A stretch of 64,000 nucleotides of DNA from Archaeoglobus sp. JdFR-27 (GTDB lineage Archaea; Halobacteriota; Archaeoglobi; Archaeoglobales; Archaeoglobaceae). The position numbers were made by a program, and so were the translations under genes. Positions 1 to 64,000 of the stretch are shown here, piece after piece. Numbering within the stretch: the stretch's first letter is position 1; every line of letters begins with the position of its first letter. Below the pieces are notes generated by a model that made no database searches, had not been told where the DNA came from, and was given only the letters and a program-made list of their open reading frames with translations. The stretch covers positions 62,001-126,000 of the forward strand of contig MTMO01000040.1 of assembly GCA_002011235.1 (NCBI GenBank), in the 5' to 3' direction.

Positions 1-761
1 CTTGCGGCAGATAAGGCTCCACCACCCTTTGCAGTTCCATCGAACTTCGTTATAACGATTCCATCAATTCCTATCGCCTCATGGAATCTTTTTGCCTGAC
101 CGCTCGCAAGCTGACCTATTGCTGCATCAAGGACGAGGAGCTTGTAGTCGGGCATCAAGGCCTTGCTGATCTGGATCATCTCCTCGATTAGATCTTCTTC
201 AAGAGCATGTCTGCCTGCTGTATCCACGATTATCATATCGTAGTCCTTTAATTCTTTCAAAGCATTTTTGACGATCTTTACTGCGTTCTTCTCATCCCTC
301 TTTCCGTAAAATCCGATCGCATATGAATCTGCGAGCTGCTTAAGCTGGTCGTATGCAGCAGGCCTCCATGTATCCGCTGCAACAACTGCAGTCTTCAAAC
401 CCTTATCTTTGAAATATTTCGCCATCTTTGCCGTTGTGGTTGTTTTCCCACTTCCCTGTAAGCCAACGAGCATGATTTTTGACTTTTTGAGTGGGATGTC
501 TAGCCCTTCTCCAATACCACCCATCAGCTCTTCGTAAACGATTTTAATTATGTGCTCTCGAACATTGAAAGTCGGAAGAACATCTTCACTCAAAGCCCTC
601 TTCTTTATCGAGTCGCTGATCTTTTTTACAAGCCTAACGTTAACGTCTGCCCTCAAAAGAGCCCTCTGGATATCCTTTACTATTTCTTCCACAAGATACT
701 TGTCAACAGAGGATGAAGTGGTGATCTTCCTTACAACTTCTCTTAAGGATTCAAGTGCCAT
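1..761 (-). CDS. srp54: Signal recognition particle GTPase SRP54, 3' end outside window
   Basis: The reverse strand encodes the N and G domains of SRP54, the GTPase that binds signal sequences with 7S RNA and SRP19 and docks to FtsY. From the ATG at 761 an N-terminal helical domain precedes the P-loop [10 protein letters not shown] at about residues 100-109. [13 protein letters not shown] and [10 protein letters not shown] follow in order. About 253 codons are present; the methionine-rich M domain lies beyond base 1. It sits 64 bp downstream of the ECF transporter genes on the same strand, but an AT-rich stretch in that gap could carry its own promoter. Confidence 0.97.
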
Positions 762-825
762 TGAAAGAATGCTTACTTATCGAATTAAAACCTTTTTCCT
801 TTAAGTTTGCTTTAAATCATGAATT

Positions 826-1530
826 TCAGGATGAAAATAAGAAAAAAAGGAAAACGATAAGGCTAGAAATCAGAAAGTAAATCTCTTTAACTCCGATTTT
901 CCCCAGGTCGCCTGAAAAGGAATGTTCTTCATATCTTCTGAGATAAAGATTCTCGGATATACTTATCGCTCTTAAAACCATCACCGAGATGGTAGCTTTT
1001 ACAATCTTGCGATAAAGTTCCAGTCTTTTTCTTTCGTTGATCGCGTGAATCTCTATGATGTTGGTGAAGTCTCTTGCATATACATTTAGAAGTCTTATAG
1101 CTATTAGCAGGGACATGGATATCTTTGGCGGGAGTCTGAAGAATTCCAAGGTAGCTAAGATCTTCTTTTGTTGAAGATTCAGCATTACCGCGCTCACTGA
1201 GATTATTGAGAATATAAAAAGCGAGGATCTAACCATACTGGAATGATCAGATGTTATGATAAAACTTGAAACGGAGAAAAAGATGATAAAGGGGACAGCA
1301 ACGAAAATACTGCTAACAACCCTTCTGATATTTCTCATTGCGATGGAGTAAATCGTGCTAGAAGCGATAACAAGGAGCATCATTTTGATGCTGAAGGCAG
1401 AGAGATTGATAGCCACAAAACTAGTTAAAATAAAAAGAAAAACAAACCTCGGGTCTGCAGAGTCTTTTCCTGAAGCTGTAAATCTTTCCACATGCCTGAA
1501 AATGCCTGCAAGCTTAATCTCTTTCATCAT
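826..1530 (-). CDS. ecfT: ECF transporter T component (EcfT), likely biotin uptake
   Basis: A 234-residue polytopic membrane protein, with hydrophobic stretches around residues 28-60, 70-120 and near the C terminus. A basic cytoplasmic coupling region includes M-S-L-L-I-A-I-R-L-L and the short A-R/E-R-K signature that EcfT proteins use to contact the ATPases. EcfT joins the substrate-binding membrane S component to the ATPase pair. It overlaps the upstream ATPase gene by 4 bp, so the two are translationally coupled. With BioY two genes upstream the set forms a complete ECF importer. The assignment rests on membrane pattern plus context. Confidence 0.8.
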   Translation of the reverse strand: MMKEIKLAGIFRHVERFTASGKDSADPRFVFLFILTSFVAINLSAFSIKMMLLVIASSTIYSIAMRNIRRVVSSIFVAVPFIIFFSVSSFIITSDHSSMVRSSLFIFSIISVSAVMLNLQQKKILATLEFFRLPPKISMSLLIAIRLLNVYARDFTNIIEIHAINERKRLELYRKIVKATISVMVLRAISISENLYLRRYEEHSFSGDLGKIGVKEIYFLISSLIVFLFFLFSS

Positions 1531-2846
1531 TTATTATCTTCTCCGTCCACCTTTATTTCCTTCAGTTTACCTTTCTTGAGCTCATAGATGGTATCACAAA
1601 GGCTTGCTAGCTTCATATCATGGGTTGCAATTATCGCTGTCTTTCCTTCCTTTCTTAAACATTCAACCAGCTTAAAACAGAAATCAGGGTTGAGGTACAC
1701 TGTTGGTTCATCTAGAAATATCAGATCTCCAGAAAACACTTTCAAAATTGAAACGAGCTTTGCTTCCCCGGCACTGAGTGTGTGGGGGTGTCTTTCCATT
1801 AGATTTCCCAATCCAAAAAAATCGATAAGATCACCTGAAATTGAAAGCTCATCCTTAACACTTCTGGCAGTAAAACTATAGTATGAGTACTGGAAGCTGA
1901 TAGAGACCTTCTTTTCGTGCCAGTAAATTTTCCCGATTTCAGGTTTGAGTATGCCGCAAAGAATTTTCAGCAGTGTTGTCTTGCCTGAACCGTTATCGCC
2001 AATAACTGAGACTATTTCTCCCTTTCTTACAGTAATGTCAACCCCATTGAGAAGTTCTTCTTCGGATCCCGCAGATTCCAGATAGGAGAAATGGATATTT
2101 TCTGCAATCAAGATCTCTTTTGAAGGTTCAGTCAAACCTCTCGAGATCGATTCAATCGAATCCTTGAAAACTTGGTTATCATCTGTAAGGTTATCACCTG
2201 TAAGGTTATCACCTGTAAATCTCTTTTTTCCTAGATCAAATACTCCATCAAAACGCTCCAAGAAGTGTTCATACCTTTTGTCTGAGAAAATCATAGACTG
2301 CTCCGAATTTAAAAGAAACTCTAACAATTTCCCTACTCTTGATGGATGAAGATGGGAAAAAGGCTCATCCAAGATTAAACACTTTTTCTGAGAGGAGAGA
2401 GCTGCAAGAATAACAACAAGCTGTTTCTCTCCATCCGAGAGCTGTGATGTTTTTCTTTCCAGAAGATGTTCTGCATTAATCTCCTTTGCATTTTGAATAA
2501 TCGTCTCTAAACTTTGATTCTGGGATGTTGAAAGAATTTCATCCAGAACGTCTTCAAAAACTATTTGCTCTTCCGGAATTTGAGAAACTAAGTGAACATG
2601 GTCTCTGAACTTCCTTGGATCCCTTTCATCAAAAATAGCAACATCTCCTTCCAAACTCCCTTTATAAAAAACTGGGATTAACCCCGTCAAAATTCTGAAT
2701 AAGGTTGTTTTTCCAGAGCCCACATCTCCTCTAACAAAGATTTTTTCTCCTTCATCCAGCGTAAAATTGAGATTTTCAATTATTCTTTTCTTAGAAAACT
2801 CAAAACTGAGATTCTTCAGTTCAATAGCCTTCATTCTCCTATTCAA
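1527..2846 (-). CDS. ECF transporter ATPase, two nucleotide-binding domains fused (EcfA-EcfA')
   Basis: A 439-residue protein with two compact ABC ATPase domains in one chain. Domain 1 has Walker A G-D-V-G-S-G-K-T-T (about 40-48), signature L-S-D-G-E-K-Q (136-142) and Walker B ending D160-E161. Domain 2 has G-D-N-G-S-G-K-T-T (about 283-291), L-S-A-G-E-A-K and D379-E380, followed by A-T-H-D. Domain 1 shows S-D-K-R where the switch histidine (T-H-D) normally sits, so its ATP site may be degenerate. The linker (about 211-224) is built from a DNA tandem repeat. The likely start is the second methionine (M-K-A-I-E-L). It overlaps bioY by 8 bp and ecfT by 4 bp. Confidence 0.9.
   Translation of the reverse strand: MNRRMKAIELKNLSFEFSKKRIIENLNFTLDEGEKIFVRGDVGSGKTTLFRILTGLIPVFYKGSLEGDVAIFDERDPRKFRDHVHLVSQIPEEQIVFEDVLDEILSTSQNQSLETIIQNAKEINAEHLLERKTSQLSDGEKQLVVILAALSSQKKCLILDEPFSHLHPSRVGKLLEFLLNSEQSMIFSDKRYEHFLERFDGVFDLGKKRFTGDNLTGDNLTDDNQVFKDSIESISRGLTEPSKEILIAENIHFSYLESAGSEEELLNGVDITVRKGEIVSVIGDNGSGKTTLLKILCGILKPEIGKIYWHEKKVSISFQYSYYSFTARSVKDELSISGDLIDFFGLGNLMERHPHTLSAGEAKLVSILKVFSGDLIFLDEPTVYLNPDFCFKLVECLRKEGKTAIIATHDMKLASLCDTIYELKKGKLKEIKVDGEDNK
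2174..2218. repeat. 15-bp in-frame tandem repeat in the ATPase linker
   Basis: Three adjacent copies of GGTTATCACCTGTAA (first copy with one mismatch) lie inside the fused ATPase gene. Read on the minus strand each copy encodes L-T-G-D-N (or L-T-D-D-N), so the repeat changes linker length without breaking the frame. It separates the two ATPase domains. Confidence 0.9.
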
Positions 2847-3486
2847 ACCTTATTCCTTTTTTATCTAACATATCTTTTATGTAAGCGTAGGCCCCGATGG
2901 CCAGAACATGATCGATGAGGAAGTCTTGGGGCATGTAAATAATTGTGGTTGCGAAGAGTACCGCAAGAAAAGGATCTATTAGACCAAGAAACGAAGTCGT
3001 TTTGGTGGCAAAGGCTAAAGCCGAAGGGTTGAGGCTTGCATACCTGTAAAAAACAAGAAAGCCAGCCACATAAACAGGAATAAATGAAACTATGCTTCCC
3101 AACCACACCGCAAAATATCCTCTCCTAGAATTACTCCAAAAAAGTTTTCTGAAGTATCCTGATAGAAATGCTGCTATAGGAAAGGTAAGGAGATATCCTG
3201 CTGTTGGACCGAAAAAGACGCCTATACCGCCAGTAAATCCACTTGCAAGGTTTAAGCCCATTGCAATTAACAAAAGATAGATTACTTGCGAGATAAAACC
3301 CCAGTATGGGCCAAGAAGCAAACCAGAGAGAACAACACCAAGATTTTGCATTGTATAGGGTATGATCCCGATTTTAAAGCTAAGTTGAGCTGTTAAACCG
3401 GTAAAAATGGCCATTGCTGATGCAAATACGAGTTTAAGTTGATTATCGAATCGTTTATCAACCTGTGTAACCATTTTGTAAACCAT
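2839..3486 (-). CDS. bioY: BioY, biotin-binding S component of an ECF transporter
   Basis: A membrane protein of about 215 residues with five to six hydrophobic helices. It carries the BioY pattern: G-P-Y-W-G-F-I-S-Q near the second helix, then the glycine-rich stretch F-T-G-G-I-G-V-F-F-G-P-T-A-G-Y. BioY captures biotin for import. I chose the ATG at 3486 (M-V-Y-K) over the longer frame opening at 3531 because a TATA-like box (3506-3521) lies about 26 bp before it, implying a leaderless transcript; the ATG at 3474 is the alternative. It heads a three-gene operon with the ATPase and EcfT. Confidence 0.92.
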   Translation of the reverse strand: MVYKMVTQVDKRFDNQLKLVFASAMAIFTGLTAQLSFKIGIIPYTMQNLGVVLSGLLLGPYWGFISQVIYLLLIAMGLNLASGFTGGIGVFFGPTAGYLLTFPIAAFLSGYFRKLFWSNSRRGYFAVWLGSIVSFIPVYVAGFLVFYRYASLNPSALAFATKTTSFLGLIDPFLAVLFATTIIYMPQDFLIDHVLAIGAYAYIKDMLDKKGIRFE

Positions 3487-3505
3487 AATTATTTGGGTTG
3501 ATAAT

Positions 3506-3521
3506 AAGTATTTAAAAATTT
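3506..3521 (-). promoter_or_regulatory. Archaeal TATA box for bioY operon
   Basis: The minus strand reads AAATTTTTAAATACTT here. The core TTTTTAAATACTT recurs before hjc (3962-3976). It lies 20-35 bp before the chosen bioY start. Confidence 0.6.
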
Positions 3522-3536
3522 CGAGTTGCATTTTCT

Positions 3537-3941
3537 CTATTCAAGTCTAAGCTGTTTTAGCTTTCCTATAAGCTCGTAAATATCAAACCCAAGGGCAAAA
3601 ACTTCGGAATCGATTTTATAACCGTTTTTTGTTCTTTTCAATTGCTCAATTTCGAAGAATTTCCACTTCTTTCTAGGGAGCTTGAGCCCAATAACCGCTT
3701 CGGCTCCAAACAGGTTGGAAAACATCGCTAAGTCCTTTATCTGCTGTTCGTTGATGTATAGGGGGAGTTCATTTCGCATCTTCACCTCTATTGCAATGTA
3801 TTTTTTGCCATTTCCAGCTATGATGTCCGGCATTGGATAGCTTATACCACCACCGCTTGTCGGAGTTCTGACAGCGGCGAATCCATTTTCCCATAGAATG
3901 TGAATGAGTTCTCTTTCAAATCTAGTCCCCTTTTTCTTCAC
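3537..3941 (-). CDS. hjc: Holliday junction resolvase Hjc
   Basis: A 134-residue protein matching archaeal Hjc, which cuts four-way DNA junctions symmetrically. Family residues are visible: K-G-T-R-F-E-R-E-L near the N terminus, then R-T-P-T-S-G-G-G, the nuclease acid in M-P-D-I-I-A, and the E-V-K-M catalytic strand. The start is GTG at 3941, about 26 bp after a strong TATA box, so the mRNA should be leaderless. It is monocistronic and transcribed toward bioY. Confidence 0.95.
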   Translation of the reverse strand: MKKKGTRFERELIHILWENGFAAVRTPTSGGGISYPMPDIIAGNGKKYIAIEVKMRNELPLYINEQQIKDLAMFSNLFGAEAVIGLKLPRKKWKFFEIEQLKRTKNGYKIDSEVFALGFDIYELIGKLKQLRLE

Positions 3942-3961
3942 GGGAAGAGTTTTTGATTTTA

Positions 3962-3976
3962 AGTATTTAAAAATAT
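3962..3976 (-). promoter_or_regulatory. TATA box for hjc
   Basis: Minus-strand ATATTTTTAAATACT, centred about 26 bp before the GTG start of hjc and sharing its core with the bioY box. Confidence 0.6.
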
Positions 3977-4082
3977 TTAACTTGGCAAAATTTCGTAAAA
4001 ATTCAACTGTAAAGCTGAAAGCAGCTAAAAGCTAAAACCGATAACCGCTAAGATTAACTATCCCTTTTCCTCAATTCAATGC

Positions 4083-5042
4083 ATGGAAATCAGGATGTTA
4101 AGGATTAAACTTCCTATTGAGGGTCCGGAATTCTCAACCATTTATGCCTTGGATAACGGAAAAGAAACCTATGTGGTAGATGGTGGGTATATAAGCGAAA
4201 GATCTGTGAATGAGGTTAAGTCTGGGCTTGAAGGAATGGGGATATCCATCTCTGACTCCAAATTCCTACTCACCCACCACCATATAGATCATGTTGGTGT
4301 CGCAATTTGGAAGAAGGTGAATGCATGGATGCATCCTTTAGAAATACCTTTTCTGAAACTTTATACAGATCCCCTGTATTTTGCTCGCCCGTATATGGAA
4401 TGGACGAGAAAGTATGGAATTGACATGGAGTTTATCAGACCATTAACATCCCTTTTTACAGCAAAAAAAGCGCCGAACTCTTACAGCACGGGAATTAAAA
4501 TTGAAGTCAAGGGCAAAATCATGCCTCTCGAGGATGGAGAGAAGATGAACGGAATTAAGATAATTCACACTCCCGGCCACTCTCCTGGCCATCTCTGCTT
4601 TTACCTACCTGAAGCAAAGGCTATGTTTTCCGGAGATCTCGTTTTGAGTGTAACCACAACACACGTCGGTTATTACCCCGGCTATAGCACGGATCCTGTT
4701 GGAGATCAAATAAAAAGCTTAGAAAAACTGTTGAGTTACGAGATAGATACGATATATCCAGCCCATGAAGATATAATCAAAAAACCGAGGGAAAGAATCC
4801 ATGAGTTAATCGGACATTACGAAGGAAGGATGGAGGAAATTCGATCTTTACTTGACAAACCTGCAAAAGTTGTGGATATTGCTTCAAAAGTTGCTTGGAC
4901 TACAGGAAACTTTGAAAAGCTTAGCGGATGGGGTAAAGTTCTGGCCATCAGCGAAACCCTTGCATTTCTCAAGAGACTGGTGTTTGCAGGAAAGGCAAAG
5001 GAGGTTGAAACAGACGGCGTGCATTATTTCTCTTCTGTTTAA
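4083..5042 (+). CDS. Metallo-beta-lactamase fold hydrolase with C-terminal winged-helix-like region
   Basis: A 319-residue hydrolase with the zinc-binding motif T-H-H-H-I-D-H-V-G at about residues 64-72, the second histidine in H-T-P-G-H-S-P-G-H, and an F-S-G-D-L metal-bridging aspartate, followed by Y-P-A-H. The C-terminal 70 residues (helical, A-I-S-E-T-L-A-F-L-K-R-L near the end) resemble the extension of LACTB2/glyoxalase-II-like proteins. All metal ligands are present, so it should be active; the substrate cannot be told from sequence. It converges on ahbC across an 8-bp repeat array. Confidence 0.85.
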   Translation: MEIRMLRIKLPIEGPEFSTIYALDNGKETYVVDGGYISERSVNEVKSGLEGMGISISDSKFLLTHHHIDHVGVAIWKKVNAWMHPLEIPFLKLYTDPLYFARPYMEWTRKYGIDMEFIRPLTSLFTAKKAPNSYSTGIKIEVKGKIMPLEDGEKMNGIKIIHTPGHSPGHLCFYLPEAKAMFSGDLVLSVTTTHVGYYPGYSTDPVGDQIKSLEKLLSYEIDTIYPAHEDIIKKPRERIHELIGHYEGRMEEIRSLLDKPAKVVDIASKVAWTTGNFEKLSGWGKVLAISETLAFLKRLVFAGKAKEVETDGVHYFSSV

Positions 5043-5060
5043 ATTATTTTAGATTATAAT

Positions 5061-5160
5061 TCAATAACTCAATAACTCAATAACTCAATAACTCAATAAC
5101 TCAATAACTCAATAACTCAATAACTCAATAACTCAATAACTCAATAACTCAATAACTCAA
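5061..5160. repeat. Perfect 8-bp tandem array, 12.5 copies of TCAATAAC
   Basis: Twelve and a half uninterrupted identical copies of TCAATAAC fill the gap between two convergent genes. Because 8 is not a multiple of 3, the array places TAA (plus strand) and TGA (minus strand) in every reading frame once per 24 bp. The last codons and stop of ahbC on the minus strand are encoded by the array itself. Confidence 0.98.
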
Positions 5161-6354
5161 TGAATCCCCATAAATCTCCGCTCGAGAAAGATAGCAGTCT
5201 GGGTCATTACCCCATAGATCTCCAGCTCTTAATGCTCTGAGTCGGAATCCCCCGCAAACCTCTTTAAATCTGCAAATTCCGCATTTATCTCCTCTGATAA
5301 AATCCAATTTTCTCCTAAGTTTTAAAAGTAACTCATCTTTTGGATTAAGCCAGATCTCCTTAAAACTCTGTTCTCTAATATTCCCGCAAGTATAGTCCCA
5401 CCAGAACTGATTTGGATGGACATTACCATACATGTCGACATTCGCTAGTCTTTCTCCACTCCCGTCTCCTCCCCTATACTTTATGAACTCCAGGATTTTG
5501 GCTGCATATTCGGCATCTTCTTTCACTAGTTTAAGGTAAGCATAGACCGCATCAGCTGGGTTGTCTACAGTAAGAACTTCTGTATTGTGTCCTTCATCCA
5601 CCAATTCAATCGCCTTTTCCATCAACCAGTCGATAAGTTCCCTTCTTTCCTTAAGGCTTATATCATCCTTGAAATCCGCTCTTCCTGAAGGAACGAGATG
5701 ATACAGGCAAAACCTAGGGATTTCCTCCTCTGCTAAAACATCAATGACTCCCTTAACATCCTTCAAGTTGTATCTTGTTACAGTGAATCGAATTCCTGTT
5801 AGCAATCCAGCATTTTTTGCGTTGATCAGTCCCTTGAGAGCTTTTTTAAACGCATGCTTCCTGCCCCTAAAGAAGTCGTTCGTTTTTTCAAGCCCATCAA
5901 CACTCACACCTACATAGTCAAACCCTGCCTCTTTCAGTTTATCAGCAGTTTCTTCTGTTATTAAGGTTCCATTTGTGGACAGAGAACATCTTATACCTTT
6001 TTTAGATGCATAAGAAGCAAGTTCAAAGATATCTTTCCTCAACAAAGGTTCACCACCACTGAAGAGAAGTACGGGAGTTCTTATCTCTACCAATTCATCG
6101 ATAAATCTTTTTATCTCCCCGGTGGAGAGTTCTTTGGCTTTTTTAGAGTCGTCAAAATCAGCATCAAAATCAGCATCAGCATAACAATGAATGCATCTGA
6201 GGTTGCATCTTGCCGTAACGTTCAAAACAACGACTGGTCGAATGTTTCTGCGCAATTCTCTGAGCTTCTCAGGTATAAGACTGGGGTCTCCACCATAGGT
6301 TATAACCTCTGAAACCGTAGCCTTCCCCGTGAGCATTTTTGTGAGGCTGATCAT
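5149..6354 (-). CDS. ahbC: Radical SAM/SPASM enzyme of the alternative haem pathway (AhbC-like)
   Basis: A protein of about 401 residues. The radical SAM motif is C50-N-L-R-C54-I-H-C57, preceded by V-V-V-L-N-V-T-A-R, and the glycine motif F-S-G-G-E-P-L follows. The C-terminal SPASM region has H-P-N-Q-F-W-W, T-C-G-N-I and C-G-I-C-R-F-K-E-V-C. The opening M-I-S-L-T-K-M-L-T-G and the H-P-N-Q-F-W-W block fit AhbC, which removes acetate side chains from didecarboxysiroheme; AhbD is the closest alternative. A frame opens at TTG 6372, but a TATA-like box at 6375-6390 favours ATG 6354. The final residues S-L-S-Y and the stop come from the 8-bp repeat. Confidence 0.78.
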   Translation of the reverse strand: MISLTKMLTGKATVSEVITYGGDPSLIPEKLRELRRNIRPVVVLNVTARCNLRCIHCYADADFDADFDDSKKAKELSTGEIKRFIDELVEIRTPVLLFSGGEPLLRKDIFELASYASKKGIRCSLSTNGTLITEETADKLKEAGFDYVGVSVDGLEKTNDFFRGRKHAFKKALKGLINAKNAGLLTGIRFTVTRYNLKDVKGVIDVLAEEEIPRFCLYHLVPSGRADFKDDISLKERRELIDWLMEKAIELVDEGHNTEVLTVDNPADAVYAYLKLVKEDAEYAAKILEFIKYRGGDGSGERLANVDMYGNVHPNQFWWDYTCGNIREQSFKEIWLNPKDELLLKLRRKLDFIRGDKCGICRFKEVCGGFRLRALRAGDLWGNDPDCYLSRAEIYGDSLSY

Positions 6355-6589
6355 TCTCTTCGCATATAACAAAAGTTTATTTTAAATTTTCTCCGGTGCG
6401 TGGGATACCTGAAGACGGTGAATAAAATAATTTTTAAGGATTTAAATTTTGCGTGGTTCTGGATCGTTTAAGGTGTAAAGGCGTTCAAGGTGCATCCTAA
6501 CGCTTTAACGTTTATGACTTAAACGATAAGTGTTGAAGAAAAAATCAATCCGCGCAAAATTCTTTTATCCTTGCTTAGATCTTATCGAG

Positions 6590-7855
6590 ATGAAGCTCTG
6601 GATAGGCATGGACGACACTGACTCACCAAACGGGATGTGCACAACTTATTTGGCAGTGCTGGCGATGGAGGAGCTTCAGAAGGCTGGGGTTGAAGTTATA
6701 GGATTTCCCAGGCTGATAAGGCTCAATCCAACCATTCCATACAAAACAAGGGGAAATGGAGCGGTTTCGTTTCTCGTTGACACGCCCGAGCTGGAAATCG
6801 TGATGGAGATAGTGGATTCGACCATCCAGGAGTTTTCCGAATTGGATCATGAGGACACGAATCCGGGTGTCGTTTTTGTTAGGAACGATGATGACATTCT
6901 TAATACACTCTCCAGATTTGCCCTCAGAGCTGTTAGAGATCTGGTAAGCATGGATGAAGCCCTTTTCATGATTGGGAGGTTCATGATTCCCCATTTAACG
7001 TACAAAAAGGGAAGAGGGCTTATCGGAGCTTTGGCATCTGTGGGATTTGAAGGTGAGGACTTCACCTATGAACTGCTCGCATATCGCAAGCCTGAGAGGT
7101 TCGGGGAGGAAAGGGAGATCAATGAGGAATCCTTTTTCAGGGCTGATGAACTTTACTATCCTAAAACCTGGGACACGGTAGACTGGCACAATAAAGCTGT
7201 AGTTAGCGTTCCAAATGGCCCGGATCCGGTTCTATACGGCATAAGGGGTTCGGATTTCTACTCTATCAACAAAGCCTCTGAGATTCTGAAAACCGAAGAG
7301 GTCGATAGGAGAATGATGTTCATAACCAACCAATCAACCGACATGCATCTTATCCCGGAGAAAGAAGCCAGAGAGCTGAGAAACTTCCACTCCTACATTC
7401 TCAGTGGGTTGGTTGTTGAGAACCCAACAGTGATCAGGGGAGGCCATGTGTTCTTCAACATAACCACAAAATTCGGTATGCTGAAATGTGCCGCTTTCGA
7501 ACCGACAAAGCAATTCAGGGATGTCATTACCAAGCTTGTTAAGGGAGACCACATCAGAGTTTTCGGTTCTCTAAAGAAGGATACACTTAATTTGGAGAAA
7601 TTGGAGATAATCAGCCTAGTTCGGGAGAAAGAATACAATCCGAGATGCCCTGTTTGCGGGAAGCGGATGGAGTCTGCGGGCAAAAACCAACCCTTCAGAT
7701 GCAGAACATGCAAGACCATTGCAAAGGAAAAGGTTGTTGAGAAAATTGAAAGGGAAATCGAGGAAGGATTTTATGAGGTCCCTCCCGTTGCGAGAAGACA
7801 CCTCTCTAAGCCATTGGTAAGGATGAACGTTCCGAAAAAGCATATCTTTAGGTGA
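6590..7855 (+). CDS. tiaS: tRNA(Ile2) 2-agmatinylcytidine synthetase TiaS
   Basis: TiaS uses ATP and agmatine to modify C34 of the AUA-decoding tRNA-Ile, an archaeal-only step. The protein (421 residues) begins M-K-L-W-I-G-M-D-D-T-D-S, the family's N-terminal ATP-binding signature. An OB-fold-like region lies around residues 270-350, and a C-terminal zinc ribbon has C-P-V-C ... C-R-T-C. A longer frame opens at 6530, but the TATA-like box at 6556-6567 lies only about 28 bp before the ATG at 6590, where the conserved sequence begins. Its substrate agmatine is also that of the SpeB-family enzyme at 29.9 kb. Confidence 0.95.
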   Translation: MKLWIGMDDTDSPNGMCTTYLAVLAMEELQKAGVEVIGFPRLIRLNPTIPYKTRGNGAVSFLVDTPELEIVMEIVDSTIQEFSELDHEDTNPGVVFVRNDDDILNTLSRFALRAVRDLVSMDEALFMIGRFMIPHLTYKKGRGLIGALASVGFEGEDFTYELLAYRKPERFGEEREINEESFFRADELYYPKTWDTVDWHNKAVVSVPNGPDPVLYGIRGSDFYSINKASEILKTEEVDRRMMFITNQSTDMHLIPEKEARELRNFHSYILSGLVVENPTVIRGGHVFFNITTKFGMLKCAAFEPTKQFRDVITKLVKGDHIRVFGSLKKDTLNLEKLEIISLVREKEYNPRCPVCGKRMESAGKNQPFRCRTCKTIAKEKVVEKIEREIEEGFYEVPPVARRHLSKPLVRMNVPKKHIFR

Positions 7856-7876
7856 TCTTGAGTATGATCTTGAGTA

Positions 7877-8311
7877 TTACCTCATCAATAGCAAAAAGGC
7901 GAATATAGCTGAGTAAGATGCGAGATTCGTCAGAAAGGATATTTTGAATAATTCCATCTTTTCTATTTTGAAAAAGGCCATGTAAACTGGAAACTCCACA
8001 AAGATTGAGGTGAGATAGGCGGAGAAGAATAAAATAGCGACATCCTCATGAGCGGGAAAGATCAAGCCTATGGCTGAGCTGACCAGATTCGCCGCAAAAA
8101 TGCCGAGCAAAAGATCCTTGAAAGATAGCTCCACCCCTCTACTCTTTAAAATAAAATCGTAGTATGCTGCGAAAACAACGATCTCGATGAGGAGAATGAA
8201 GGGGAGGAAGGGGAGGGTTATGAATGTAAGCGGGAAAATAACATCGGCTGAGACTACTTCGGGTAATAAGAGAAGTGAGCAGAGAATGATTAAGAAAGTT
8301 CTCAGCTTCAT
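7877..8311 (-). CDS. Small membrane protein of unknown function, four predicted helices
   Basis: A 144-residue hydrophobic protein that I do not recognise. The N terminus (M-K-L-R-T-F-L-I-I-L-C) looks like a signal anchor or signal peptide ending near V-S-A-D. Three further hydrophobic segments follow (about residues 25-47, 58-80 and 88-140), with an acidic H-E-D in one loop. The start at 8311 was preferred to 8326 because a TATA-like box (minus-strand GAAAATTTATTAC, about 8333-8345) sits 28 bp ahead. The gene converges on tiaS. Confidence 0.6.
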   Translation of the reverse strand: MKLRTFLIILCSLLLLPEVVSADVIFPLTFITLPFLPFILLIEIVVFAAYYDFILKSRGVELSFKDLLLGIFAANLVSSAIGLIFPAHEDVAILFFSAYLTSIFVEFPVYMAFFKIEKMELFKISFLTNLASYSAIFAFLLLMR

Positions 8312-8410
8312 ACCGACTGAAATCAAAACTCTTGTAATAAATTTTCTGGAATTTTCCAGAATTTATAGAACCTAGAACCTACATCAGATGGCAAAGAGAA
8401 ATAGAGAGAT

Positions 8411-8530
8411 CTAGATGATGGATGTAATTGAAGTGATGGAAATAATAGAAATAATAGCGTTGTATCCAAAGTACAATCCAAATCCGGCAAGGAAAATTCC
8501 TAAGATTATATTCTGGATTAAATTAAGCAT
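8411..8530 (-). CDS. Possible 39-residue single-pass membrane peptide
   Basis: A short frame from ATG 8530 to TAG 8411 encodes 39 residues: M-L-N-L-I-Q-N, then a hydrophobic helix with G-I-F-L-A-G-F-G-L-Y-F-G-Y and an isoleucine/serine-rich tail. A TATA-like TTTTTATAGA lies about 25-34 bp before the ATG, the same leaderless layout as established genes here. It fills an otherwise empty gap. No family is recognised and only comparative data can confirm it. Confidence 0.45.
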   Translation of the reverse strand: MLNLIQNIILGIFLAGFGLYFGYNAIISIISITSITSII

Positions 8531-8605
8531 AGGTTTGATAAATAGAGTATGTCTATAAAAATCATGCTAAGATTTTGACACTGAAATCAGGGCCATTAAA
8601 ACATG

Positions 8606-8690
8606 GTCAATTAAAGCATGGTCAACTAAAAATCAATTAAAACCCATCAATTAAAGCCTGTCAATTAAGCCCAATCAATCGAAACACAAA
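8606..8690. repeat. Degenerate ~14-bp tandem repeat (ATCAATTAAAGCCT-like)
   Basis: Six imperfect units built around GTCAATTAAAGC/ATCAATTAAAACCC follow each other just upstream of the promoter of the next gene. Unit length drifts between 12 and 15 bp. Confidence 0.7.
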
Positions 8691-8739
8691 AGTTTTTAGA
8701 ATCGTTCTGTTATTTTCTTCATCATCTGGGGGTGACATA

Positions 8740-9426
8740 ATGAAAATAACGTGGTTTGGACATGCGGCCTTTCTGCTTGAAGGATCGAAAAGGATACTGA
8801 TTGATCCGTTCCTGACGGGAAATCCAAATGCTTCGATAAGGCCTGAAGAGATAGAAACCGATGTCATCATCGTAACCCACGGCCACGGTGATCATTTGGG
8901 CGATGCGGTTGAGATCGCAAAGAAAAATGATGTTCCGGTTGTTTGCATTCACGAACTCTCTAGATATCTATCAAAGAAAGGAGTTGAAGCCGTGGGAGTG
9001 AATATTGGAGGAACGGCCAAATTCAGAGGGGTAAGCGTTACTCTCGTTCATGCTTTGCATTCCGCTGATGTTGAGGAGGACGATCAACTAATTAGCACTG
9101 GCCAGGCTGCCGGAGTCATAGTGGAGCTCGATGGAGTTAGAGTTTATCATACGGGCGATACAGATGTTTTTCTGGATATGCAGCTTATAGGGGAGCTTCA
9201 CAAACCCGATGTTATGCTCGTTCCGATAGGCGACTGGTACACGATGGGTATAAAAGGAGCAGTCAAGGCTTTGGAGCTTGTAAAGCCGAAATATGCAATT
9301 CCAATGCATTACAACACGTTTCCAGTGATAGAACAGGATCCAGAGGATTTCAAAAAGGCTGTCGAAGAAGCCGGACTTGACACCAAAGTGGTCGTTCTGA
9401 ATCCCGGCGAATCCTTTGAAGTTTAA
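8740..9426 (+). CDS. UPF0173 family metal-dependent hydrolase
   Basis: A 228-residue metallo-beta-lactamase-fold protein of the UPF0173 family. The opening M-K-I-T-W-F-G-H-A-A-F and I-D-P-F are followed by the metal motif T-H-G-H-G-D-H-L-G, then Y-H-T-G-D-T-D-V-F and the C-terminal P-M-H-Y-N-T-F-P. The start is supported by a GGGGGTGA ribosome binding site about 6 bp upstream and a TATA-like box near 8688-8698. The natural substrate of the family is not known. Confidence 0.93.
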   Translation: MKITWFGHAAFLLEGSKRILIDPFLTGNPNASIRPEEIETDVIIVTHGHGDHLGDAVEIAKKNDVPVVCIHELSRYLSKKGVEAVGVNIGGTAKFRGVSVTLVHALHSADVEEDDQLISTGQAAGVIVELDGVRVYHTGDTDVFLDMQLIGELHKPDVMLVPIGDWYTMGIKGAVKALELVKPKYAIPMHYNTFPVIEQDPEDFKKAVEEAGLDTKVVVLNPGESFEV

Positions 9427-9530
9427 CTGGATTTTTTATTGTTTTGATTTGTTTTTAAGTTTGTTTTTTGGTTGCATTGGTAGCATCAAATAATTTCAAT
9501 ATCAGATAATTTCACCAACCAATTTTTCAT

Positions 9531-9600
9531 CCATATCCATCCATATCTATCCATATCTATCCATGTCTGTCCAGTTCATCCCACGTTTATCCGTATCAGC
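9531..9600. repeat. 10-bp tandem repeat, seven degenerate copies of CCATATCTAT
   Basis: Seven consecutive 10-bp units in exact register (CCATATCCAT, CCATATCTAT twice, then CCATGTCTGT, CCAGTTCATC, CCACGTTTAT, CCGTATCAGC) decay toward the stop codon of the HgcAB-like gene. They lie between two convergent genes. Confidence 0.85.
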
Positions 9601-9602
9601 TT

Positions 9603-10805
9603 TCATTCAATTTTTATCACTCTCTTCCCCATGAGATTCAGTTTGAATCTCCTTACAATCTCAGGAGTAATTATTTCATCTTCCGGACTCTTAAAATAGA
9701 GGGCATCAAAGGGACATTGGACTATGCATGCTCCGCATCTAACGCATTTCTCAGCCCTTACTATCGTTGTGGTATGTAGCTCTCTGTTCACCCTATAGCA
9801 ATTTCTAGGACAAACCTGCTCGCATAAGGCTACTCCTCTACATCTCTCAACATCAAGAAAAACCTCCAGAAATCTGTCCTTGTGCAAACCACTTTTGTAT
9901 AGGGGAGTGCTTCCCATCAGATCCATGCTCAGGATTAGAACGATTATAAAGGAAAGCACAGCCCAGCGTAGGACAAATTCAAGTGTAAGTCCGGCCAAAA
10001 GACTGTAGATAATGAGGCAGAGCATAACGATTCCCCATAAAATCAGCTGGAAACCCCCCTTCCCAAAATCGAAAAATATAAATCCGATTCTCCTACCTTC
10101 GGAACTTAGCCAGCGACTGTAAAGGGGGAAAGTGAGGAAAATAAAAAAGGATAAGCTCCAAATCGTGAATGCAGTAGGAAAAATCATTTCTGGCCACAAG
10201 GGAATCATGATTAAAGCGGAGAGAATTGAAATTGGAAATGCCCATGCAATGGCCATTTCAATGCGTTGCAACAAAGGAAACTTCACTTCTCTCATTTCTG
10301 GAGTTTTCTTAAGCTTATTTTCTATGAATGCTGGAATATCTTCGGAATAAACTGGGCCCCAGATAACGTTCCACCCGGTTTTCTCCTTAATAACCTTCGA
10401 TTCAACACCCGTTGCTGCCAGTTGGGGGAGTATCACATTTCTATGGTCAACGAGATCTTCAATTCCGCTCGTCTTCAGCACAGAAATGACATCATGGTTT
10501 GTGAGGTGTCCACCTGTGGAAGCACACCACACGTTAATTCCTCTGCTGTTGGCAACTAGTAGATAACAGTCCATACCTCTCAAAGCCCTTTTTACCCTCT
10601 CAACGGTTAGATGGTAGTTGCAGGTTAGAAAAACTGGAGAAGTTCTGTCTGGGTTTCCTATTTTAATCAAACCGGTTTTGCAAAGGAGGGGAAACATCCT
10701 GAGCAAAGTCTCGATGATGTTTATGAAGATATATCTGAGGTATCCGAAGTCGTAAATCTTTGATATTCCTTTCTTTGCTTTTTCCGGCTTGGCTTTCTTA
10801 GCCAT
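9603..10805 (-). CDS. HgcA/HgcB-like fusion: corrinoid-binding membrane protein with 2x[4Fe-4S] ferredoxin domain
   Basis: A 400-residue protein in three parts. Residues about 45-165 form a corrinoid-binding domain of the HgcA/CdhD type with N91-V-W-C94-A at the cap-helix position; in HgcA this cysteine is the cobalt ligand. The motif continues S-T-G-G rather than HgcA's A-G-K-G. H-R-N-V-I-L-P-Q-L and W-G-P-V-Y also match that family. Residues about 183-295 hold four to five membrane helices. The C terminus is a ferredoxin with C322, C328, C332, C336 (unusual C-x5-C-x3-C-x3-C) and C354, C357, C360, C364. The vicinal cysteine pair of HgcB is absent. It overlaps the upstream methyltransferase by 8 bp. 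A redox-driven corrinoid methyl transfer is likely; mercury methylation is not implied. Confidence 0.8.
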   Translation of the reverse strand: MAKKAKPEKAKKGISKIYDFGYLRYIFINIIETLLRMFPLLCKTGLIKIGNPDRTSPVFLTCNYHLTVERVKRALRGMDCYLLVANSRGINVWCASTGGHLTNHDVISVLKTSGIEDLVDHRNVILPQLAATGVESKVIKEKTGWNVIWGPVYSEDIPAFIENKLKKTPEMREVKFPLLQRIEMAIAWAFPISILSALIMIPLWPEMIFPTAFTIWSLSFFIFLTFPLYSRWLSSEGRRIGFIFFDFGKGGFQLILWGIVMLCLIIYSLLAGLTLEFVLRWAVLSFIIVLILSMDLMGSTPLYKSGLHKDRFLEVFLDVERCRGVALCEQVCPRNCYRVNRELHTTTIVRAEKCVRCGACIVQCPFDALYFKSPEDEIITPEIVRRFKLNLMGKRVIKIE

Positions 10806-11472
10806 ACTTTCCCTCCTGCTCAGCTTTTCTTGCCAAAATCTCGACGAAGTTTCCCAATTTATTCCATCTGGCTAATTCTATTTTGAAGCCTGCCCTCTCT
10901 ATTTTCTCCTTCAAGTTTCTGACGGGTTTCGTAGTCGTTTGAGTTAGAATGTAGGCGATGAGCACAAACGGGAATCTTACAATCCAACTGACGATTCTCT
11001 TAACATTACTTTCTGGAACAACTTCGTCTGCAACGAGTAGCATCCCTCCATTCCTTAGAATTCTTCTGATCTCCTTCAAAGTGAATTCTAACTCATCATC
11101 GCTCAATTCGGAAAAGCATAATCCACTCATCACAACATCGTAACTTTCATCCTTCTCTTCTCCAAGTTCTGCAACGCCCATCTCGATGAATTCGGTGTTC
11201 TCATTTAGGTTCAATTCTTTCGCTTTTCTCTCAGCTATCTCAAGCATTCGGGAATTGATGTCGATACCCTTCACTTTTGCTCCTTTCTTTGCAGCCCTTA
11301 ACGCTAATGCTCCGGTTCCACAACCAACATCTAGAACTCTCTGTCCCTTTTTGATGTGAGATGTTAGGCGGTCGTACACTTCATCCAACTTTCCAAGGGT
11401 AAGGATTCGAATACCCCTGTCATATCTACTTGGAATGGATTCGAGTATTCTCATCAAGATATAGGTGCTCAT
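10798..11472 (-). CDS. SAM-dependent methyltransferase partner of the corrinoid protein (CpaM-like)
   Basis: A 224-residue class I methyltransferase. Motif I is V-L-D-V-G-C-G-T-G-A-L (about residues 46-56), G-I-D-I-N is the acidic ribose-binding strand, and V-V-M-S-G-L-C-F-S-E-L fits the substrate side. A hydrophobic stretch (W-I-V-R-F-P-F-V-L-I-A-Y) suggests membrane contact. The stop overlaps the start of the HgcAB-like gene, so the two are co-translated. By context it fits the corrinoid protein-associated methyltransferase type; methylating the bound corrinoid from SAM is the simplest inferred role. A TATA-like GGTTTAAACC (11496-11507) lies about 30 bp upstream. Confidence 0.75.
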   Translation of the reverse strand: MSTYILMRILESIPSRYDRGIRILTLGKLDEVYDRLTSHIKKGQRVLDVGCGTGALALRAAKKGAKVKGIDINSRMLEIAERKAKELNLNENTEFIEMGVAELGEEKDESYDVVMSGLCFSELSDDELEFTLKEIRRILRNGGMLLVADEVVPESNVKRIVSWIVRFPFVLIAYILTQTTTKPVRNLKEKIERAGFKIELARWNKLGNFVEILARKAEQEGKYG

Positions 11473-11654
11473 TTGGTTTTCCCCTTATGATCAATCGATG
11501 GTTCAGGTTTAAACCTTTGGGCCTCTTTTCAAAGCTCTTAAAGTCTTCTTTAAAATTTATAAAAAATCTTATCATCAGAAAAAAGAAAAGCTTAAGTGCC
11601 AAATTCATTATAGTAGTAGTGTTGTAAGTGGGTAGTGTGTGAGTAATGTGATCT

Positions 11655-11808
11655 ACTGATCCGGTGATCCAGTGATTCAATGATCCCACGTGATCCCACA
11701 TGATCCCACGTGATCCAAATATTGGATCCAAATGTAAGTAAAATATGGTGATCCATAGTGATCCATGGTAATTCAAGGTAATTCAAGGTAATTCAAGGCA
11801 ATCCAAAA
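11655..11808. repeat. 10-bp-spaced repeat array, consensus TGATCCAAGG
   Basis: About fourteen imperfect units of TGATCCCACG, TGATCCATGG and TAATTCAAGG recur, with two runs in exact 10-bp register (starts 11681, 11691, 11701, 11711; and 11749 to 11799 in steps of 10). It occupies most of the gap between the corrinoid operon and the next plus-strand gene; no gene is visible in 11473-11865. Confidence 0.85.
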
Positions 11809-11865
11809 ATAATCCCAAAAAAGGTAACCTAAACATGAAAATATGAAAATATGAGAGGTTGCATC

Positions 11866-12096
11866 ATGCCCGAACTACAGCAGTTGAACAAACATCTGAT
11901 AATCAAATCCCGGAAGGCGGTTGTTGTGGCAGAGATCTCAGATGGGAAAATCTTGAATGTGTACTGTGACAACTGGCAGAGATGCAAAGAGGCAAAGATA
12001 CTTGCCAGTAGATGTCCACCGTACTGTGAGTTCATAGTTGCGATAAAACAACATCTGAAAGGAAGACCCTCTAAATTCTCGATTAAGGAACTTTAA
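11866..12096 (+). CDS. Hypothetical 76-residue cysteine-containing protein
   Basis: A small basic protein that I do not recognise. It has four cysteines in a pattern that could bind zinc: Y-C-D-N-W-Q-R-C and R-C-P-P-Y-C-E. The start at 11866 (M-P-E-L-Q-Q) is preferred over 11851 because a GAGGT ribosome binding site lies 8 bp before it. The gene converges on the DUF429 gene, with 19 bp between stops. Confidence 0.65.
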   Translation: MPELQQLNKHLIIKSRKAVVVAEISDGKILNVYCDNWQRCKEAKILASRCPPYCEFIVAIKQHLKGRPSKFSIKEL

Positions 12097-12115
12097 TTGG
12101 AATATTTGATTTTTC

Positions 12116-12691
12116 TCACTTTACTTCAGGCTTTGGAATGAGAATACTCCCATCTTCTCCAGATACAAACTCTGCTTCTCCCCCAATATAGAGCTCAACT
12201 GTTAGGGCCGCTATTGCAGCGTCAACGAGATCTGGGTTCTCAAGATCATCGAATTCTAAATATTTCCTGAGTTCAAGCTTTATCCTTTCAAGTCCAGTTT
12301 TTCTGTTCTTTTTTGACTCTGGAGCTATACCGAGTATCTTTCTCGTTGCAAACGGATAAACTTCAAAAACCCTTACGGAGTTGTTTTCTAACAGTTGAGC
12401 TATTTCAATCCCCTTCAGTGTAACAGGCCTGAAAAACTCAGCTCCAGAGGGAAAAAGTCTGATTCCGAACTTATATAACTTCTTTTCACACTCCCTCAAA
12501 CTGCCTTTTTTTGGAAGTGAAAGGGGAGCGTCGATTCCTGCAAAATCGACTTTAAGAAGGTTAATTTTATCTAGATCAAGCTCTCCTGGCTTTTCTGGTT
12601 TTTCCAACTCCCCTTTCCCAACAACTTCTTTTTCACGACAAACAACATAGTGAGAATGCTTTATCCCAACATCAACACCAAGAACCCTCAT
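12116..12691 (-). CDS. DUF429 family predicted nuclease (RNase H-like fold)
   Basis: A protein of about 191 residues. It begins M-R-V-L-G-V-D-V-G-I-K, the first strand of an RNase H-like fold with its catalytic aspartate. F-A-G-I-D-A-P-L-S-L-P follows with a second acid, and D-L-V-D-A-A-I-A-A-L near the C terminus carries the last. These are the DUF429 landmarks. The longer frame from TTG 12727 is rejected because the conserved fold begins at the ATG at 12691. It is divergent from rps13 and shares the AT-rich promoter region. Confidence 0.85.
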   Translation of the reverse strand: MRVLGVDVGIKHSHYVVCREKEVVGKGELEKPEKPGELDLDKINLLKVDFAGIDAPLSLPKKGSLRECEKKLYKFGIRLFPSGAEFFRPVTLKGIEIAQLLENNSVRVFEVYPFATRKILGIAPESKKNRKTGLERIKLELRKYLEFDDLENPDLVDAAIAALTVELYIGGEAEFVSGEDGSILIPKPEVK

Positions 12692-12727
12692 CCTTCTCGA
12701 ACCCACAAATCTAGCAAACCTACACAA

Positions 12728-12742
12728 TCTTTAAATATCTTC
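12728..12742. promoter_or_regulatory. Shared bidirectional TATA region for DUF429 gene and rps13 operon
   Basis: ATCTTTAAATATCTT is near-palindromic and usable on both strands. It lies 33-47 bp before the rps13 ATG and 37-51 bp before the DUF429 ATG, so both transcripts would have short leaders. Confidence 0.5.
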
Positions 12743-12774
12743 CTTCTGTTGCGATATTTCAGTGTGGTGATCAC

Positions 12775-13221
12775 ATGACTGAAGATTTCAAACACATAGT
12801 CAGGATTGCTGATACAGATCTGGATGGAAAGAGGAGTGTAATGTTCGCTCTGACTCAGATTAAAGGAGTAGGGCACAGAATGGCAAAGAGTCTCACGAAT
12901 GTTTTGGGTGTGGATGCTACCAGAAAGCTCGGTGAACTGGACGATGAAACGATAGAGAAGTTAAAGAACTTCATCGAACAAGACATCGAGCAGGTTCCTG
13001 ACTGGATGATGAATCGTAGAAAGGACAGGTATACTGGCAAAAGCCTCCACCTTCTTGGGAAAGATGTTGATTTCTCAAGGATGGTAGATCTGGAAAGATT
13101 GATGAAGATGAAGTCCTACCGTGGAATGAGACATGCAAAAGGAAAGAAGGTTAGAGGCCAGAGAACGAGGTCAACGGGAAGAAAGGGAAGAACGGTAGGA
13201 GTTATAAGGAGAAAGAAGTGA
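12775..13221 (+). CDS. rps13: Small ribosomal subunit protein uS13
   Basis: A 148-residue archaeal S13 located in the 30S head near the P-site tRNA. Typical blocks are visible: H-I-V-R-I-A-D-T-D-L-D-G-K, the helix-turn I-K-G-V-G-H-R-M-A, S-Y-R-G-M-R-H-A-K-G and the basic tail R-G-Q-R-T-R-S-T-G-R-K-G. A GGTGA ribosome binding site precedes the ATG. It is the first gene of the rps13-rps4-rps11-rpoD operon. Confidence 0.98.
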   Translation: MTEDFKHIVRIADTDLDGKRSVMFALTQIKGVGHRMAKSLTNVLGVDATRKLGELDDETIEKLKNFIEQDIEQVPDWMMNRRKDRYTGKSLHLLGKDVDFSRMVDLERLMKMKSYRGMRHAKGKKVRGQRTRSTGRKGRTVGVIRRKK

Positions 13222-13223
13222 AA

Positions 13224-13247
13224 AAGTAAGGAAGTAAGGAAGTAAGT
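13224..13247. repeat. 8-bp tandem repeat (AAGTAAGG x3) between rps13 and rps4
   Basis: Two exact copies and one copy with a single mismatch (AAGTAAGT) fill the short spacer inside the ribosomal operon, just before the AAGGTGA ribosome binding site of rps4. Confidence 0.85.
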
Positions 13248-13263
13248 GAGATAAGGTGATTTT

Positions 13264-13809
13264 ATGGGAGATCCAAAGAGACACAGGAGGAAGTATGTAA
13301 CACCCACAAGGCCATGGGATAGGGTAAGGCTTGAGAAAGAGGTTGAAATAATCATAAAATATGGCCTGAGAAACAAGAGAGAACTCTGGAGGTTTCAGAA
13401 TATCTTGAGAAAGTACAGGAGGGTTGCAAGGGAACTCCTTGCAAAAATCGATCTACCTGGCAAAGAAGGTGAGCTTGCAAAGGCAAAGGCACAGATGGTC
13501 ATAAAGAAGCTTGCAAAGATCGGAGTGCTTGAGGAAAACGCAACCCTCGATGATATTCTCAATTTAAACGTTGATGCGTTCCTGAATCGAAGGCTTCAAA
13601 CGATCGTTTTCAGACAGGGACTTGCAAATACGATAAAGCAGGCGAGACAGCTCATTACCCATGGACACATAGCGATAGATGGGAGGAAGGTTACCGTTCC
13701 AAGCCACATTGTAACTAGGGATGAAGAGACAAAAATCTCTTATTATTCGAACTCTCCCTTCGCAGAGAGAGGTTTGGTTGTAAAGGTTGAAGAGCAGGAA
13801 GCTAGTTAA
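13264..13809 (+). CDS. rps4: Small ribosomal subunit protein uS4
   Basis: A 181-residue archaeal S4, a primary 16S rRNA binder. It begins [11 protein letters not shown] and carries the S4 RNA-binding domain (R-R-L-Q-T-I-V-F-R, then [10 protein letters not shown] and [10 protein letters not shown]). AAGGTGA precedes the ATG by about 5 bp. Confidence 0.98.
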
Positions 13810-13839
13810 GCATTTATAATGAATTAAAGAGGTGTTTTT

Positions 13840-14235
13840 ATGGAGAAAAAGAAAGGTAAGTGGGGAATTGCAAACATCTTTTCCTCCTACAACAACACGA
13901 TCATAACGATAACCGATATCACGGGGAGCGAGACAATCGTGAGGATAAGCGGTGGAATGATAGTCAAGGCCAGCAGGGATGAGGGGAATCCCTACACAGC
14001 TATGCAGGCAGCAATAAGGGCTGCAGAGAAGGCGATGGAGAAAGGGATTGAGGGAGTCCACATAAAGGTTAGGGCTCCAGGCGGAAACAAGCACACGAAT
14101 CCAGGGCCAGGAGCACAGGCAGCCATAAGAGCTTTAGCAAGAGCAGGGCTTAAGATAGGCAGAATCGAGGATGTAACTCCAATTCCACACGATGGTACGA
14201 GAGCTCCCGGTGGAAAGAGAGGGAGAAGAATCTAA
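13840..14235 (+). CDS. rps11: Small ribosomal subunit protein uS11
   Basis: A 131-residue S11 of the 30S platform. Landmarks are [33 protein letters not shown] and the C-terminal [24 protein letters not shown] site precedes the ATG, 30 bp after rps4. Confidence 0.98.
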
Positions 14236-14272
14236 ATTTGAATTTGTTTAAATCTATTTCTGGAGAGAGAAA

Positions 14273-15076
14273 ATGGAAAATAACGGGGATAACGCCAAGA
14301 TTAAAATTTTAGAAGAGAACGATCTAAAGCTCAAATTCATCCTCACTTCGTCTGCTGCTTTTGCAAACTCCTTGAGAAGGGCCATGAAAAGTCTGGTTCC
14401 AACTATGGCCGTAGATTACATAGACTTCTACATGAACACTTCTTACCTCTACGACGAGATTTTAGCCCACAGAATTGGCCTCATTCCGATCAAAACCGAT
14501 CTTGAGAAGTTCAACATGCCCGATAAATGTGTGTGTGAAGGAGAAGGATGTCCTAACTGCCAGGTTTCTTTCAGGCTCAACATTGAGGGGGCAAAGGTTG
14601 TCTATTCGGGTGACTTTGTCTCAGATGATCCGGAGACCCTTCCAGTCTATGATAACATACCTATTGTTGAACTTGATGTCGGTCAGCAGCTGATGCTTGA
14701 GGCTGTTGCAAGACTGGGAACTGGAAAAGAGCATGTAAAATGGCAGCCGGTCTCGAGCTGTACCTACAGAATAATCCCGGAAATAACTATCGATGAGAAA
14801 TGCAACTCATGTAGGGACTGCATAGAAGTCTGTCCCAGAAACGTTTTTGAGATTGAAGATGATAAAATCTCTGTGAAGAAGCCTGAAGACTGCTCAATGT
14901 GCATGGAGTGCGTTGAAGCATGTGAAGAGTCTGCCATTGACATTGAGGAGACGAACAATTATCTTTTCAACGTGGAAGGTATAGGGGCTCTGCCAGTTAA
15001 GAGGGTACTGGTTGAAGCTCTCAAGATTCTTAAAAGTAAAGCCGAAGAGCTTACTGGAATAGTTGAAATTGATTGA
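14273..15076 (+). CDS. rpoD: DNA-directed RNA polymerase subunit D (Rpo3) with two [4Fe-4S] motifs
   Basis: A 267-residue alpha-like subunit that dimerises with subunit L to start polymerase assembly. N-A-S-L-R-R-A-M-type sequence (F-A-N-S-L-R-R-A-M-K) marks the dimer interface. Residues 177-217 form a ferredoxin-like insert with two complete cysteine sets, C177/C180/C183/C187 and C207/C210/C213/C217, so it should carry two [4Fe-4S] clusters; many archaeal subunits have one or none. An additional C-x-C ... C-x2-C sits at 86-96. It ends the operon and is followed by a T-rich tract. Confidence 0.97.
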   Translation: MENNGDNAKIKILEENDLKLKFILTSSAAFANSLRRAMKSLVPTMAVDYIDFYMNTSYLYDEILAHRIGLIPIKTDLEKFNMPDKCVCEGEGCPNCQVSFRLNIEGAKVVYSGDFVSDDPETLPVYDNIPIVELDVGQQLMLEAVARLGTGKEHVKWQPVSSCTYRIIPEITIDEKCNSCRDCIEVCPRNVFEIEDDKISVKKPEDCSMCMECVEACEESAIDIEETNNYLFNVEGIGALPVKRVLVEALKILKSKAEELTGIVEID

Positions 15077-15099
15077 AATAAGATGAAATTGTATTGATG

Positions 15100-15176
15100 A
15101 TTTTATTGTTTTCTGTTTTCTTTGTTCTCTCTGTTTTTTATATCTCTTTTTATCTCCTTTTATCTCTTTTATCTTT
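15100..15176 (+). terminator. T-rich termination region of the rps13-rpoD operon
   Basis: A run of pyrimidine-rich sequence with repeated TTTTAT(C)TC blocks and several T5-T6 tracts directly follows rpoD. No hairpin is evident, which is usual for archaeal terminators. Confidence 0.55.
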
Positions 15177-15178
15177 CG

Positions 15179-17053
15179 TTACTCTTCTTTCTCTCTCAAT
15201 TTCTCCTGTCCTCTGATGTTTAAATATGTGTAAATTCCTCCGGCTGTTACAAGGATCATACCCAGCCATACAAAATTAACAAGCCTGTTTATGTGCACCT
15301 CGATTCCTATTTTTTTGAAGTCTCCGGAGATTCCATTTAATGATACATAGAGATCGTGGAATGGGAAGCTCAGAATTTCAACTGTGGATACTATTCTGTT
15401 CTCTCTGATTACTTTGTATTCTCTCATTTCCGGTTTGATCGTTCCAACCAGTTTCCCATTCTCGTAAACTTGGATTTCTGCAAATATGGAAAACTTCTCA
15501 AAATCCTCTTTTGCATCGAGGGTTATGAACTTAAGTTCATAATTTCCAACGCTCACCGACTCGTCAAGACTCAAGGCGAACTGCTTCGTGTCTGATAAGT
15601 TCCAAACTCCAATCGAACCGATGAAAAGTAGCATGACACCTATGTGGACTAGGTATGCCCCGTACCTCCTGAGAAATCTGATTTTTCCAGTGTAGACTCC
15701 AACAAGGTAATTCAAAAGAGAGAAAGCAAAGAATCCTGTTGCGATGGAGATCAAGAGGTCTCTGAAAAGTGCAAAAATTGATAGCGAGACTATCATGAAA
15801 ACAACAAAGGGAATCAAGAATTTCTCCCTTAACTCTCCATCCCAGTTCCATTTCAACCTTATGCAAATCCCAAAGAGTGCCAGAAGGATGATCTCAACGG
15901 GAAACATTATCGATTCATAGTACTTTCTTCCCACATCAAATCCGAATGTAGGCATGAGGGTTCCGATGAGCACGGCTAAAAACAGCATCAGAATCACAAT
16001 GAGGTAGAAGATAATTGAGGTTTCCTTGTTAACGGTGATTCTAAGTTCTTCAGTATTTGGATTCATTAGGAAATTCCTTTCTGACCTTTTTTGGATATAA
16101 ACTGAAAGAAGTCCGGTAAAGATTATGACAAAGAGGAAAGCAATCCCCTCTGGTCCCTCTCCAAATGCATGGACTGAAGAGATTATCCCGCTCCTCGTTA
16201 TGAAAGTTGCGAATACAACGAGCAAGAATGTTAAAACAACCAAATAGTAGTTCACCAATTTCAACCATCTATCGCTGATCCTCCTCTCCAGATACATCGT
16301 GTGAAATAGAAGTGTGGAGGTTAGCCATGGGAGCATGGAAGAGTTTTCAACAGGATCCCAACCCCAAAAGCCCCCCCATCCAAGTGTTCGATAGGCCCAC
16401 CATCCACCGATGAAAATGCCCAAACCCAGCAGAATCCATGAAGGTAGGAGGTATTTGAATGCTCTTCTCTCCCATTCTTTACGCAGGAGGTAGCCCGAGA
16501 AGGCCATGGCAAATGGTATCAGAAGCCCTGCATAACTCAGAAAAACGACTGGCGGATGGAGAACCATCTCTATCGTTCTAAGTAATGGATTCAATCCCAG
16601 ACCTTCGGGCTGGGCAGGGATTCTGGCGAAGGGGTTTGAAGTTGTGAGGAGAAGGACATTTATGAAGGCAAGGAATAGCCCCGTTATTGCGAGTGTATAG
16701 GCTGTAAAGCTGTCCTTTTTGTCAGAAAGAATGAAGAGGTTCAGAGTTGCAATAAAGAGAGCCCACAAAAGGAGTGACCCTTCTTTACCAGCCCAGAAAG
16801 CGCTAACCGTGTAGAGGAGCGAGAGTCTCGAGTCTGAGTTGTAGAAAACGTATTGGTAGGAAAAATCCCTGGATAGAAAGTGGGAAAGAAGAAGCAAACT
16901 TGCGAAGAGTAGCATAAGGAAATAGATGAAAATCGCTCTCTCACCATTCAACAGGAGATCGGCAGACCTTTTCTTTACTCCTTCATAGAAAGCATAGATG
17001 GAATACAGGGCAGAAAAAAGAGAAATTACAAGGAGAATTTCACCGACATCCAT
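15179..17053 (-). CDS. ccmF: Cytochrome c maturation haem lyase CcmF
   Basis: A 624-residue polytopic membrane protein with about 14-15 hydrophobic segments. It carries the tryptophan-rich WWD signature (W-G-G-F-W-G-W-D-P-V-E-N-S-S) that binds haem on the outer face, with histidine-containing loops on both sides (H-P-P-V-V-F-L-S-Y and S-V-H-A-F-G-E-G). CcmF transfers haem from holo-CcmE to apocytochrome c. The ccmE gene lies 23 bp upstream on the same strand. Other Ccm subunits are not in the window. Confidence 0.95.
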   Translation of the reverse strand: MDVGEILLVISLFSALYSIYAFYEGVKKRSADLLLNGERAIFIYFLMLLFASLLLLSHFLSRDFSYQYVFYNSDSRLSLLYTVSAFWAGKEGSLLLWALFIATLNLFILSDKKDSFTAYTLAITGLFLAFINVLLLTTSNPFARIPAQPEGLGLNPLLRTIEMVLHPPVVFLSYAGLLIPFAMAFSGYLLRKEWERRAFKYLLPSWILLGLGIFIGGWWAYRTLGWGGFWGWDPVENSSMLPWLTSTLLFHTMYLERRISDRWLKLVNYYLVVLTFLLVVFATFITRSGIISSVHAFGEGPEGIAFLFVIIFTGLLSVYIQKRSERNFLMNPNTEELRITVNKETSIIFYLIVILMLFLAVLIGTLMPTFGFDVGRKYYESIMFPVEIILLALFGICIRLKWNWDGELREKFLIPFVVFMIVSLSIFALFRDLLISIATGFFAFSLLNYLVGVYTGKIRFLRRYGAYLVHIGVMLLFIGSIGVWNLSDTKQFALSLDESVSVGNYELKFITLDAKEDFEKFSIFAEIQVYENGKLVGTIKPEMREYKVIRENRIVSTVEILSFPFHDLYVSLNGISGDFKKIGIEVHINRLVNFVWLGMILVTAGGIYTYLNIRGQEKLREKEE

Positions 17054-17076
17054 CTATCTCATACTCCTATTTCTAA

Positions 17077-17454
17077 TCATTTATCCTTTTCTTCTTTTTT
17101 CTCAACCTTATACTCGGTGTGACACTTCGTTAAAACCTTGTATGCATGGAAAACCCCGCTCTTATAATCCCCTACCACCACAACGGGAATATTTTCCTGA
17201 TAATGTGTTGTGCCTTGGTAAATAACCTTCATAACCGATTTCCCATCGGTGAGTTCAAAAGTCGTGGTATTCCCCAAGATCTTCGTTGAATTGGCAACGA
17301 TTGTGCCATTTACCTGAATATTGTATGCTTCCTTCAGCTCCAAAACCTCTGAAACGGTTTTGTAGGGTGAGACGTTTGTTATGAAGCTGTAGGCTATAAA
17401 AATCAGAAATGCAATCGATGTTATACCGAGGATAACCTTGCCCCGATCTTCCAT
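17077..17454 (-). CDS. ccmE: Haem chaperone CcmE, CxxxY variant
   Basis: A 125-residue protein with one N-terminal membrane anchor (about residues 8-26) and an OB-fold domain outside the membrane. Bacterial CcmE binds haem covalently through histidine in H-x3-Y. Here the motif is C111-H-T-E-Y115, the cysteine form known from archaea and some sulfate reducers. The gene is directly upstream of ccmF. Confidence 0.92.
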   Translation of the reverse strand: MEDRGKVILGITSIAFLIFIAYSFITNVSPYKTVSEVLELKEAYNIQVNGTIVANSTKILGNTTTFELTDGKSVMKVIYQGTTHYQENIPVVVVGDYKSGVFHAYKVLTKCHTEYKVEKKEEKDK

Positions 17455-17637
17455 TGGTTCAACTTATACATTGTTTATTTAATCTTTTCTGGAGGTTGTT
17501 TTGTCCTGGTTTTAACTTCGTCTCTTTTTTAAAACCTATTTTAAGAGAAGTAATGCAGATTAGAGATTAAAATCAAGAAAGCCAATAAAGGGTTAGTAGA
17601 GTCAGTAGAGCCAATGGGAAAGTCAAAGACACTCAAG

Positions 17638-18756
17638 TCAAAATATTAAATCCCTCATATCGCCTTTCTCAGCGGCAAGCCTGAGCTCTCTGGCTATTCT
17701 CCTCCCCATGTACATGTTCTCTCCCCATAGGATGTAGGAGTATGCGGAACTCGGTATCCCGGTATTCGTTCCAGCTACGATTCTGGCAGAGATCTCAAAA
17801 ACCGTCATCTCAGCGTTTTCATCGAAAACGGCTTCTAAGCAAAAAGGCCCAACCATCCCGGGGTATGCGATTTCCTTGGAAACCTCAACAACATTTTTTG
17901 CCGCTTTTAAAGCCTCCGAAAGCAAACTTTCCCTTAAAACAACTGGAAAATTACCAACAACTGTATAGGTGGGAGAAAGATCCAGCTTCAGCTGAATGGC
18001 AGAGGGAACTTTGCCTAAGCTATCAACATCTGCCTCATACCTACGATCTATAGCTATAAGCTCAACTCTATCTAAGAGTGGTGAATAGAAGAAGGAGAAG
18101 TAAACGTTTGTTCCGAGGATGTACTCCTGAATGAACGCGCTCTTGAAATCCTTTGCCTTTGCAAGCCCCTTCTCAACCATCTCTTTGGATTTCTTCAGGA
18201 ATTCTTCATAGTCGGTTGCCAAGAAGTAACCCTTACCTCCCTTCGCCCCCGGGAATTTTACTATAACAAGACGATTTATCTCTTCGGGCTTCTCGATTAT
18301 TCTGGGGATTTTAAGTCCCGCTTTTTTCAACCACTCATGCTGCATCTCTCTAATAGTTTCCCAGTACATCAACTCCCTATTCCCAAAAATTGGAATTCTT
18401 AGCTTCTCAAGATTTCCGATATAGGCGTTGAAGGAGCCATGAGGTATCAGAATTCCGTTCATTTCAGAGATTCTTTCCTGCATCTCTTCATTCAGAAGAT
18501 CGGAGTAGTCTTCAATTGGAATCAATTCATCCGCAACTGGGAAAGATTCGTAAATGATCTTCTCCTTCTCTCTGCAAAGGCAAACGGTCTTAAATCCCTC
18601 TTCTTTCGCCCCCTTAAGAATGTTCAGAGCAGAATGACTACCCAGGGTTACGATGCTCAGATTGTTTAAATCGTATCCTTCCAAGATTTCCAGAATTTTT
18701 TCCCTGGTTTTTTTGATCTTTTCAACTCTTTCCTGGTTCATCCCACTTTGGACCAT
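17638..18756 (-). CDS. purP: PurP, formate-dependent IMP cyclohydrolase-pathway ligase
   Basis: A 372-residue ATP-grasp enzyme that formylates AICAR with formate and ATP in archaeal purine synthesis. Landmarks include L-G-S-H-S-A-L-N-I, the ATP-grasp glycine-rich strand K-F-P-G-A-K-G-G-K-G-Y, Y-P-G-M-V-G-P-F-C-L-E-A and the C-terminal F-E-I-S-A-R-I-V-A-G-T-N. GAGGGA precedes the ATG at 18756 by 7 bp. It is grouped with larB, carB, carA, purC and purE on the same strand. Confidence 0.95.
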   Translation of the reverse strand: MVQSGMNQERVEKIKKTREKILEILEGYDLNNLSIVTLGSHSALNILKGAKEEGFKTVCLCREKEKIIYESFPVADELIPIEDYSDLLNEEMQERISEMNGILIPHGSFNAYIGNLEKLRIPIFGNRELMYWETIREMQHEWLKKAGLKIPRIIEKPEEINRLVIVKFPGAKGGKGYFLATDYEEFLKKSKEMVEKGLAKAKDFKSAFIQEYILGTNVYFSFFYSPLLDRVELIAIDRRYEADVDSLGKVPSAIQLKLDLSPTYTVVGNFPVVLRESLLSEALKAAKNVVEVSKEIAYPGMVGPFCLEAVFDENAEMTVFEISARIVAGTNTGIPSSAYSYILWGENMYMGRRIARELRLAAEKGDMRDLIF

Positions 18757-18816
18757 ATAATCTCCCTCTTGTCGATTTACTTTCTTTCCTTTTTTCTTTT
18801 TCTTTTTCTTTTTTCT

Positions 18817-19590
18817 TTACCTTCTCCTCACCCTGCTTATAAGTGAAGCGAATACCGCAGCCCCGAATCCGTTATCGATGTTCACAACCGCAACTCCAGA
18901 AGAGCAACTCTGAAGCATTGAGAGGAGAGTTGTCAAACCCTGAAGGTTCACGCCATATCCAACAGAGGTTGGGACGGCTATAACGGGCAGATCTACCATT
19001 CCAGCAACAACGCTCGGTAAGGCCCCCTCCATCCCCGCAACGACTATGATTGAGTCGACATCATCGCTTAAAATATCCTTCAGAGGATTTATCAGTCTGT
19101 GGATTCCTGCAACACCAACGTCGTAGTACCTTTTCACATCTAAACCGAGGAATTCTGCAGCAGTTGCAGCCTCCTCTGCAACACTTATATCAGATGTTCC
19201 TGCCGTTAGAATTGCAACTTTTCCGATTTTCTCTTTCTTTTTCCCAACTATCACCGATCCTGATTTCGCGTTCACCTCTGCATTCGGAAAAGCCTTAACG
19301 ATGGATTTAATCTGCTCTTTCGACGCTTTGGTAACGAGAACCCCCTCAGATATCTTTAAACTCTCCTTTAGAATTTTAATGATTTCATCAGGGCTTTTCC
19401 CTGGAGCGTAGATCGCTTCCGGTTTGCCTGCCCTTGCCTCTCTGAGATGATCGTAGTTCGCAAAATTTTCGATCTGCTGAAAGAATATTTCAACTATCTC
19501 CTTTCTGAGTTCAGGGAGATTATTAAGCTCTGATTTTAATTCTTTCAGGATTTTCCTCAGTTCTTTGATCTTATTTTCGGTTTCAGGCAT
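18817..19590 (-). CDS. larB: LarB-family (PurE-like) carboxylase, nickel-pincer cofactor type
   Basis: A 257-residue protein. The C-terminal 150 residues carry the AIR-carboxylase fold: V-A-I-L-T-A-G-T-S-D, E-A-A-T-A-A-E, Y-D-V-G-V-A-G-I-H-R, V-V-A-G-M-E-G-A-L-P-S and P-T-S-V-G-Y-G. LarB carboxylates nicotinate adenine dinucleotide in synthesis of the nickel-pincer nucleotide. LarC and LarE are not in this window. Its place among purine genes leaves a purine role open, but a normal PurE is also present at 25.2 kb. Confidence 0.88.
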   Translation of the reverse strand: MPETENKIKELRKILKELKSELNNLPELRKEIVEIFFQQIENFANYDHLREARAGKPEAIYAPGKSPDEIIKILKESLKISEGVLVTKASKEQIKSIVKAFPNAEVNAKSGSVIVGKKKEKIGKVAILTAGTSDISVAEEAATAAEFLGLDVKRYYDVGVAGIHRLINPLKDILSDDVDSIIVVAGMEGALPSVVAGMVDLPVIAVPTSVGYGVNLQGLTTLLSMLQSCSSGVAVVNIDNGFGAAVFASLISRVRRR

Positions 19591-19636
19591 TTTCCCACAC
19601 GTAATAAGTAAATTGTATACCTAAAGTCATACATAT

Positions 19637-22600
19637 CTAAGTAATATAATTCCTTATCTCCTCGTGATATTCTTGGATGGATTTAACCGTAACTCCATTC
19701 ATTCCAGTCCTTCTCAAAGACTCTATCGCTTTCACAACGGCCAACGCTCCAGAAATCGTTGTGATGTAGGGCACGTTGTGATCGACAGCAGTTCTTCTTA
19801 TCAGAAAACCTTCCGTCTTACCCCTCTTCCCCGAGGGGGTGTTGATTATAAAGTCAATTCTTCTGTTTATTATCTCATCAATAACGTTCGGCCTGCCTTC
19901 GCTAACCTTCAGCGTTATTTCAGCCTTAACTCCATGCTCTCTAAGAAAGCCTGCCGTTCCAGTGGTTGCGAGGATTTTGAATCCCATTTCTTCAAGCTTT
20001 TTGGCAATTGGGAGAACCTTCCTTCTGTCTTCCTCCTTTACACTGATAAATACTGTTCCCTCCAAAGGCAAACGCATTCCTGCAGCGAGTTCTGCTTTAT
20101 AGTAAGCGAGCCCGAAATCGTAGTCGATGCCCATAACTTCTCCTGTAGCTTTCATCTCTGGGCCAAGAATTGGATCCACTCCAGGCAGCTTTATGAAGGG
20201 GAAAACAGCCTCCTTGACAGCGACATGCTTTAAGTCTAGGATCTCCTTAATCCCAAGCTCTCTAAGCTTCTTACCCGTCATTAACTTTGCTGCAATTTTT
20301 GCAAGCGGTATGCCTGTCGCTTTGCTTACAAAGGGAACGGTTCTGCTCGCTCTGGGATTAGCTTCCAGCACGTACACCTTGTTATCCTTTATCGCGAATT
20401 GGATGTTTATCAGCCCAGTTACCTTTAGTGCTAAGGCCATTTTTCTCGTATAATCCTTTATCGTTTCGATGTGTTCTTCGCTCAGCGATATGGGTGGCAA
20501 AACACAGGCAGAATCGCCGCTGTGGATCCCAGCCTCCTCAACGTGCTCCATAATGCCTCCTATAACAACCTCTTCCCCATCGCAAAGCGCATCAACCTCT
20601 ACTTCAATCGCATCCTCGAGAAATTTGTCGATCAACACTGGCTTTTCCTCGCTGACATCGAAGGCTTCGACGATGAAGTTGTTGAAAGTCTCCTCATCAT
20701 AAACTATCATCATCGCTCTCCCACCGAGAACGTAGGAGGGGCGGACAAGCACGGGGTAGCCTATCCTTCTTACTATCTCCCTCGCCTCCTCGATGCTAAA
20801 AGCTATCCCATTTGGGGGCTGGGGTATGCCTAACTTCTCAAGCAACTCTGAAAATCTTTCCCTGTCCTCGGCTATATCGATTGAGTCAGGAGAAGTTCCG
20901 AGTATCCTAACTCCCGCTTTTTCGAGGGCAACGGCTATGTTCAAAGGCGTCTGCCCTCCAAACTGAACTACCACTCCATCAGGCTCCTCGTTCTCGTAAA
21001 TGTTCAACACATCCTCGAAGGTGATGGGTTCAAAATAAAGTCTGTCAGATGTGTCATAATCTGTCGAGACAGTCTCAGGATTGTTGTTCACCATTATCGT
21101 TTCATAACCATCCTCTTTCAGGCTTAAAACACCATGAACGCATGTATAATCGAATTCTATTCCTTGCCCTATCCTATTCGGACCAGCACCAAGGATTATT
21201 ATCTTCTTTTTATCGGTTCTCACAGCTTCGTTCTCCTGCTCATAGGTTGAGTAGTAATAGGGAGTCTTAGCTTCGAATTCCGCAGCGCATGTATCAACCA
21301 TCTTGTAAACCGCCTTTATTCTGATTTCTTTTCTCCTCCTTCTCACTTCCATCTCAGTTGTTTTGAAGATATGCGCAAGCTGCACATCCGAGAATCCCCA
21401 CTTTTTGGCCTTTAAAATATACTCGGCCGGAAGATCGTGAATGGTGTATTTCTTAGAAAGCTCTTTCAGCTCGTTTTCAAAGTCGAGAATGTTCTTTATC
21501 TTCGTAATGAACCATTTATCAATTTTCGTTAGTTTTGCGACCTCCTCAACGCTCAAGCCCTTCGTAAGGCCATATCTTATGTAGAATATCCTGCTTGGAT
21601 GAGGGGAGGTTAGCCTTTTGATTATATGTTCCATCGTCGGATCTTTATCCCTTCCATCACTCCCTATACCGAATCTTCTTATCTCAAGGCTTCTCAAAGC
21701 CTTTTGTAAAGCCTCCTCAAATGTTCTGCCTATTGCCATTACCTCCCCAACACTCTTCATTTGTGTTCCAAGCGTTGGATCAGCAGATGGGAACTTATCG
21801 AAGGCAAATCTTGGGATTTTGACAACAACGTAGTCGATCGTTGGCTCAAAGCTCGCAGGAGTTTCTTTTGTTATATCGTTTGGTATTTCATCCAGAGTGT
21901 AGCCGACGGCAAGCTTCGCAGCGATTTTCGCAATCGGAAATCCTGTTGCCTTCGAAGCTAAGGCTGAAGATCTGCTAACTCTTGGATTCATTTCTATTGC
22001 AACAACCCTTCCGTTATCCGGATGCACAGCAAACTGGATGTTGCTCCCTCCAGTCTCTACGCCGATTTCCCTGATTATCTTTATCGCGGAATCCCTGAGA
22101 TACTGGTACTCAACATCCGTTAAAGTTTGAGCTGGGGCAACGGTTATGCTATCGCCCGTATGCACCCCCATCGGATCGAAGTTCTCAATCGAGCAGATTA
22201 TCACTACGTTATCAGCGAGATCTCTCATAACTTCTAGCTCGTATTCTTTCCATCCAATTACTCCCTCTTCGATGAGAACCTGGTTTATAAGGGACATCTC
22301 CAAGCCGCGTTCGACGATATCCTTTAGCTCACCTCTGTTGAAAGCTATTCCACCTCCTGTCCCTCCAAGGGTGAAAGCGGGCCTTACAACAACGGGGAAG
22401 CCAATTTCCTCAGCTATCGAGATAGCCTCGTCCAGATTATTTGCAGTATCGCTTTTTGGAACCTCAAGGCCTATCTTCTCCATAGAGGCTTTGAACAGAT
22501 CTCTATCTTCAGCCTTCTTTATCGCATCGAGTTTCGCGCCGATAAGCTCAACCTCGTATTTATCAAGAATTCCCATGTCTCCAAGCTGGACTGCAACGTT

Positions 22601-22888
22601 CAGAGCTGTTTGACCGCCAAGAGTTGGAAGCAATGCATCTGGCAGCTCCTTTTCGATAATCTTTGCAACGAAATCTGCTGTTATCGGTTCGATGTACGTC
22701 CTGTCTGCCATCTCCGGATCCGTCATGATTGTTGCTGGATTTGAGTTGACCAAAACTACTTGATAACCCTCTTCTTTCAAGGCCTTGCAAGCCTGGCTTC
22801 CTGAGTAATCGAATTCTGCAGCCTGGCCTATCACTATTGGCCCTGAACCGAGAACCATTATCTTCCTTATATCCTCTCTCTTTGGCAT
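19637..22888 (-). CDS. carB: Carbamoyl-phosphate synthase large subunit
   Basis: A full-length 1083-residue CarB with two homologous ATP-grasp halves. The N-terminal nucleotide motif [13 protein letters not shown] recurs at mid-protein as [13 protein letters not shown]. The glycine-rich loops G-G-T-G-G-G and G-G-R-A-M and a C-terminal MGS-like allosteric domain (A-T-T-G-T-A-G-F) are present. It makes carbamoyl phosphate from ammonia, bicarbonate and 2 ATP for pyrimidines and arginine. A GGGGTGA site precedes the ATG; carA ends 20 bp upstream. Confidence 0.98.
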
Positions 22889-22908
22889 CGCTTCACCCCT
22901 GTACTCTC

Positions 22909-24000
22909 CTAGTATTCCCTCACCATCTTGTAAAATCGATCAAAGAAGAAGTAGGTGTCATGAGGGCCTGGTCCGGCTTCAGGATGGTATTGAACTGTGA
23001 TAAGGGGTATATCCTTATGCCTCATCCCTTCAACAGTTCGATCGTTCAGATTGATTTGAGTGACTTCCAACCCAGTTCCCCCAAGACTTTTCTCATCTAC
23101 AGCAAACCCATGATTCTGACTTGAAATGAAAACTCTACCTGTCTCAAAATCCTTCACCGGCTGGTTTGCTCCCCTATGCCCGAATTTAAGCTTGAAAGTC
23201 TTACCCCCCAAAGCGAGAGCTACGAGCTGGTTCCCAAGGCATATCCCAGCCATCGGAAATTCTCCTGCCAAAGCCTTTATCGTCTCTATGGTTGGTTTTA
23301 CTCTTGCAGGATCTCCAGGCCCATTAGATATAAAAATTCCATCCGGGTCGAGCTCTTTAATCTTTTCTGGAGGATAATTGTAAGGCACGAGAGTTACATT
23401 CAAACCTCTCTTAATAAGCTGCCTTACAATGCTCAACTTTATTCCGCAATCAACCAGAACGACTTCATATTTTCCTTTTCCTATACCTTCACCCTCTATC
23501 TTCTTCGGTTCTTTAACGCAAACTTTATCGACCAAATCGATTTCGGTAATGGAAGGCTGTTCTACAGCCCTTTTGAGCATTTTTTCCCTATCATAATCTC
23601 CAACGGCAAGCACAGCCTTCATAGCTCCGTACACTCTCGTCTTTTTCGTTAAAGCCCTGGTGTCAACACCCTCTATTCCGGGCACGTTGTACCCTTTAAG
23701 AAAATCATCCAGATTTTTCGAGTACCTCCAGTTGCTTGGATCCCTGCAAAGCTCCCTTACAACGAAACCCTCCACCTTTATCCCATCACTCTCAAAATCC
23801 TCCTCGCAAACACCATAATTTCCTATGAGTGGATAGGTCATCATCAGAATCTGCCCGGCATAGCTCGGATCAGTCAAAGCTTCCACGTATCCTGTCATCG
23901 ATGTGTTGAACACAAGCTCTCCTTCAACATATTCTTCTGCTCCAAAGCCCTCTCCTTCTACAAAGGTTCCATCCTCGATTGCGAGTGCTGCTCTTACCAT
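22909..24000 (-). CDS. carA: Carbamoyl-phosphate synthase small (glutaminase) subunit
   Basis: CarA, about 363 residues, releases ammonia from glutamine for CarB. The N-terminal domain has [12 protein letters not shown]. The class I amidotransferase triad is visible as A-G-I-C-L-G-N-Q (Cys), and Y-H-P-E-A (His, Glu), with S-S-Q-N-H-G-F-A-V between. The frame opens 12 bp earlier at 24012, overlapping purC by 4 bp; M-V-R-A-A-L-A at 24000 is the more typical N terminus. Confidence 0.97.
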
Positions 24001-24008
24001 TATTCCTT

Positions 24009-25031
24009 TCACCCCTCCTCAGTAAAGCTTTTTAACTCCTTGACAACTTTTCTCAAGCTTGGAACGTCGAAGAATTTTCTACCGATTATCTCGTTCGCAA
24101 AAGCTTGATACATCTTTGAGACACCCTCTCTAAGCTCTTTTGGCAGGTTAGGTGGTCTTCCCATGATCTTTCTCCAGTTCTCCATACCTTTCGTAACCTT
24201 AAGCCTCTTGTACCAGTATGTTTTGCGATAATGTTGCCTCAGGATCTCCTTGCTGAGCTGGAAACCATCCATGCTGAATCTGCATTCATCTAAAGTCCCC
24301 ACCGCATCTACAACAACTAGCTTCCCGCTTTCATCAACCGCAAATTCGAGCTTTCCATCTTCGTTTCTTATCCCAACTTTGGATGTTTTTTCCGTAATGA
24401 TTTCGTTCACACGCTTAACTGTATCGACAAGCTCATCGAATTTTTCTCCCAATCCTGAGATTCTTTTGGCCTCCTCAACGCTCAGATATCTGTCTCCATC
24501 CTCCAGTTTCGTGCTGAAATCGATGAAGGGTTTTTCGAGCATCGTACCCGGGCTTGGATAATCTTCTAAACCCAGCTCTTCCAAAGAAAGCTCCCCAGCT
24601 TCAAGCCTTCTGAAAACGCTTGAACCTTCAGGAAGGAAGTTTCTATAGATCACTTCCAGCGGCACAAGGTAGTTAACCAACCCCTCCTTAAATTTCGAAT
24701 AGTCATATTCATTTTTCTTCTTTACAGGTTTTATGACCCTAAAAAGCCTGACTTTCATCTCGTTTACAGCATTGCTGATCTCGTTCAACTGCTTAACCTT
24801 TCCATCCTCCACGAGACCTAGATAGTGAGTATCAATGCCTTTTCTCTCAAGCTCCTCAAAGAAATACGCCGAAACAAGACATAGTGAAGCCCCCTTATTC
24901 TCGATCTTATCTGGCATCTCTCCATAGTCAAACACAGAATAGCGGTCAGAGAAAAGGAAAGTCCCTATTCCGGCTTTTTTTGCCCCTGGCTTCTTTAATA
25001 TGGTAAGATCCTTAACGCTACCCATCCACAT
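24009..25031 (-). CDS. purC: SAICAR synthetase PurC, long form
   Basis: PurC joins CAIR and aspartate with ATP. Family blocks are visible: K-G-A-S-L-C near residue 46, V-P-L-E-V-I-Y-R-N, P-G-T-M-L-E-K-P and V-D-A-V-G-T-L-D-E-C-R-F. At 340 residues it exceeds the usual 230-260, with extra sequence in the centre and at the C terminus (R-P-P-N-L-P-K-E-L). ATG codons at 25031 and 25025 are both possible; a TATA-like box near 25055 suits either. It leads the purC-carA-carB operon. Confidence 0.92.
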   Translation of the reverse strand: MWMGSVKDLTILKKPGAKKAGIGTFLFSDRYSVFDYGEMPDKIENKGASLCLVSAYFFEELERKGIDTHYLGLVEDGKVKQLNEISNAVNEMKVRLFRVIKPVKKKNEYDYSKFKEGLVNYLVPLEVIYRNFLPEGSSVFRRLEAGELSLEELGLEDYPSPGTMLEKPFIDFSTKLEDGDRYLSVEEAKRISGLGEKFDELVDTVKRVNEIITEKTSKVGIRNEDGKLEFAVDESGKLVVVDAVGTLDECRFSMDGFQLSKEILRQHYRKTYWYKRLKVTKGMENWRKIMGRPPNLPKELREGVSKMYQAFANEIIGRKFFDVPSLRKVVKELKSFTEEG

Positions 25032-25198
25032 TCTTTCTTAGTAAATTGTTTAATAATATTTTCCTTCTTTTAGACTTTTTAAAAATCTACAAGCAGGATA
25101 AAAATATGGACGTAATATAAAGGTGTGATAAATTGAAATTAAGTAGAGTGTAGAAGCTTAACAAATTTTTTAACAAATTTCGATAAATTTCAACGAAT

Positions 25199-25642
25199 TT
25201 AGCCAACCTCTTCCTTTTTCTCTCTCTGATACTCCTTTACTGCCTTCAAAATCCGTTCATCTTTCAAAGCGAAGATCTTTGCAACTGCTAAAGCAGCGTT
25301 TTCAGGCTCGAGTACAACCATCGGTGCAACTCCAGAAGGCATTCTGAGAGATGAAAGCACATCCAGCCCGGCAAACTTATCGCTGTAGGGAGGGCAGGCA
25401 ATAACAGGCTTAGTTGTATTCGCATCTACAAAGCCGCTCAAAGCATTACTTCTTCCTGCTACCGTGATGAAAACAACATCCTTTTCCTCAAATTCCTGAA
25501 TTATTTCGAGTACCTTTAATGGCGTTTTGTGAGCGGATGCGGTTCTGAACTCAAAATCTATCCCAAACTTAGAAAGGTGATCGGCTATTTTCTGGCAAAA
25601 TTTGTCGTCTTTTTTTGATCCCATGATTATTACTGCTTTCAT
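25199..25642 (-). CDS. purE: PurE, N5-CAIR mutase or AIR carboxylase
   Basis: A 147-residue PurE. Signature blocks are M-K-A-V-I-I-M-G-S-K-K-D-D, S-A-H-K-T-P and V-A-G-R-S-N-A-L-S-G. The ATG at 25642 gives the standard N terminus; the frame also allows a GTG at 25651. It lies 168 bp upstream of purC on the same strand, probably as a separate transcript. The usual R-T-P-hydrophobic active-site spacing is kept, but class I versus class II cannot be decided by eye. Confidence 0.9.
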   Translation of the reverse strand: MKAVIIMGSKKDDKFCQKIADHLSKFGIDFEFRTASAHKTPLKVLEIIQEFEEKDVVFITVAGRSNALSGFVDANTTKPVIACPPYSDKFAGLDVLSSLRMPSGVAPMVVLEPENAALAVAKIFALKDERILKAVKEYQREKKEEVG

Positions 25643-25774
25643 GACTTTCACTCACAATATAGACAAAAAACACTTTCGAAGGTTTTTATGATCGTAACAA
25701 TGACTATTTATATAACCTGTTTCGAAAATTAATATCATAAAAATAAGTATAATGAGTAAAATGAAGATATATCA

Positions 25775-25921
25775 ATGAAAATCCAGGCTGGCGAGATAGT
25801 TAGGGAGAATCGCGAGTTGTTTGAGGTTCTCATATTGAGTCTCGTTAAAAGGAAGAACAATCACTACGAAGTTACAGAGAAGGGACTGGAGTTTCACAAT
25901 AAGCCTACCATTGAAGCTTGA
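25775..25921 (+). CDS. Short winged-helix-like ORF, probably a regulator remnant
   Basis: An open frame of 48 codons begins M-K-I-Q-A-G-E-I-V-R-E-N-R-E and includes Y-E-V-T-E-K-G-L-E-F, the wing and last helix typical of archaeal winged-helix regulators. It is far shorter than a complete domain, so it is likely a truncated gene. A TATA-like AAAAATAAGTATA lies about 28 bp before the ATG. The rest of the 25643-26016 gap holds only promoter sequence. Confidence 0.4.
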   Translation: MKIQAGEIVRENRELFEVLILSLVKRKNNHYEVTEKGLEFHNKPTIEA

Positions 25922-25996
25922 ATTGACTTTTAAAATTCTGTTTTTAGTGATTACTATTTTCGTTTACTTTCAAATTACCAAAACTTTTTTAAAGTT

Positions 25997-26014
25997 ATTG
26001 AATATATATTCAAT
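25997..26014. promoter_or_regulatory. 18-bp perfect palindrome between TATA box and start of DUF134 gene
   Basis: ATTGAATATATATTCAAT is its own reverse complement. It lies just downstream of a TATA-like box (about 25985-25995) and ends 2 bp before the ATG at 26017, so it covers the expected transcription start. This is where an archaeal repressor would bind; the adjacent HTH protein is the obvious candidate for autoregulation. Confidence 0.7.
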
Positions 26015-26016
26015 TA

Positions 26017-26490
26017 ATGCCAAGGAGAAAAAAGATGAGAAGGGTTTTTTTAGATATCCCTATTGAAAAACGCATGAATGAAAAAGTAGAGATAAGCCTC
26101 GATGAATTAGAAGCCCTGAGGTTAGCAGATATAGTGGGTATGAGTCAAAATGAGGCTGCGATGCTGATGGGAATTTCACAGCCAACTTTTCACCGAATTT
26201 TGAGAGAAGCGCGAAGAAAAGCTGGATTGACAATTCTTTATGGCTTGAAATATAAATTTAAGGGAGGTGATCACATTATGAGGAGATTTAAATGTTATGA
26301 TTGTGGGTATGAGTGGGAAGAACCTTTTGGGACCGGTCGACCTAAGGTGTGTTCTAAGTGTGGTGGGGTGAACATCCACAGGGTAAACGCTGGTGTTGGA
26401 AAAGAGCCAAAGAAGCGTTTCCGTGGTGGCCAAGGTGGCCAAGATGGCAAAGGTGGCAAGGGAAGATGTAGAGGTAAAGGAGGTTTTTAG
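26017..26490 (+). CDS. DUF134 helix-turn-helix protein with zinc ribbon and Gly-rich tail
   Basis: A 157-residue protein. Residues 1-75 match DUF134: M-P-R-R-K-K-M-R-R-V, then L-D-E-L-E-A-L-R-L-A-D, and a sigma-70-region-4-like HTH (M-S-Q-N-E-A-A-M-L-M-G-I-S-Q-P-T-F-H-R). Residues 88-120 form a zinc ribbon (C-Y-D-C-G-Y ... C-S-K-C-G-G). The tail is glycine/lysine-rich with one cysteine. DUF134 proteins are DNA-binding and often near iron-sulfur or nitrogenase-type genes, which are not seen here. A palindrome overlaps its promoter. Confidence 0.88.
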   Translation: MPRRKKMRRVFLDIPIEKRMNEKVEISLDELEALRLADIVGMSQNEAAMLMGISQPTFHRILREARRKAGLTILYGLKYKFKGGDHIMRRFKCYDCGYEWEEPFGTGRPKVCSKCGGVNIHRVNAGVGKEPKKRFRGGQGGQDGKGGKGRCRGKGGF

Positions 26491-26584
26491 AATCCTTTAG
26501 AAAATGATGAATTTACAAAACTCTGATTAGTAGAAAAAGATTTAAATTGCTAAATCAGCTAATGATTCGAACAAAGGTGAAATT

Positions 26585-26848
26585 ATGGAAATTGATGAAT
26601 CAATATTCGAACTTCTTGAAGAGGAAGAGGATTCCGATGATGATACAAAGCTTGCCGAAATTTATAAACTTGCGGTAAGGCTCATTAGACTGCTTGATAG
26701 TGTTAAGAGCCAAGAACTCAAGGAGGGAGCATCCTTAATGCTGATTAGAGAGATACTCAACGACGATCCATTGCTTATGGGCCTCACGTCGAAGATGATC
26801 CAAGATCTCAGTTTTGGCTTGACAGAAGATGAGAATTACGTTTCTTGA
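26585..26848 (+). CDS. Hypothetical acidic 87-residue protein
   Basis: A small acidic, mostly helical protein with no recognised family. The N terminus is very acidic (L-E-E-E-E-D-S-D-D-D), followed by two amphipathic helices (A-V-R-L-I-R-L-L-D-S and A-S-L-M-L-I-R-E-I-L). An AAGGTGA ribosome binding site precedes the ATG, and a TATA-like GATTTAAATT (about 26540) lies upstream. Confidence 0.65.
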   Translation: MEIDESIFELLEEEEDSDDDTKLAEIYKLAVRLIRLLDSVKSQELKEGASLMLIREILNDDPLLMGLTSKMIQDLSFGLTEDENYVS

Positions 26849-26913
26849 TTAATCCTATTAATCCCATTCATAATTCCAATCCAATCTTAATCAAATAGTA
26901 AAAAAGAAAAAAT

Positions 26914-27834
26914 TTAAGCAAACGCCTTCTCGAAGAAAGGCACAACCTGTTTCTTCCTGCTCATCACTCCTGGGAGCCAGACCGATTTGCCCTCGAGTTT
27001 CTTGCCAAAAGCCTTCTCAACCACTGATACATCATCGGTTACGGAGAGAAGCTCGGTCCCTTCTTGGATTATGTCTGTAAGCATTAGGAAAATGCTGTGG
27101 TAGTCTCCCTCCTCTTTCACCTTTTTCATCTCCTCATAAAGTGGATCCTTAAATTCATCCAGCAGCGAGAGGGAAACGACTTCGATCTGTCCAATTCCAA
27201 CCTTGTTCCCAGACATGTTGAAGTCCTTGAAATCTCGGAAGAGGAGTTCTCTTGGCTCTTTTCCAGCTAGATCTGACTTTTGTTTGAACATCTCCATTCC
27301 AAGTTCCTGCATATCATCTACTCCAGCAATTTTTGCGAGTTCCTCGGCAGCCTTTACATCGGTATCCGTTGTTGTGGCAGATTTCAGAATAACTGTATCG
27401 CTTAAAACGGATGCTAGTAAGATTCCTGCTATGTTCTTTGGTATCTCTACGCCATTCTCTTCGTAAAGCTTTTTGACCACTGTCGCAGTGGAGCCAACGG
27501 GCATGTTGAGGAAGAAGATCGGATTAGGTGTTGTGATATCTCCAATCTTGTGGTGATCTATTATCTCAAGAATTTCCGCTTGGTCGATGTTATCGAGGGT
27601 TTGCCCAACTTCGCTGTGGTCCACGAGGATAACCTTCTTCCCTGCGCCATCCGTGAGGAGCTCGGGTTCTGAAAAACCGAATTTCTCCAGAACGAATTTT
27701 GTTTCTGGATTTAACTCTCCTTGTCTTGCCGGAATAGCTTCAGTCCCAAGCTTTCTCTTAAGTTCGGCATAGGCAATAGCAGAACAGACTGAGTCTGTAT
27801 CCGGACTTTTGTGACCAACAACATAAACCGCCAT
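26914..27834 (-). CDS. ppaC: Manganese-dependent inorganic pyrophosphatase
   Basis: A 306-residue family II pyrophosphatase of the DHH superfamily. It has V-G-H-K-S-P-D-T-D-S-V near the N terminus, I-L-V-D-H-S-E, I-I-D-H-H-K-I-G-D and, in the C-terminal DHHA2 domain, M-S-R-K-K-Q-V-V-P, which contacts pyrophosphate. It hydrolyses PPi from biosynthetic ligases. Monocistronic; a TATA-like box lies near 27856-27865. Confidence 0.96.
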   Translation of the reverse strand: MAVYVVGHKSPDTDSVCSAIAYAELKRKLGTEAIPARQGELNPETKFVLEKFGFSEPELLTDGAGKKVILVDHSEVGQTLDNIDQAEILEIIDHHKIGDITTPNPIFFLNMPVGSTATVVKKLYEENGVEIPKNIAGILLASVLSDTVILKSATTTDTDVKAAEELAKIAGVDDMQELGMEMFKQKSDLAGKEPRELLFRDFKDFNMSGNKVGIGQIEVVSLSLLDEFKDPLYEEMKKVKEEGDYHSIFLMLTDIIQEGTELLSVTDDVSVVEKAFGKKLEGKSVWLPGVMSRKKQVVPFFEKAFA

Positions 27835-27960
27835 GAGGAAAACTTCAAAAACTAACTAATAACTTTTTCTGTTTTTAACTCAAGTTTTCCCGTCAAAATT
27901 CCATGTTACGAATCTATAGAATATAAATAACGGTAAATTGACTTCACGTTCAATTAAAAA

Positions 27961-28632
27961 TCAGTAAAGCACCTTCCATCTTGTGAAAATCCCATCTCCT
28001 AATCTTTGAAAATTCAAAAGCTCCAGTTTAATAGGCGGCTCAAAAGAGCTCCCGTCAACGATGGTTGGAGAACTTTCCCCTCCGATCACGATATTTCCGT
28101 AATAAATGTTCAGCTCATCAATTAGCTTTTCTCTCAGCATTGAATTTATGAGAGCCCCTCCACCTTCAACCATGAGTCTTTCGATCCCAATGTCGTATAG
28201 AAAACGGCTTAATTGCTTTAAATCAACTTTTTGACTTCCAAATATTTCGACTCTGGCTTTCTTAGATAATTCTAATTTTCTTTTATCATCTGCAAGTTCT
28301 GTTGTAGCTAGCAGAGTTTCTGCCTCGTTATCCAAAATATTTGAATTTGCAGGGATTCTCAATCTGCTATCGACAACGATCCTTAAAGGATTCGATGTTT
28401 TGCCGTTTCTAATTCTTTCAATCCTTAAAGCTTCGCTTTTTATGGTAAGAGAAGGGTTGTCAGAAATGACTGTTCCGATTCCAACCATTATTGCATCGGC
28501 AAATGCCCTTAACCTATCAACCCTCAAGAAATCCTCCTTACTTGAGATTTTTATTTGTTTTCTGCTTTCATTACTTATCTTACCATCGACACTTGCGGCA
28601 ACGTTTACAAAGGTGAAAGGCCTGGATAACAT
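27961..28632 (-). CDS. 2,5-diamino-6-ribosylamino-pyrimidinone 5'-phosphate reductase (RibD C-terminal family)
   Basis: A 223-residue stand-alone RibD_C reductase for riboflavin and deazaflavin precursors. Landmarks are F-T-F-V-N-V-A-A-S-V-D-G-K-I, A-D-A-I-M-V-G-I-G-T-V, D-N-P-S-L-T, V-V-D-S-R-L-R-I-P and V-E-G-G-G-A-L-I. It should use NAD(P)H. It lies 11 bp downstream of the CinA-like gene in the same operon. Confidence 0.92.
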   Translation of the reverse strand: MLSRPFTFVNVAASVDGKISNESRKQIKISSKEDFLRVDRLRAFADAIMVGIGTVISDNPSLTIKSEALRIERIRNGKTSNPLRIVVDSRLRIPANSNILDNEAETLLATTELADDKRKLELSKKARVEIFGSQKVDLKQLSRFLYDIGIERLMVEGGGALINSMLREKLIDELNIYYGNIVIGGESSPTIVDGSSFEPPIKLELLNFQRLGDGIFTRWKVLY

Positions 28633-28643
28633 GGAAAAACACC

Positions 28644-29330
28644 CTAATTAATTCCTAAAAGTTTCTCAAACTCTCTCTTAGCATTTTTGACCCTTTCTCT
28701 ATCTTTCCCTGAAAACTTTATTATAACATAGCCAGTTTTTGGATAAGAGCCAATGTCAATGTCTCTGAACTCCTCTACAACTTTGTTCAGTTCTTTAAGA
28801 ATTCTCTCTTCGTGCCCCTCTACCTTGAGACTCTCTTCGAAGTAGTGTTCTTTTGAGAATTTCTTAAGTATTTTTTCGAACGTATCCTCCATCTCTATCG
28901 GCACTCCGGGCATAACGGCTACGTTGTTAACGATGAAGGCAGGAGCAGCCCCCCTGTCGTTGGGAATCACCTCTGCGCCTTTGGGAAGGGAGGCAACTTT
29001 TCTGATAGCCTCTTCGTTATTCGTAATCTTCCTGAGCATGGAAGCGGCAACTTCGTTAACCTTAAGATCGAGGTTGAATGCTTTAGCAACCCCTTCAGCT
29101 GTTAAATCATCGTGTGTCGCTCCTAAGCCACCGGTTACGAGAACGAAGTCCGCTTTTTTACTCGCCTTAGAAACCTCTTCTGCGATCTCTTCAACATCAT
29201 CCGGAACAACGATGATCCTTTTAATTCTGTGTCCCATATGAACGAGTCTCTTAGCCATGTATGCTGCGTTCGAATTTGTGATGTCTCCGCTCAGGAGTTC
29301 GTTGCCCACTGACACGATTATAAAATCCAT
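28644..29330 (-). CDS. CinA/MoaB-type molybdopterin-binding domain protein
   Basis: A protein of about 228 residues with the MoCF-biosynthesis fold at the N terminus: V-G-N-E-L-L-S-G-D-I-T-N-S-N, then V-T-G-G-L-G-A-T-H-D-D-L-T and M-P-G-V-P-I-E-M. This arrangement is the CinA N-terminal domain without the C-terminal deamidase. CinA-type proteins act as ADP-ribose pyrophosphatases or in nucleotide repair, so the exact role is open. The ATG at 29330 is preferred to 29375 on family N terminus and TATA spacing. Confidence 0.85.
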   Translation of the reverse strand: MDFIIVSVGNELLSGDITNSNAAYMAKRLVHMGHRIKRIIVVPDDVEEIAEEVSKASKKADFVLVTGGLGATHDDLTAEGVAKAFNLDLKVNEVAASMLRKITNNEEAIRKVASLPKGAEVIPNDRGAAPAFIVNNVAVMPGVPIEMEDTFEKILKKFSKEHYFEESLKVEGHEERILKELNKVVEEFRDIDIGSYPKTGYVIIKFSGKDRERVKNAKREFEKLLGIN

Positions 29331-29454
29331 AGGAAAAATAGTTTGAAGAGAAGAAAAAATTTGCGAATCAAGCATTTGTTCTTGGAAAATAGGTTGGAAG
29401 ATCAGGTTGGAGAGTCAGGCAAAAGCCATTCAGATGGAAAAATTTAAATTGGCT

Positions 29455-29467
29455 CACGCATAGCGTG
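29455..29467. promoter_or_regulatory. Inverted repeat CACGC-ATA-GCGTG between TATA box and aIF5A start
   Basis: Perfect 5-bp arms around a 3-bp centre lie 6-18 bp after a TATA-like AAAAATTTAAATT (about 29438-29450), so they overlap the expected transcription start. A strong GGAGGAGGA ribosome binding site follows. It could be an operator or a small 5' hairpin. Confidence 0.5.
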
Positions 29468-29486
29468 GGAAGGAGGAGGATCATTT

Positions 29487-29870
29487 ATGAAGACTCAGGC
29501 AGAAGTAAGGCAGCTTAAAGAGGGAGGATACGTTGTTATAGATGATGAGCCATGCGAGATCGTGAGCATGTCAGTAAGCAAACCCGGAAAGCACGGCGCA
29601 GCAAAAGCAAGAATAGATGCAATAGGTATTTTTGATAAACAGAAGCGGAGCATTGTTCAGCCCGTAACGGCGAAGATCTACATTCCGATTGTGGAGAGGA
29701 AAAGGGCACAGGTTATAAGCGTTGTTAATAAGGTGGCCCAGCTGATGGATCTAGAAACATATGAAACCTTCGAACTATCAGTTCCAGATGAGCTTGCGGA
29801 TTCGGTAACACCAGGAAATGAGATTGTTTACATCGAATCCATGGGAAAGAAGAAAATTGCGGAAAAGTAG
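29487..29870 (+). CDS. eif5A: Translation factor aIF5A
   Basis: A 127-residue aIF5A with the hypusination loop [10 protein letters not shown] (lysine 36 modified), an N-terminal SH3-like and a C-terminal OB domain. It relieves ribosome stalling. GGAGGAGGA lies 8 bp before the ATG. The agmatinase gene follows after 37 bp; hypusine needs a polyamine donor, so the pairing makes metabolic sense. Confidence 0.97.
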
Positions 29871-29907
29871 TTGCAAAAAGTAAGTATTAAAAAGTATTAG
29901 AAGTATT

Positions 29908-30750
29908 ATGCATATTGATTCCTATTTCTCCCTTTCCAATTCAACTCTCGAGAATGCTGAATACGTAATCTTTGGCATCCCCTATGATGCAACGCAGTCT
30001 TTCAAATCTGGCTCGAGATTTGCTCCCAATGCAATAAGAGAGGCTAGCTGGAACCTTGAGAGTTACTCTATGTATTTTGATCTCGATCTAGGTTTTCCAA
30101 AAATTTACGATGCTGGGAATATCAATGTAGATGGAGGTTTCAATCAGATTCTCCAAAGAACCTCAGATTTCCTATCAAAAACCAAAGCATTTCCCATTGC
30201 AATGGGGGGAGAGCACACCATCAGCTATGCTTGTGTAAGGGATTTGAGAGACATATGTTATCTCACTTTCGACGCCCATCTCGACCTCAGGGAGGAATTT
30301 GATGGAGGCGAATTCAACCATGCATGTATCGTTAGAAGGATATATGAGAAATACGAAAGGGGAGAGATAGATAGAATCGTTCAGATAGGTGTAAGATCTG
30401 GGACAGCTGAGGAAAGGGATTTTGCCAGAAAAAAGGGGATAGAGGTTTACTATGCCTGGGATATTCTTGAAGGAGACATAGATTGGATTTTAAGAAGACT
30501 TGATAATTACGATAGAATCTACCTTTCCCTCGATATGGACGTTTTCGATCCAGCCTTTGCTCCGGGGGTTTCTACTCCAGAACCTTTTGGACTCAATCCG
30601 ATTCATTTTCTGAAACTTATTGATGAGCTATCTGACAGAATAGTTGGTTTTGATGTTGTTGAGGTTATCCCGGATAACAATAAGATAACGCAGACGCTCG
30701 CAGCTAAACTTATCGCTGAGGTTATTTCAGCCATTGCTTCAAGTATTTAA
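29908..30750 (+). CDS. speB: Agmatinase-family ureohydrolase
   Basis: A 280-residue arginase-superfamily enzyme with all manganese ligand motifs: M-G-G-E-H-T, F-D-A-H-L-D and S-L-D-M-D-V-F-D-P, plus A-P-G-V-S-T-P-E-P. Agmatinase makes putrescine and urea from agmatine; in archaea a related activity may act on N1-aminopropylagmatine. The second motif has H-L-D-L where many enzymes read H-x-D-x, so metal binding is kept. It follows aIF5A in the same operon. Confidence 0.93.
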   Translation: MHIDSYFSLSNSTLENAEYVIFGIPYDATQSFKSGSRFAPNAIREASWNLESYSMYFDLDLGFPKIYDAGNINVDGGFNQILQRTSDFLSKTKAFPIAMGGEHTISYACVRDLRDICYLTFDAHLDLREEFDGGEFNHACIVRRIYEKYERGEIDRIVQIGVRSGTAEERDFARKKGIEVYYAWDILEGDIDWILRRLDNYDRIYLSLDMDVFDPAFAPGVSTPEPFGLNPIHFLKLIDELSDRIVGFDVVEVIPDNNKITQTLAAKLIAEVISAIASSI

Positions 30751-30929
30751 GTTTTTGATTGGGCTTTGTTACTGGTTTTCTGGTTTTCTGGTTTTTCATA
30801 CTCATTCGTTATCTAATTCTCGTCCCAAGTTTGTTTTAAAAGTTCGGAATTTTAGCTTAATTTTCTCTATTTAGAACTTAATAGTAAATTATTTATACAA
30901 TAAAGTATAGTGATCAAAAGGTGATGGGA

Positions 30930-31430
30930 ATGACATCGGAAAAAAATCTCGAAAATGCGTTCGCAGGAGAAAGCCAGGCAAACAGGAGGTATCTCGCTTT
31001 TGCCAAGAAAGCTGAAGAAGAGGGCTTTAGGAATGTCGCAAGGTTGTTCAGAACTGCAGCTGAATCTGAGACGATTCATGCGATGAACCATCTCAAAGCT
31101 ATGGGTGGTATTAAATCAACTCTTGAGAATCTGAAAGCTGCTGTTAAAGGGGAAACCTATGAGAAGTTAGAGATGTATCCTGAGTTTATTGAGGAAGCGG
31201 AAAAAGAAGGTAACAAGAATGCAGAAAGAACGTTCAAGTGGGCGATAGAGGCTGAAAAAGTTCACGCTGATCTTTATTCAAAAGCAGTTGAGGCTGTTGA
31301 GAAGGGCAAAGACGTTGAGCTAAAAGACCTCTACATCTGCCAAGTTTGCGGATATACAGTTGAAGGGGAAATCCCAGATAAATGCCCGGTTTGTGGGGCA
31401 AACAGAGAGAAGTTCAAAAAGACAGAGTAA
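30930..31430 (+). CDS. rbr: Rubrerythrin
   Basis: A 166-residue rubrerythrin, a peroxide-reducing di-iron protein. The ferritin-like domain has A-F-A-G-E-S-Q-A-N-R-R-Y and A-E-S-E-T-I-H-A, then A-I-E-A-E-K-V-H; the C-terminal rubredoxin domain has C-Q-V-C-G-Y and C-P-V-C-G-A. The start at 30930 is chosen because AAAAGGTGA lies 6 bp upstream; GTG 30921 and ATG 30924 overlap that site. A strong TATA box (TTATTTATAC) lies near 30889-30898. Confidence 0.96.
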   Translation: MTSEKNLENAFAGESQANRRYLAFAKKAEEEGFRNVARLFRTAAESETIHAMNHLKAMGGIKSTLENLKAAVKGETYEKLEMYPEFIEEAEKEGNKNAERTFKWAIEAEKVHADLYSKAVEAVEKGKDVELKDLYICQVCGYTVEGEIPDKCPVCGANREKFKKTE

Positions 31431-31510
31431 TAAATAACATTTTATTTACAGGATTATTTTATTTTTTAATTTGAATTTAAAAAAATAAAAAATTATTGAA
31501 GTTCTTTTTC

Positions 31511-32848
31511 TTAGAGAACGTTCTTTTTCTTCAACTCCTCTATCTTCTCTTTTGTCAACCCGACGAGATCTGTGTATATAATCTCGTTATCTGCTCCAAC
31601 TGGTCGACAAATCCATTTTATTCTGCCTGGTGTCTTCTCAAATTTAGCCGTTATTCCTTGGACGCTCAGTTCTCCATAATTCGGATCGTTCACTTTTCTT
31701 AGGCCTCCTCTAAGCCACCAATTTTCCTCTTTGAAACTTTCTATCGGTTTTAGAACCTCTCCAGCAACACAAGTTCCGTCTCCGGTGTAATCAAGTGTTG
31801 CCTGGATTATTTCTTTTACTGTTCTCTGAGTACTCCACTTTTCGATTTCTGCTAAACATTCCGGCCAGGTAGAGGGTGTCAGTCTCTCCTTGATCGATGG
31901 GTATTTCTCCCTCAGGTCTGGGCGATTGATTATGGAGGTTAGAGCGTAGAAATTGATGTCACTGAACCCTGCCATGAAAGCCATTCCATCTTTGGCCCTT
32001 ATCAAGGTGTAAACGAAAACTGCTGGATCGAAATTCGCGATTCTGCCCACAACCCTCTTTTTCGTGTGGTAATACTGGATGTAGTAGTTGTTCGTCTTTG
32101 CCTGAGCTTCTGCTGGCACCACGTCGATGAACTGGCCTTTTCCGGTTTTGTTTCTGTAGAACAGTGCTGTCATTATACCAAAGGCGGCGAAACCACCGCC
32201 AACGTACCATCCCATCCACGGTCCAAGTTTCGTTGGAACCCTTGTATGCTCAGGATATTCCTCGTATTCTTCTGGAATTCCCGTTGTCCAGGTCATACCA
32301 CTCATGGCTTGATGTATAACATCGTAGTCTGGTTTCTTGGATTTTGCTTTCGGACCGAAATGTCCATAGGGTGAGATCGCACAGTAAATCAGGCCAGGAT
32401 TGATTTTGCTGAGCTGTCTGTATCCTATACCCAAGGAATCAAGATAGCCAGGCTTGAATGTTTCAATTAAAACATCCACCTTGGGTATGAAGGATCTGAG
32501 AATATCTCTACCCTCTTCCGTTTCTAGGTTTAGGGTTATGTGGTATTTGTTTCTCCCTTCAACGATGTAAGCCAAACCTGTATCCTTTATCTTTAATCCG
32601 AAGGGAGTCATTTTCCTGGCTATATCTCCCTCAGGCGGTTCAACTCTTATGACTTTTGCTCCATACTCGGCCAAGAGAGATGAGCAGTAAAGGCCCGCAA
32701 AGCTACCATAACTCAAATCCAGAACAACGATATCATCAAGGGCTTCAGGCTTTTCCGCAGCCTTAAACGGATCACAATTCTCCTTAGCCCAATCGTTCCA
32801 TGGGATTTCTTCATAGCTGATTGGGGTTGATTCTTCAAGTTCACTCAT
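31511..32848 (-). CDS. Class III (CaiB/BaiF) CoA-transferase, second subunit
   Basis: A 445-residue family III CoA-transferase that moves CoA between carboxylic acids through an aspartyl intermediate. Family blocks are V-V-L-D-L-S-Y-G-S-F-A-G, A-K-V-I-R-V-E-P-P, D-V-L-I-E-T-F-K-P-G and the catalytic aspartate in P-D-Y-D-V-I-H-Q-A-M. It begins 9 bp after the related upstream gene; tandem non-identical subunits recall BbsE/BbsF succinyl-CoA:benzylsuccinate transferases. The substrate is not determined by sequence. Confidence 0.9.
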   Translation of the reverse strand: MSELEESTPISYEEIPWNDWAKENCDPFKAAEKPEALDDIVVLDLSYGSFAGLYCSSLLAEYGAKVIRVEPPEGDIARKMTPFGLKIKDTGLAYIVEGRNKYHITLNLETEEGRDILRSFIPKVDVLIETFKPGYLDSLGIGYRQLSKINPGLIYCAISPYGHFGPKAKSKKPDYDVIHQAMSGMTWTTGIPEEYEEYPEHTRVPTKLGPWMGWYVGGGFAAFGIMTALFYRNKTGKGQFIDVVPAEAQAKTNNYYIQYYHTKKRVVGRIANFDPAVFVYTLIRAKDGMAFMAGFSDINFYALTSIINRPDLREKYPSIKERLTPSTWPECLAEIEKWSTQRTVKEIIQATLDYTGDGTCVAGEVLKPIESFKEENWWLRGGLRKVNDPNYGELSVQGITAKFEKTPGRIKWICRPVGADNEIIYTDLVGLTKEKIEELKKKNVL

Positions 32849-32857
32849 AAGATCACC

Positions 32858-34213
32858 TCACGGATAGAACAATCCTGATTTCTCGTCCCAATCGGAAGGC
32901 GGGCAGGAGAAGAACACGTTTGGATCCCACTTTCCGATTACGCCCTTCTTGTAAAGCTCATCAATCTCTTCCTTCGTGAGTCCAAGCAATCTGATGAATA
33001 TGTGTTCATTATCGATTCCTGTCGGTCTGGCGGTCCATTTGACCCTTCCGGGTGTTTCGCTAAGCTTAGGTGTAGGAGCAACCTCAGCGAGGGAACCGAA
33101 GATTGGATCATCGTAAATCCAGATAGCTTTTCTCGCTCTCCAGTGTTCATCATTGTACTGATCTTCAGAGCTATAAACCTTGTTGGAGGCAAATCCAAAC
33201 TTCTCTCCGAGATCTTCCAACTCCTTTACAGTTTTCTCTCTTGCCCACTCATGGAGGGCTGAATAGATTACATCTTGATTCTCCTCTTTCAACCTCTCAT
33301 CGATATCTGCATACTTCTCAAAGAGATCGAGCCTGTTCATAGCTTCGCACAATCCTCTGAATTCATCCTCTTTAAAAGCAGCAATCGCAACGAATCCATC
33401 CTTACATTTTACTATGTCTGAAGGGACGATTGCAACATCTTTGTTGCCGTACCTCTCTCTGTTTTTACCTGTCAATCCAATGTATATCCATGTCCAATCC
33501 ATGTTTCTCATCAAATTCTCCGCTTGAGGATGATCGATATACTGTCCCTGGCCTGTTTTATCCCGCCAATAGAGGGCAACCATGACACAAAATGCCCCCA
33601 TCATAGCTCCGTAGTAGTCGCCAATCCATGCACCGGCCTTCAAAGGAATCGCATCTGGGAATCCTGTGGATTCAATCAGGCTTGAGGTTGCTTGGGCAAC
33701 GGCATCATAACTCGGCCTGAAGGTGAATGGCCCCCACTGCCCGAAGCCTGACATGCTTATATAAACTAATCTTGGATTGATTTTGCTAAGCTGTCTGTAT
33801 CCAACTCCCCACCTGTCTGTTGTTCCTGGTCTGTAATTCTCTACAACAACATCACTTCTTTTCGCAAGCTTGTATATTAGTTCTTTTCCCTCAGGAGTCC
33901 TCATGTCTATTGCGATGTGATATTTGCTGTTGTTCGTGGCCTCGAATCCAGCAGCCAGATTTCGGTGAAAATCAGCAAAGGGAGCAAGGGGTCGCATCGT
34001 GTCTCCTCTGCCTGGCATCTCAACGTGAATCACTTCTGCCCCGAATTCTGCTAAATAGGTTGCAACCATTGGCCCAAAAATCAGAGTTCCAATGTCGAGC
34101 ACTCTAATCCCTTTTAGTGGCTCGGGTTTTTCGAAGATCTCATCAGGATTCATTATTTCTCTAATGTATTCTGTATAGGGCAAACTCTCCAGATCTTTCT
34201 CAACTCCACTCAT
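32858..34213 (-). CDS. Class III (CaiB/BaiF) CoA-transferase, first subunit
   Basis: A 451-residue relative of the downstream gene. Blocks are V-L-D-I-G-T-L-I-F-G-P, A-E-V-I-H-V-E-M-P, D-V-V-V-E-N-Y-R-P-G and the probable catalytic aspartate in P-S-Y-D-A-V-A-Q-A-T. Both proteins share the string V-G-Y-R-Q-L-S-K-I-N-P. A C-terminal extension (S-C-P-P-S-D-W-D) is absent from the partner. Together they probably form a heteromeric enzyme for a bulky acid. An acyl-CoA ligase on the same strand lies 1.2 kb upstream. Confidence 0.9.
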   Translation of the reverse strand: MSGVEKDLESLPYTEYIREIMNPDEIFEKPEPLKGIRVLDIGTLIFGPMVATYLAEFGAEVIHVEMPGRGDTMRPLAPFADFHRNLAAGFEATNNSKYHIAIDMRTPEGKELIYKLAKRSDVVVENYRPGTTDRWGVGYRQLSKINPRLVYISMSGFGQWGPFTFRPSYDAVAQATSSLIESTGFPDAIPLKAGAWIGDYYGAMMGAFCVMVALYWRDKTGQGQYIDHPQAENLMRNMDWTWIYIGLTGKNRERYGNKDVAIVPSDIVKCKDGFVAIAAFKEDEFRGLCEAMNRLDLFEKYADIDERLKEENQDVIYSALHEWAREKTVKELEDLGEKFGFASNKVYSSEDQYNDEHWRARKAIWIYDDPIFGSLAEVAPTPKLSETPGRVKWTARPTGIDNEHIFIRLLGLTKEEIDELYKKGVIGKWDPNVFFSCPPSDWDEKSGLFYP

Positions 34214-34419
34214 TCAACCACCGTTCTTAATTATTTTTCACTACCTTTATCCAAAACTAATTTAAATTTTTTTCTATTTGAGCCAGAGTCATTTTTTATC
34301 AATTATTTTTCAAAAATTACAATGAAGACCAAATAATTCTAATTTAGAAGGCCGTAAAGAGCTTACAGAGGAAATGGATGATGCATAAGGTTAAATATTC
34401 ATCTTGTTATTGATGAGCT

Positions 34420-35304
34420 ATGGAAAAAATTACAACCGAAAAAAATAGAAGTTTAACCGGTGTGTTTTACCATCCCAGCTTTAGCAGGAGGAGCTACCTC
34501 ACCATTGGTACTCGGTTGAAAGAGTTTCCTGAAGCTTTTAAACCGCTGAGAGAAAAGTTTTCCAACATCGTCATTTTCGAGTCAAAGCCCATCAGTGAAG
34601 AACTTATTTTGAGGGTTCATTCTCCAGAATTGCTGGAGGGAGTTAGGAAAGACAACCTCTGTTCAACAGCTTGGCATTCTGCCGGAGGTGTGGTTGAAGC
34701 AACAGAAAAGGTTTACAGTGGAGATATCAGAAATGCATTCTGTTTTATCGGTGCTGGAGGTCATCACGCAGGAAAGAGAAATTTTTGGGGTTTCTGCTGT
34801 TTCAATGATGTGGTTCTTGCAATTCGAAATCTTAGGGATAAATACGGAAGTGCAAAGATTGCGATAATAGACACCGACGCCCACCACGGGGATGGTACAA
34901 GGGAGCTCATTCGAGACAGCTCAGACGTTTTGCATTACTGCATCTGTTCGAATGATTACTCTTCGGAAGATGGGTTGAAGATCGATGTAAGCTACTTCGA
35001 CAAAACTCCCGATGGATATCTCGAGCTTGTTAGAAATTTTGCCGAATATGTTAGATCCTTTGAACCCTATCTGATCTTCTGGTATTTTGGGCATGATACA
35101 CATGAGGGAGACTATGGCGACATTGGACTAACCGTAAGGGATTATCTAAAAATGGCAGAAATCCTCATTGCATTAGCTGAAGAGATTTGCAATGGGAGGA
35201 TAGTTGTGGTTTTGGGAGGCGGAAGCTCACCAAGAATCGCAACGGAATCATCTCTTGCCATAATTGAAAAGCTCGCCAGTACAAGCGGGAGAGTTCAGGG
35301 TTAA
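34420..35304 (+). CDS. Histone deacetylase/acetoin-utilisation fold protein
   Basis: A 294-residue protein of the arginase/deacetylase fold with G-A-G-G-H-H-A-G (catalytic His pair), D-T-D-A-H-H-G-D-G-T (zinc ligands) and G-G-G-S-S-P near the end. Zinc-dependent deacylation of acetyl-lysine or of acetylated polyamines is the known range. The typical third aspartate region reads W-Y-F-G-H-D-T-H. A TATA-like GGTTAAATATT (34389-34399) lies about 26 bp before the ATG, suggesting a leaderless mRNA. It is divergent from the CoA-transferases. Confidence 0.87.
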   Translation: MEKITTEKNRSLTGVFYHPSFSRRSYLTIGTRLKEFPEAFKPLREKFSNIVIFESKPISEELILRVHSPELLEGVRKDNLCSTAWHSAGGVVEATEKVYSGDIRNAFCFIGAGGHHAGKRNFWGFCCFNDVVLAIRNLRDKYGSAKIAIIDTDAHHGDGTRELIRDSSDVLHYCICSNDYSSEDGLKIDVSYFDKTPDGYLELVRNFAEYVRSFEPYLIFWYFGHDTHEGDYGDIGLTVRDYLKMAEILIALAEEICNGRIVVVLGGGSSPRIATESSLAIIEKLASTSGRVQG

Positions 35305-35381
35305 ATCCAGATCATTTGAATCATCTAAATTAAAAATAAATTTATAGAAATTTAGAAATTAAAATTTTAGTAAATTGCTAT

Positions 35382-37043
35382 TCATTCTTCTTTTAGAAAT
35401 CTTCGTAGCAGTTTGCCGGTTGCAGTTCTTGGTAATGGCTCTGTTCTGAACTCAATCGCTCTTGGAAGCTTGTATTTGGCGATGTGTTTCTCAAGAAATG
35501 CCAAGATATCTTTTTTAAGCTCCTCTGAGGGGCCATACCCTTCCTTGAGTCTGATAACTGCCTTAACTATCTGCCCTCTAATCCCTTCAGGGTCAGGAAC
35601 TCCGATAACACCGCACTCCAGTACGGCGGGATGCTGACTCAAAGGTTGCTCAATCTCATCAGGACCAATTCTGTATCCACTCGACTTTATGAGGTCATCG
35701 TCCCTTGACACGAAGTAGATGTATCCGTTTTCATCTTTCCTTACAAAGTCTCCTAGAACGTTCCAACCCCCTATAACGCTTTTCTTCTGCTTCTCATCGA
35801 GAGGTCTAGTTGGATGATTCCAGTATCTTATGCCTGTCGGACCTTTAATGTAGAGATTCCCGACTTCTCCTGCTTTGCATTCCTCTTTTGTTTCCGGATC
35901 GATTATTCTGGCGATATAACCAGGCACAGGCCATCCTATGCTTCCTGCCACAGGTGTAGGGGCGCATGTGTTAGAAACACAGATGTGGACCATCTCCGTT
36001 GCGCCAAGGGATTCATAGATGTCCATTCCGAATTTCTCCTTCCATCTTATCGCTGTCTCGGCTCCTAAAGCTTCTCCCCCTCCCGTGCACAATCTCAGGC
36101 TCGAAAGATCATACTTCTTTATGAATTCATCAAGATTGGGGTTAGCGAGAATCAGCCTGTATGCTGTAGGCAGCGAAGAGAAGATAGTTATTCCATGATC
36201 TTCAACAAACTTGAAGAAGTTTTCAACGCTGAAACCAGGCCAGATGCTCGTTGCAGCTCCATGGAAGTAAGGGATCAAGCATCCATTTCCGTATCCCATT
36301 GCAAAGCTAACCGGGGCCGGCCCACCAACCACATCCTCTTCTGTGAGTTTCCAGACGTACTTACCAACGAGATAAACAGCTGCGAGAACGTTCTCAACAA
36401 AGTGGGCACAACCTTTCGGCAAACCTGTAGTTCCTGAGGTGTAAAGGACTACAGCTGGCTTACCAATCTCGAGTGGAACCGGATCGAATTTGGGGCTCTC
36501 TTTATATATTTCGCTGAATGGAACGAAAGGATCCTCAAGATCTTCCTGCTCTGTTACAATTATCTTTTTTACAGTTTCAACTTCTGATGCAGACTCTTTA
36601 ACAGCATTGAACGTTTTCTCATCTCCAGTTACAAAAATTGCCTTGATCTCAGCATTATTTGAAACGTGAACTATCTCTTTCTTCGCCCACATTGGGTTCA
36701 ATGGTACGGGAATTGCTCCGGCTTTCATTATACCGAAATTCACCGCTATCGCTTCAGGCATATTACGCATTCTGAACCCTACGCGATCGTATTTCTCAAT
36801 ATCAATTCCTTGGAGAAAGTTCGCAACTCTGTTGCTGAGGCTGTAGAGGTCTCTATAGGTAACACGACGATCCATAAAATAGACTGCAACCTTCCTTCCC
36901 CTTCCAAGCTCCAAGTTTCTGTCTAGAATCTCTTCGGCAAGGTTCAGCTCTTTTCTGTCTCCAATGTAGTTCTTTACCTCATCCGGTATCATCACTTCCG
37001 GCCAGGTATCTTGTGGAACAAGGTAATCTAATATATCTCCCAT
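35382..37043 (-). CDS. AMP-forming acyl-CoA ligase
   Basis: A 553-residue ANL-superfamily ligase: Y-T-S-G-T-T-G-L-P-K-G (P-loop), Y-E-S-L-G-A-T-E-M (A5 region), G-D-F-V-R-K-D-E-N-G-Y, and the C-terminal lysine in R-T-A-T-G-K-L-L-R-R. The layout suits benzoate/aryl or medium-chain acid ligases. ATG 37043 has a GGGGTGA site; the frame opens 15 bp earlier. With the two CoA-transferases it suggests a pathway activating an aromatic or other carboxylic acid. Confidence 0.92.
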   Translation of the reverse strand: MGDILDYLVPQDTWPEVMIPDEVKNYIGDRKELNLAEEILDRNLELGRGRKVAVYFMDRRVTYRDLYSLSNRVANFLQGIDIEKYDRVGFRMRNMPEAIAVNFGIMKAGAIPVPLNPMWAKKEIVHVSNNAEIKAIFVTGDEKTFNAVKESASEVETVKKIIVTEQEDLEDPFVPFSEIYKESPKFDPVPLEIGKPAVVLYTSGTTGLPKGCAHFVENVLAAVYLVGKYVWKLTEEDVVGGPAPVSFAMGYGNGCLIPYFHGAATSIWPGFSVENFFKFVEDHGITIFSSLPTAYRLILANPNLDEFIKKYDLSSLRLCTGGGEALGAETAIRWKEKFGMDIYESLGATEMVHICVSNTCAPTPVAGSIGWPVPGYIARIIDPETKEECKAGEVGNLYIKGPTGIRYWNHPTRPLDEKQKKSVIGGWNVLGDFVRKDENGYIYFVSRDDDLIKSSGYRIGPDEIEQPLSQHPAVLECGVIGVPDPEGIRGQIVKAVIRLKEGYGPSEELKKDILAFLEKHIAKYKLPRAIEFRTEPLPRTATGKLLRRFLKEE

Positions 37044-37124
37044 TTTTTCACCCCTCAAAATGGTTCTTGATCTCGGTTAAAAGTTTTTCGTAATTAATCT
37101 GTGGGTTGATAGGATTTGCTCCAG

Positions 37125-37775
37125 TTAAAAAAGAAGAAGGTATTCTATTGAAAATAAAATGTGAAAAGAGAGTAGAGAGAAGCCTAGCTGCCTTCTTGTA
37201 ATTTTTTTTCCTAGGATAACCAGTATTGTTGCAAAAAGAAAGATACTCAAAAACATCGGGAGTGGAGATAATAGATAGAAGGATGAAATCAAAAGAACCA
37301 AAGCGAGATAATTTTTTAGAGTTATGGACTTCTCAAAAATCAGTGAATCCGCAAGGAGGACGTTAAATGTCGTGGTTAAGATCAATAAAAACCATGGTGC
37401 AGCTATACTGGCGACGTCACTCTCATAAAAGCCCGCCATCAAAGGAAACGGTATCGTTAAGATTAAGGCTCCTATTTTGATGTAAATTCTTTGGAATTTT
37501 GTTAAAGCTTGACGTAAAATTAAGAGTAGTAGGTAGGGAAGAACGATAAACAACATCAAACTATTCTTTATAACACCATATACAACTGTAATAGAGAGCA
37601 ACAAAGGAGAGATCATGTCTGGTAAATCCTTTCGGGATTTTAGAAACGATTGAATTGATACGAGAACCAATACACTAGCAACGAAACCTTCAGGTGTGAA
37701 GTATTTCAAACCCATAACAGTTGAAGCGAGCCAAATACTCCACGCACCGCCCATTTTCGGTATAAACTCACGCAC
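37125..37775 (-). CDS. Polytopic membrane protein, possibly YwiC-like
   Basis: A 216-residue very hydrophobic protein with six or seven helices. The N terminus I-P-K-M-G-G-A-W-S-I-W-L resembles the P-K-x-H-G-A-W-A-M opening of YwiC-like proteins, whose function is unknown; the histidine is replaced by glycine. It ends 66 bp upstream of the acyl-CoA ligase frame on the same strand and may be co-transcribed. Confidence 0.6.
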   Translation of the reverse strand: MREFIPKMGGAWSIWLASTVMGLKYFTPEGFVASVLVLVSIQSFLKSRKDLPDMISPLLLSITVVYGVIKNSLMLFIVLPYLLLLILRQALTKFQRIYIKIGALILTIPFPLMAGFYESDVASIAAPWFLLILTTTFNVLLADSLIFEKSITLKNYLALVLLISSFYLLSPLPMFLSIFLFATILVILGKKITRRQLGFSLLSFHILFSIEYLLLF

Positions 37776-37900
37776 AAAATCCGTTAGAATCAGAGAAAAT
37801 AATACATTATCCCTAAAATTTTTGACGGAATTCTAAAATTGTTTCCAACTAAGTAAAAGCACTCAACTAAACAGTAGAATTTACAAAATATACCGAATGT

Positions 37901-37924
37901 ATAGTATACAAGATAGTATACAAG
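37901..37924. repeat. Tandem 12-bp direct repeat (ATAGTATACAAG x2) upstream of trm10
   Basis: Two exact copies, each containing the palindromic core GTATAC, lie about 15 bp before a TATA-like box (GTTATATCTTTATAA, about 37941-37955). The position fits an upstream regulator site. Confidence 0.7.
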
Positions 37925-37967
37925 ACATATCCGAAAGTGAGTTATATCTTTATAATGTAGTTAGATC

Positions 37968-39005
37968 GTGCGGTTAAAGGATCTTCTGGCAGATCTCTTG
38001 AGGGAAAAAGGCATTGAGAGAATCTACACACCAATCAGGATGGAGAGCAGAGATCCAATCCAACAAATTGCCGTTCATGTTGCAAACGGAAAGATAAATA
38101 TCTGCAAGGCTGAAAAGGAGACGAGGTTCTCCTACAGTCTGGATGGAAAGTTTGTGGATAAGCCTGCTGACGCCTTTGCCGGGAATTGCAAGGGAGAGAT
38201 GATACTAAGCAGAGAGGAACTCGTTGAGAAAGCCGAAGTGAATTTTCCTTACATAATCGTTGACTGCTCCTTTTTCGATTTGCATTCGGAAAAGGAAAAG
38301 TCAAGGCTGAAAGTGCAGTTAAAGGCAACTCTCGGGGTTATAAGGGATTTCATGTGGGATGCAAAGTTGGTTGTAACAGGGAAAAGCATACCCTCCTCTA
38401 TTTTGTCCAACCTCTCTCCTAACACGTTACTGTACTCCAGCATAGCTGATTTTATTAAGGAGAATTCGGTAAAAAACATCATTTTGCTCGATCCGAGTGC
38501 TGAGAAGGTTTTTACGGGAGAAAAGGCTGAATGCTACATAATAGGTGGTATAGTGGACAAATCAGGGGACAAAAAGGGGTTGACAGGAAGGATAGGGGAG
38601 ATGCTGAGGAGAGAAGGAATAAAATTCGAATCGATGAGAATTGAACTCAGAGGTGATGTTGTAGGCGTGCCTGATAGAATAAATGCTGTGGCTGAGATGG
38701 TTTTGCTCTCGGTTCTTGATGGTTTAGCAGTAGAGGAGACAATTAAAAAAGTTCAAAGCCCCCTTGTGGCGAGATGGAGGTTGAAGAAAGAGCTCCCCAA
38801 AATATCAAAAAGAGTAGATGGTAGAAAAGCATTCAGATTCGTTAAAAAATCAGATTTCAGGCAGTTTAATTGGTTAAACATAGCGTTTAAGGATTTTCTG
38901 GAGGTTTCCAGACAGTTGGGCTTTCTTGTCCTTAGCGATGACCTATCGGCTGAAATAGAAAAGTTAGATTTCGATCCGGTAAAGAGGAGGTATATTTTCC
39001 GATAA
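37968..39005 (+). CDS. trm10: tRNA position-9 N1-purine methyltransferase Trm10, archaeal
   Basis: A 345-residue SPOUT-family enzyme that methylates N1 of G9 and/or A9. The SAM-binding knot has Y-I-I-G-G-I-V-D-K-S-G-D-K-K-G (about residues 189-203), and V-V-T-G-K-S lies at about 133. The N-terminal region is the archaeal-type extension. The start is GTG at 37968, about 20 bp after a TATA-like box, so the mRNA is probably leaderless. Confidence 0.88.
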   Translation: MRLKDLLADLLREKGIERIYTPIRMESRDPIQQIAVHVANGKINICKAEKETRFSYSLDGKFVDKPADAFAGNCKGEMILSREELVEKAEVNFPYIIVDCSFFDLHSEKEKSRLKVQLKATLGVIRDFMWDAKLVVTGKSIPSSILSNLSPNTLLYSSIADFIKENSVKNIILLDPSAEKVFTGEKAECYIIGGIVDKSGDKKGLTGRIGEMLRREGIKFESMRIELRGDVVGVPDRINAVAEMVLLSVLDGLAVEETIKKVQSPLVARWRLKKELPKISKRVDGRKAFRFVKKSDFRQFNWLNIAFKDFLEVSRQLGFLVLSDDLSAEIEKLDFDPVKRRYIFR

Positions 39006-39010
39006 TTTGC

Positions 39011-39679
39011 TTAGATTCTCTTCTTTGTTTTCTTAGTTATGCCTTCCTTCAGTATTTTCATAAAAGGAAACATCTTACTGTTTATCTTCGTTTTTCCATC
39101 TTTTATCTCCTGAAGGACTTTTTTTGCTGAAAGTTCCGTATCAACTATGGTTACACCAAATCCTATTCCTTCCTTTGAATGTGCATCACTTCCTGCTACG
39201 CAGCTTTTCCCATGTTTTTTGGCTAAATTAAAGGCTAGATTATTGAAGAAGGAAAGAACTGATCTTGAGTTGAAAACCTCTACTGCATCAACCCAGGAAA
39301 CAACCTTTGAGGGGCTTGGAGTCCCATCTCTGTAGAATTGATAGGGATGGGCTAAAACTGTTATACAATTTTTTTTCTTTAGTTCTTCAGCAGCCTCCTT
39401 TATTTCAATTCCCTTTTCCATAATCTTCAGGTTTTTCTCCTCGCCAAAGACAAGCAGATGTCCCTCTTTTGCTGATAGTTCGTAACCTGGGATGATGATT
39501 AAGGGCATCTCTACTCTTTCCACAATCTCCAAGGCTCTGAGGGTTCCATCGAGGGTGTCGTGGTCGGTAATTGAAATTGCCTGAATTCCCCTTTTTACAG
39601 CTTCCTGTAGAAGTTCCTCAACTGAATCGAGACCATCGCTTAAATTTGAATGAGCGTGAAGTTCGCATCTGATCAGCAT
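39011..39679 (-). CDS. PHP-domain phosphoesterase
   Basis: A 222-residue PHP protein with the four metal motifs: E-L-H-A-H-S-N-L-S-D-G, I-T-D-H-D-T, L-A-H-P-Y and G-S-D-A-H-S. Such stand-alone PHP proteins hydrolyse 3',5'-bisphosphates or short nucleotides. Its start is 37 bp from that of the next plus-strand gene, and their TATA-like boxes interleave. Confidence 0.88.
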   Translation of the reverse strand: MLIRCELHAHSNLSDGLDSVEELLQEAVKRGIQAISITDHDTLDGTLRALEIVERVEMPLIIIPGYELSAKEGHLLVFGEEKNLKIMEKGIEIKEAAEELKKKNCITVLAHPYQFYRDGTPSPSKVVSWVDAVEVFNSRSVLSFFNNLAFNLAKKHGKSCVAGSDAHSKEGIGFGVTIVDTELSAKKVLQEIKDGKTKINSKMFPFMKILKEGITKKTKKRI

Positions 39680-39716
39680 GAAGAAATTTTTTATAAGCGG
39701 TGATTAAATTTTTTCG

Positions 39717-41216
39717 ATGAAAGTTCTCGCTGTAACAGGAAAGCTCGCCGAAAAGGATGTTAAAAAGTATGCTGAAGGGGCGGATATTTCGGTAGATGTT
39801 TTGGTTATTGACATAGATGTCGCTGCGTTCATCACTCCAAAGCATCTTGAAGGAGTTGAGCTTAAAGATTATGATCTCGTTCTTGTCCCAGGTCTCACTT
39901 CTGGGAGTGATTGGAAGGGGTTGGAGGAAAAGAAAAAGGTCAAACTCAGACTTGGGCCGATTCATTCTTACGACCTCAAATTTTTGATGCCGATAGTTGA
40001 TAAAATTGAGCTTAGCCATACCATACCTGCGTGCAGGTTGATCCGAGAGAAAAAAAGTGAAGAGAGTTTTAAAGCAGTTGAGAAAATGGAGGATCACTAT
40101 CTTTTTAGGATAAAGAATGTTCCTGTGGGGAAAGAAAGCAGGATGAAAATTGTTGCAGAGATAGTTGATGCCACAAAGCTTGGCGAAAAGGAATTGATTG
40201 AGAAGATAAAGTATTATGAAAAGAGTGGGGCAGATGTAATAGACCTCGGCTTGCCGCTTGATGTTAAGGCTGACGATGTTGAGCGAACGATTGAAATCGC
40301 TAGGATTTCAACTTCCTTACCATTAAGCATCGACACTTTCGACATCAAAGCGATCGAGGCAGGCGTTAATACTGGAATTGACATGATTATGAGCCTTTCA
40401 ACCAAAAATTTTGAAGCTCTGGAGTTAATCGAAAACCAAGCTGTGGTTGTTGTTGAGAGAGATGTTAAAAAGCTCTTAGAGCTTGTTGAAAAGGTTAAAG
40501 AGAAGACATATAAGGTAATTGCAGATCCGGTTCTCGATCCACCTATGAGGCTTGCTAAATCGATATCGAGATACTATGAGTACAGAAAGGTTGATGTCGA
40601 AACTCCTCTCCTCTTTGGGATTGGAAATGTTACAGAGCTCGTTGATTCGGATTCAATCGGAATAAATGCAGTTCTTGCGTTCATGGCAGAGGAAGTGGGG
40701 GCAAATCTTCTCTTTACAACAGAAGCAAGCCCTAAAACGACTGGATGTGTAAAAGAATTGGTTATCGCTTCATACATGGCGAAAGGTGCAAGACTCAGAA
40801 GAGCACCACCGAAGGATCTGGGAATAGATTTACTCGTGCTAAAGGAAAAGGTTAAGTTTGAAAGCTGTCCACCGCCAGCAAATGCTTTAAAAGCCAGAGA
40901 AAACAAGAAATTCGTGAGAGATCCACTAGGCGACTTCAGAGTCTGGGTGAGCGAAGGCAAGATCGTTTGCAGCCACGAGAAGCTTACTGTAGTGGGCAGG
41001 ACAGCGAAAGAGATCTATGATACTGTATTGGATCATGATCTTGTTTCCAGGCTGGATCATGCCTGCTATTTGGGAAAGGAACTTATGAAGGCGGAAATCG
41101 CTCTTAAGCTTGGAAAGAGCTATACTCAGGATCAGGATTTGGGCTTTGGGATCTATTTTGGGGTTTATGATTCTTATAATTTCATAGATCAAAAAATCCA
41201 AAAAAGATTTAATTGA
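39717..41216 (+). CDS. Dihydropteroate synthase-like protein (methanopterin-type)
   Basis: A 499-residue protein with a central TIM-barrel pterin-binding domain: S-G-A-D-V-I-D-L-G (about residues 170-178), S-I-D-T-F-D, V-I-A-D-P-V-L-D-P and L-L-F-G-I-G-N-V-T-E. The N- and C-terminal extensions match the archaeal DHPS-related family associated with tetrahydromethanopterin synthesis. A TATA-like box (39683-39697) lies about 27 bp before the ATG. It is probably co-transcribed with the DUF362 gene 19 bp downstream. Confidence 0.85.
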   Translation: MKVLAVTGKLAEKDVKKYAEGADISVDVLVIDIDVAAFITPKHLEGVELKDYDLVLVPGLTSGSDWKGLEEKKKVKLRLGPIHSYDLKFLMPIVDKIELSHTIPACRLIREKKSEESFKAVEKMEDHYLFRIKNVPVGKESRMKIVAEIVDATKLGEKELIEKIKYYEKSGADVIDLGLPLDVKADDVERTIEIARISTSLPLSIDTFDIKAIEAGVNTGIDMIMSLSTKNFEALELIENQAVVVVERDVKKLLELVEKVKEKTYKVIADPVLDPPMRLAKSISRYYEYRKVDVETPLLFGIGNVTELVDSDSIGINAVLAFMAEEVGANLLFTTEASPKTTGCVKELVIASYMAKGARLRRAPPKDLGIDLLVLKEKVKFESCPPPANALKARENKKFVRDPLGDFRVWVSEGKIVCSHEKLTVVGRTAKEIYDTVLDHDLVSRLDHACYLGKELMKAEIALKLGKSYTQDQDLGFGIYFGVYDSYNFIDQKIQKRFN

Positions 41217-41235
41217 AAAATCCATAACAAGCGTA

Positions 41236-42129
41236 ATGACGGTTATCCTTGAAAGGGTTGAGAGCTACGAAAATGTTGATGCTTTTATTAGAAAAACATT
41301 TGAAACTCTTGATTCATTTGAAAACCTTAAAAAGAGGCTTAAATTCTCATCAATTGCTGATCTCCCCCAGAGGGTTGTGATAAAACCGAATTTCCTGAAA
41401 TGGGCACCTCTTGAGACGGGATGCACAACACATCCTGGGATAGTTAAATCGATTGCTTCACTTTTGAAGGAGCACGGAAAGGAGATCTTTATCATCGAAG
41501 GAGGTTTTACAAAGAATGCTGCAGAGAGGTATTTTGAGGAATATAACCTTGGAGAGTATGGAGAATGCATAAACCTGAACACGACGAGGTTCATCAATCT
41601 ATCGATCAACGGGGAAAAACTTAAAAGTGTAAAGGCTTCGGCGAAAGCGGTGGAGCTTGTTAAATCTGAAAATACACTTTTCATAAGCGTTCCAAAACTC
41701 AAAGTTCATCATTTAACGAAAGTAACGATTTCGATAAAGAACAACATGGGATTTCTGAAAAAACCCGCTATTAACATGCATTTAAGCATAAATCCTAAAC
41801 TTGTTGACCTTCTGAGGGCGTTCAATCCCCACCTCATCTTTGTCGACGGCATCGTAGGAGGGGAGAACTATGAGGGCAACACAAATCCCGTGAAGCATGA
41901 AGTCATGCTCGCAGGGGACAATGCGGTTGAAATAGATGCGGTCGGAGCATATCTGATGGGATTTGAGCCAGTTGAAATTGATTTCCTAAGAATTGCAAAC
42001 GAAAGGGGGTTTGGTGAGATTGATTTGGAGAAGATAAACGTAGTTGGAGATACGCGAGATATAGAAAAACTCCGGAAGAAATACAGCATCTCCAGCTTGA
42101 GAAGGTTTTTAGGTAGATTGAGCATTTGA
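41236..42129 (+). CDS. DUF362 family protein
   Basis: A 297-residue DUF362 protein: V-V-I-K-P-N-F-L-K-W near residue 50, T-T-H-P-G-I-V, V-P-K-L-K-V-H-H-L-T, S-I-K-N-N-M-G and A-V-E-I-D-A-V-G-A. The family often has a ferredoxin domain, which is absent here. Function is unknown. It lies 19 bp after the pterin synthase-like gene, so a role in the same cofactor route is possible. Confidence 0.85.
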   Translation: MTVILERVESYENVDAFIRKTFETLDSFENLKKRLKFSSIADLPQRVVIKPNFLKWAPLETGCTTHPGIVKSIASLLKEHGKEIFIIEGGFTKNAAERYFEEYNLGEYGECINLNTTRFINLSINGEKLKSVKASAKAVELVKSENTLFISVPKLKVHHLTKVTISIKNNMGFLKKPAINMHLSINPKLVDLLRAFNPHLIFVDGIVGGENYEGNTNPVKHEVMLAGDNAVEIDAVGAYLMGFEPVEIDFLRIANERGFGEIDLEKINVVGDTRDIEKLRKKYSISSLRRFLGRLSI

Positions 42130-42216
42130 TTAAAAATTTTTTAAATCGGCTTTTTTAGCCTCCTTTTCGTCATCATTTAAATCAGAATGTAATTAATAAA
42201 TCAGATCTCTATTGCA

Positions 42217-42705
42217 TTGCAGAGAATGAAAGGAAATAGGGGAAATAGTGAAGGAAGGCTCAGCTTGGATATGCTGATAGGTTTATTCATCTTTCTCTTT
42301 GCATTCGTATTTATTGCCCAGTTTCTACCATCGGTTTTTGCAGATGCGAGGAGTGAGATCTCCGTTTTCTCGGAAGCTTATAAGGTGAGTGTTCTTCTTA
42401 CTGAAGGTCCTGGAAGGGGGATAAACCTAGCAAATCCAAGTGAGAGGGGTTTTCACTGGGAAAATGAGTGGTATAAAGACAATATTAGTTTCAGACTGAG
42501 TTGGCAAGAGTCGGAAGGGCCGGATTCATAAGTTTGCATAAGCTGATGGAGTTTAAGAATGCAACTATGAGATGATGTCAGAGGAAACATCGGAGAAGTA
42601 TAAAAGATGTGTTTTACGATTAAAGGGAACGTTGCCACAGTTCAGGTTTGATACGATAAACGATTATGCTCAGTTCTCCTTTAACAAGCTCATAATCACC
42701 TCTTA
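42217..42705 (+). pseudogene. Broken archaeal pilin-like secreted protein gene
   Basis: The first frame (104 codons) has a class III signal-like N terminus, G-R-L-S-L-D-M-L-I-G followed by a hydrophobic helix (L-F-I-F-L-F-A-F-V-F), and stops after S-E-G-P-D-S at 42531. Homology-like sequence continues out of frame: G-F-I-S-L-H-K-L-M-E-F-K-N-A-T from about 42522, then F-T-I-K-G-N-V-A-T-V-Q-V near 42612-42650, then a final frame to the TAG near 42705. At least two frameshifts are needed to join them. If the fragment is made, only the membrane anchor and a short ectodomain result. Confidence 0.55.
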
Positions 42706-42788
42706 TTAGGCACATTGAGAAGCACATCCACTTAAAAAGTAATTAAAATAATTGATATGATTTATTTAATGATTATTTAATTAAAAAA

Positions 42789-43955
42789 TCAATCGAAGAA
42801 CTCCTCATATACTTTCTGTTGTATCCTTTGATCTACCAAAAGCTCCTTTTCTTTAAGGACCTCTCTTTCCAATTTTTTAAGGGTTGCATGGATCGCGAAC
42901 TCCACTCCCCAGCTCTCTCCAGAAACGAAAAATGTTTTTTTGTCGGTCGATAGTTTTATCCTTACGAAGATGAGGGGTAAGCCTCTGAAAATCTCCTTGT
43001 GTCTTTTTATGTATATGGACATTAGGGCATTCTTGAAGAAATCCTTGAATTTTCGCATGAACTTGTTAATGTCTTCTGAAATGGCATCTTTTTCAAAATC
43101 ATCCAGTTCAACATCTCTCGTTACGATCTGGATGTCATAGCTAACAGGAATACTTTTTCTTAGATAGTACTCTAAAATGTCCTTTTTTATCACAATACCT
43201 TCCGGCACACCATCCCTTGCTATGACAATACTTGAAATTTTGTTTTTAACCATCATATCTATTATCTCTGAAACAGGATCTTTTGCATCTGCTGTGATGA
43301 CTGGATAACTCATCACACTTTCGACCATTATAGAGAGAGTCTTCTCCTTTTCCCCACTTCCCTCTCCCATTCTCGCTCTTTTTCTTGGTGAAATTATTCT
43401 ATCAACGATGTCCTTTACCGTTAGTATGCCACTAACTTTGTGATTATCATCCACAACTACTATTCTATCTATTCCGTAGTTTCTCATAGTTGCCAGGGCT
43501 TTTGCAGCCGATTCGAAGGTTTTCACAGTCACGACGTTAGGATTCATCACATCCCTAATCTTAACTTTTTTCAAATCAGATTTGAGAAGTTCGAGAAAAT
43601 CGTTTATGTAGATTAGACCATACTTTCTGTTTAACTGTACGATTACGAAGGGTGTTGAGTCTTCAACAAATCTTCTTGCAAGTTTTGTAGGTTCGAGATC
43701 AGAAACTTTCAAAATTCCGGTTTTCACGGCAAAACTTTTAATCTTGGTTTCGTGGGGGTTTACCATTACACTCCCACGCAGGAGATCTCTTTCCCTTATA
43801 ACTCCGATTATTTTCTTTCCCTCTTTTACAAGGATCGCGTATGCGCTGTCGGGCTCGTACCTGTCAAGGTAGGGTATAACCTTTGAAATCGTTTCGTCAG
43901 CATCTATAACCTCGTACTCTTCTCGTATGATCTCCTTTAAGTTTTCTGTATCCAT
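42789..43955 (-). CDS. Four-CBS-domain protein with C-terminal S30AE/ribosome-hibernation-like domain
   Basis: A 388-residue protein. Residues 1-280 contain four CBS repeats (V-I-D-A-D-E-T-I; R-R-F-V-E-D-S-T-P-F; V-M-N-P-N-V-V-T-V-K; S-V-M-S-Y-P-V-I-T-A). Residues about 285-385 have the alpha/beta order of HPF/RaiA proteins: I-Q-I-V-T-R-D-V-E-L-D-D, a long helix, then strands I-F-V-R-I-K-L-S, and the helix A-I-H-A-T-L-K-K-L-E-R-E-V, like the family's A-I-D-x4-K-L-x-R. CBS pairs sense adenine nucleotides, so energy-controlled ribosome hibernation is a reasonable inference. A GAGGTGA site precedes the ATG. Confidence 0.75.
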   Translation of the reverse strand: MDTENLKEIIREEYEVIDADETISKVIPYLDRYEPDSAYAILVKEGKKIIGVIRERDLLRGSVMVNPHETKIKSFAVKTGILKVSDLEPTKLARRFVEDSTPFVIVQLNRKYGLIYINDFLELLKSDLKKVKIRDVMNPNVVTVKTFESAAKALATMRNYGIDRIVVVDDNHKVSGILTVKDIVDRIISPRKRARMGEGSGEKEKTLSIMVESVMSYPVITADAKDPVSEIIDMMVKNKISSIVIARDGVPEGIVIKKDILEYYLRKSIPVSYDIQIVTRDVELDDFEKDAISEDINKFMRKFKDFFKNALMSIYIKRHKEIFRGLPLIFVRIKLSTDKKTFFVSGESWGVEFAIHATLKKLEREVLKEKELLVDQRIQQKVYEEFFD

Positions 43956-44239
43956 CTACATCACCTCTAGTTAATTTTAAACTTCAAATTCTTTAGTGGA
44001 GAATCTTGATTGCTCAGTCTAAACCCACGTACAGTACGCATGGTCTCACGAATTCACTCGACATTAAAAGTTTTGCTTCTAAATTTAAAAAACCTTGGTT
44101 GTATTGATTGTTGATTCGAGCATTATCAATAGCAATAATTGGCAAACCAAATACCCAAACAAAAGGATTAAATTTCAGCCGTTGTATTGCGTGCATGAAA
44201 TTCAAGAAATCTGAGAAATTTACAGAATCATCAGGCTCA

Positions 44240-45076
44240 ATGAACTCAGTAGTTCAATGGTTCGTAGAAGGATATAACGGATCTGCATTGATGATAAAAG
44301 TAAAAGAGATACTTTTCGAAAAGAAAGGTCTCCAGCACATCCAGATATTTGAAACCGAAAGCTTTGGCAAAATGCTCGTTCTGGATGGCAAAATTCAGCT
44401 AACCGAAAGGGATGAAGTTATGTATCATGAGATGCTAGTCCATGTTCCGCTTTTCATGATTGACGGTCCGTCAAAAATTCTTGTGATAGGAGGAGGGGAC
44501 GGTGGGAGTGTAAGGGAAATTCTTAAACATGAACCTGATGAGGTAATAATGGTCGAGATCGATAGAGAGGTTGTAGAGGCTTGCCAGATGCACATCGGGA
44601 TTGATGGAGGAGCACTAAAGGACAACAGAGTCACAGTTCTTTTTGAGGATGGAATTGAGTTTGTAAGAACTTCAAAGGAAAAATTTGATGTTATTATAGT
44701 AGATGGGACCGATCCAAATCCCGTTAGCAAGAACCTTATTGCAGAAGAGTTCTACAGATATTGCTCCAAAATCGCAAACCTCTTTGCAACCCAAAGCCAG
44801 TCTCCTTTTGTGCAAGACCAGTATTTTATTGAATTAATCCAAAATGCACAAAGGGGATTTAATTTCTACTCGGTCTACATAAACTATGTACCGACATATC
44901 CTTTAGGCCTATGGAGCTATCTTCTAGCTTCCAACAGTGAGTTAAATCCGAATTACGATGAAATAAAAAGAAGATGGGAGGAAAGAAATATTGAAACAAA
45001 ACACTACAATCCAGAACTTCATATGGCCTCTTTCGCTCTTCCGCAGTGGTTAAAGAGGAGGTTGGGAGAAATTTAG
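44240..45076 (+). CDS. speE: Spermidine synthase-family aminopropyltransferase
   Basis: A 278-residue enzyme. W-F-V-E-G-Y-N-G, L-V-L-D-G-K-I-Q-L-T, Y-H-E-M-L-V-H-V-P, the cofactor motif V-I-G-G-G-D-G-G-S-V and the catalytic I-V-D-G-T-D-P are all present. It transfers aminopropyl groups from decarboxylated SAM; in archaea agmatine is a common acceptor. The frame opens at 44108, but the family N terminus begins at ATG 44240. The 43956-44239 gap holds promoter-like AT sequence and no convincing gene. Confidence 0.93.
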   Translation: MNSVVQWFVEGYNGSALMIKVKEILFEKKGLQHIQIFETESFGKMLVLDGKIQLTERDEVMYHEMLVHVPLFMIDGPSKILVIGGGDGGSVREILKHEPDEVIMVEIDREVVEACQMHIGIDGGALKDNRVTVLFEDGIEFVRTSKEKFDVIIVDGTDPNPVSKNLIAEEFYRYCSKIANLFATQSQSPFVQDQYFIELIQNAQRGFNFYSVYINYVPTYPLGLWSYLLASNSELNPNYDEIKRRWEERNIETKHYNPELHMASFALPQWLKRRLGEI

Positions 45077-45204
45077 ATTCGAAGTTAGATATGGTTGCTT
45101 TACGCAATTATGAACTTTTTGTTGTTTGATTTAAACAAAAAGGAAATGAAAAGTACTATTGAAATTTTAAAAATTTCACCTTTGGTCAGGGTAAAGTCCA
45201 ATTA

Positions 45205-46116
45205 CTAAAGGATATTTAAGGTGATCAATAAAAATAGAAACGTAATGGAAAAAAACAACGCAAATTCATTCATTAAGAATAATACCAATGTAAGCCTAAG
45301 TCCAAATGAGCCGAAAAGCGATACATTTATTGGCATCGAATGTCTTAGGCTCTCAATGATTCTATGGAGGGCTGAAGCTATCATTAATGAAATCAAAGTA
45401 ACTCTTCCATCGATTTCACCCTTTGCAAGTAAGGAGCCAGCAACACCTATTCCTGCGATTGTGCTGCTCGTTCCGGTGATTATTACAACGAGCTGAGATG
45501 CATCCAGATTTAGGCTTGAGAGTATTGAACTGAGGCCAAAGTTCAATAGCAATATCACTACAAAAACTGTTGGCACGAGTACTAACAAAACTCTGCAGAA
45601 TTGCTTGAGGGCATCGAACAAACTGCTTTTTAGAGATACTTCGGTCGTGTAATCGATGCTCCCCCCAACGAGGTATCTTCTTCCCAAGTACACCCCAATC
45701 AAGGCTACAAGAAATCTAGATAGTAGTTCTAGGGACAGATATATCATGCCAAGCTTTAACCCCAAAGCTGAAATGGTGATGGGGGCTAGCAAAAGTATTA
45801 CAGCTCGAATTCCCATGGGCAGCATCCCGATTATTGATGCGATCATCACCTCTCTGTTGTCTATCAGACTCTTTTTGTACATGTCTGCGAGTATCGATAA
45901 CGCTGTCACTTTGTGTGCAAAGAAAGCAGCCACAGCAACACCGCTTTTTAAATTAGCTAAAGAAGCCAACGCTGTTATCTTATCGCTCACCTTTCTGAAT
46001 TGAGGAAGGGAATAAAAAAAGCTAGCTAGAAGCATTCCAACTAGCATCATTGGTAGAACTAGTCTGAGGAGTGCAATGGTCTCTGCAGCAGCCTTTTCAA
46101 TGAGCAAATCTCTCAC
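45205..46116 (-). CDS. Nucleoside-recognition (Gate) domain membrane protein
   Basis: A 303-residue protein with eight or nine membrane helices in two similar halves. Gate-like sequences are L-L-R-L-V-L-P-M-M-L-V-G-M-L and, in the second half, F-C-R-V-L-L-V-L-V-P-T-V-F, each followed by a long region with conserved glycines (G-T-S-S-T-I-A-G-I-G-V-A-G). Such proteins resemble SpmA/SpmB and concentrative transporters. The substrate is unknown. Confidence 0.72.
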   Translation of the reverse strand: MRDLLIEKAAAETIALLRLVLPMMLVGMLLASFFYSLPQFRKVSDKITALASLANLKSGVAVAAFFAHKVTALSILADMYKKSLIDNREVMIASIIGMLPMGIRAVILLLAPITISALGLKLGMIYLSLELLSRFLVALIGVYLGRRYLVGGSIDYTTEVSLKSSLFDALKQFCRVLLVLVPTVFVVILLLNFGLSSILSSLNLDASQLVVIITGTSSTIAGIGVAGSLLAKGEIDGRVTLISLMIASALHRIIESLRHSMPINVSLFGSFGLRLTLVLFLMNEFALFFSITFLFLLITLNIL

Positions 46117-46213
46117 CTTGCTTTGGTATTCGACAATCTTGATTCTTGTTAATAAAATTTTTTTAAGTTTTCATTTTTAATAACCTTTTTAAATTTTGAT
46201 CTTAATAAGTATT

Positions 46214-46231
46214 AAAAATCGAAAGATTTTT
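46214..46231. promoter_or_regulatory. Inverted repeat AAAAATC-GAAA-GATTTTT abutting the DUF4198 start
   Basis: Perfect 7-bp arms flank GAAA and end on the base before ATG 46232. A TATA-like TTAATAAGTATT (46202-46213) lies immediately upstream, so the repeat spans from TATA to transcription start. It reads best as an operator; as RNA it would be a GNRA-capped hairpin only if the transcript began further upstream. Confidence 0.6.
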
Positions 46232-46964
46232 ATGCGACAATTAAAAACAACCGGTATGTTATCAGATGAAGTCATTAAGGTTGTGAATCACGAGGCTTGG
46301 ATAGAATTAGAGAACAGAACTTATCTTAAATGGGGCCATTTTCCTGAAACAGATGGTAAACTCGATCCTAAGTCAATTAGAAGGGCGTTCATCGTAGATC
46401 CTGATGAAAATGAAAGGGCAGTAGTGATTGGCAGTGATAGAGAAGTCATCTAAAGGGAGTCTCTTTTTGAAGTTTAATGCGGAAAAAGATGGTTTATACG
46501 TAATCGCTGTTGAATATGGTAGAGGAATTTACTCAGTCATAGAAGGTAACAAGTGGATGTTTGGAGAAAAAGATTACATCGCTGGTTTTGGTTATGCTAT
46601 AAAAGAGTCCCGATGGATATGTGGTTTTGCTAAGACTTATGCAATTGTTGGAAATCACTATGATGGTAAACTAGCTGCCGGTTTAGAACTTGAAATTGTT
46701 CCTGAAGCTATAAGAGACTTCAGGAGTGGAGAGAAATTAAAAGTTCAGCTATTTTTCAGAGGTAATCCTGTTAAAGGCGAGATAAATGTTAGAGTTAATG
46801 GTAAACACTCTGTTATTAAAACGGATAATAACGGATTTTCAGAGATCGAGCTTGCAAAGGGTGTAAACGTGATTTCAGCAAGGTATGTGGACGATATGGC
46901 AAAAATTGCTGGGATTTGTGATAGAAGAAACATAACAACCACTCTCACGATAGTAGCGGAGTAA
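46232..46964 (+). pseudogene. Frameshifted DUF4198 (metal-uptake-associated) protein
   Basis: Two overlapping frames form one protein. The first (to the TAA at 46451-46453) has V-N-H-E-A-W-I-E-L-E, the family's opening H-E-x-W, and ends I-G-S-D-R-E-V-I. The second continues from about 46440 with G-S-L-F-L-K-F-N-A-E-K-D-G-L-Y through V-E-Y-G-R-G-I-Y and a C-terminal Ig-like part (G-K-H-S-V-I-K-T-D-N-N-G). A one-base shift near 46430-46450 joins them. The signal peptide expected before H-E-x-W is also missing. DUF4198 proteins accompany metal-complex transporters, as here. A sequencing error or programmed shift cannot be excluded. Confidence 0.7.
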
Positions 46965-46969
46965 TAGCG

Positions 46970-47710
46970 ATGGAGAGCGGGAGTATAAAAGAACAGATTA
47001 GGAGGTACTGGGATTCGAGAGGAAGCAGCTACGACAGATCTCCTGGTCATACAACTCTGCCAGAGGTCTGGAAGGTTGTTCTTGCTTCTGTTTTCAGGGA
47101 AAAAATGAGGATACTGGATGTTGGGACTGGTACTGGTTTTATCGCCTTGCTTTTGGCTGAATTGGGGCATGAGGTTGTTGGAGTGGATTTGTCAAAGGGC
47201 ATGCTTGAGGTTGCAAGGGATAAAGCAAGTAGAGCGAAAATCGAAGTTGAATTCAAATTGGGAGATGCAGAAAATCTACCTTTCGGCGATGAATCTTTTG
47301 ATGCAGTAATATGCAGACATCTACTCTGGACCCTTCCTAATCCACAAAAAGCTGTTAAGGAATGGAACAGGGTTGCTAGACAAAAGATTGTGGCCATTGA
47401 TGGTTCGTGGCTCAGTAAATCTGTTTTGGTAAAGCTCAGAAGGCTCATTGGACAGATGGGTATAGCGGTATATGAAAGAAGAAGACCATGGAACCATTAT
47501 GGAAAGGAAATAAATGAAGTGCTACCTCTACGAGGAACTTCGACTCCTGAGAAAGTTACTGAAATTTTCAGAAATGCTGGTCTGTCGAAGATTACGGTAA
47601 GAGATCTGAGCTGGATCAGGGAGATGATGTTGAAAGAGCAGCCCTTCGTTTATCGCCTTGCGTGGGTGAATAAAGCTTATTTCATGGTTGAGGGTTATAA
47701 GGAGGTGTAG
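46970..47710 (+). CDS. Class I SAM methyltransferase linked to an ABC importer
   Basis: A 246-residue methyltransferase: R-R-Y-W-D-S-R-G-S-S-Y-D at the N terminus, motif I I-L-D-V-G-T-G-T-G-F (about residues 46-55), V-D-L-S-K-G-M, then C-R-H-L-L-W-T-L-P-N-P, which marks a subgroup often beside ABC transporters. It begins 5 bp after the DUF4198 frame and ends directly before the ribosome binding site of the binding protein, so it belongs to the importer operon. Its substrate may be the imported metal complex, but this is inference. Confidence 0.82.
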   Translation: MESGSIKEQIRRYWDSRGSSYDRSPGHTTLPEVWKVVLASVFREKMRILDVGTGTGFIALLLAELGHEVVGVDLSKGMLEVARDKASRAKIEVEFKLGDAENLPFGDESFDAVICRHLLWTLPNPQKAVKEWNRVARQKIVAIDGSWLSKSVLVKLRRLIGQMGIAVYERRRPWNHYGKEINEVLPLRGTSTPEKVTEIFRNAGLSKITVRDLSWIREMMLKEQPFVYRLAWVNKAYFMVEGYKEV

Positions 47711-47713
47711 TTG

Positions 47714-48850
47714 ATGAAAAGTAAGGTTATTGTTTTATTCTTTTTACTGGTTGCAGTAATGCTTCTGGGATGTGCCCAGAAACCGGTAGAAAAGCCAGAG
47801 GAGGCGAAAGTTATAAAAATAACCGATCTGGTAGGTAGGGAAGTCAGCGTGAAGGTTCCTGTTGCTAAGGTCGTTTTGCTCTATGGCTTAGAAGACTATT
47901 CGGCCGTTGGAGGCAAAGATGCATTGAAGAAGATAGTCGGCCTGAACTCTTGGAGGTACAAGAAATACAGACCCGACTGGTGGCAGGCTTGGGTTGCGAA
48001 CTATCCGTGGATGGCTGAGTTGCCGGATGTCGGACAGCCGGGCAAGACATTTGAGGTTGAGGATGTGATAAAGCTGAAGCCGGATGTCGTGATAGCCGAC
48101 AAATCCATGTATAAGTACATGGAAGAGGACATAAAAAGACTGGAGAAAGCTGGCATTCCTGTTGTGTTTACAGACTACTTCCCGCACAGCGATAATGTAA
48201 CTCAGCTGTTTGATGAAGTGAACAAGAGCACGCTTATACTCGGTAAGCTGCTCGGAAAGGAAGATAGAGCTAAACAACTGGTTGATTTCTTCAAGGAGAA
48301 GGTTAATAAGGTTGTGGAGAGAACGGAGAAGGTCAGCGTTAAGCCAAAGGCGGTGGTTTTTGCGACTTGGGCCGAGTGGAGAGCCTACGGCAAGAAAGGG
48401 ATGTACAACTTCTGGATAGAGATGGGAGACGGAGAAAACATCGCAGCAAAGGTTGTCGATGCATCCAGCGGTGATGTTAATCCGGAATTCGTTTTGAAGG
48501 AGAATCCCGATGTGATAGTGTTCACATGCAACAATAACTTCCCGAGCGGGCAGAGAGTTGCCATAGGCTATACCGTCGATAACACCACAATCGCGAAGGA
48601 AGCATTAAAAGAGCTGATAAACAGGCCCGGCTGGGAGAACATCAATGCTGTGAAAGAGAAGAGGGTTTACATAATCCATCACGGCCTGTCACATGGCCAT
48701 ATCTTCGAATTCGTTTGCCTGCAGTACATAGCGAAATGGCTGCACCCAGAGTTGTTCAAAGATCTGAATCCTGAAGAGAGTCTGAAAACATTCTATGATA
48801 ACTTCATACCGTTGCCCTACCATGGTGTCTGGGCTACCGAGCTGAGTTAG
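47714..48850 (+). CDS. Periplasmic-type binding lipoprotein of a metal-complex/corrinoid ABC importer
   Basis: A 378-residue class III solute-binding protein (BtuF/FecB/FhuD fold). The lipobox is V-M-L-L-G-C after a hydrophobic signal. I-T-D-L-V-G-R-E-V-S-V opens the fold, with K-L-K-P-D-V-V-I-A-D mid-way and K-E-K-R-V-Y-I-I-H-H near the end. Siderophore, haem and cobalamin binders share this pattern, so the ligand is not fixed. GGAGGTG lies 6 bp before ATG 47714, which I prefer to TTG 47711. Confidence 0.9.
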   Translation: MKSKVIVLFFLLVAVMLLGCAQKPVEKPEEAKVIKITDLVGREVSVKVPVAKVVLLYGLEDYSAVGGKDALKKIVGLNSWRYKKYRPDWWQAWVANYPWMAELPDVGQPGKTFEVEDVIKLKPDVVIADKSMYKYMEEDIKRLEKAGIPVVFTDYFPHSDNVTQLFDEVNKSTLILGKLLGKEDRAKQLVDFFKEKVNKVVERTEKVSVKPKAVVFATWAEWRAYGKKGMYNFWIEMGDGENIAAKVVDASSGDVNPEFVLKENPDVIVFTCNNNFPSGQRVAIGYTVDNTTIAKEALKELINRPGWENINAVKEKRVYIIHHGLSHGHIFEFVCLQYIAKWLHPELFKDLNPEESLKTFYDNFIPLPYHGVWATELS

Positions 48851-48894
48851 CCGGCTAAGGTTAACAATGAGTTTAGTGTAAGCAGGAAAAGGCA

Positions 48895-49938
48895 ATGCAA
48901 GAAATGCAAGAAATATGTCTCTACAGAGAACTCGTATTCAGGAGACTTTTGTTCATTTCTCTATTTTTAATCCTATGTATAGTTCTCTCTCTGTTAAATC
49001 TGAGCATCGGCCCCATTAGTATAGGAATCGGTGAGATATTCCATACTCTGATAACACAGGGCAACGACACAGCTCATGTTGTGATATGGGATTACAGACT
49101 GCCATGGACCCTCATGGCATTGCTTGTCGGCGGAGCTTTGGGGCTTGCAGGACTGGAGATGCAGACGATACTCAACAATCCACTTGCAAGCTCGTATACT
49201 CTTGGCATATCCGCTGGAGCTGGGTTTGGTGCTGCATTGGCATACATTCTTGGAATCAAGGTTCTACCAAACGTCCCTATGGAGTTTGTAGTGCCGATAA
49301 ACGCATTCGTGTTCGCATTTCTGACGTGCATGCTGATAATGTTGATAGGAAAGATAAGAGGATTCACGAGCGAAACCCTCGTGCTTGGTGGAATCGCTAT
49401 ATCTTTCATGTTCCAGTCCCTTCTGGCTTTGCTTGAGTACTACGCAAGCGAAGAGACTTTGCAAGCGATAGTATTCTGGTTGTTTGGCAGCCTTACAAAG
49501 GCTTCGCTGTTCAAGGCTCAGGTTGTTTTTATAGTGCTTGCGATCGTAGCAACTCTGTTAATGCTCAAGTCATGGAAGATTACAGCATTGAGGCTCGGAG
49601 ATGAGAAAGCTAAATCTCTCGGCGTGAATACAGAAAGGCTGAGAATAGAAGTCTTGATTTATGTATCTCTCCTAACTTCTGTTGCGATATGCTTCGTTGG
49701 AATAATAGGCTTTGTCGGCTTGGTTGCACCACACATGGCGAGAATGTTGATTGGAGAAGACCAGAGATTCCTGATAGTTGGATCCATACTTTGTGGCGGA
49801 GTGATTCTTTCAGCGGGGGCCATAACGAGCAAGGTAATCGTGCCCGGAGCGATATTTCCCATAGGCATAATCACCTCAATGCTTGGAGTTCCGTTCTTCA
49901 TGTTTCTGGTTATAAGGGGGAGGAAGCAAATATGGTAG
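48895..49938 (+). CDS. FecCD/BtuC-family ABC permease
   Basis: A 347-residue permease with about ten helices. Family blocks are D-Y-R-L-P-W-T-L-M-A-L-L-V-G-G, L-G-L-A-G-L-E-M-Q, N-P-L-A-S-S-Y-T-L-G-I-S-A-G and G-F-V-G-L-V-A-P-H-M-A-R, the coupling helix region. It overlaps the ATPase gene by 7 bp. Confidence 0.95.
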   Translation: MQEMQEICLYRELVFRRLLFISLFLILCIVLSLLNLSIGPISIGIGEIFHTLITQGNDTAHVVIWDYRLPWTLMALLVGGALGLAGLEMQTILNNPLASSYTLGISAGAGFGAALAYILGIKVLPNVPMEFVVPINAFVFAFLTCMLIMLIGKIRGFTSETLVLGGIAISFMFQSLLALLEYYASEETLQAIVFWLFGSLTKASLFKAQVVFIVLAIVATLLMLKSWKITALRLGDEKAKSLGVNTERLRIEVLIYVSLLTSVAICFVGIIGFVGLVAPHMARMLIGEDQRFLIVGSILCGGVILSAGAITSKVIVPGAIFPIGIITSMLGVPFFMFLVIRGRKQIW

Positions 49939-50735
49939 AGTTGGGAGTCAGGGATGTCTCCTTCGGCTATGGTTCAGAGGTTGTTATCAAAAACGTAACA
50001 TTGAACGCTTTTCCGGGGAAGATGGTGGCTATAATTGGTCCAAATGGATCCGGAAAAACGACGCTGCTTAAGCTACTAGCAAACATCATAAAGCCGAGCA
50101 CGGGAAAGATAATGTTCGATGGTGTTGACATCAGAAGGATGGATAAAGATGAGATTACAAAAATCGTCAGCTATTCACCCCAGGAGAACGTAATTCCAGG
50201 CATACTTACCGTTTATGAGGTTGTGTTACTTGGTAGAATCCCATACCTTTCGTGGAGAATCAGCAGAGATGATCTTGAGATAACTAAAAACGTGCTTGAG
50301 GAGCTTGGACTGGAGATTTATGCAAGGAAATATGCGAACCAGCTCAGCGGTGGGGAGAGGCAGATGATTCTAATTGCTCAGGCCCTCGTTAGGGAGCCAA
50401 AGCTTTTGCTTTTGGATGAACCAGTGTCAAATCTCGACATCCGAAATCAACTAGAGATACTCGATTTAATAAAGAGGATTACGAGGCAAAAAGAGATCAC
50501 AACAATCACGGTTTTGCATGATCTGAATTTAGCAGCAAGATATGCGGATAAGCTTGTAGTCCTTAACAGAGGGAGTATATACACGTGTGGAGAGCCGGAA
50601 GCTGTTCTGACTCCAGACATGCTGTCATCTGTTTACGGGGTTGAGGCGAAAATCAACAGAAACAACAGATTTGTCCAGATCATTCCGATTCGACCCTTGA
50701 ACAGAGGGGTTGAGGCCTTAGGACAAAACTTTTAA
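49932..50735 (+). CDS. ABC ATPase of the FecE/BtuD type
   Basis: A 267-residue ATPase: G-P-N-G-S-G-K-T-T (Walker A, about residues 36-44), Y-S-P-Q-E (Q loop), L-S-G-G-E-R-Q (signature), L-L-L-L-D-E-P (Walker B) and V-L-H-D-L-N (switch). The reading frame is open from 49689, but the ATPase fold begins at ATG 49932. With the permease and binding protein it completes the importer; no second ATPase is present. Confidence 0.95.
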   Translation: MVELGVRDVSFGYGSEVVIKNVTLNAFPGKMVAIIGPNGSGKTTLLKLLANIIKPSTGKIMFDGVDIRRMDKDEITKIVSYSPQENVIPGILTVYEVVLLGRIPYLSWRISRDDLEITKNVLEELGLEIYARKYANQLSGGERQMILIAQALVREPKLLLLDEPVSNLDIRNQLEILDLIKRITRQKEITTITVLHDLNLAARYADKLVVLNRGSIYTCGEPEAVLTPDMLSSVYGVEAKINRNNRFVQIIPIRPLNRGVEALGQNF

Positions 50736-50877
50736 TTTTTTCAAAAATTATTCAATCTATTCAGTTTATTTCACAATATTTGATGTTGTTCACGACATTC
50801 TAGAAAAAGTTACGTTATCGAAGATCGACTAAAGAGTTTAAAAAACATGTATGGGATGATTTTTACATCAATTTACT

Positions 50878-51654
50878 TCAGTCGATTTTTCTTCCAATAA
50901 CGAGAAATCCAGAATGCCAGACTCTTGTAACAGGTCTTGTTCCGACTCTTTTGTGTTCCAGATCAATTTTTACGAGTTCAAAACTCTCCATTTCTTGGAA
51001 TCCGATTCTCTCCATTTCAAGATAAACTTTCCTCGTTGCATCGATGTAGGGGTTGTAAACAACAAGGTACCCTGCTGTTTTCAGAAGATCCTTCGCAAGA
51101 GGAATGAACTTGTCATCATCTTTCATGTCTAAGGTTATCAAATCGAATCTGACCTTAAATGCCTTCGAAATCTGAAATATATCCCCCAATATTAGGTGGA
51201 TGTTTTTCAAACCGGCAAGCTCGAAATTTTTTTTCGCTATTCTTGCGAATTCCGGCCTTTTCTCAACCGTAACGACAATACCATCCTTGTTGAAATAAGC
51301 AAGATATGCAGCAAGAACACCACTTCCCGTTCCAGAATCCAAGATGAGACTGTCGGGTTTTAAGCCTGTGTAAGCGATGATGGCCCCGATATCCTTGGGC
51401 ATGATGGGTGTAGGACCTTTCCTGAAGTGTTTGAAGAAGTCAGTAGGGCTGAAAGGCTTGATTTTGAAGGGAAAGCCAAGATGGGTTTTTATCTCGTCTC
51501 CATAGTTCAGGCTCTTAAGCTTTGAAAGATCGATAACACCCTTATGGGTGTGGAACTCTCCCTCGAAGCTGTTAACTATATAACTTATTTTGCCTGAAAA
51601 AATGACGGCTGGCAGCGAGATTAAGCTGCCATTTTGCTCGTCCATTTCTCTCAT
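50878..51654 (-). CDS. trmI: tRNA (adenine-57/58-N1) methyltransferase TrmI
   Basis: A 258-residue Rossmann methyltransferase. The N-terminal beta domain is followed by R-K-G-P-T-P-I-M-P-K-D, I-L-D-S-G-T-G-S-G-V-L (motif I) and T-V-E-K-R-P-E-F-A; D-L-I-T-L-D-M-K holds the family's catalytic acid. Archaeal TrmI makes m1A at positions 57 and 58. It lies 50 bp downstream of NAC's stop on the same strand. Confidence 0.9.
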   Translation of the reverse strand: MREMDEQNGSLISLPAVIFSGKISYIVNSFEGEFHTHKGVIDLSKLKSLNYGDEIKTHLGFPFKIKPFSPTDFFKHFRKGPTPIMPKDIGAIIAYTGLKPDSLILDSGTGSGVLAAYLAYFNKDGIVVTVEKRPEFARIAKKNFELAGLKNIHLILGDIFQISKAFKVRFDLITLDMKDDDKFIPLAKDLLKTAGYLVVYNPYIDATRKVYLEMERIGFQEMESFELVKIDLEHKRVGTRPVTRVWHSGFLVIGRKID

Positions 51655-51704
51655 TTCAAAAATTCATTTAACATTTGCTTTGCTTGCCTACCTTACTCAC
51701 TTGT

Positions 51705-52034
51705 CTACTCTTGCAACTTCATCAAAGCTTCGGCAAGATCCCCGTTTGCCTCTTCCAAAGCTTTTCTTGCTTCTTCCTCATTAACGTTTGCTTGCTCCAT
51801 GATAAGCTTGACATCATCCTCACTGATCTCTGGTTTCTTTTCTTGCACCTCATAGGATCCGGAAACTTGGAAAGTTTCTACACCTCTGGCAGAAACCTTT
51901 ACAACGGAAGGATTTTTGAAAATTAGCTCTTCCCCTCTGGTTCTGATTATTACCTCTTCAGCCTCTATCTCTTCCATATTTATGCCCATCTGCTTCATCA
52001 TTTTTTTCATCTGTTTGGGATTTGTGGGAAACAT
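51705..52034 (-). CDS. nac: Nascent polypeptide-associated complex protein (archaeal alpha-NAC)
   Basis: A 109-residue archaeal NAC: an N-terminal M-x-P-x-N-P-K-Q-M-K-K-M segment, the NAC barrel around residues 20-60, and a C-terminal UBA domain (D-D-V-K-L-I-M-E-Q-A-N-V ... A-R-K-A-L-E-E-A-N-G-D). It binds emerging chains at the ribosome exit. Confidence 0.95.
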   Translation of the reverse strand: MFPTNPKQMKKMMKQMGINMEEIEAEEVIIRTRGEELIFKNPSVVKVSARGVETFQVSGSYEVQEKKPEISEDDVKLIMEQANVNEEEARKALEEANGDLAEALMKLQE

Positions 52035-52062
52035 AATTTGAAAAATAAGAATGATGTATTAA

Positions 52063-52098
52063 TATCTTTGGTATCTTTGGTGTCTTTAGTATCTTTGG
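52063..52098. repeat. 9-bp tandem repeat (TATCTTTGG x4)
   Basis: Four contiguous 9-bp units, three exact and one reading TGTCTTTAG, lie just upstream of the NAC gene and may overlap its promoter. Confidence 0.85.
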
Positions 52099-52170
52099 TT
52101 TCGGAGTTTGGGGTCTCTTCCGATCTGGCAAAAATTCTATAAGTAGTGGGATTGAGTTAAATCGTAGTTG

Positions 52171-52200
52171 AGGGTTTAAGGTTGTTTAAGGTGGTTTAAG
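52171..52200. repeat. 10-bp repeat (AGGGTTTAAG/GTTGTTTAAG/GTGGTTTAAG) containing the tRNA-Ser promoter
   Basis: Three units in 10-bp register share GTTTAAG. The last (GGTTTAAGTTATA) has TATA-box character and ends about 15 bp before the tRNA, so the promoter seems to have grown from or into a repeat. Confidence 0.6.
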
Positions 52201-52214
52201 TTATAGCACAAAAA

Positions 52215-52315
52215 GCCGGGGTGGCAGAGAGGCACTGCGGTGGACTCGAGACCGCTAATGCGGTGAGAAATCCACTGCCCGCAAGGGCACCTGGGTTCAA
52301 GTCCCAGCCCCGGCG
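52215..52315 (+). tRNA. tRNA-Ser(CGA) with a 19-nt intron
   Basis: Acceptor arm GCCGGGG (52215-52221) pairs with CCCCGGC (52308-52314), discriminator G52315. D stem is GCAG/CTGC; anticodon stem GTGGA (52240-52244) pairs with TCCAC (52271-52275); the anticodon CGA is 52247-52249. A long variable arm (TGCCC-GCAA-GGGCA) identifies serine; T stem is CTGGG/CCCAG. The stem only forms when an intron at 52251-52269 is removed, after position 37. A standard bulge-helix-bulge fits: 4-bp central helix CUCG/UGAG, 3-nt bulges A-G-A and A-A-A, inner helix CCGC/GCGG. The mature tRNA is 82 nt without CCA. Confidence 0.96.
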
Positions 52316-52339
52316 TGCTAAAATCAGTTTCAGATCCCT

Positions 52340-52846
52340 CCAAACTTTTGTATTTTGGTTATTTGGATTGAAGCGATTAAAGCGATGATACATAACTATG
52401 AAAGAATGGTTGAGATTACATTGCTGGAGTTTAAGGCAAAGAAAGCCATACGTGATTGCATGAAAAGGCTGTCGGGCAATCAAATGATGTCTTTTTATAA
52501 ATCTGAAATTTAATTAACATCATGGATAATTGAAAGCAAGAGTTTACTTCAAGAACTAAAGGATTTGCAGGATAAATTGGAATCTATGAATCTATTATTG
52601 AGACACTTGGGATTATGTATGATAAGTTAATGAGTTCTCTGATAAGGGGGTTGGACCAATGGAACCCTTTATAAACTCCTCAAGACGTTCGAGTCTCCCT
52701 CGCCTCTCTGGTATCTTTGAGAACATCGGAAAGTGGCCGATTTGGTTTTCTGCATCGATACAACTATACCTTGGAAGTTGAAGAAGGTCTTGTTTCAGAA
52801 TTTGATTACAAAGAAGGGGGCTGTTTTTGAGGAGAAATAAAAATCA
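52340..52846 (+). pseudogene. Decayed region, possible antitoxin remnants
   Basis: No intact gene lies between the tRNA and hicA. Short protein-like pieces occur in different frames: E-M-V-E/E-I-T-L-L-E-F-K-A-K-K-A-I-R near 52400-52450, and E-L-K-D-L-Q-D-K-L-E-S-M followed, after a shift, by I-M-Y-D-K-L-M-S-S-L-I near 52550-52640, which recall RelB-type antitoxins. Stops interrupt every frame. Confidence 0.3.
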
Positions 52847-52848
52847 AA

Positions 52849-53082
52849 TCAGAGCAACTTAACAAACTCCTCAACACTTAATCCAGCTTGCTTCAGTATT
52901 ATTCTGAGAGTTCCTTTTTTAAGTGACGGATGTAATGGAACAGTAACCTTAATCGTTCTACCTTCGACTCTCTTCTCCATTCGAACATGGCTCCCCTTCT
53001 GCCTTACAGCTCTGAACCCAGCCTTGGATAAAGCCTTAATCGTCTCTTCACCGGAAACTACAGGAAGTTTCAAAAAAATCAC
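52849..53082 (-). CDS. hicA: HicA mRNA interferase toxin
   Basis: A 77-residue HicA with the dsRBD-like fold: L-P-V-V-S-G-E-E-T-I-K-A-L, the catalytic-histidine block R-Q-K-G-S-H-V-R-M and V-P-L-H-P-S-L-K-K-G-T-L-R-I-I-L. The start is GTG at 53082. HicB lies 16 bp upstream, so antitoxin precedes toxin. Confidence 0.93.
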   Translation of the reverse strand: MIFLKLPVVSGEETIKALSKAGFRAVRQKGSHVRMEKRVEGRTIKVTVPLHPSLKKGTLRIILKQAGLSVEEFVKLL

Positions 53083-53098
53083 CGAATTTGGAGAAACG

Positions 53099-53311
53099 TC
53101 ACATAGAAATCTCTACAACCTCGGCCTTCTTGCCTTTGATTTCCGTCTCGATTTGAGCATCATCAATATCCAGATAGACCTCAATAGCCTCTCTGATGTT
53201 TTCAATAGCCTCTTCTCTGGTCTCACCCTGAGAAACACATCCCGGGAGAGAGGGAACATAAACGACATAGCCGCCCTCTTCGGCCTCTTCAAGGATGACC
53301 TTGAATTTCAT
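53099..53311 (-). CDS. hicB: HicB antitoxin
   Basis: A 70-residue HicB: the RNase H-like fold opens E-E-A-E-E-G-G-Y-V-V-Y, then S-L-P-G-C-V-S-Q-G and E-A-I-E-N-I-R-E-A-I. There is no C-terminal DNA-binding domain, so this short form probably regulates weakly or needs a partner. It pairs with hicA downstream. Confidence 0.92.
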   Translation of the reverse strand: MKFKVILEEAEEGGYVVYVPSLPGCVSQGETREEAIENIREAIEVYLDIDDAQIETEIKGKKAEVVEISM

Positions 53312-53579
53312 GTTTTAGAATTGGTTAAGGAAGTTGAAAAGGGTTTCGCATCAAAAGGGTCGGAGCTTTGTAATGACTATTTTCTTTCCTCTTCAGAGAT
53401 TTAGATCCTAAGATCCTAGAATCCTAGCTTCGTCACTTTGTTTTATTCCCATCTTCTCAAGGGAACGACTTTCTCAGAGTTTAATGAGTCTTAAGATTGT
53501 GAGAAGGGTTGGCTGATAAAGGTGGAATTAAGGTGGATTAAGGTCAATACCGTTGGTGATAAGTTCGAAAAATCAGTGC

Positions 53580-53834
53580 CTAGATTTGAGATTTCGGGAG
53601 CGATTTTTTGCAGTTTGTCCTTATCGGGGAGATATTGCATCTCACCATAACGTTTGCCGTGATCTTAACCGGATCAAGATCGTATCTTTTGACAAGGAGT
53701 GCAAGTTCAATAAATGTAACTTCAAAGGCACTTATCTACCCTTTATACTTCTCGAGAGCCTTTTTTGCTTTGTCTTTCAGCCAATCGGTTGGTTTAAGTA
53801 AGGCAATGAAAAAATCCGTATCAGCGTAGATCAT
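53580..53834 (-). pseudogene. VapC (PIN domain) toxin pseudogene with in-frame amber stop
   Basis: Read from ATG 53834 the frame gives M-I-Y-A-D-T-D-F-F-I-A-L-L-K (first catalytic acid of a PIN domain) and stops at TAG 53736-53738 after K-Y-K-G. The same frame resumes with I-S-A-F-E-V-T-F-I-E-L-A-L-L-V-K-R-Y, as in VapC, then loses similarity after N-V-M, indicating a frameshift or deletion. The downstream gap 53312-53579 shows nothing else. The start overlaps the stop of the vapB remnant. Confidence 0.75.
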
Positions 53835-53990
53835 TCAAGCCCCTCCATCGCCTGCTCGAGTATGTCTTTTCTGATCTCTTCTATTGGCTTATCTGGATGT
53901 TCTTGCTATCTCCTCAAGCTCTTTTATTAGATCTTCGGGTTTTGGGATGATGAGTATGCCGTCTCCAACTTCTACCAAGTAAGCTTCTCT
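53831..53990 (-). pseudogene. VapB-type antitoxin remnant
   Basis: Minus-strand pieces read A-Y-L-V-E-V-G-D-G-I-L-I-I-P-K-P-E-D-L-I-K-E-L, then after a frameshift near 53895 K-P-I-E-E-I-R-K-D-I-L-E-Q-A-M-E, ending in a TGA that overlaps vapC's ATG. The AbrB-like N terminus is missing or scrambled. Confidence 0.6.
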
Positions 53991-54046
53991 GCTCTTCTAT
54001 CCTTTTTGACCTTCTGATATGGTTGTTTTAACTTATTGTTTTAATA

Positions 54047-54059
54047 TGAAATTGTTTCA
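54047..54059. promoter_or_regulatory. Inverted repeat TGAAA-TTG-TTTCA upstream of the cas operon
   Basis: Perfect 5-bp arms lie about 28 bp upstream of the cas TATA-like box. A regulator site is possible but the arms are short and AT-rich. Confidence 0.3.
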
Positions 54060-54085
54060 ATATACTGTAAACTTTCACACCACGC

Positions 54086-54100
54086 GAAAATCTTTTATTT
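54086..54100 (+). promoter_or_regulatory. TATA box of the cas operon
   Basis: GAAAATCTTTTATTT, nearly the same as the tiaS box, lies about 29 bp before the cas6 ATG at 54122 (box centre to ATG), implying a leaderless transcript. Confidence 0.55.
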
Positions 54101-54121
54101 GTTAGAATTTTTTATTATGCA

Positions 54122-54844
54122 ATGAGGTTGAGGGTTACATTAGACTCGGTAGGGGAGAATATCCTCGATCTCAACTACTCTTATCATCTTGCCAGCCTTA
54201 TTTACAGATCTATAGAGAGAGTTGATCAATCCCTCAGTCTTTTCCTGCATAAACCGGGAGTGTTCAAGTTTTTCACATTCAGCAAGCTGATGCCCTCAAA
54301 AGGAAGATTCAGAATTGAAGAGGGCAGGATGATTATCGATAATGGTGCTCATTTCTTTTTCTCGACGATGAAAAATGAGATAGCGGCAAAACTAGTGGAA
54401 GGACTTCTGACAAAGCCGGAGGTTAAAATTGGAGATGCGGAATTTGTGGTGTCGGAAATCAAAGTTCTAAAGGAGAAAGATATTGGTGAAAGGGAGAAGT
54501 TTGTAACTCTATCTCCTATCAACGTTACAACGGCTGAAGACAGCGGGAACGGCAGGCTTAGGATCGTTGATCTCTATCCGAATAATCCACGCTTTTACGA
54601 TAATTTGAGGAGAAATCTCGTCAAAAAATATGCGGCTTTTTATGGAAAGCAACCGGATAAAGTGGATCTTGAATTAAAGGTTTTGAGAGCAAAAACAAAG
54701 CGAATAAGGATCAAAAATACCTTCCATCGCTGTGTTGAGATGGTTTTCGAGGCTGAGGGGAGTAAGGAGTTGCTTGAAATGGGATATAAGGCAGGGTTTG
54801 GAGAGAGAAATTCGATGGGGTTTGGGATGGTGAAGGTGGTATGA
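54122..54844 (+). CDS. cas6: Cas6 crRNA-processing endoribonuclease
   Basis: A 240-residue Cas6 with two ferredoxin-like folds. The C-terminal glycine-rich loop is G-Y-K-A-G-F-G-E-R-N-S-M-G-F-G-M. A histidine at residue 22 (Y-S-Y-H-L-A-S-L) sits where many Cas6 enzymes carry the catalytic one. It cuts CRISPR transcripts within repeats. It is the first gene of the type I-B operon, and its stop is 1 bp from the cas8b start. No repeats to process are present in this window. Confidence 0.94.
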   Translation: MRLRVTLDSVGENILDLNYSYHLASLIYRSIERVDQSLSLFLHKPGVFKFFTFSKLMPSKGRFRIEEGRMIIDNGAHFFFSTMKNEIAAKLVEGLLTKPEVKIGDAEFVVSEIKVLKEKDIGEREKFVTLSPINVTTAEDSGNGRLRIVDLYPNNPRFYDNLRRNLVKKYAAFYGKQPDKVDLELKVLRAKTKRIRIKNTFHRCVEMVFEAEGSKELLEMGYKAGFGERNSMGFGMVKVV

Positions 54845-54845
54845 A

Positions 54846-56723
54846 ATGTTAAAAGCAATTAAAGAGTTAGGAGAATACCTACGAGAAAACAAAGATATAG
54901 GTGATGTTCAAGTTTTAACCGAATCATCTAAGTTACCAAGCAAAGGAAAAATGATTTGTGTAGTCTTAAGAAGAGAAAACGATGATCTAGTCTTTGATAG
55001 TGTCCATATCGAAGATTTTGGTCAAGACAAAGCAAAAAAGATATTATTTAGGACATTTAGGCATGGTAGATATAACGCTTTTTTGACTTCAATTATTACA
55101 ACTAAAAGAACAAGTGAAAAAAGTGTTGAAAATATGAAAAATAGATGGATGCTTTGGTTTCAAAAATATTTCGAACAATTTAAAGATAAATATCCTATAC
55201 TCAATTTATTAAAAAATGAAATTGATGAAAAGGAGGAAGATATCTTTGCTGAGGTTTTGGAGAAATACGACCAACTTAATAGAGAAGATAAATTAGGCTG
55301 CATTCTTACAATCAAAATAAAAGAGGACACCTGTGAAAGATATCCTGCAGAAGTCTTGGAATTTACAGAAATCTTTAAAGAAACCTCGCTCGAAGATTTA
55401 TACTCAAAACATGGGATTGTTGCAAAAGGTAGGGGAGTGTGTGCTTTTTGTAGCAAAGAGGATGAAGTAATGCCCGCTTCACCATTTGCAGTTTTCACAG
55501 TTAAGAAAGTCGGGTTTGCTTATAATTTCGAGAGGCAGAATTCATGGAAACAATTACCTATTTGTAAAGATTGTGCATTTGATCTGCAAATTGCTACACA
55601 GTGGATAATGGACAAGGAAAAACTAAATCTCTCATTTACTCTTTTCCGTGATTATCAGTATTTTGTTATACCGAATTTCGTATTTAAAGAGGTTTCAGAT
55701 GAGATAATATCAGAGATAGAACTTAGAAAAAATGATGATTATAGGGAAGGACTACTTAACGCAGAAGATGATATTTTGGAGATGATTAAAGAAAAAAAAG
55801 ATGTATTAAATCTAATATTTGTTTTCTACAAACGGAAACAACAGTTTTTTGATATTATAAGATATGTCGAGGAAGTCCCGCCGTCTTGGATAAAGAAAAT
55901 TTACGATGTCTTTCGTAGCATTAATCGAAAAGACATCTTTAGTGAAAAGCAATTAAAAACTATTTTGGGTGAAAAGTGGTCCGGAGATTTTAAAGAGGGC
56001 AAAAGTATGTGGAATGGTAAACCTGTTTCAAAACTTAATCTGGCAGGGATGGTCGGGGAATTTTTCTATCATAGGGAAAAAGATAAGAAAATCTTTGATA
56101 AATCAAGTCTAAATATTTTAGGAGATATACTAGAGGCAAAACAGATAGATAGAGGATATTTCATTAAACATTTAATTGAGGCGATAAGAGAGGAATATGG
56201 AAGAAATGAGTGGAGCGAAAAACTGCTGTCTCTTAAATCCCTTTACTTGTTTGATTTTCTTATAGAATTGGGTTTAGTTTTAACGTTTGGGAAAAATTTA
56301 AGATTTAAGGGGGTGAAATTGATGGAGGAAACAATAATAAAAGATTCTAAGTCGGTGGAAGACTTTTTTAAGGAATTTCAAAATGCTTTTGATACACCGG
56401 ATAAAAAGGCAGTTTTTCTTGAAGGAGTTCTAGTGAGCTTTCTTTTAGACGTTCAGTATGCTAAGAGGAAAGATACGCCATTTAGGAAGAAATTGCATGG
56501 ATTGAGACTGAATAAGAGGCTTATTAAAAGGCTATTTCCAGAAATAATTGAAAAACTAAGGCAATATGATGCAGGTTATCCTTGGCTTGAAACTTTGATT
56601 TCTAAATACTTTATTGAAGCTGATGAAACTGATTGGATTATCTCTGATGATGAAATAAGCTATTACTTTGCTCTCGGATTAAATTTTGGTAGAATATTCA
56701 AAGGAGGTGAGTTAGGTGAGTGA
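54846..56723 (+). CDS. cas8b: Cas8b large subunit (Csh1/TM1802 family)
   Basis: A 625-residue AT-rich gene. Its central zinc finger is C-A-F-C (about 199-202) with P-I-C-K-D-C (about 238-243). The N-terminal E-L-G-E-Y-L-R and the helical C terminus match the Csh1/TM1802 family, the large Cascade subunit that recognises the PAM and opens DNA. The last 133 residues are also encoded as a separate small subunit. It overlaps cas7 by 8 bp. Confidence 0.9.
   Translation: MLKAIKELGEYLRENKDIGDVQVLTESSKLPSKGKMICVVLRRENDDLVFDSVHIEDFGQDKAKKILFRTFRHGRYNAFLTSIITTKRTSEKSVENMKNRWMLWFQKYFEQFKDKYPILNLLKNEIDEKEEDIFAEVLEKYDQLNREDKLGCILTIKIKEDTCERYPAEVLEFTEIFKETSLEDLYSKHGIVAKGRGVCAFCSKEDEVMPASPFAVFTVKKVGFAYNFERQNSWKQLPICKDCAFDLQIATQWIMDKEKLNLSFTLFRDYQYFVIPNFVFKEVSDEIISEIELRKNDDYREGLLNAEDDILEMIKEKKDVLNLIFVFYKRKQQFFDIIRYVEEVPPSWIKKIYDVFRSINRKDIFSEKQLKTILGEKWSGDFKEGKSMWNGKPVSKLNLAGMVGEFFYHREKDKKIFDKSSLNILGDILEAKQIDRGYFIKHLIEAIREEYGRNEWSEKLLSLKSLYLFDFLIELGLVLTFGKNLRFKGVKLMEETIIKDSKSVEDFFKEFQNAFDTPDKKAVFLEGVLVSFLLDVQYAKRKDTPFRKKLHGLRLNKRLIKRLFPEIIEKLRQYDAGYPWLETLISKYFIEADETDWIISDDEISYYFALGLNFGRIFKGGELGE
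56322..56723 (+). CDS. cas11: Cas11b small subunit from an internal start in cas8b
   Basis: ATG 56322 is in frame with cas8b (codon 493) and follows AAGGGGGTGA by 7 bp, a near-perfect ribosome binding site inside a coding region. It would give a 133-residue helical protein beginning M-E-E-T-I-I-K-D-S-K. Independent translation of the Cascade small subunit from the 3' end of cas8 is established for type I-B, I-C and I-D systems, and no separate cas11 gene exists in this operon. Confidence 0.8.
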   Translation: MEETIIKDSKSVEDFFKEFQNAFDTPDKKAVFLEGVLVSFLLDVQYAKRKDTPFRKKLHGLRLNKRLIKRLFPEIIEKLRQYDAGYPWLETLISKYFIEADETDWIISDDEISYYFALGLNFGRIFKGGELGE

Positions 56724-57885
56724 TGTCATAAAAAATAGGTCGGAAATTTTGTTTTTGTATGATGTAACGGATGCAAACCCGAATGGAGATCCGATAGAAG
56801 AGAACAGACCAAGAATCGACGAGGAAACGGGGGTTAATATAGTAACTGACGTAAGGTTAAAGAGGACGATTAGAGACTATTTAAGGGATTTTAAAGAACA
56901 GAATGTGTTTATCCAAGCTGAGAAAGTAATTGAAGAGGGTACAGAACTCATCAAAGCAAGAGGAACGAAATTAATAGAGGAAATTGAAAAAATGCTGAAC
57001 GATGAAATAGGTGGTGAAGAGGCCAAAAAAATTATAGAAAAAATCGATGAAATACTCAAAGAAGGTAGTAAGGGAAAAAGACAGAAGTTATTTGATGAAT
57101 CTCTTGGAGATTCTGTAAGTAATGATATAAAAAAGGAGCTATTTAAGAAATTTGAAGAGATTAGAACGAAGAAGTTGAGAGAAAAACTATTCGACAAATT
57201 TATTGATCTAAGGCTTTTTGGTGCAACTTTAGCTGTTGCAAATATCGGTGTACAAGAAACCGGACCAATACAATTCAAGTTTGGGAGGTCATTGCATAGA
57301 GTTGATGTAAATTTCTACAAAGGATCCATCACGATGCCAGTAGAACCTGGTGAAGGTTTTAAGAAAGGAAAAAGACAAGCAGAGTTTTCCGAGGAATACA
57401 AGCTGCCATATTCGTTAATATGCTTCTATGGAATCGTAAATGAGAACACAGCAAAAAATACAGGTCTATCAGAAGACGACATAAAATTGCTTATGGATGG
57501 TATCTGGAATGGGACTAAAAACTTGATAACAAGGTCAAAAATAGGTCAAATGCCTAGATTCCTATTAAGGGTAGTGTATAGGGAAAATAGTTTCCATATC
57601 GGGGACTTGGATAAAATGATTAAGCTCAAAAATAAGGACGGAGACGATCTAAGTGAGGAGGAACAAGAAAAAATAAGAGATATATCTGAAGTGAAGATTG
57701 ATATCACGGAGTTAATAGACGCTCTAAGTAGCTACAAGGATAGAATAGAGGAGATAGAATTTGAATCTGACAGAAGAGTAACATTCATTGTGAATGGATC
57801 AATTCTAACACATGATAAACTAAAAAATGAATTCATGAATAGGATTGGTTTACAAGATAACCAAGTAATTGAACTAGGATTTTAA
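56716..57885 (+). CDS. cas7: Cas7 backbone subunit (Csh2 family), enlarged
   Basis: A 389-residue Csh2: F-L-Y-D-V-T-D-A-N-P-N-G-D-P, T-D-V-R-L-K-R-T-I-R-D-Y-L, D-L-R-L-F-G-A-T, Q-F-K-F-G-R-S-L-H-R-V and P-Y-S-L-I-C-F-Y-G. It binds the crRNA spacer in six or so copies. The stretch between residues about 60 and 163 is longer and more charged and helical than usual for the family (typical total about 290-340). The start is GTG with AAGGAGGTGA 5 bp upstream. Confidence 0.94.
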   Translation: MSDVIKNRSEILFLYDVTDANPNGDPIEENRPRIDEETGVNIVTDVRLKRTIRDYLRDFKEQNVFIQAEKVIEEGTELIKARGTKLIEEIEKMLNDEIGGEEAKKIIEKIDEILKEGSKGKRQKLFDESLGDSVSNDIKKELFKKFEEIRTKKLREKLFDKFIDLRLFGATLAVANIGVQETGPIQFKFGRSLHRVDVNFYKGSITMPVEPGEGFKKGKRQAEFSEEYKLPYSLICFYGIVNENTAKNTGLSEDDIKLLMDGIWNGTKNLITRSKIGQMPRFLLRVVYRENSFHIGDLDKMIKLKNKDGDDLSEEEQEKIRDISEVKIDITELIDALSSYKDRIEEIEFESDRRVTFIVNGSILTHDKLKNEFMNRIGLQDNQVIELGF

Positions 57886-57898
57886 ATGAAAGAAAACT

Positions 57899-58621
57899 AT
57901 GAAAGACGGAGTACTAGTTTTTGATATTTGGAGTGATTTCGCACATTTTAGAAGATTTGAAACTACGACATCACCACTTACGTATCCTTTTCCCACAGGA
58001 ACAGCAATAGCTGGACTTCTGGCAGCAATAGCGGGTCTTCCAAAGGATTCGTACTATTTATTATTTTCTAGAAACAATGTTGAGTATTCTCTCCGAATTT
58101 TAACCCCAATAAAGAAAATAGTTGTTCCGATAAGTATAGTGAAAACAGATGAACCTAATTGGTTTTTCTTATGGAAACTCAAAGACCCAAGAGCACCCAC
58201 ACCATATGAATTCGTAAAAGATCCTAAGTACAGGATATACATACGATTCAAAAATTCAACCCTCAAAGAATTATATGGGAAATTAAAACAACTTCTTGAA
58301 AATCATCAGACAATCTATACGCCCTATCTTGGTATTACTGAAATGATCGCAAATTTCGAGTTTATAGGTGATTTTCCAGCTGCCCCCATCCGGATTAAAG
58401 ATGAGACTATAGAGTTACATAGTGTAGCTAGAATAGATTCCATTAAGATACTTTTAGAAGAAGGGAAGAGATACGGCCGAGAAACAGTACCACTTTACAT
58501 GGATAACGATAGAAAAGTCCTTGAATACTGTAATGTTGTTTACGAAGTGAACGGCAATCCAATCAAGATTCAAAGTGGCATAGCTTACAAAGTCGAGGAC
58601 GAAAATGTCTCATTTCTTTAA
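57899..58621 (+). CDS. cas5: Cas5 subunit, type I-B
   Basis: A 240-residue Cas5 (Cas5h/t type): F-D-I-W-S-D-F-A-H-F-R-R-F near the N terminus, then S-P-L-T-Y-P-F-P-T-G-T-A-I-A-G-L-L, the standard Cas5 block, and T-P-Y-L-G-I-T-E-M. Cas5 caps the 5' handle of crRNA. It lies 13 bp after cas7 and overlaps cas3 by 17 bp. Confidence 0.93.
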   Translation: MKDGVLVFDIWSDFAHFRRFETTTSPLTYPFPTGTAIAGLLAAIAGLPKDSYYLLFSRNNVEYSLRILTPIKKIVVPISIVKTDEPNWFFLWKLKDPRAPTPYEFVKDPKYRIYIRFKNSTLKELYGKLKQLLENHQTIYTPYLGITEMIANFEFIGDFPAAPIRIKDETIELHSVARIDSIKILLEEGKRYGRETVPLYMDNDRKVLEYCNVVYEVNGNPIKIQSGIAYKVEDENVSFL

Positions 58622-61076
58622 ACTAAAATCTCATCTGGACAAATTATTAAAGGAGCATTTGGGAAATGTAGGCAGATTATCCAAGGAAATACTAGTATCA
58701 AAAACGATAGATGATAAAGAAATTTTTGCTGAAATCGCATATTTAATCGGGATATCACATGACTTTGGTAAAGCTACCACTTACTTCCAAAACTGGCTAG
58801 AAAATGAGAAAAGAACGCAATACGCCCAACACGGTTTTCTATCGAGTTTAGTTGGGTATTTGCTTGTCAAAGATTTTCTATCAGAGATTCAAAAACTTGA
58901 TGAATTTTGGTATTTGCCTGGGATAGCATGGATTGTGATAAATAAACATCATGGTAACTTGAGAAATATCCTGAATGAAGAGGTAAAGAAACTAAGAGAT
59001 CAAAGCGAGTTAGAGATAGTAAAAAAGCAATTGAACGATATATTTTCCAATAATTGGACTGAGATTGAAGAAATTTACAGGTTTTTAGGTTACTCAGACA
59101 TATCAAAAATATTAAACGAGATCAAGAACTTAGAAAACTTAACAAAGCAAATACGAAAAGATATTAAGAAAATTTGTAAAGAAGGTTTCGAGGATAATGA
59201 CTTAAAATACTATTTGCTGATCCTCTTTTTTTACTCAATCCTGCTCGATGCGGACAAATTAGACGCTTCTGGAAGATGGAACCTTCCTGAAAGAAGAGAT
59301 ATACCATGCGATATTGTTGATGAGTATAAGGAAGTGAAGTTTGGAAAGCCTAAAGCCAAATTAGATACTCTACGAGAAAATGCCTATAATAAAGTAACTG
59401 CAAAAGTTGGTGATGTTGACTTAATTCACGAAAGAATTTTCTCGATAAACTTGCCTACAGGATGCGGTAAAACTTTAACTGGTTTATCATTTGCTCTTAA
59501 ATTGAGGGAAAGAATAAAAGAAACTCTCGGTTTCTCTCCTAGGATTATCTACTCCTTGCCATTTCTCAGCATTATCGATCAAAACGCCAGGATTATCGAA
59601 GACATTTTGAGATTTAAATACGGAGAATACAAAGAGATTCCATCTAACTTGTTTTTGATCCATCACCACCTTGCGGATATAGAATACAAAGAAATCAAAG
59701 ATAGCGAATTAAATATTGAAGAACTCAATAGATCTCTATTGCTTACAGAAAGTTGGCACTCGGAAATAGTGATAACTACATTTGTACAATTATTCCACAG
59801 CTTGGTTACAAACAAAAACAGAGCTGCAAGAAAATTCCATAACATTGCCAACTCCATACTTATTCTCGATGAAATTCAATCGATCCCACATAAATATTGG
59901 CTACTGATTAACAGAGTTCTAAAACATTTAGCAAGTAATTTCAATTCGTGGATTATTTTAATGACTGCCACTAAACCGCTCATTTTTAAAGATGGAGAGA
60001 TCAAAGAGTTGGTAGCAGACACAGAAAAGTACTTTAATGCTTTTAATAGAGTTGTTTTTAATTTTGATTTGGAAACTAAAAGTTTTGATGAGTTTAAATA
60101 TGAGATTTTGAATGACGTGTTATATGAAGGTAAGGATATACTTGTTGTTTTGAATACGATAAATTCTTGTAAGGAATTATATGAGTTCATAAAAGATGAA
60201 ATCGCTACATTTTATGGAATGGACAAAAAAGACATCAAAATAGATGAAGATGGTGTTGCTAATTTCCCAGATTTGGAGCTGATAAACTTATCGACGCATA
60301 TTCTTCCGAGTTACCGGTTAAAAAGGATAAATAGGATCAAAGATGGAAATAAGAAGAAAAGAAAAATTATCATAACTACTCAGTTGGTTGAAGCAGGGGT
60401 TGATATCAGTGCAAACGTTGTTTATAGAGACTTTGCTCCATTAGACTGTATAATACAAACTGCTGGTCGATGTAACAGAAATAATGAAAAAAATAAGGGT
60501 AAAGTTAATGTTGTTGTTCTAAGAGATGAAAGGCAAGAATTCTACAAATACATTTACGACTCCACGCTTATAGATGCTACGAGGGATGTTATTAGGAAGT
60601 TTGAGGATATTATTGAAGAGAAGGACTTCGTTTTGACTTCAGTTAAAAGATATTATGAGATTGTAGTGGAGAGAGGATCTGATGAGGATTCCAAAGAGCT
60701 TTTGAAATCAATCAGTAAGTTGGATTTTTCAGAGACACTCAAATTTAGTTTGATTCAAGAGAGGCTGCCTACGATATCAATATTTATTGAAATTGATGAT
60801 TTGGCTGAGGAAATCAGAGAGAAGATGGAAAAAATCCTAGAAAGTAAAAAAGGTTTTGAACGGAAATTGGATATACTAAAAATAAGAAAAGAAATCAACA
60901 ATTATACAGTCCAAGTCCGATACTCTGAAAAAATAGAAGATGCAATATTTAATTTGAATCCTATTGATAACTTAGAGTATTATAGATGCATTAAAAAGAC
61001 TGAGTTAGATGAATACTACAAAATTGACTCTGGATTAAAGTTGGGAGGAGAACTTCCAAAATGTATTATGTTTTAG
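58605..61076 (+). CDS. cas3: Cas3 nuclease-helicase
   Basis: An 823-residue Cas3. The N-terminal HD nuclease shows H18, H52-D53, H76 and H115-H116. The SF2 helicase has L-P-T-G-C-G-K-T (about 283-290), L-D-E-I-Q-S-I-P (about 421), T-A-T-K-P, T-T-Q-L-V-E-A-G-V-D-I and Q-T-A-G-R-C-N-R (about 617). All active-site motifs are intact, so interference should be functional if crRNA is supplied. It degrades DNA flagged by Cascade. Confidence 0.95.
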   Translation: MSHFFKLKSHLDKLLKEHLGNVGRLSKEILVSKTIDDKEIFAEIAYLIGISHDFGKATTYFQNWLENEKRTQYAQHGFLSSLVGYLLVKDFLSEIQKLDEFWYLPGIAWIVINKHHGNLRNILNEEVKKLRDQSELEIVKKQLNDIFSNNWTEIEEIYRFLGYSDISKILNEIKNLENLTKQIRKDIKKICKEGFEDNDLKYYLLILFFYSILLDADKLDASGRWNLPERRDIPCDIVDEYKEVKFGKPKAKLDTLRENAYNKVTAKVGDVDLIHERIFSINLPTGCGKTLTGLSFALKLRERIKETLGFSPRIIYSLPFLSIIDQNARIIEDILRFKYGEYKEIPSNLFLIHHHLADIEYKEIKDSELNIEELNRSLLLTESWHSEIVITTFVQLFHSLVTNKNRAARKFHNIANSILILDEIQSIPHKYWLLINRVLKHLASNFNSWIILMTATKPLIFKDGEIKELVADTEKYFNAFNRVVFNFDLETKSFDEFKYEILNDVLYEGKDILVVLNTINSCKELYEFIKDEIATFYGMDKKDIKIDEDGVANFPDLELINLSTHILPSYRLKRINRIKDGNKKKRKIIITTQLVEAGVDISANVVYRDFAPLDCIIQTAGRCNRNNEKNKGKVNVVVLRDERQEFYKYIYDSTLIDATRDVIRKFEDIIEEKDFVLTSVKRYYEIVVERGSDEDSKELLKSISKLDFSETLKFSLIQERLPTISIFIEIDDLAEEIREKMEKILESKKGFERKLDILKIRKEINNYTVQVRYSEKIEDAIFNLNPIDNLEYYRCIKKTELDEYYKIDSGLKLGGELPKCIMF

Positions 61077-61156
61077 ATGGCGATAAAAATAAGCCAAAAC
61101 CAAAAAAGGCAAAAACTGGAAACTCCTCAAAATTCAGTATTGAAATTCAGTCTTAA
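61061..61156 (+). CDS. 31-codon ORF with strong RBS after cas3, possible truncated adaptation gene
   Basis: ATG 61061 lies 10 bp after GGAGGAG inside the end of cas3 and encodes M-Y-Y-V-L-D-G-D-K-N-K-P-K-P-K-K then a short tail to TAA. In related operons cas4 or another cas gene starts here. The strong start followed by an early stop suggests the 5' relic of a lost gene, though a real 31-residue peptide is not excluded. Confidence 0.4.
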   Translation: MYYVLDGDKNKPKPKKAKTGNSSKFSIEIQS

Positions 61157-61212
61157 GATTCGTTGAATTGTTACCCGAAAAGCTTTTAAGCTACTATTTC
61201 GTAGAATAATTC

Positions 61213-61575
61213 ATGGAATACGAAAGCCATAAAAGAAACGCTGAAGAGAATGTAAGAGCAGCAATACATACATACAAAATGAAATAGAATACGGTTGTTG
61301 CTGAAACTGCATTTAAAGCTGTTGAACAGGCAATTGAGATGCATGCCGCACTTGAAGGTATTAACATGAGAGGGCATGCTGAAAGAATCGAGTTTGCAGA
61401 CGAAAGATATCCTGAAGTTGCCAGAGCTTTGAGGAGACTTAGAAGAAATTATGGTGATTTGGGTTACGATGGGATTAATGGGGAGAAAGCATCTGAATCC
61501 ATAGCTTTTATGAAAAAGGCTTTAAGAAAGATAGGTGAGGTGATAAACTTTGAATTCGAGAAATGGTTTGAATGA
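61213..61575 (+). pseudogene. HEPN-domain toxin gene interrupted by an amber codon
   Basis: From ATG 61213 the frame reads M-E-Y-E-S-H-K-R-N-A-E-E-N-V-R-A-A-I-H, meets TAG at 61285-61287, and continues in frame N-T-V-V-A-E-T-A-F-K-A-V-E-Q-A-I-E through R-R-L-R-R-N-Y-G-D to the stop at 61575. The stop sits where HEPN homologues usually carry a residue in helix 2, so a single base change could have made it. The R-x4-H-like active region (R-R-N-Y-G-D) remains. A downstream ATG (61339) would give 78 residues lacking helix 1. The MNT gene overlaps its 3' end by 26 bp. A TATA-like box lies near 61176-61190. Confidence 0.75.
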
Positions 61576-62164
61576 ACTCTCAAAAAAACTTGCTAAGACT
61601 CATGCAATCACAGGCATTCTGTTTGGGAGCATGGCGAGAGGCGATTATGATAAAAGATCAGATGTTGATATTCTGCTAATTTATGACAAAAAAGAGGAGC
61701 TTGAAAGGGATAAAACTACTCTTGATGAAATACCTACATTAGACGGCAGGGAGGTTCAGATAGTTGCAAGAACCGTTGACGAGCTAAGAGAGAGTGATAA
61801 GGTTTTTCTAAGAAGCGTGTTCAGAGAAGGCAAGCTTCTTTTTGTAAAAGAACCTATTGATTTAGAAATTGGTTTAGAAGCATGCAAATTACTCGGACTT
61901 AAGCCATATCATATCTTCGTGTACAGTATGGAGAACTTGGATAATAAACATAAGAAGAAGTTGCTTTCTGCACTCTATGGCTATTCAACGAGAAAGAAAG
62001 TAGGAAAGAGGGAGTACAGCTATACTTACCATGGAATTAAAGATATTCAAAAGCTGGGTAAAAACAGCTTTTTAGTCCCCGAAACCAGTGCTAACGAAGT
62101 TGAAAAATTACTGAAAAGTTATGGGGTTAAATATAGAAGCATTATGGCTTGGGTGGAAGATTGA
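61550..62164 (+). CDS. MNT-type nucleotidyltransferase antitoxin with C-terminal extension
   Basis: A 204-residue protein with the minimal nucleotidyltransferase motif F-G-S-M-A-R-G-D-Y-D-K-R-S-D-V-D (G26-S27, D38, D40). MNT antitoxins neutralise HEPN toxins by AMPylation. The C-terminal 100 residues (L-G-L-K-P-Y-H-I-F-V-Y-S) are an extension beyond the usual 100-140 residues. It overlaps the interrupted HEPN gene. Confidence 0.85.
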   Translation: MNSRNGLNELSKKLAKTHAITGILFGSMARGDYDKRSDVDILLIYDKKEELERDKTTLDEIPTLDGREVQIVARTVDELRESDKVFLRSVFREGKLLFVKEPIDLEIGLEACKLLGLKPYHIFVYSMENLDNKHKKKLLSALYGYSTRKKVGKREYSYTYHGIKDIQKLGKNSFLVPETSANEVEKLLKSYGVKYRSIMAWVED

Positions 62165-62304
62165 ATAGCCTTGAAATTACGATGTAAAAGAAAATAAGTC
62201 AACCACCCAAATTTGGAGACAAAAAAATTGTAGACACGGAGAAAATTTCTTAAAGGAGATCGAAAAGCGAAATTTTTACAATTACAGTACCTGACATAAT
62301 TTAC

Positions 62305-62600
62305 TTAACTAAACAAGAATTTTTTGATCCACTTTTCTGCAAACCTAATTCTCTGAGTAAGTTCGTAAAAATTATTCGAAATAACTTCTTTAAGCTCTTC
62401 CAACGTTTTGATGAGAAGAGGAGACCATCACTCTCTTAATAACCCTCCATATCTGCTCAATCGGATTTAGATTAGGTGAGTAGGGAGGTAAAAAGACAAG
62501 AACTATGTCCAGCTTTCTTACCCTTTTCCTTGTTTTCTTAGCTAGATTATGTAAGCTAAACCAGAAGTATTTCTCCAAAAGACTTTATTAAACCTATAAT
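62305..62600 (-). mobile_element. IS630-family transposase remnant
   Basis: The minus strand encodes L-V-F-L-P-P-Y-S-P-N-L-N-P-I-E-Q-I-W, the hallmark around the last catalytic acid of IS630/Tc1 DDE transposases. After V-I-K-R the frame shifts and continues L-L-I-K-T-L-E-E-L-K-E-V-I ... F-A-E-K-W-I to a TAA at 62305. The N-terminal two thirds are missing. No inverted ends are evident in 62165-62304, which holds only AT-rich sequence. Confidence 0.85.
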
Positions 62601-62612
62601 CTAATTAACCCT

Positions 62613-62834
62613 ATGAAACTCCAGGTTGTAATCTGGAAAGAAGAAGACATGTTTGTTATTAAAGAAATCTTTACAGAAGTCACGACTCAGGGTAAAACTA
62701 TTGAGGAAGCTATAGAAAATATAAAAGAAGCTGTAAGCTTGTATTTGGAAGATATGCCAGAAATCAGAGAGGAATTAGAAAAGAGGGACATCGTAGGGGT
62801 TATTAATGTCGAAATTGCCAAAATTGTCGGGTGA
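62613..62834 (+). CDS. HicB-type antitoxin
   Basis: A 73-residue HicB-like protein: V-V-I-W-K-E-E-D-M-F-V, T-E-V-T-T-Q-G-K-T-I-E-E-A-I-E-N-I-K-E-A. A TATA-like TTTATTAAACC lies about 30 bp upstream. Its partner hicA overlaps its end by 29 bp and is frameshifted. Confidence 0.85.
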   Translation: MKLQVVIWKEEDMFVIKEIFTEVTTQGKTIEEAIENIKEAVSLYLEDMPEIREELEKRDIVGVINVEIAKIVG

Positions 62835-63040
62835 GGAGGTTATTAAAATCTTAACAAAAAAATTTAATTTTAGAGTAAGCAGGCAGAAAGGAAGTCACAT
62901 CACTCTAATCAAGTTCGAGGGCAAAAAGAAGGTTGTAACTGCCAACGCTTCACGATGAGTTAAAGCCAGGAACTTTACTTGGAGTTTTAAAACTGGCAGA
63001 GATATCCAGAGAAGATTTCCTAAAGTCATTCAAGAAGTGA
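62806..63040 (+). pseudogene. HicA toxin pseudogene, one-base frameshift
   Basis: The first frame reads L-S-G-E-E-V-I-K-I-L and R-Q-K-G-S-H-I-T-L (catalytic histidine), then stops at TGA near 62958. The adjacent frame continues L-H-D-E-L-K-P-G-T-L-L-G-V-L-K-L-A to 63040, the usual HicA C terminus. The total length, 235 bp, is one base over a whole number of codons. Confidence 0.85.
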
Positions 63041-63062
63041 ACTTTCGCAGTTTGATTCCAAC

Positions 63063-63467
63063 TTATCCAAAAAACTCACTAACACTAACAACCTTTTCAG
63101 AAACTTCAGGAATCCTATTGAAATGTCTTACATTATTCGTAACCAATACATCTCCTTTTTTCTGAAGAAAGGTTGCTGCAATTACCACATCTTCAAACTC
63201 AACCGGAAATCCATTTGATATCAAATAAGCATTAATCCTACCCGCAATCTCTGCAATCCTAAAGTCGAAAGGTACGACTTCAAACAAAGAAAGGAGGTTT
63301 CTTGCCTTGCTCGTAACCTTTTTGCTATCTCTTCTTAAATGAGTTCCAGTAAAGATCTCAGCAGCAACAACAGAACTGATAAAAACATCATACTTATCTA
63401 GCTGTCTCAAACTCAGTTTACCTCTCTCTAGGTCGACAATAACACTTGTATCTAGACTTATTTTCAT
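63063..63467 (-). CDS. vapC: VapC-type PIN-domain ribonuclease toxin
   Basis: A PIN protein of about 134 residues with its acid set: L-D-T-S-V-I-V-D-L-E (N-terminal), A-A-E-I-F-T-G, F-E-D-V-V-I-A-A-T and V-T-N-N-V-R-H-F. The start M-K-I-S-L-D at 63467 matches the family; the frame opens 6 bp earlier. It follows the AbrB-type antitoxin by about 30 bp and appears intact. Confidence 0.93.
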   Translation of the reverse strand: MKISLDTSVIVDLERGKLSLRQLDKYDVFISSVVAAEIFTGTHLRRDSKKVTSKARNLLSLFEVVPFDFRIAEIAGRINAYLISNGFPVEFEDVVIAATFLQKKGDVLVTNNVRHFNRIPEVSEKVVSVSEFFG

Positions 63468-63496
63468 GATCACACCTTACTTTGGGATTTATGGAT

Positions 63497-63742
63497 TCAC
63501 GGGATCACACCAAGCTTTTTGAGTCTTTTTCTTGAATCTTTTCTCATTTTAGCCCTGATCTCATCAAAATTTTTGGGCAGAAAGTCGGTTATGTCTTCAA
63601 GTTCCACCTTCCTCACCACAACCTTATCCCCCTCAATTGATATATCTACTCTATCTCCCTCTTTTATTCCAATTCTGTCCCGTATTTCTTTAGGTATAGT
63701 TATCTGAGAGTTTCTTGTCACTTTTACTACTGGCATATACAT
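63497..63742 (-). CDS. vapB: AbrB/VapB-type antitoxin
   Basis: A protein of about 81 residues with a SpoVT/AbrB swapped-hairpin N terminus: V-T-R-N-S-Q-I-T-I-P-K-E-I-R and G-D-R-V-D-I. The C-terminal basic tail (R-A-K-M-R-K-D-S-R-K-R) should bind VapC. The frame extends to 63817, but a TATA-like TAAATTATATATCC (63758-63770) lies about 22 bp before ATG 63742. Confidence 0.92.
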   Translation of the reverse strand: MYMPVVKVTRNSQITIPKEIRDRIGIKEGDRVDISIEGDKVVVRKVELEDITDFLPKNFDEIRAKMRKDSRKRLKKLGVIP

Positions 63743-63914
63743 ACTTGGTAAGAATTGGATATATAATTTACTATGAGGCAATAGTAACTTTGTTATTGAT
63801 TCATCCACGCTCCTCAATTTATGTACAGAGTTAACAGAATGTTGATGTTCCTCAAAGTGAGAGTGAACCTCTACTCCAACAGATCAAAATCAAACTGAAA
63901 TCAAAAATCAAAAA

Positions 63915-64000
63915 TCAAATTATCTCTCCCATCTTGCTTTTCTCAGTCCCTATTACCTCCCTTTTCATGCTCCTCTCAGATGGCAATCTGTAAATGACGA
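63915..64000 (-). CDS. Possible C-terminal end of a gene running off the window
   Basis: The minus strand is open from the window edge and reads V-I-Y-R-L-P-S-E-R-S-M-K-R-E-V-I-G-T to a TGA at 63915. Only 28 codons are visible, so the family cannot be judged. The 63818-63914 stretch holds AT-rich repeats of AAATCAAA. Confidence 0.3.
   Translation of the reverse strand, partial: VIYRLPSERSMKREVIGTEKSKMGEII

Follow-up and report, generated by a model that had tools for sequence, protein, structure and literature searches.

A putative two-component SAM/corrinoid methyltransferase in Archaeoglobus sp. JdFR-27: an HgcAB-like fusion protein and its methyltransferase partner CpaM

We report that a 64,000-nucleotide stretch of contig MTMO01000040.1 of Archaeoglobus sp. 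JdFR-27 (referred to as the window) carries, on the minus strand, a gene for a class I SAM-dependent methyltransferase that overlaps the start of a gene for a protein combining a corrinoid domain, membrane helices and a ferredoxin. The setting of the finding is the original role and the origin of the HgcAB mercury-methylating proteins. The features of the locus, in window coordinates, are as follows.

9427 to 11850, no strand: interval holding the cassette, absent in six relatives where the flanking genes directly or almost directly adjoin each other
9603 to 10805, minus strand: HgcAB-like fusion protein, 400 aa, with corrinoid domain, membrane helices and dicluster ferredoxin (NF043039, PF03599 CdhD, structure model)
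9690 to 9863, minus strand: dicluster ferredoxin domain at the C-terminus of the fusion, residues 315-372; V325 replaces the second cluster I Cys, Cys336 is extra and there is no C-terminal Cys (profiles, alignment)
9915 to 10274, minus strand: membrane region of the fusion, residues 178-297, four strong hydrophobic helices (model and hydrophobicity)
10317 to 10691, minus strand: corrinoid domain of the fusion, residues 39-163 (profile and fold matches)
10524 to 10526, minus strand: codon of Cys94, whose thiolate is predicted to be the lower axial ligand of cobalt (Cys kept in 36 of 36 relatives; role of HgcA Cys93)
10798 to 10805, minus strand: 8-nt overlap ATGGCTAA of the CpaM stop and the fusion start, pointing to translational coupling
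10798 to 11472, minus strand: CpaM, class I SAM-dependent methyltransferase, 224 aa, first of the pair (NF043040; Coq5/UbiE-like fold)
10939 to 11007, minus strand: conserved hydrophobic helix of CpaM, residues 156-178, with basic residues before it; likely membrane or partner docking
11308 to 11340, minus strand: SAM-binding motif I of CpaM, residues 45-55 (RVLDVGCGTGA region; G50 and G52 invariant)

The two overlapping reading frames were confirmed at these positions, and a good ribosome-binding site, GGAGG, is present upstream of the fusion start. The membrane helices that the original prediction, made from the letters alone, had placed in the fusion were recovered as four strong hydrophobic segments between residues 185 and 292.

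Both proteins belong to kinds already named in NCBIfam. The fusion matched NF043039, "HgcAB-like fusion protein", with 475 bits (cut-off 285, E=1.9e-142) over positions 2-350 of the 350 in the profile, and the methyltransferase matched NF043040, "corrinoid protein-associated methyltransferase CpaM", over its whole length with 294 bits (cut-off 180). Of the profiles named in the original prediction for comparison, Pfam CdhD (PF03599) matched the fusion (E=7.8e-19) and the HgcA and HgcB cut-offs were missed: HgcA (NF040863) gave 170.9 bits with a cut-off of 275 and aligned with the corrinoid domain alone, and HgcB (NF040864) gave 40 bits with a cut-off of 99, the second cluster I Cys being V325 and no Cys following C364. 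The CFeSP large subunit/CdhE profile (NF003195) was likewise rejected (96 bits, cut-off 306; profile positions 321-448 alone aligned). For CpaM the UbiE profile gave 81 bits, well under its cut-off of 158, and a search with the predicted structure returned a Coq5/UbiE-like fold with a best TMq of 0.78, to 4obw. In a tree of 71 sequences (among them 36 fusions and 34 HgcA proteins) one branch with support 98/96 parts the fusions from the HgcA proteins, and the window protein lies inside the fusion set with support 100/99; its nearest relatives are bacterial (Desulfobacterales and KSB1, ~70% identity). A true HgcAB is ruled out by the cut-offs, the motifs, the tree and the absent cysteines, and the claim that the pair is distinct from HgcAB was borne out by the missed cut-offs and the separate clade.

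Fused HgcAB-like proteins from Pyrococcus, Methanococcoides, Kosmotoga and Atribacteria have served as the outgroup in HgcA trees (PMC7438021). No paper on the CpaM partner or on a function was found in the literature searched, which covers few subscription journals. The Pyrococcus fusion presumably corresponds to the computed, putative locus tag PF0729, which a copper-response paper names only as an entry when listing ferredoxins and antioxidant proteins. While the kind itself had been named before, what is new here is the co-occurrence and adjacency of the two genes, their joint in a single frame, a substitute methyltransferase and the insertion, as described below.

The corrinoid domain contains N91-V92-W93-C94-A95 followed by S96-T97-G98-G99, exactly as first noted, and this motif (NVWCASTGG) departs from the N-(V/I)-W-C-A-A-G-K of the HgcA cap helix: NVWCAAGK was present in 35 of 35 HgcA loci, whereas the fusions mostly have xxGG after the Cys and none has the K. 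The residues that contact the corrinoid in HgcA, Thr60, Thr66, Val91 and Cys93 (PMC7305189), correspond with a one-residue shift to T61, T67, V92 and C94 of the fusion, and in the alignment of fusions T61, V92 and C94 are kept in 36/36 and T67 in 35/36. The proposed homology to the corrinoid domain of HgcA and CFeSP held up, with Cys94 aligned to HgcA Cys93 and to residue 374 of the CFeSP large-subunit chain 2h9a_A. Moreover, in a fold search the fusion model matched the HgcA model 9a0b_A (E=6e-10) as well as CFeSP structures, the latter over ~131 residues at 2.6-2.8 Å rmsd; the Cys94 loop in this cofactor-free model is of low confidence (pLDDT about 53), so that the structure check suggested in the original prediction is no more than consistent with Cys94 under the cobalt. 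By analogy with the conserved Cys93 of HgcA, which has the role of lower ligand (PMC7305189, PMC11588087), Cys94 would be the lower thiolate ligand of cobalt (Cys-on ligation).

In the ferredoxin domain, the unusual C-x5-C-x3-C-x3-C spacing ascribed to the first cluster is present (C322-x5-C328-x3-C332-x3-C336), but its reading was refined: it is the usual CxxCxxCxxxCP with the second Cys replaced by V325, and C336 is an additional Cys rather than the fourth position of the same motif, because it is conserved in 30 of 36 relatives. The second cluster I Cys is missing in 28 of the 36 fusions, and 27 of those 28 carry Cys336; among the eight fusions with the usual second Cys, Cys336 is absent in five. 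The extra Cys, four residues past the fourth, thus goes with the loss of the second (27/28), which suggests ligand exchange. Cluster I may be a three-cysteine cluster or may use Cys336 as a substitute ligand, a reading that is suggestive given that the relatives are not independent. Judged by the alignment, the missing second Cys and the extra Cys336 are typical of the family and not peculiar to the window protein. HgcB Cys73 and the C-terminal Cys have no equivalents in the aligned window fusion, and the terminal Cys pair reported as missing is indeed absent, no Cys occurring beyond C364. One divergent fusion (genome G728, locus L131, 2630-4736, minus strand) has a Cys-rich C-terminus, CSCAYC, and extra N-terminal hydrophobic helices.

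Thirty fusion loci were fetched by protein similarity, and in all of the 29 where the contig reaches the upstream side CpaM is the gene immediately before the fusion and shares its strand, a 4-nt overlap being the commonest junction. A co-occurrence survey took in samples of 394, 247 and 297 genomes, one sample for each of three phyla and 938 genomes in all; the fusion was present in 18 (2, 8 and 8 per phylum) and CpaM in 16 (2, 8 and 6), and all 16 CpaM genomes were among the 18 fusion carriers (hypergeometric P about 1e-32, phylogeny ignored). No CpaM was found outside the fusion carriers among these 938 genomes, in about 110 genomes with HgcA-type matches only, or near true HgcA loci within the 1.5 kb examined. 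The genome survey suggested in the original prediction therefore indicates, at the level of sequence, an obligatory pairing. The divergence of CpaM also correlates with that of the fusion (r=0.79, Mantel p=1e-4, 25 loci).

Two fusions lack CpaM. One of them starts within a few dozen bases of the end of its contig. The other, in G728, is the only non-truncated exception, and 13 bp downstream of this fusion lies an unrelated methyltransferase of class I. A PEMT-family gene lies beyond that methyltransferase, further downstream. In another genome, G481 (L105, 1492-3138, minus strand), one open frame spans profile positions 58-216 of CpaM and 1-350 of the fusion. This frame has 548 codons with a linker of ~30 residues and occurs on one draft contig, the N-terminal third of CpaM being missing near the contig end; no other single frame of the two was found among three genomes of that class. 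There is no conserved third gene: the neighbours beyond the pair differ by locus, apart from a few families that each occur in three loci, so that the cassette is self-contained and the context does not reveal its acceptor. Several bacteria have another class I methyltransferase close to the pair (L048:944-1648; L051:3144-3737 and 3943-4665; L099:2716-3264), and in G500 a TetR-like protein, judged by eye and a possible regulator, overlaps the start region of the pair (L103:3236-3880, minus strand).

The genes matching 8740-9426 and 11851-12096 (or 12116-12727) of the window lie next to each other in six relatives, five of which have 110-191 bp between them, and the intergenic sequence of one relative is still alignable with window positions 11544-11597. 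Neither cassette gene was found in other members of the genus and family within the phylum sample. The cassette is a clean insertion, absent in the relatives and probably acquired horizontally, and the sequence comparisons support its horizontal spread as an independent unit. That it is a contaminant of the draft assembly was excluded by the synteny of the flanks with the six relatives and by the neighbouring archaeal genes for ribosomal proteins and RNA polymerase; as to viral carriage, no relatives were found in viral contigs. Short tandem repeats with a 10-bp period (ATCCATATCT; TGATCCCACG; GGTAATTCAA) occur on both sides of the cassette (9529-9573 and 11648-11806), in the interval that is so short in the five relatives, and are possibly marks of the insertion. 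The APS reductase of the host has its best match in the Archaeoglobus fulgidus structure, and the host is probably a sulfate-reducing member of Archaeoglobaceae; its genome also holds a CFeSP-type corrinoid protein. Elsewhere in the window a radical SAM protein (5149-6372, minus strand) is nearest to the AhbC and NirJ1 haem-synthesis families, with 420 and 406 bits, below the cut-offs of 650.

Usual targets of class I methyltransferases are small molecules, lipids, proteins and RNA, and we know of no class I enzyme demonstrated to methylate Co(I), which counts against the reading favoured below. In purified HgcAB the Co(I) is methylated by SAM, and the methyl-Co(III) so formed has the conserved Cys as its lower ligand (PMC11588087); SAM is for this reason the likely methyl source for the fusion too. 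What accounts best for the strict linkage of the two genes, their coupled translation, their joint in one frame and the conserved hydrophobic helix of CpaM is an action of CpaM on the fusion itself, in the simplest case methylation of its Co(I). The reading that we place foremost, at a little less than an even chance, is that the pair constitutes a two-component, membrane-bound SAM/corrinoid methyltransferase in which CpaM charges Co(I) and the acceptor is probably not mercury. In such a system the ferredoxin domain of the fusion would reduce its corrinoid to Co(I), and CpaM with bound SAM would dock on the membrane-bound fusion and transfer a methyl cation to the reduced cobalt. The resulting methyl-Co(III) would have the Cys94 thiolate on its lower side, and the fusion would then hand the methyl group to an acceptor, probably in the form of a radical or carbanion equivalent, which is also the proposal for HgcAB. 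That SAM is the donor, that CpaM is the cobalt charger, the direction of transfer, Cys-on ligation and the class of the acceptor are inferences. The methyl branch of the Wood-Ljungdahl pathway is apparently not required, since 16 of the 30 carriers, many of them incomplete drafts, have no CFeSP match.

Charging of Co(I) by CpaM ranks above its main rival, in our view a rather unlikely one, that the fusion charges itself from SAM as HgcAB does and that CpaM adds a second, ordinary methyl cation to the acceptor or product, yielding a multiply methylated compound. HgcAB was charged by SAM with no added partner methyltransferase (PMC11588087), so that CpaM may be unneeded for charging and may act on the acceptor instead. 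Self-charging also agrees with the lack of CpaM beside true HgcA genes, with the resemblance of the CpaM fold to UbiE/Coq5 and lipid methyltransferases and with the methyltransferase and PEMT-family genes of G728, but CpaM was never found without the fusion and is joined to it in the G481 frame, a pattern that fits CpaM acting directly on the corrinoid protein at least equally well. It is improbable that CpaM and SAM serve only for repair, with accidentally oxidised Co(II) rescued by reductive methylation using ferredoxin electrons while the working donor is another compound, e.g. methyl-tetrahydropterin. Methionine synthase, in which a SAM domain reductively reactivates oxidised cobalamin, is a precedent for such repair, and the fusion carries its own ferredoxin in a host with a CFeSP-type protein; yet a CFeSP is not seen in more than half of the carriers (the 16 above), no conserved methyl-donor gene lies beside the pair, and in HgcAB, the nearest relative to have been studied, the donor at work is SAM (PMC11588087).

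The fusion could also be an unusual mercury methyltransferase, given its homology to HgcA and HgcB and the common Cys ligand, but we regard this as very improbable. Besides the missed HgcA and HgcB cut-offs, HgcB Cys73 and the C-terminal Cys pair, which are important for Hg methylation (PMC7305189), lack equivalents in the fusion, and Pyrococcus furiosus and Methanococcoides methylutens, which carry fused hgcAB, make no methylmercury in culture (PMC5893877, PMC5038027). Furthermore, a true HgcA above cut-off is present in 4 of the 30 fusion carriers, which argues for a different role, the fusion and HgcA not being interchangeable. Mercury is on these comparisons an unlikely acceptor, and the earlier proposal that the acceptor is another compound gains indirect backing, through the absent cysteines and the two non-methylating cultured carriers.

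Returning to the reading with CpaM as charger, a bolder form, to which we give less credence while counting it a real possibility, is that a Cys-ligated membrane corrinoid protein has in CpaM its own dedicated SAM:cob(I)alamin methyltransferase of class I, that the charged protein methylates an unrecognised but widespread acceptor, and that the altered first cluster, with its second Cys lost and Cys336 gained, tunes the protein for a non-mercury acceptor. Charging of a B12 protein by CpaM would, if true, be a new way of loading methyl groups onto B12, and methylation of such a widespread acceptor would hint at what the HgcAB family did ancestrally. If the fused proteins are SAM-fed corrinoid methyltransferases with a dedicated partner, their acceptor would reveal a role of the family besides mercury chemistry. 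With HgcAB shown in 2024 to be fed by SAM, and given the strong pairing, the idea is directly testable by two-protein reconstitution, and gene surveys are helped in that fusion carriers need not be miscounted as mercury methylators.

Among known systems, the fused HgcAB proteins of P. furiosus and M. methylutens (NF043039) have the same order of corrinoid, membrane and ferredoxin parts with a CpaM partner upstream; relative to this family the window member bears a Lys-rich N-terminal extension of ~20 residues and otherwise differs in nothing essential, and the window CpaM likewise adjoins its fusion as other NF043040 members do, with no essential difference. HgcA and HgcB share with the fusion the corrinoid domain with the NVWC cysteine, the membrane helices and the dicluster ferredoxin, whereas the fusion is one polypeptide with G-G in place of A-A-G-K after the Cys, has a CpaM partner, falls in a separate clade and, compared with HgcB, is without Cys73, the C-terminal Cys pair and the second Cys of cluster I. 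The CFeSP large subunit (AcsC/CdhE; PF03599, 2h9a/4djd) has the same corrinoid-binding fold, but the fusion is membrane-bound, is without the TIM-barrel partner, has a Cys in the place of residue 374 and carries its ferredoxin at the opposite end. Finally, CpaM has the fold and SAM motifs of the UbiE/Coq5 class I methyltransferases and is set apart from them by its extra conserved hydrophobic helix and by its occurrence only with the fusion.
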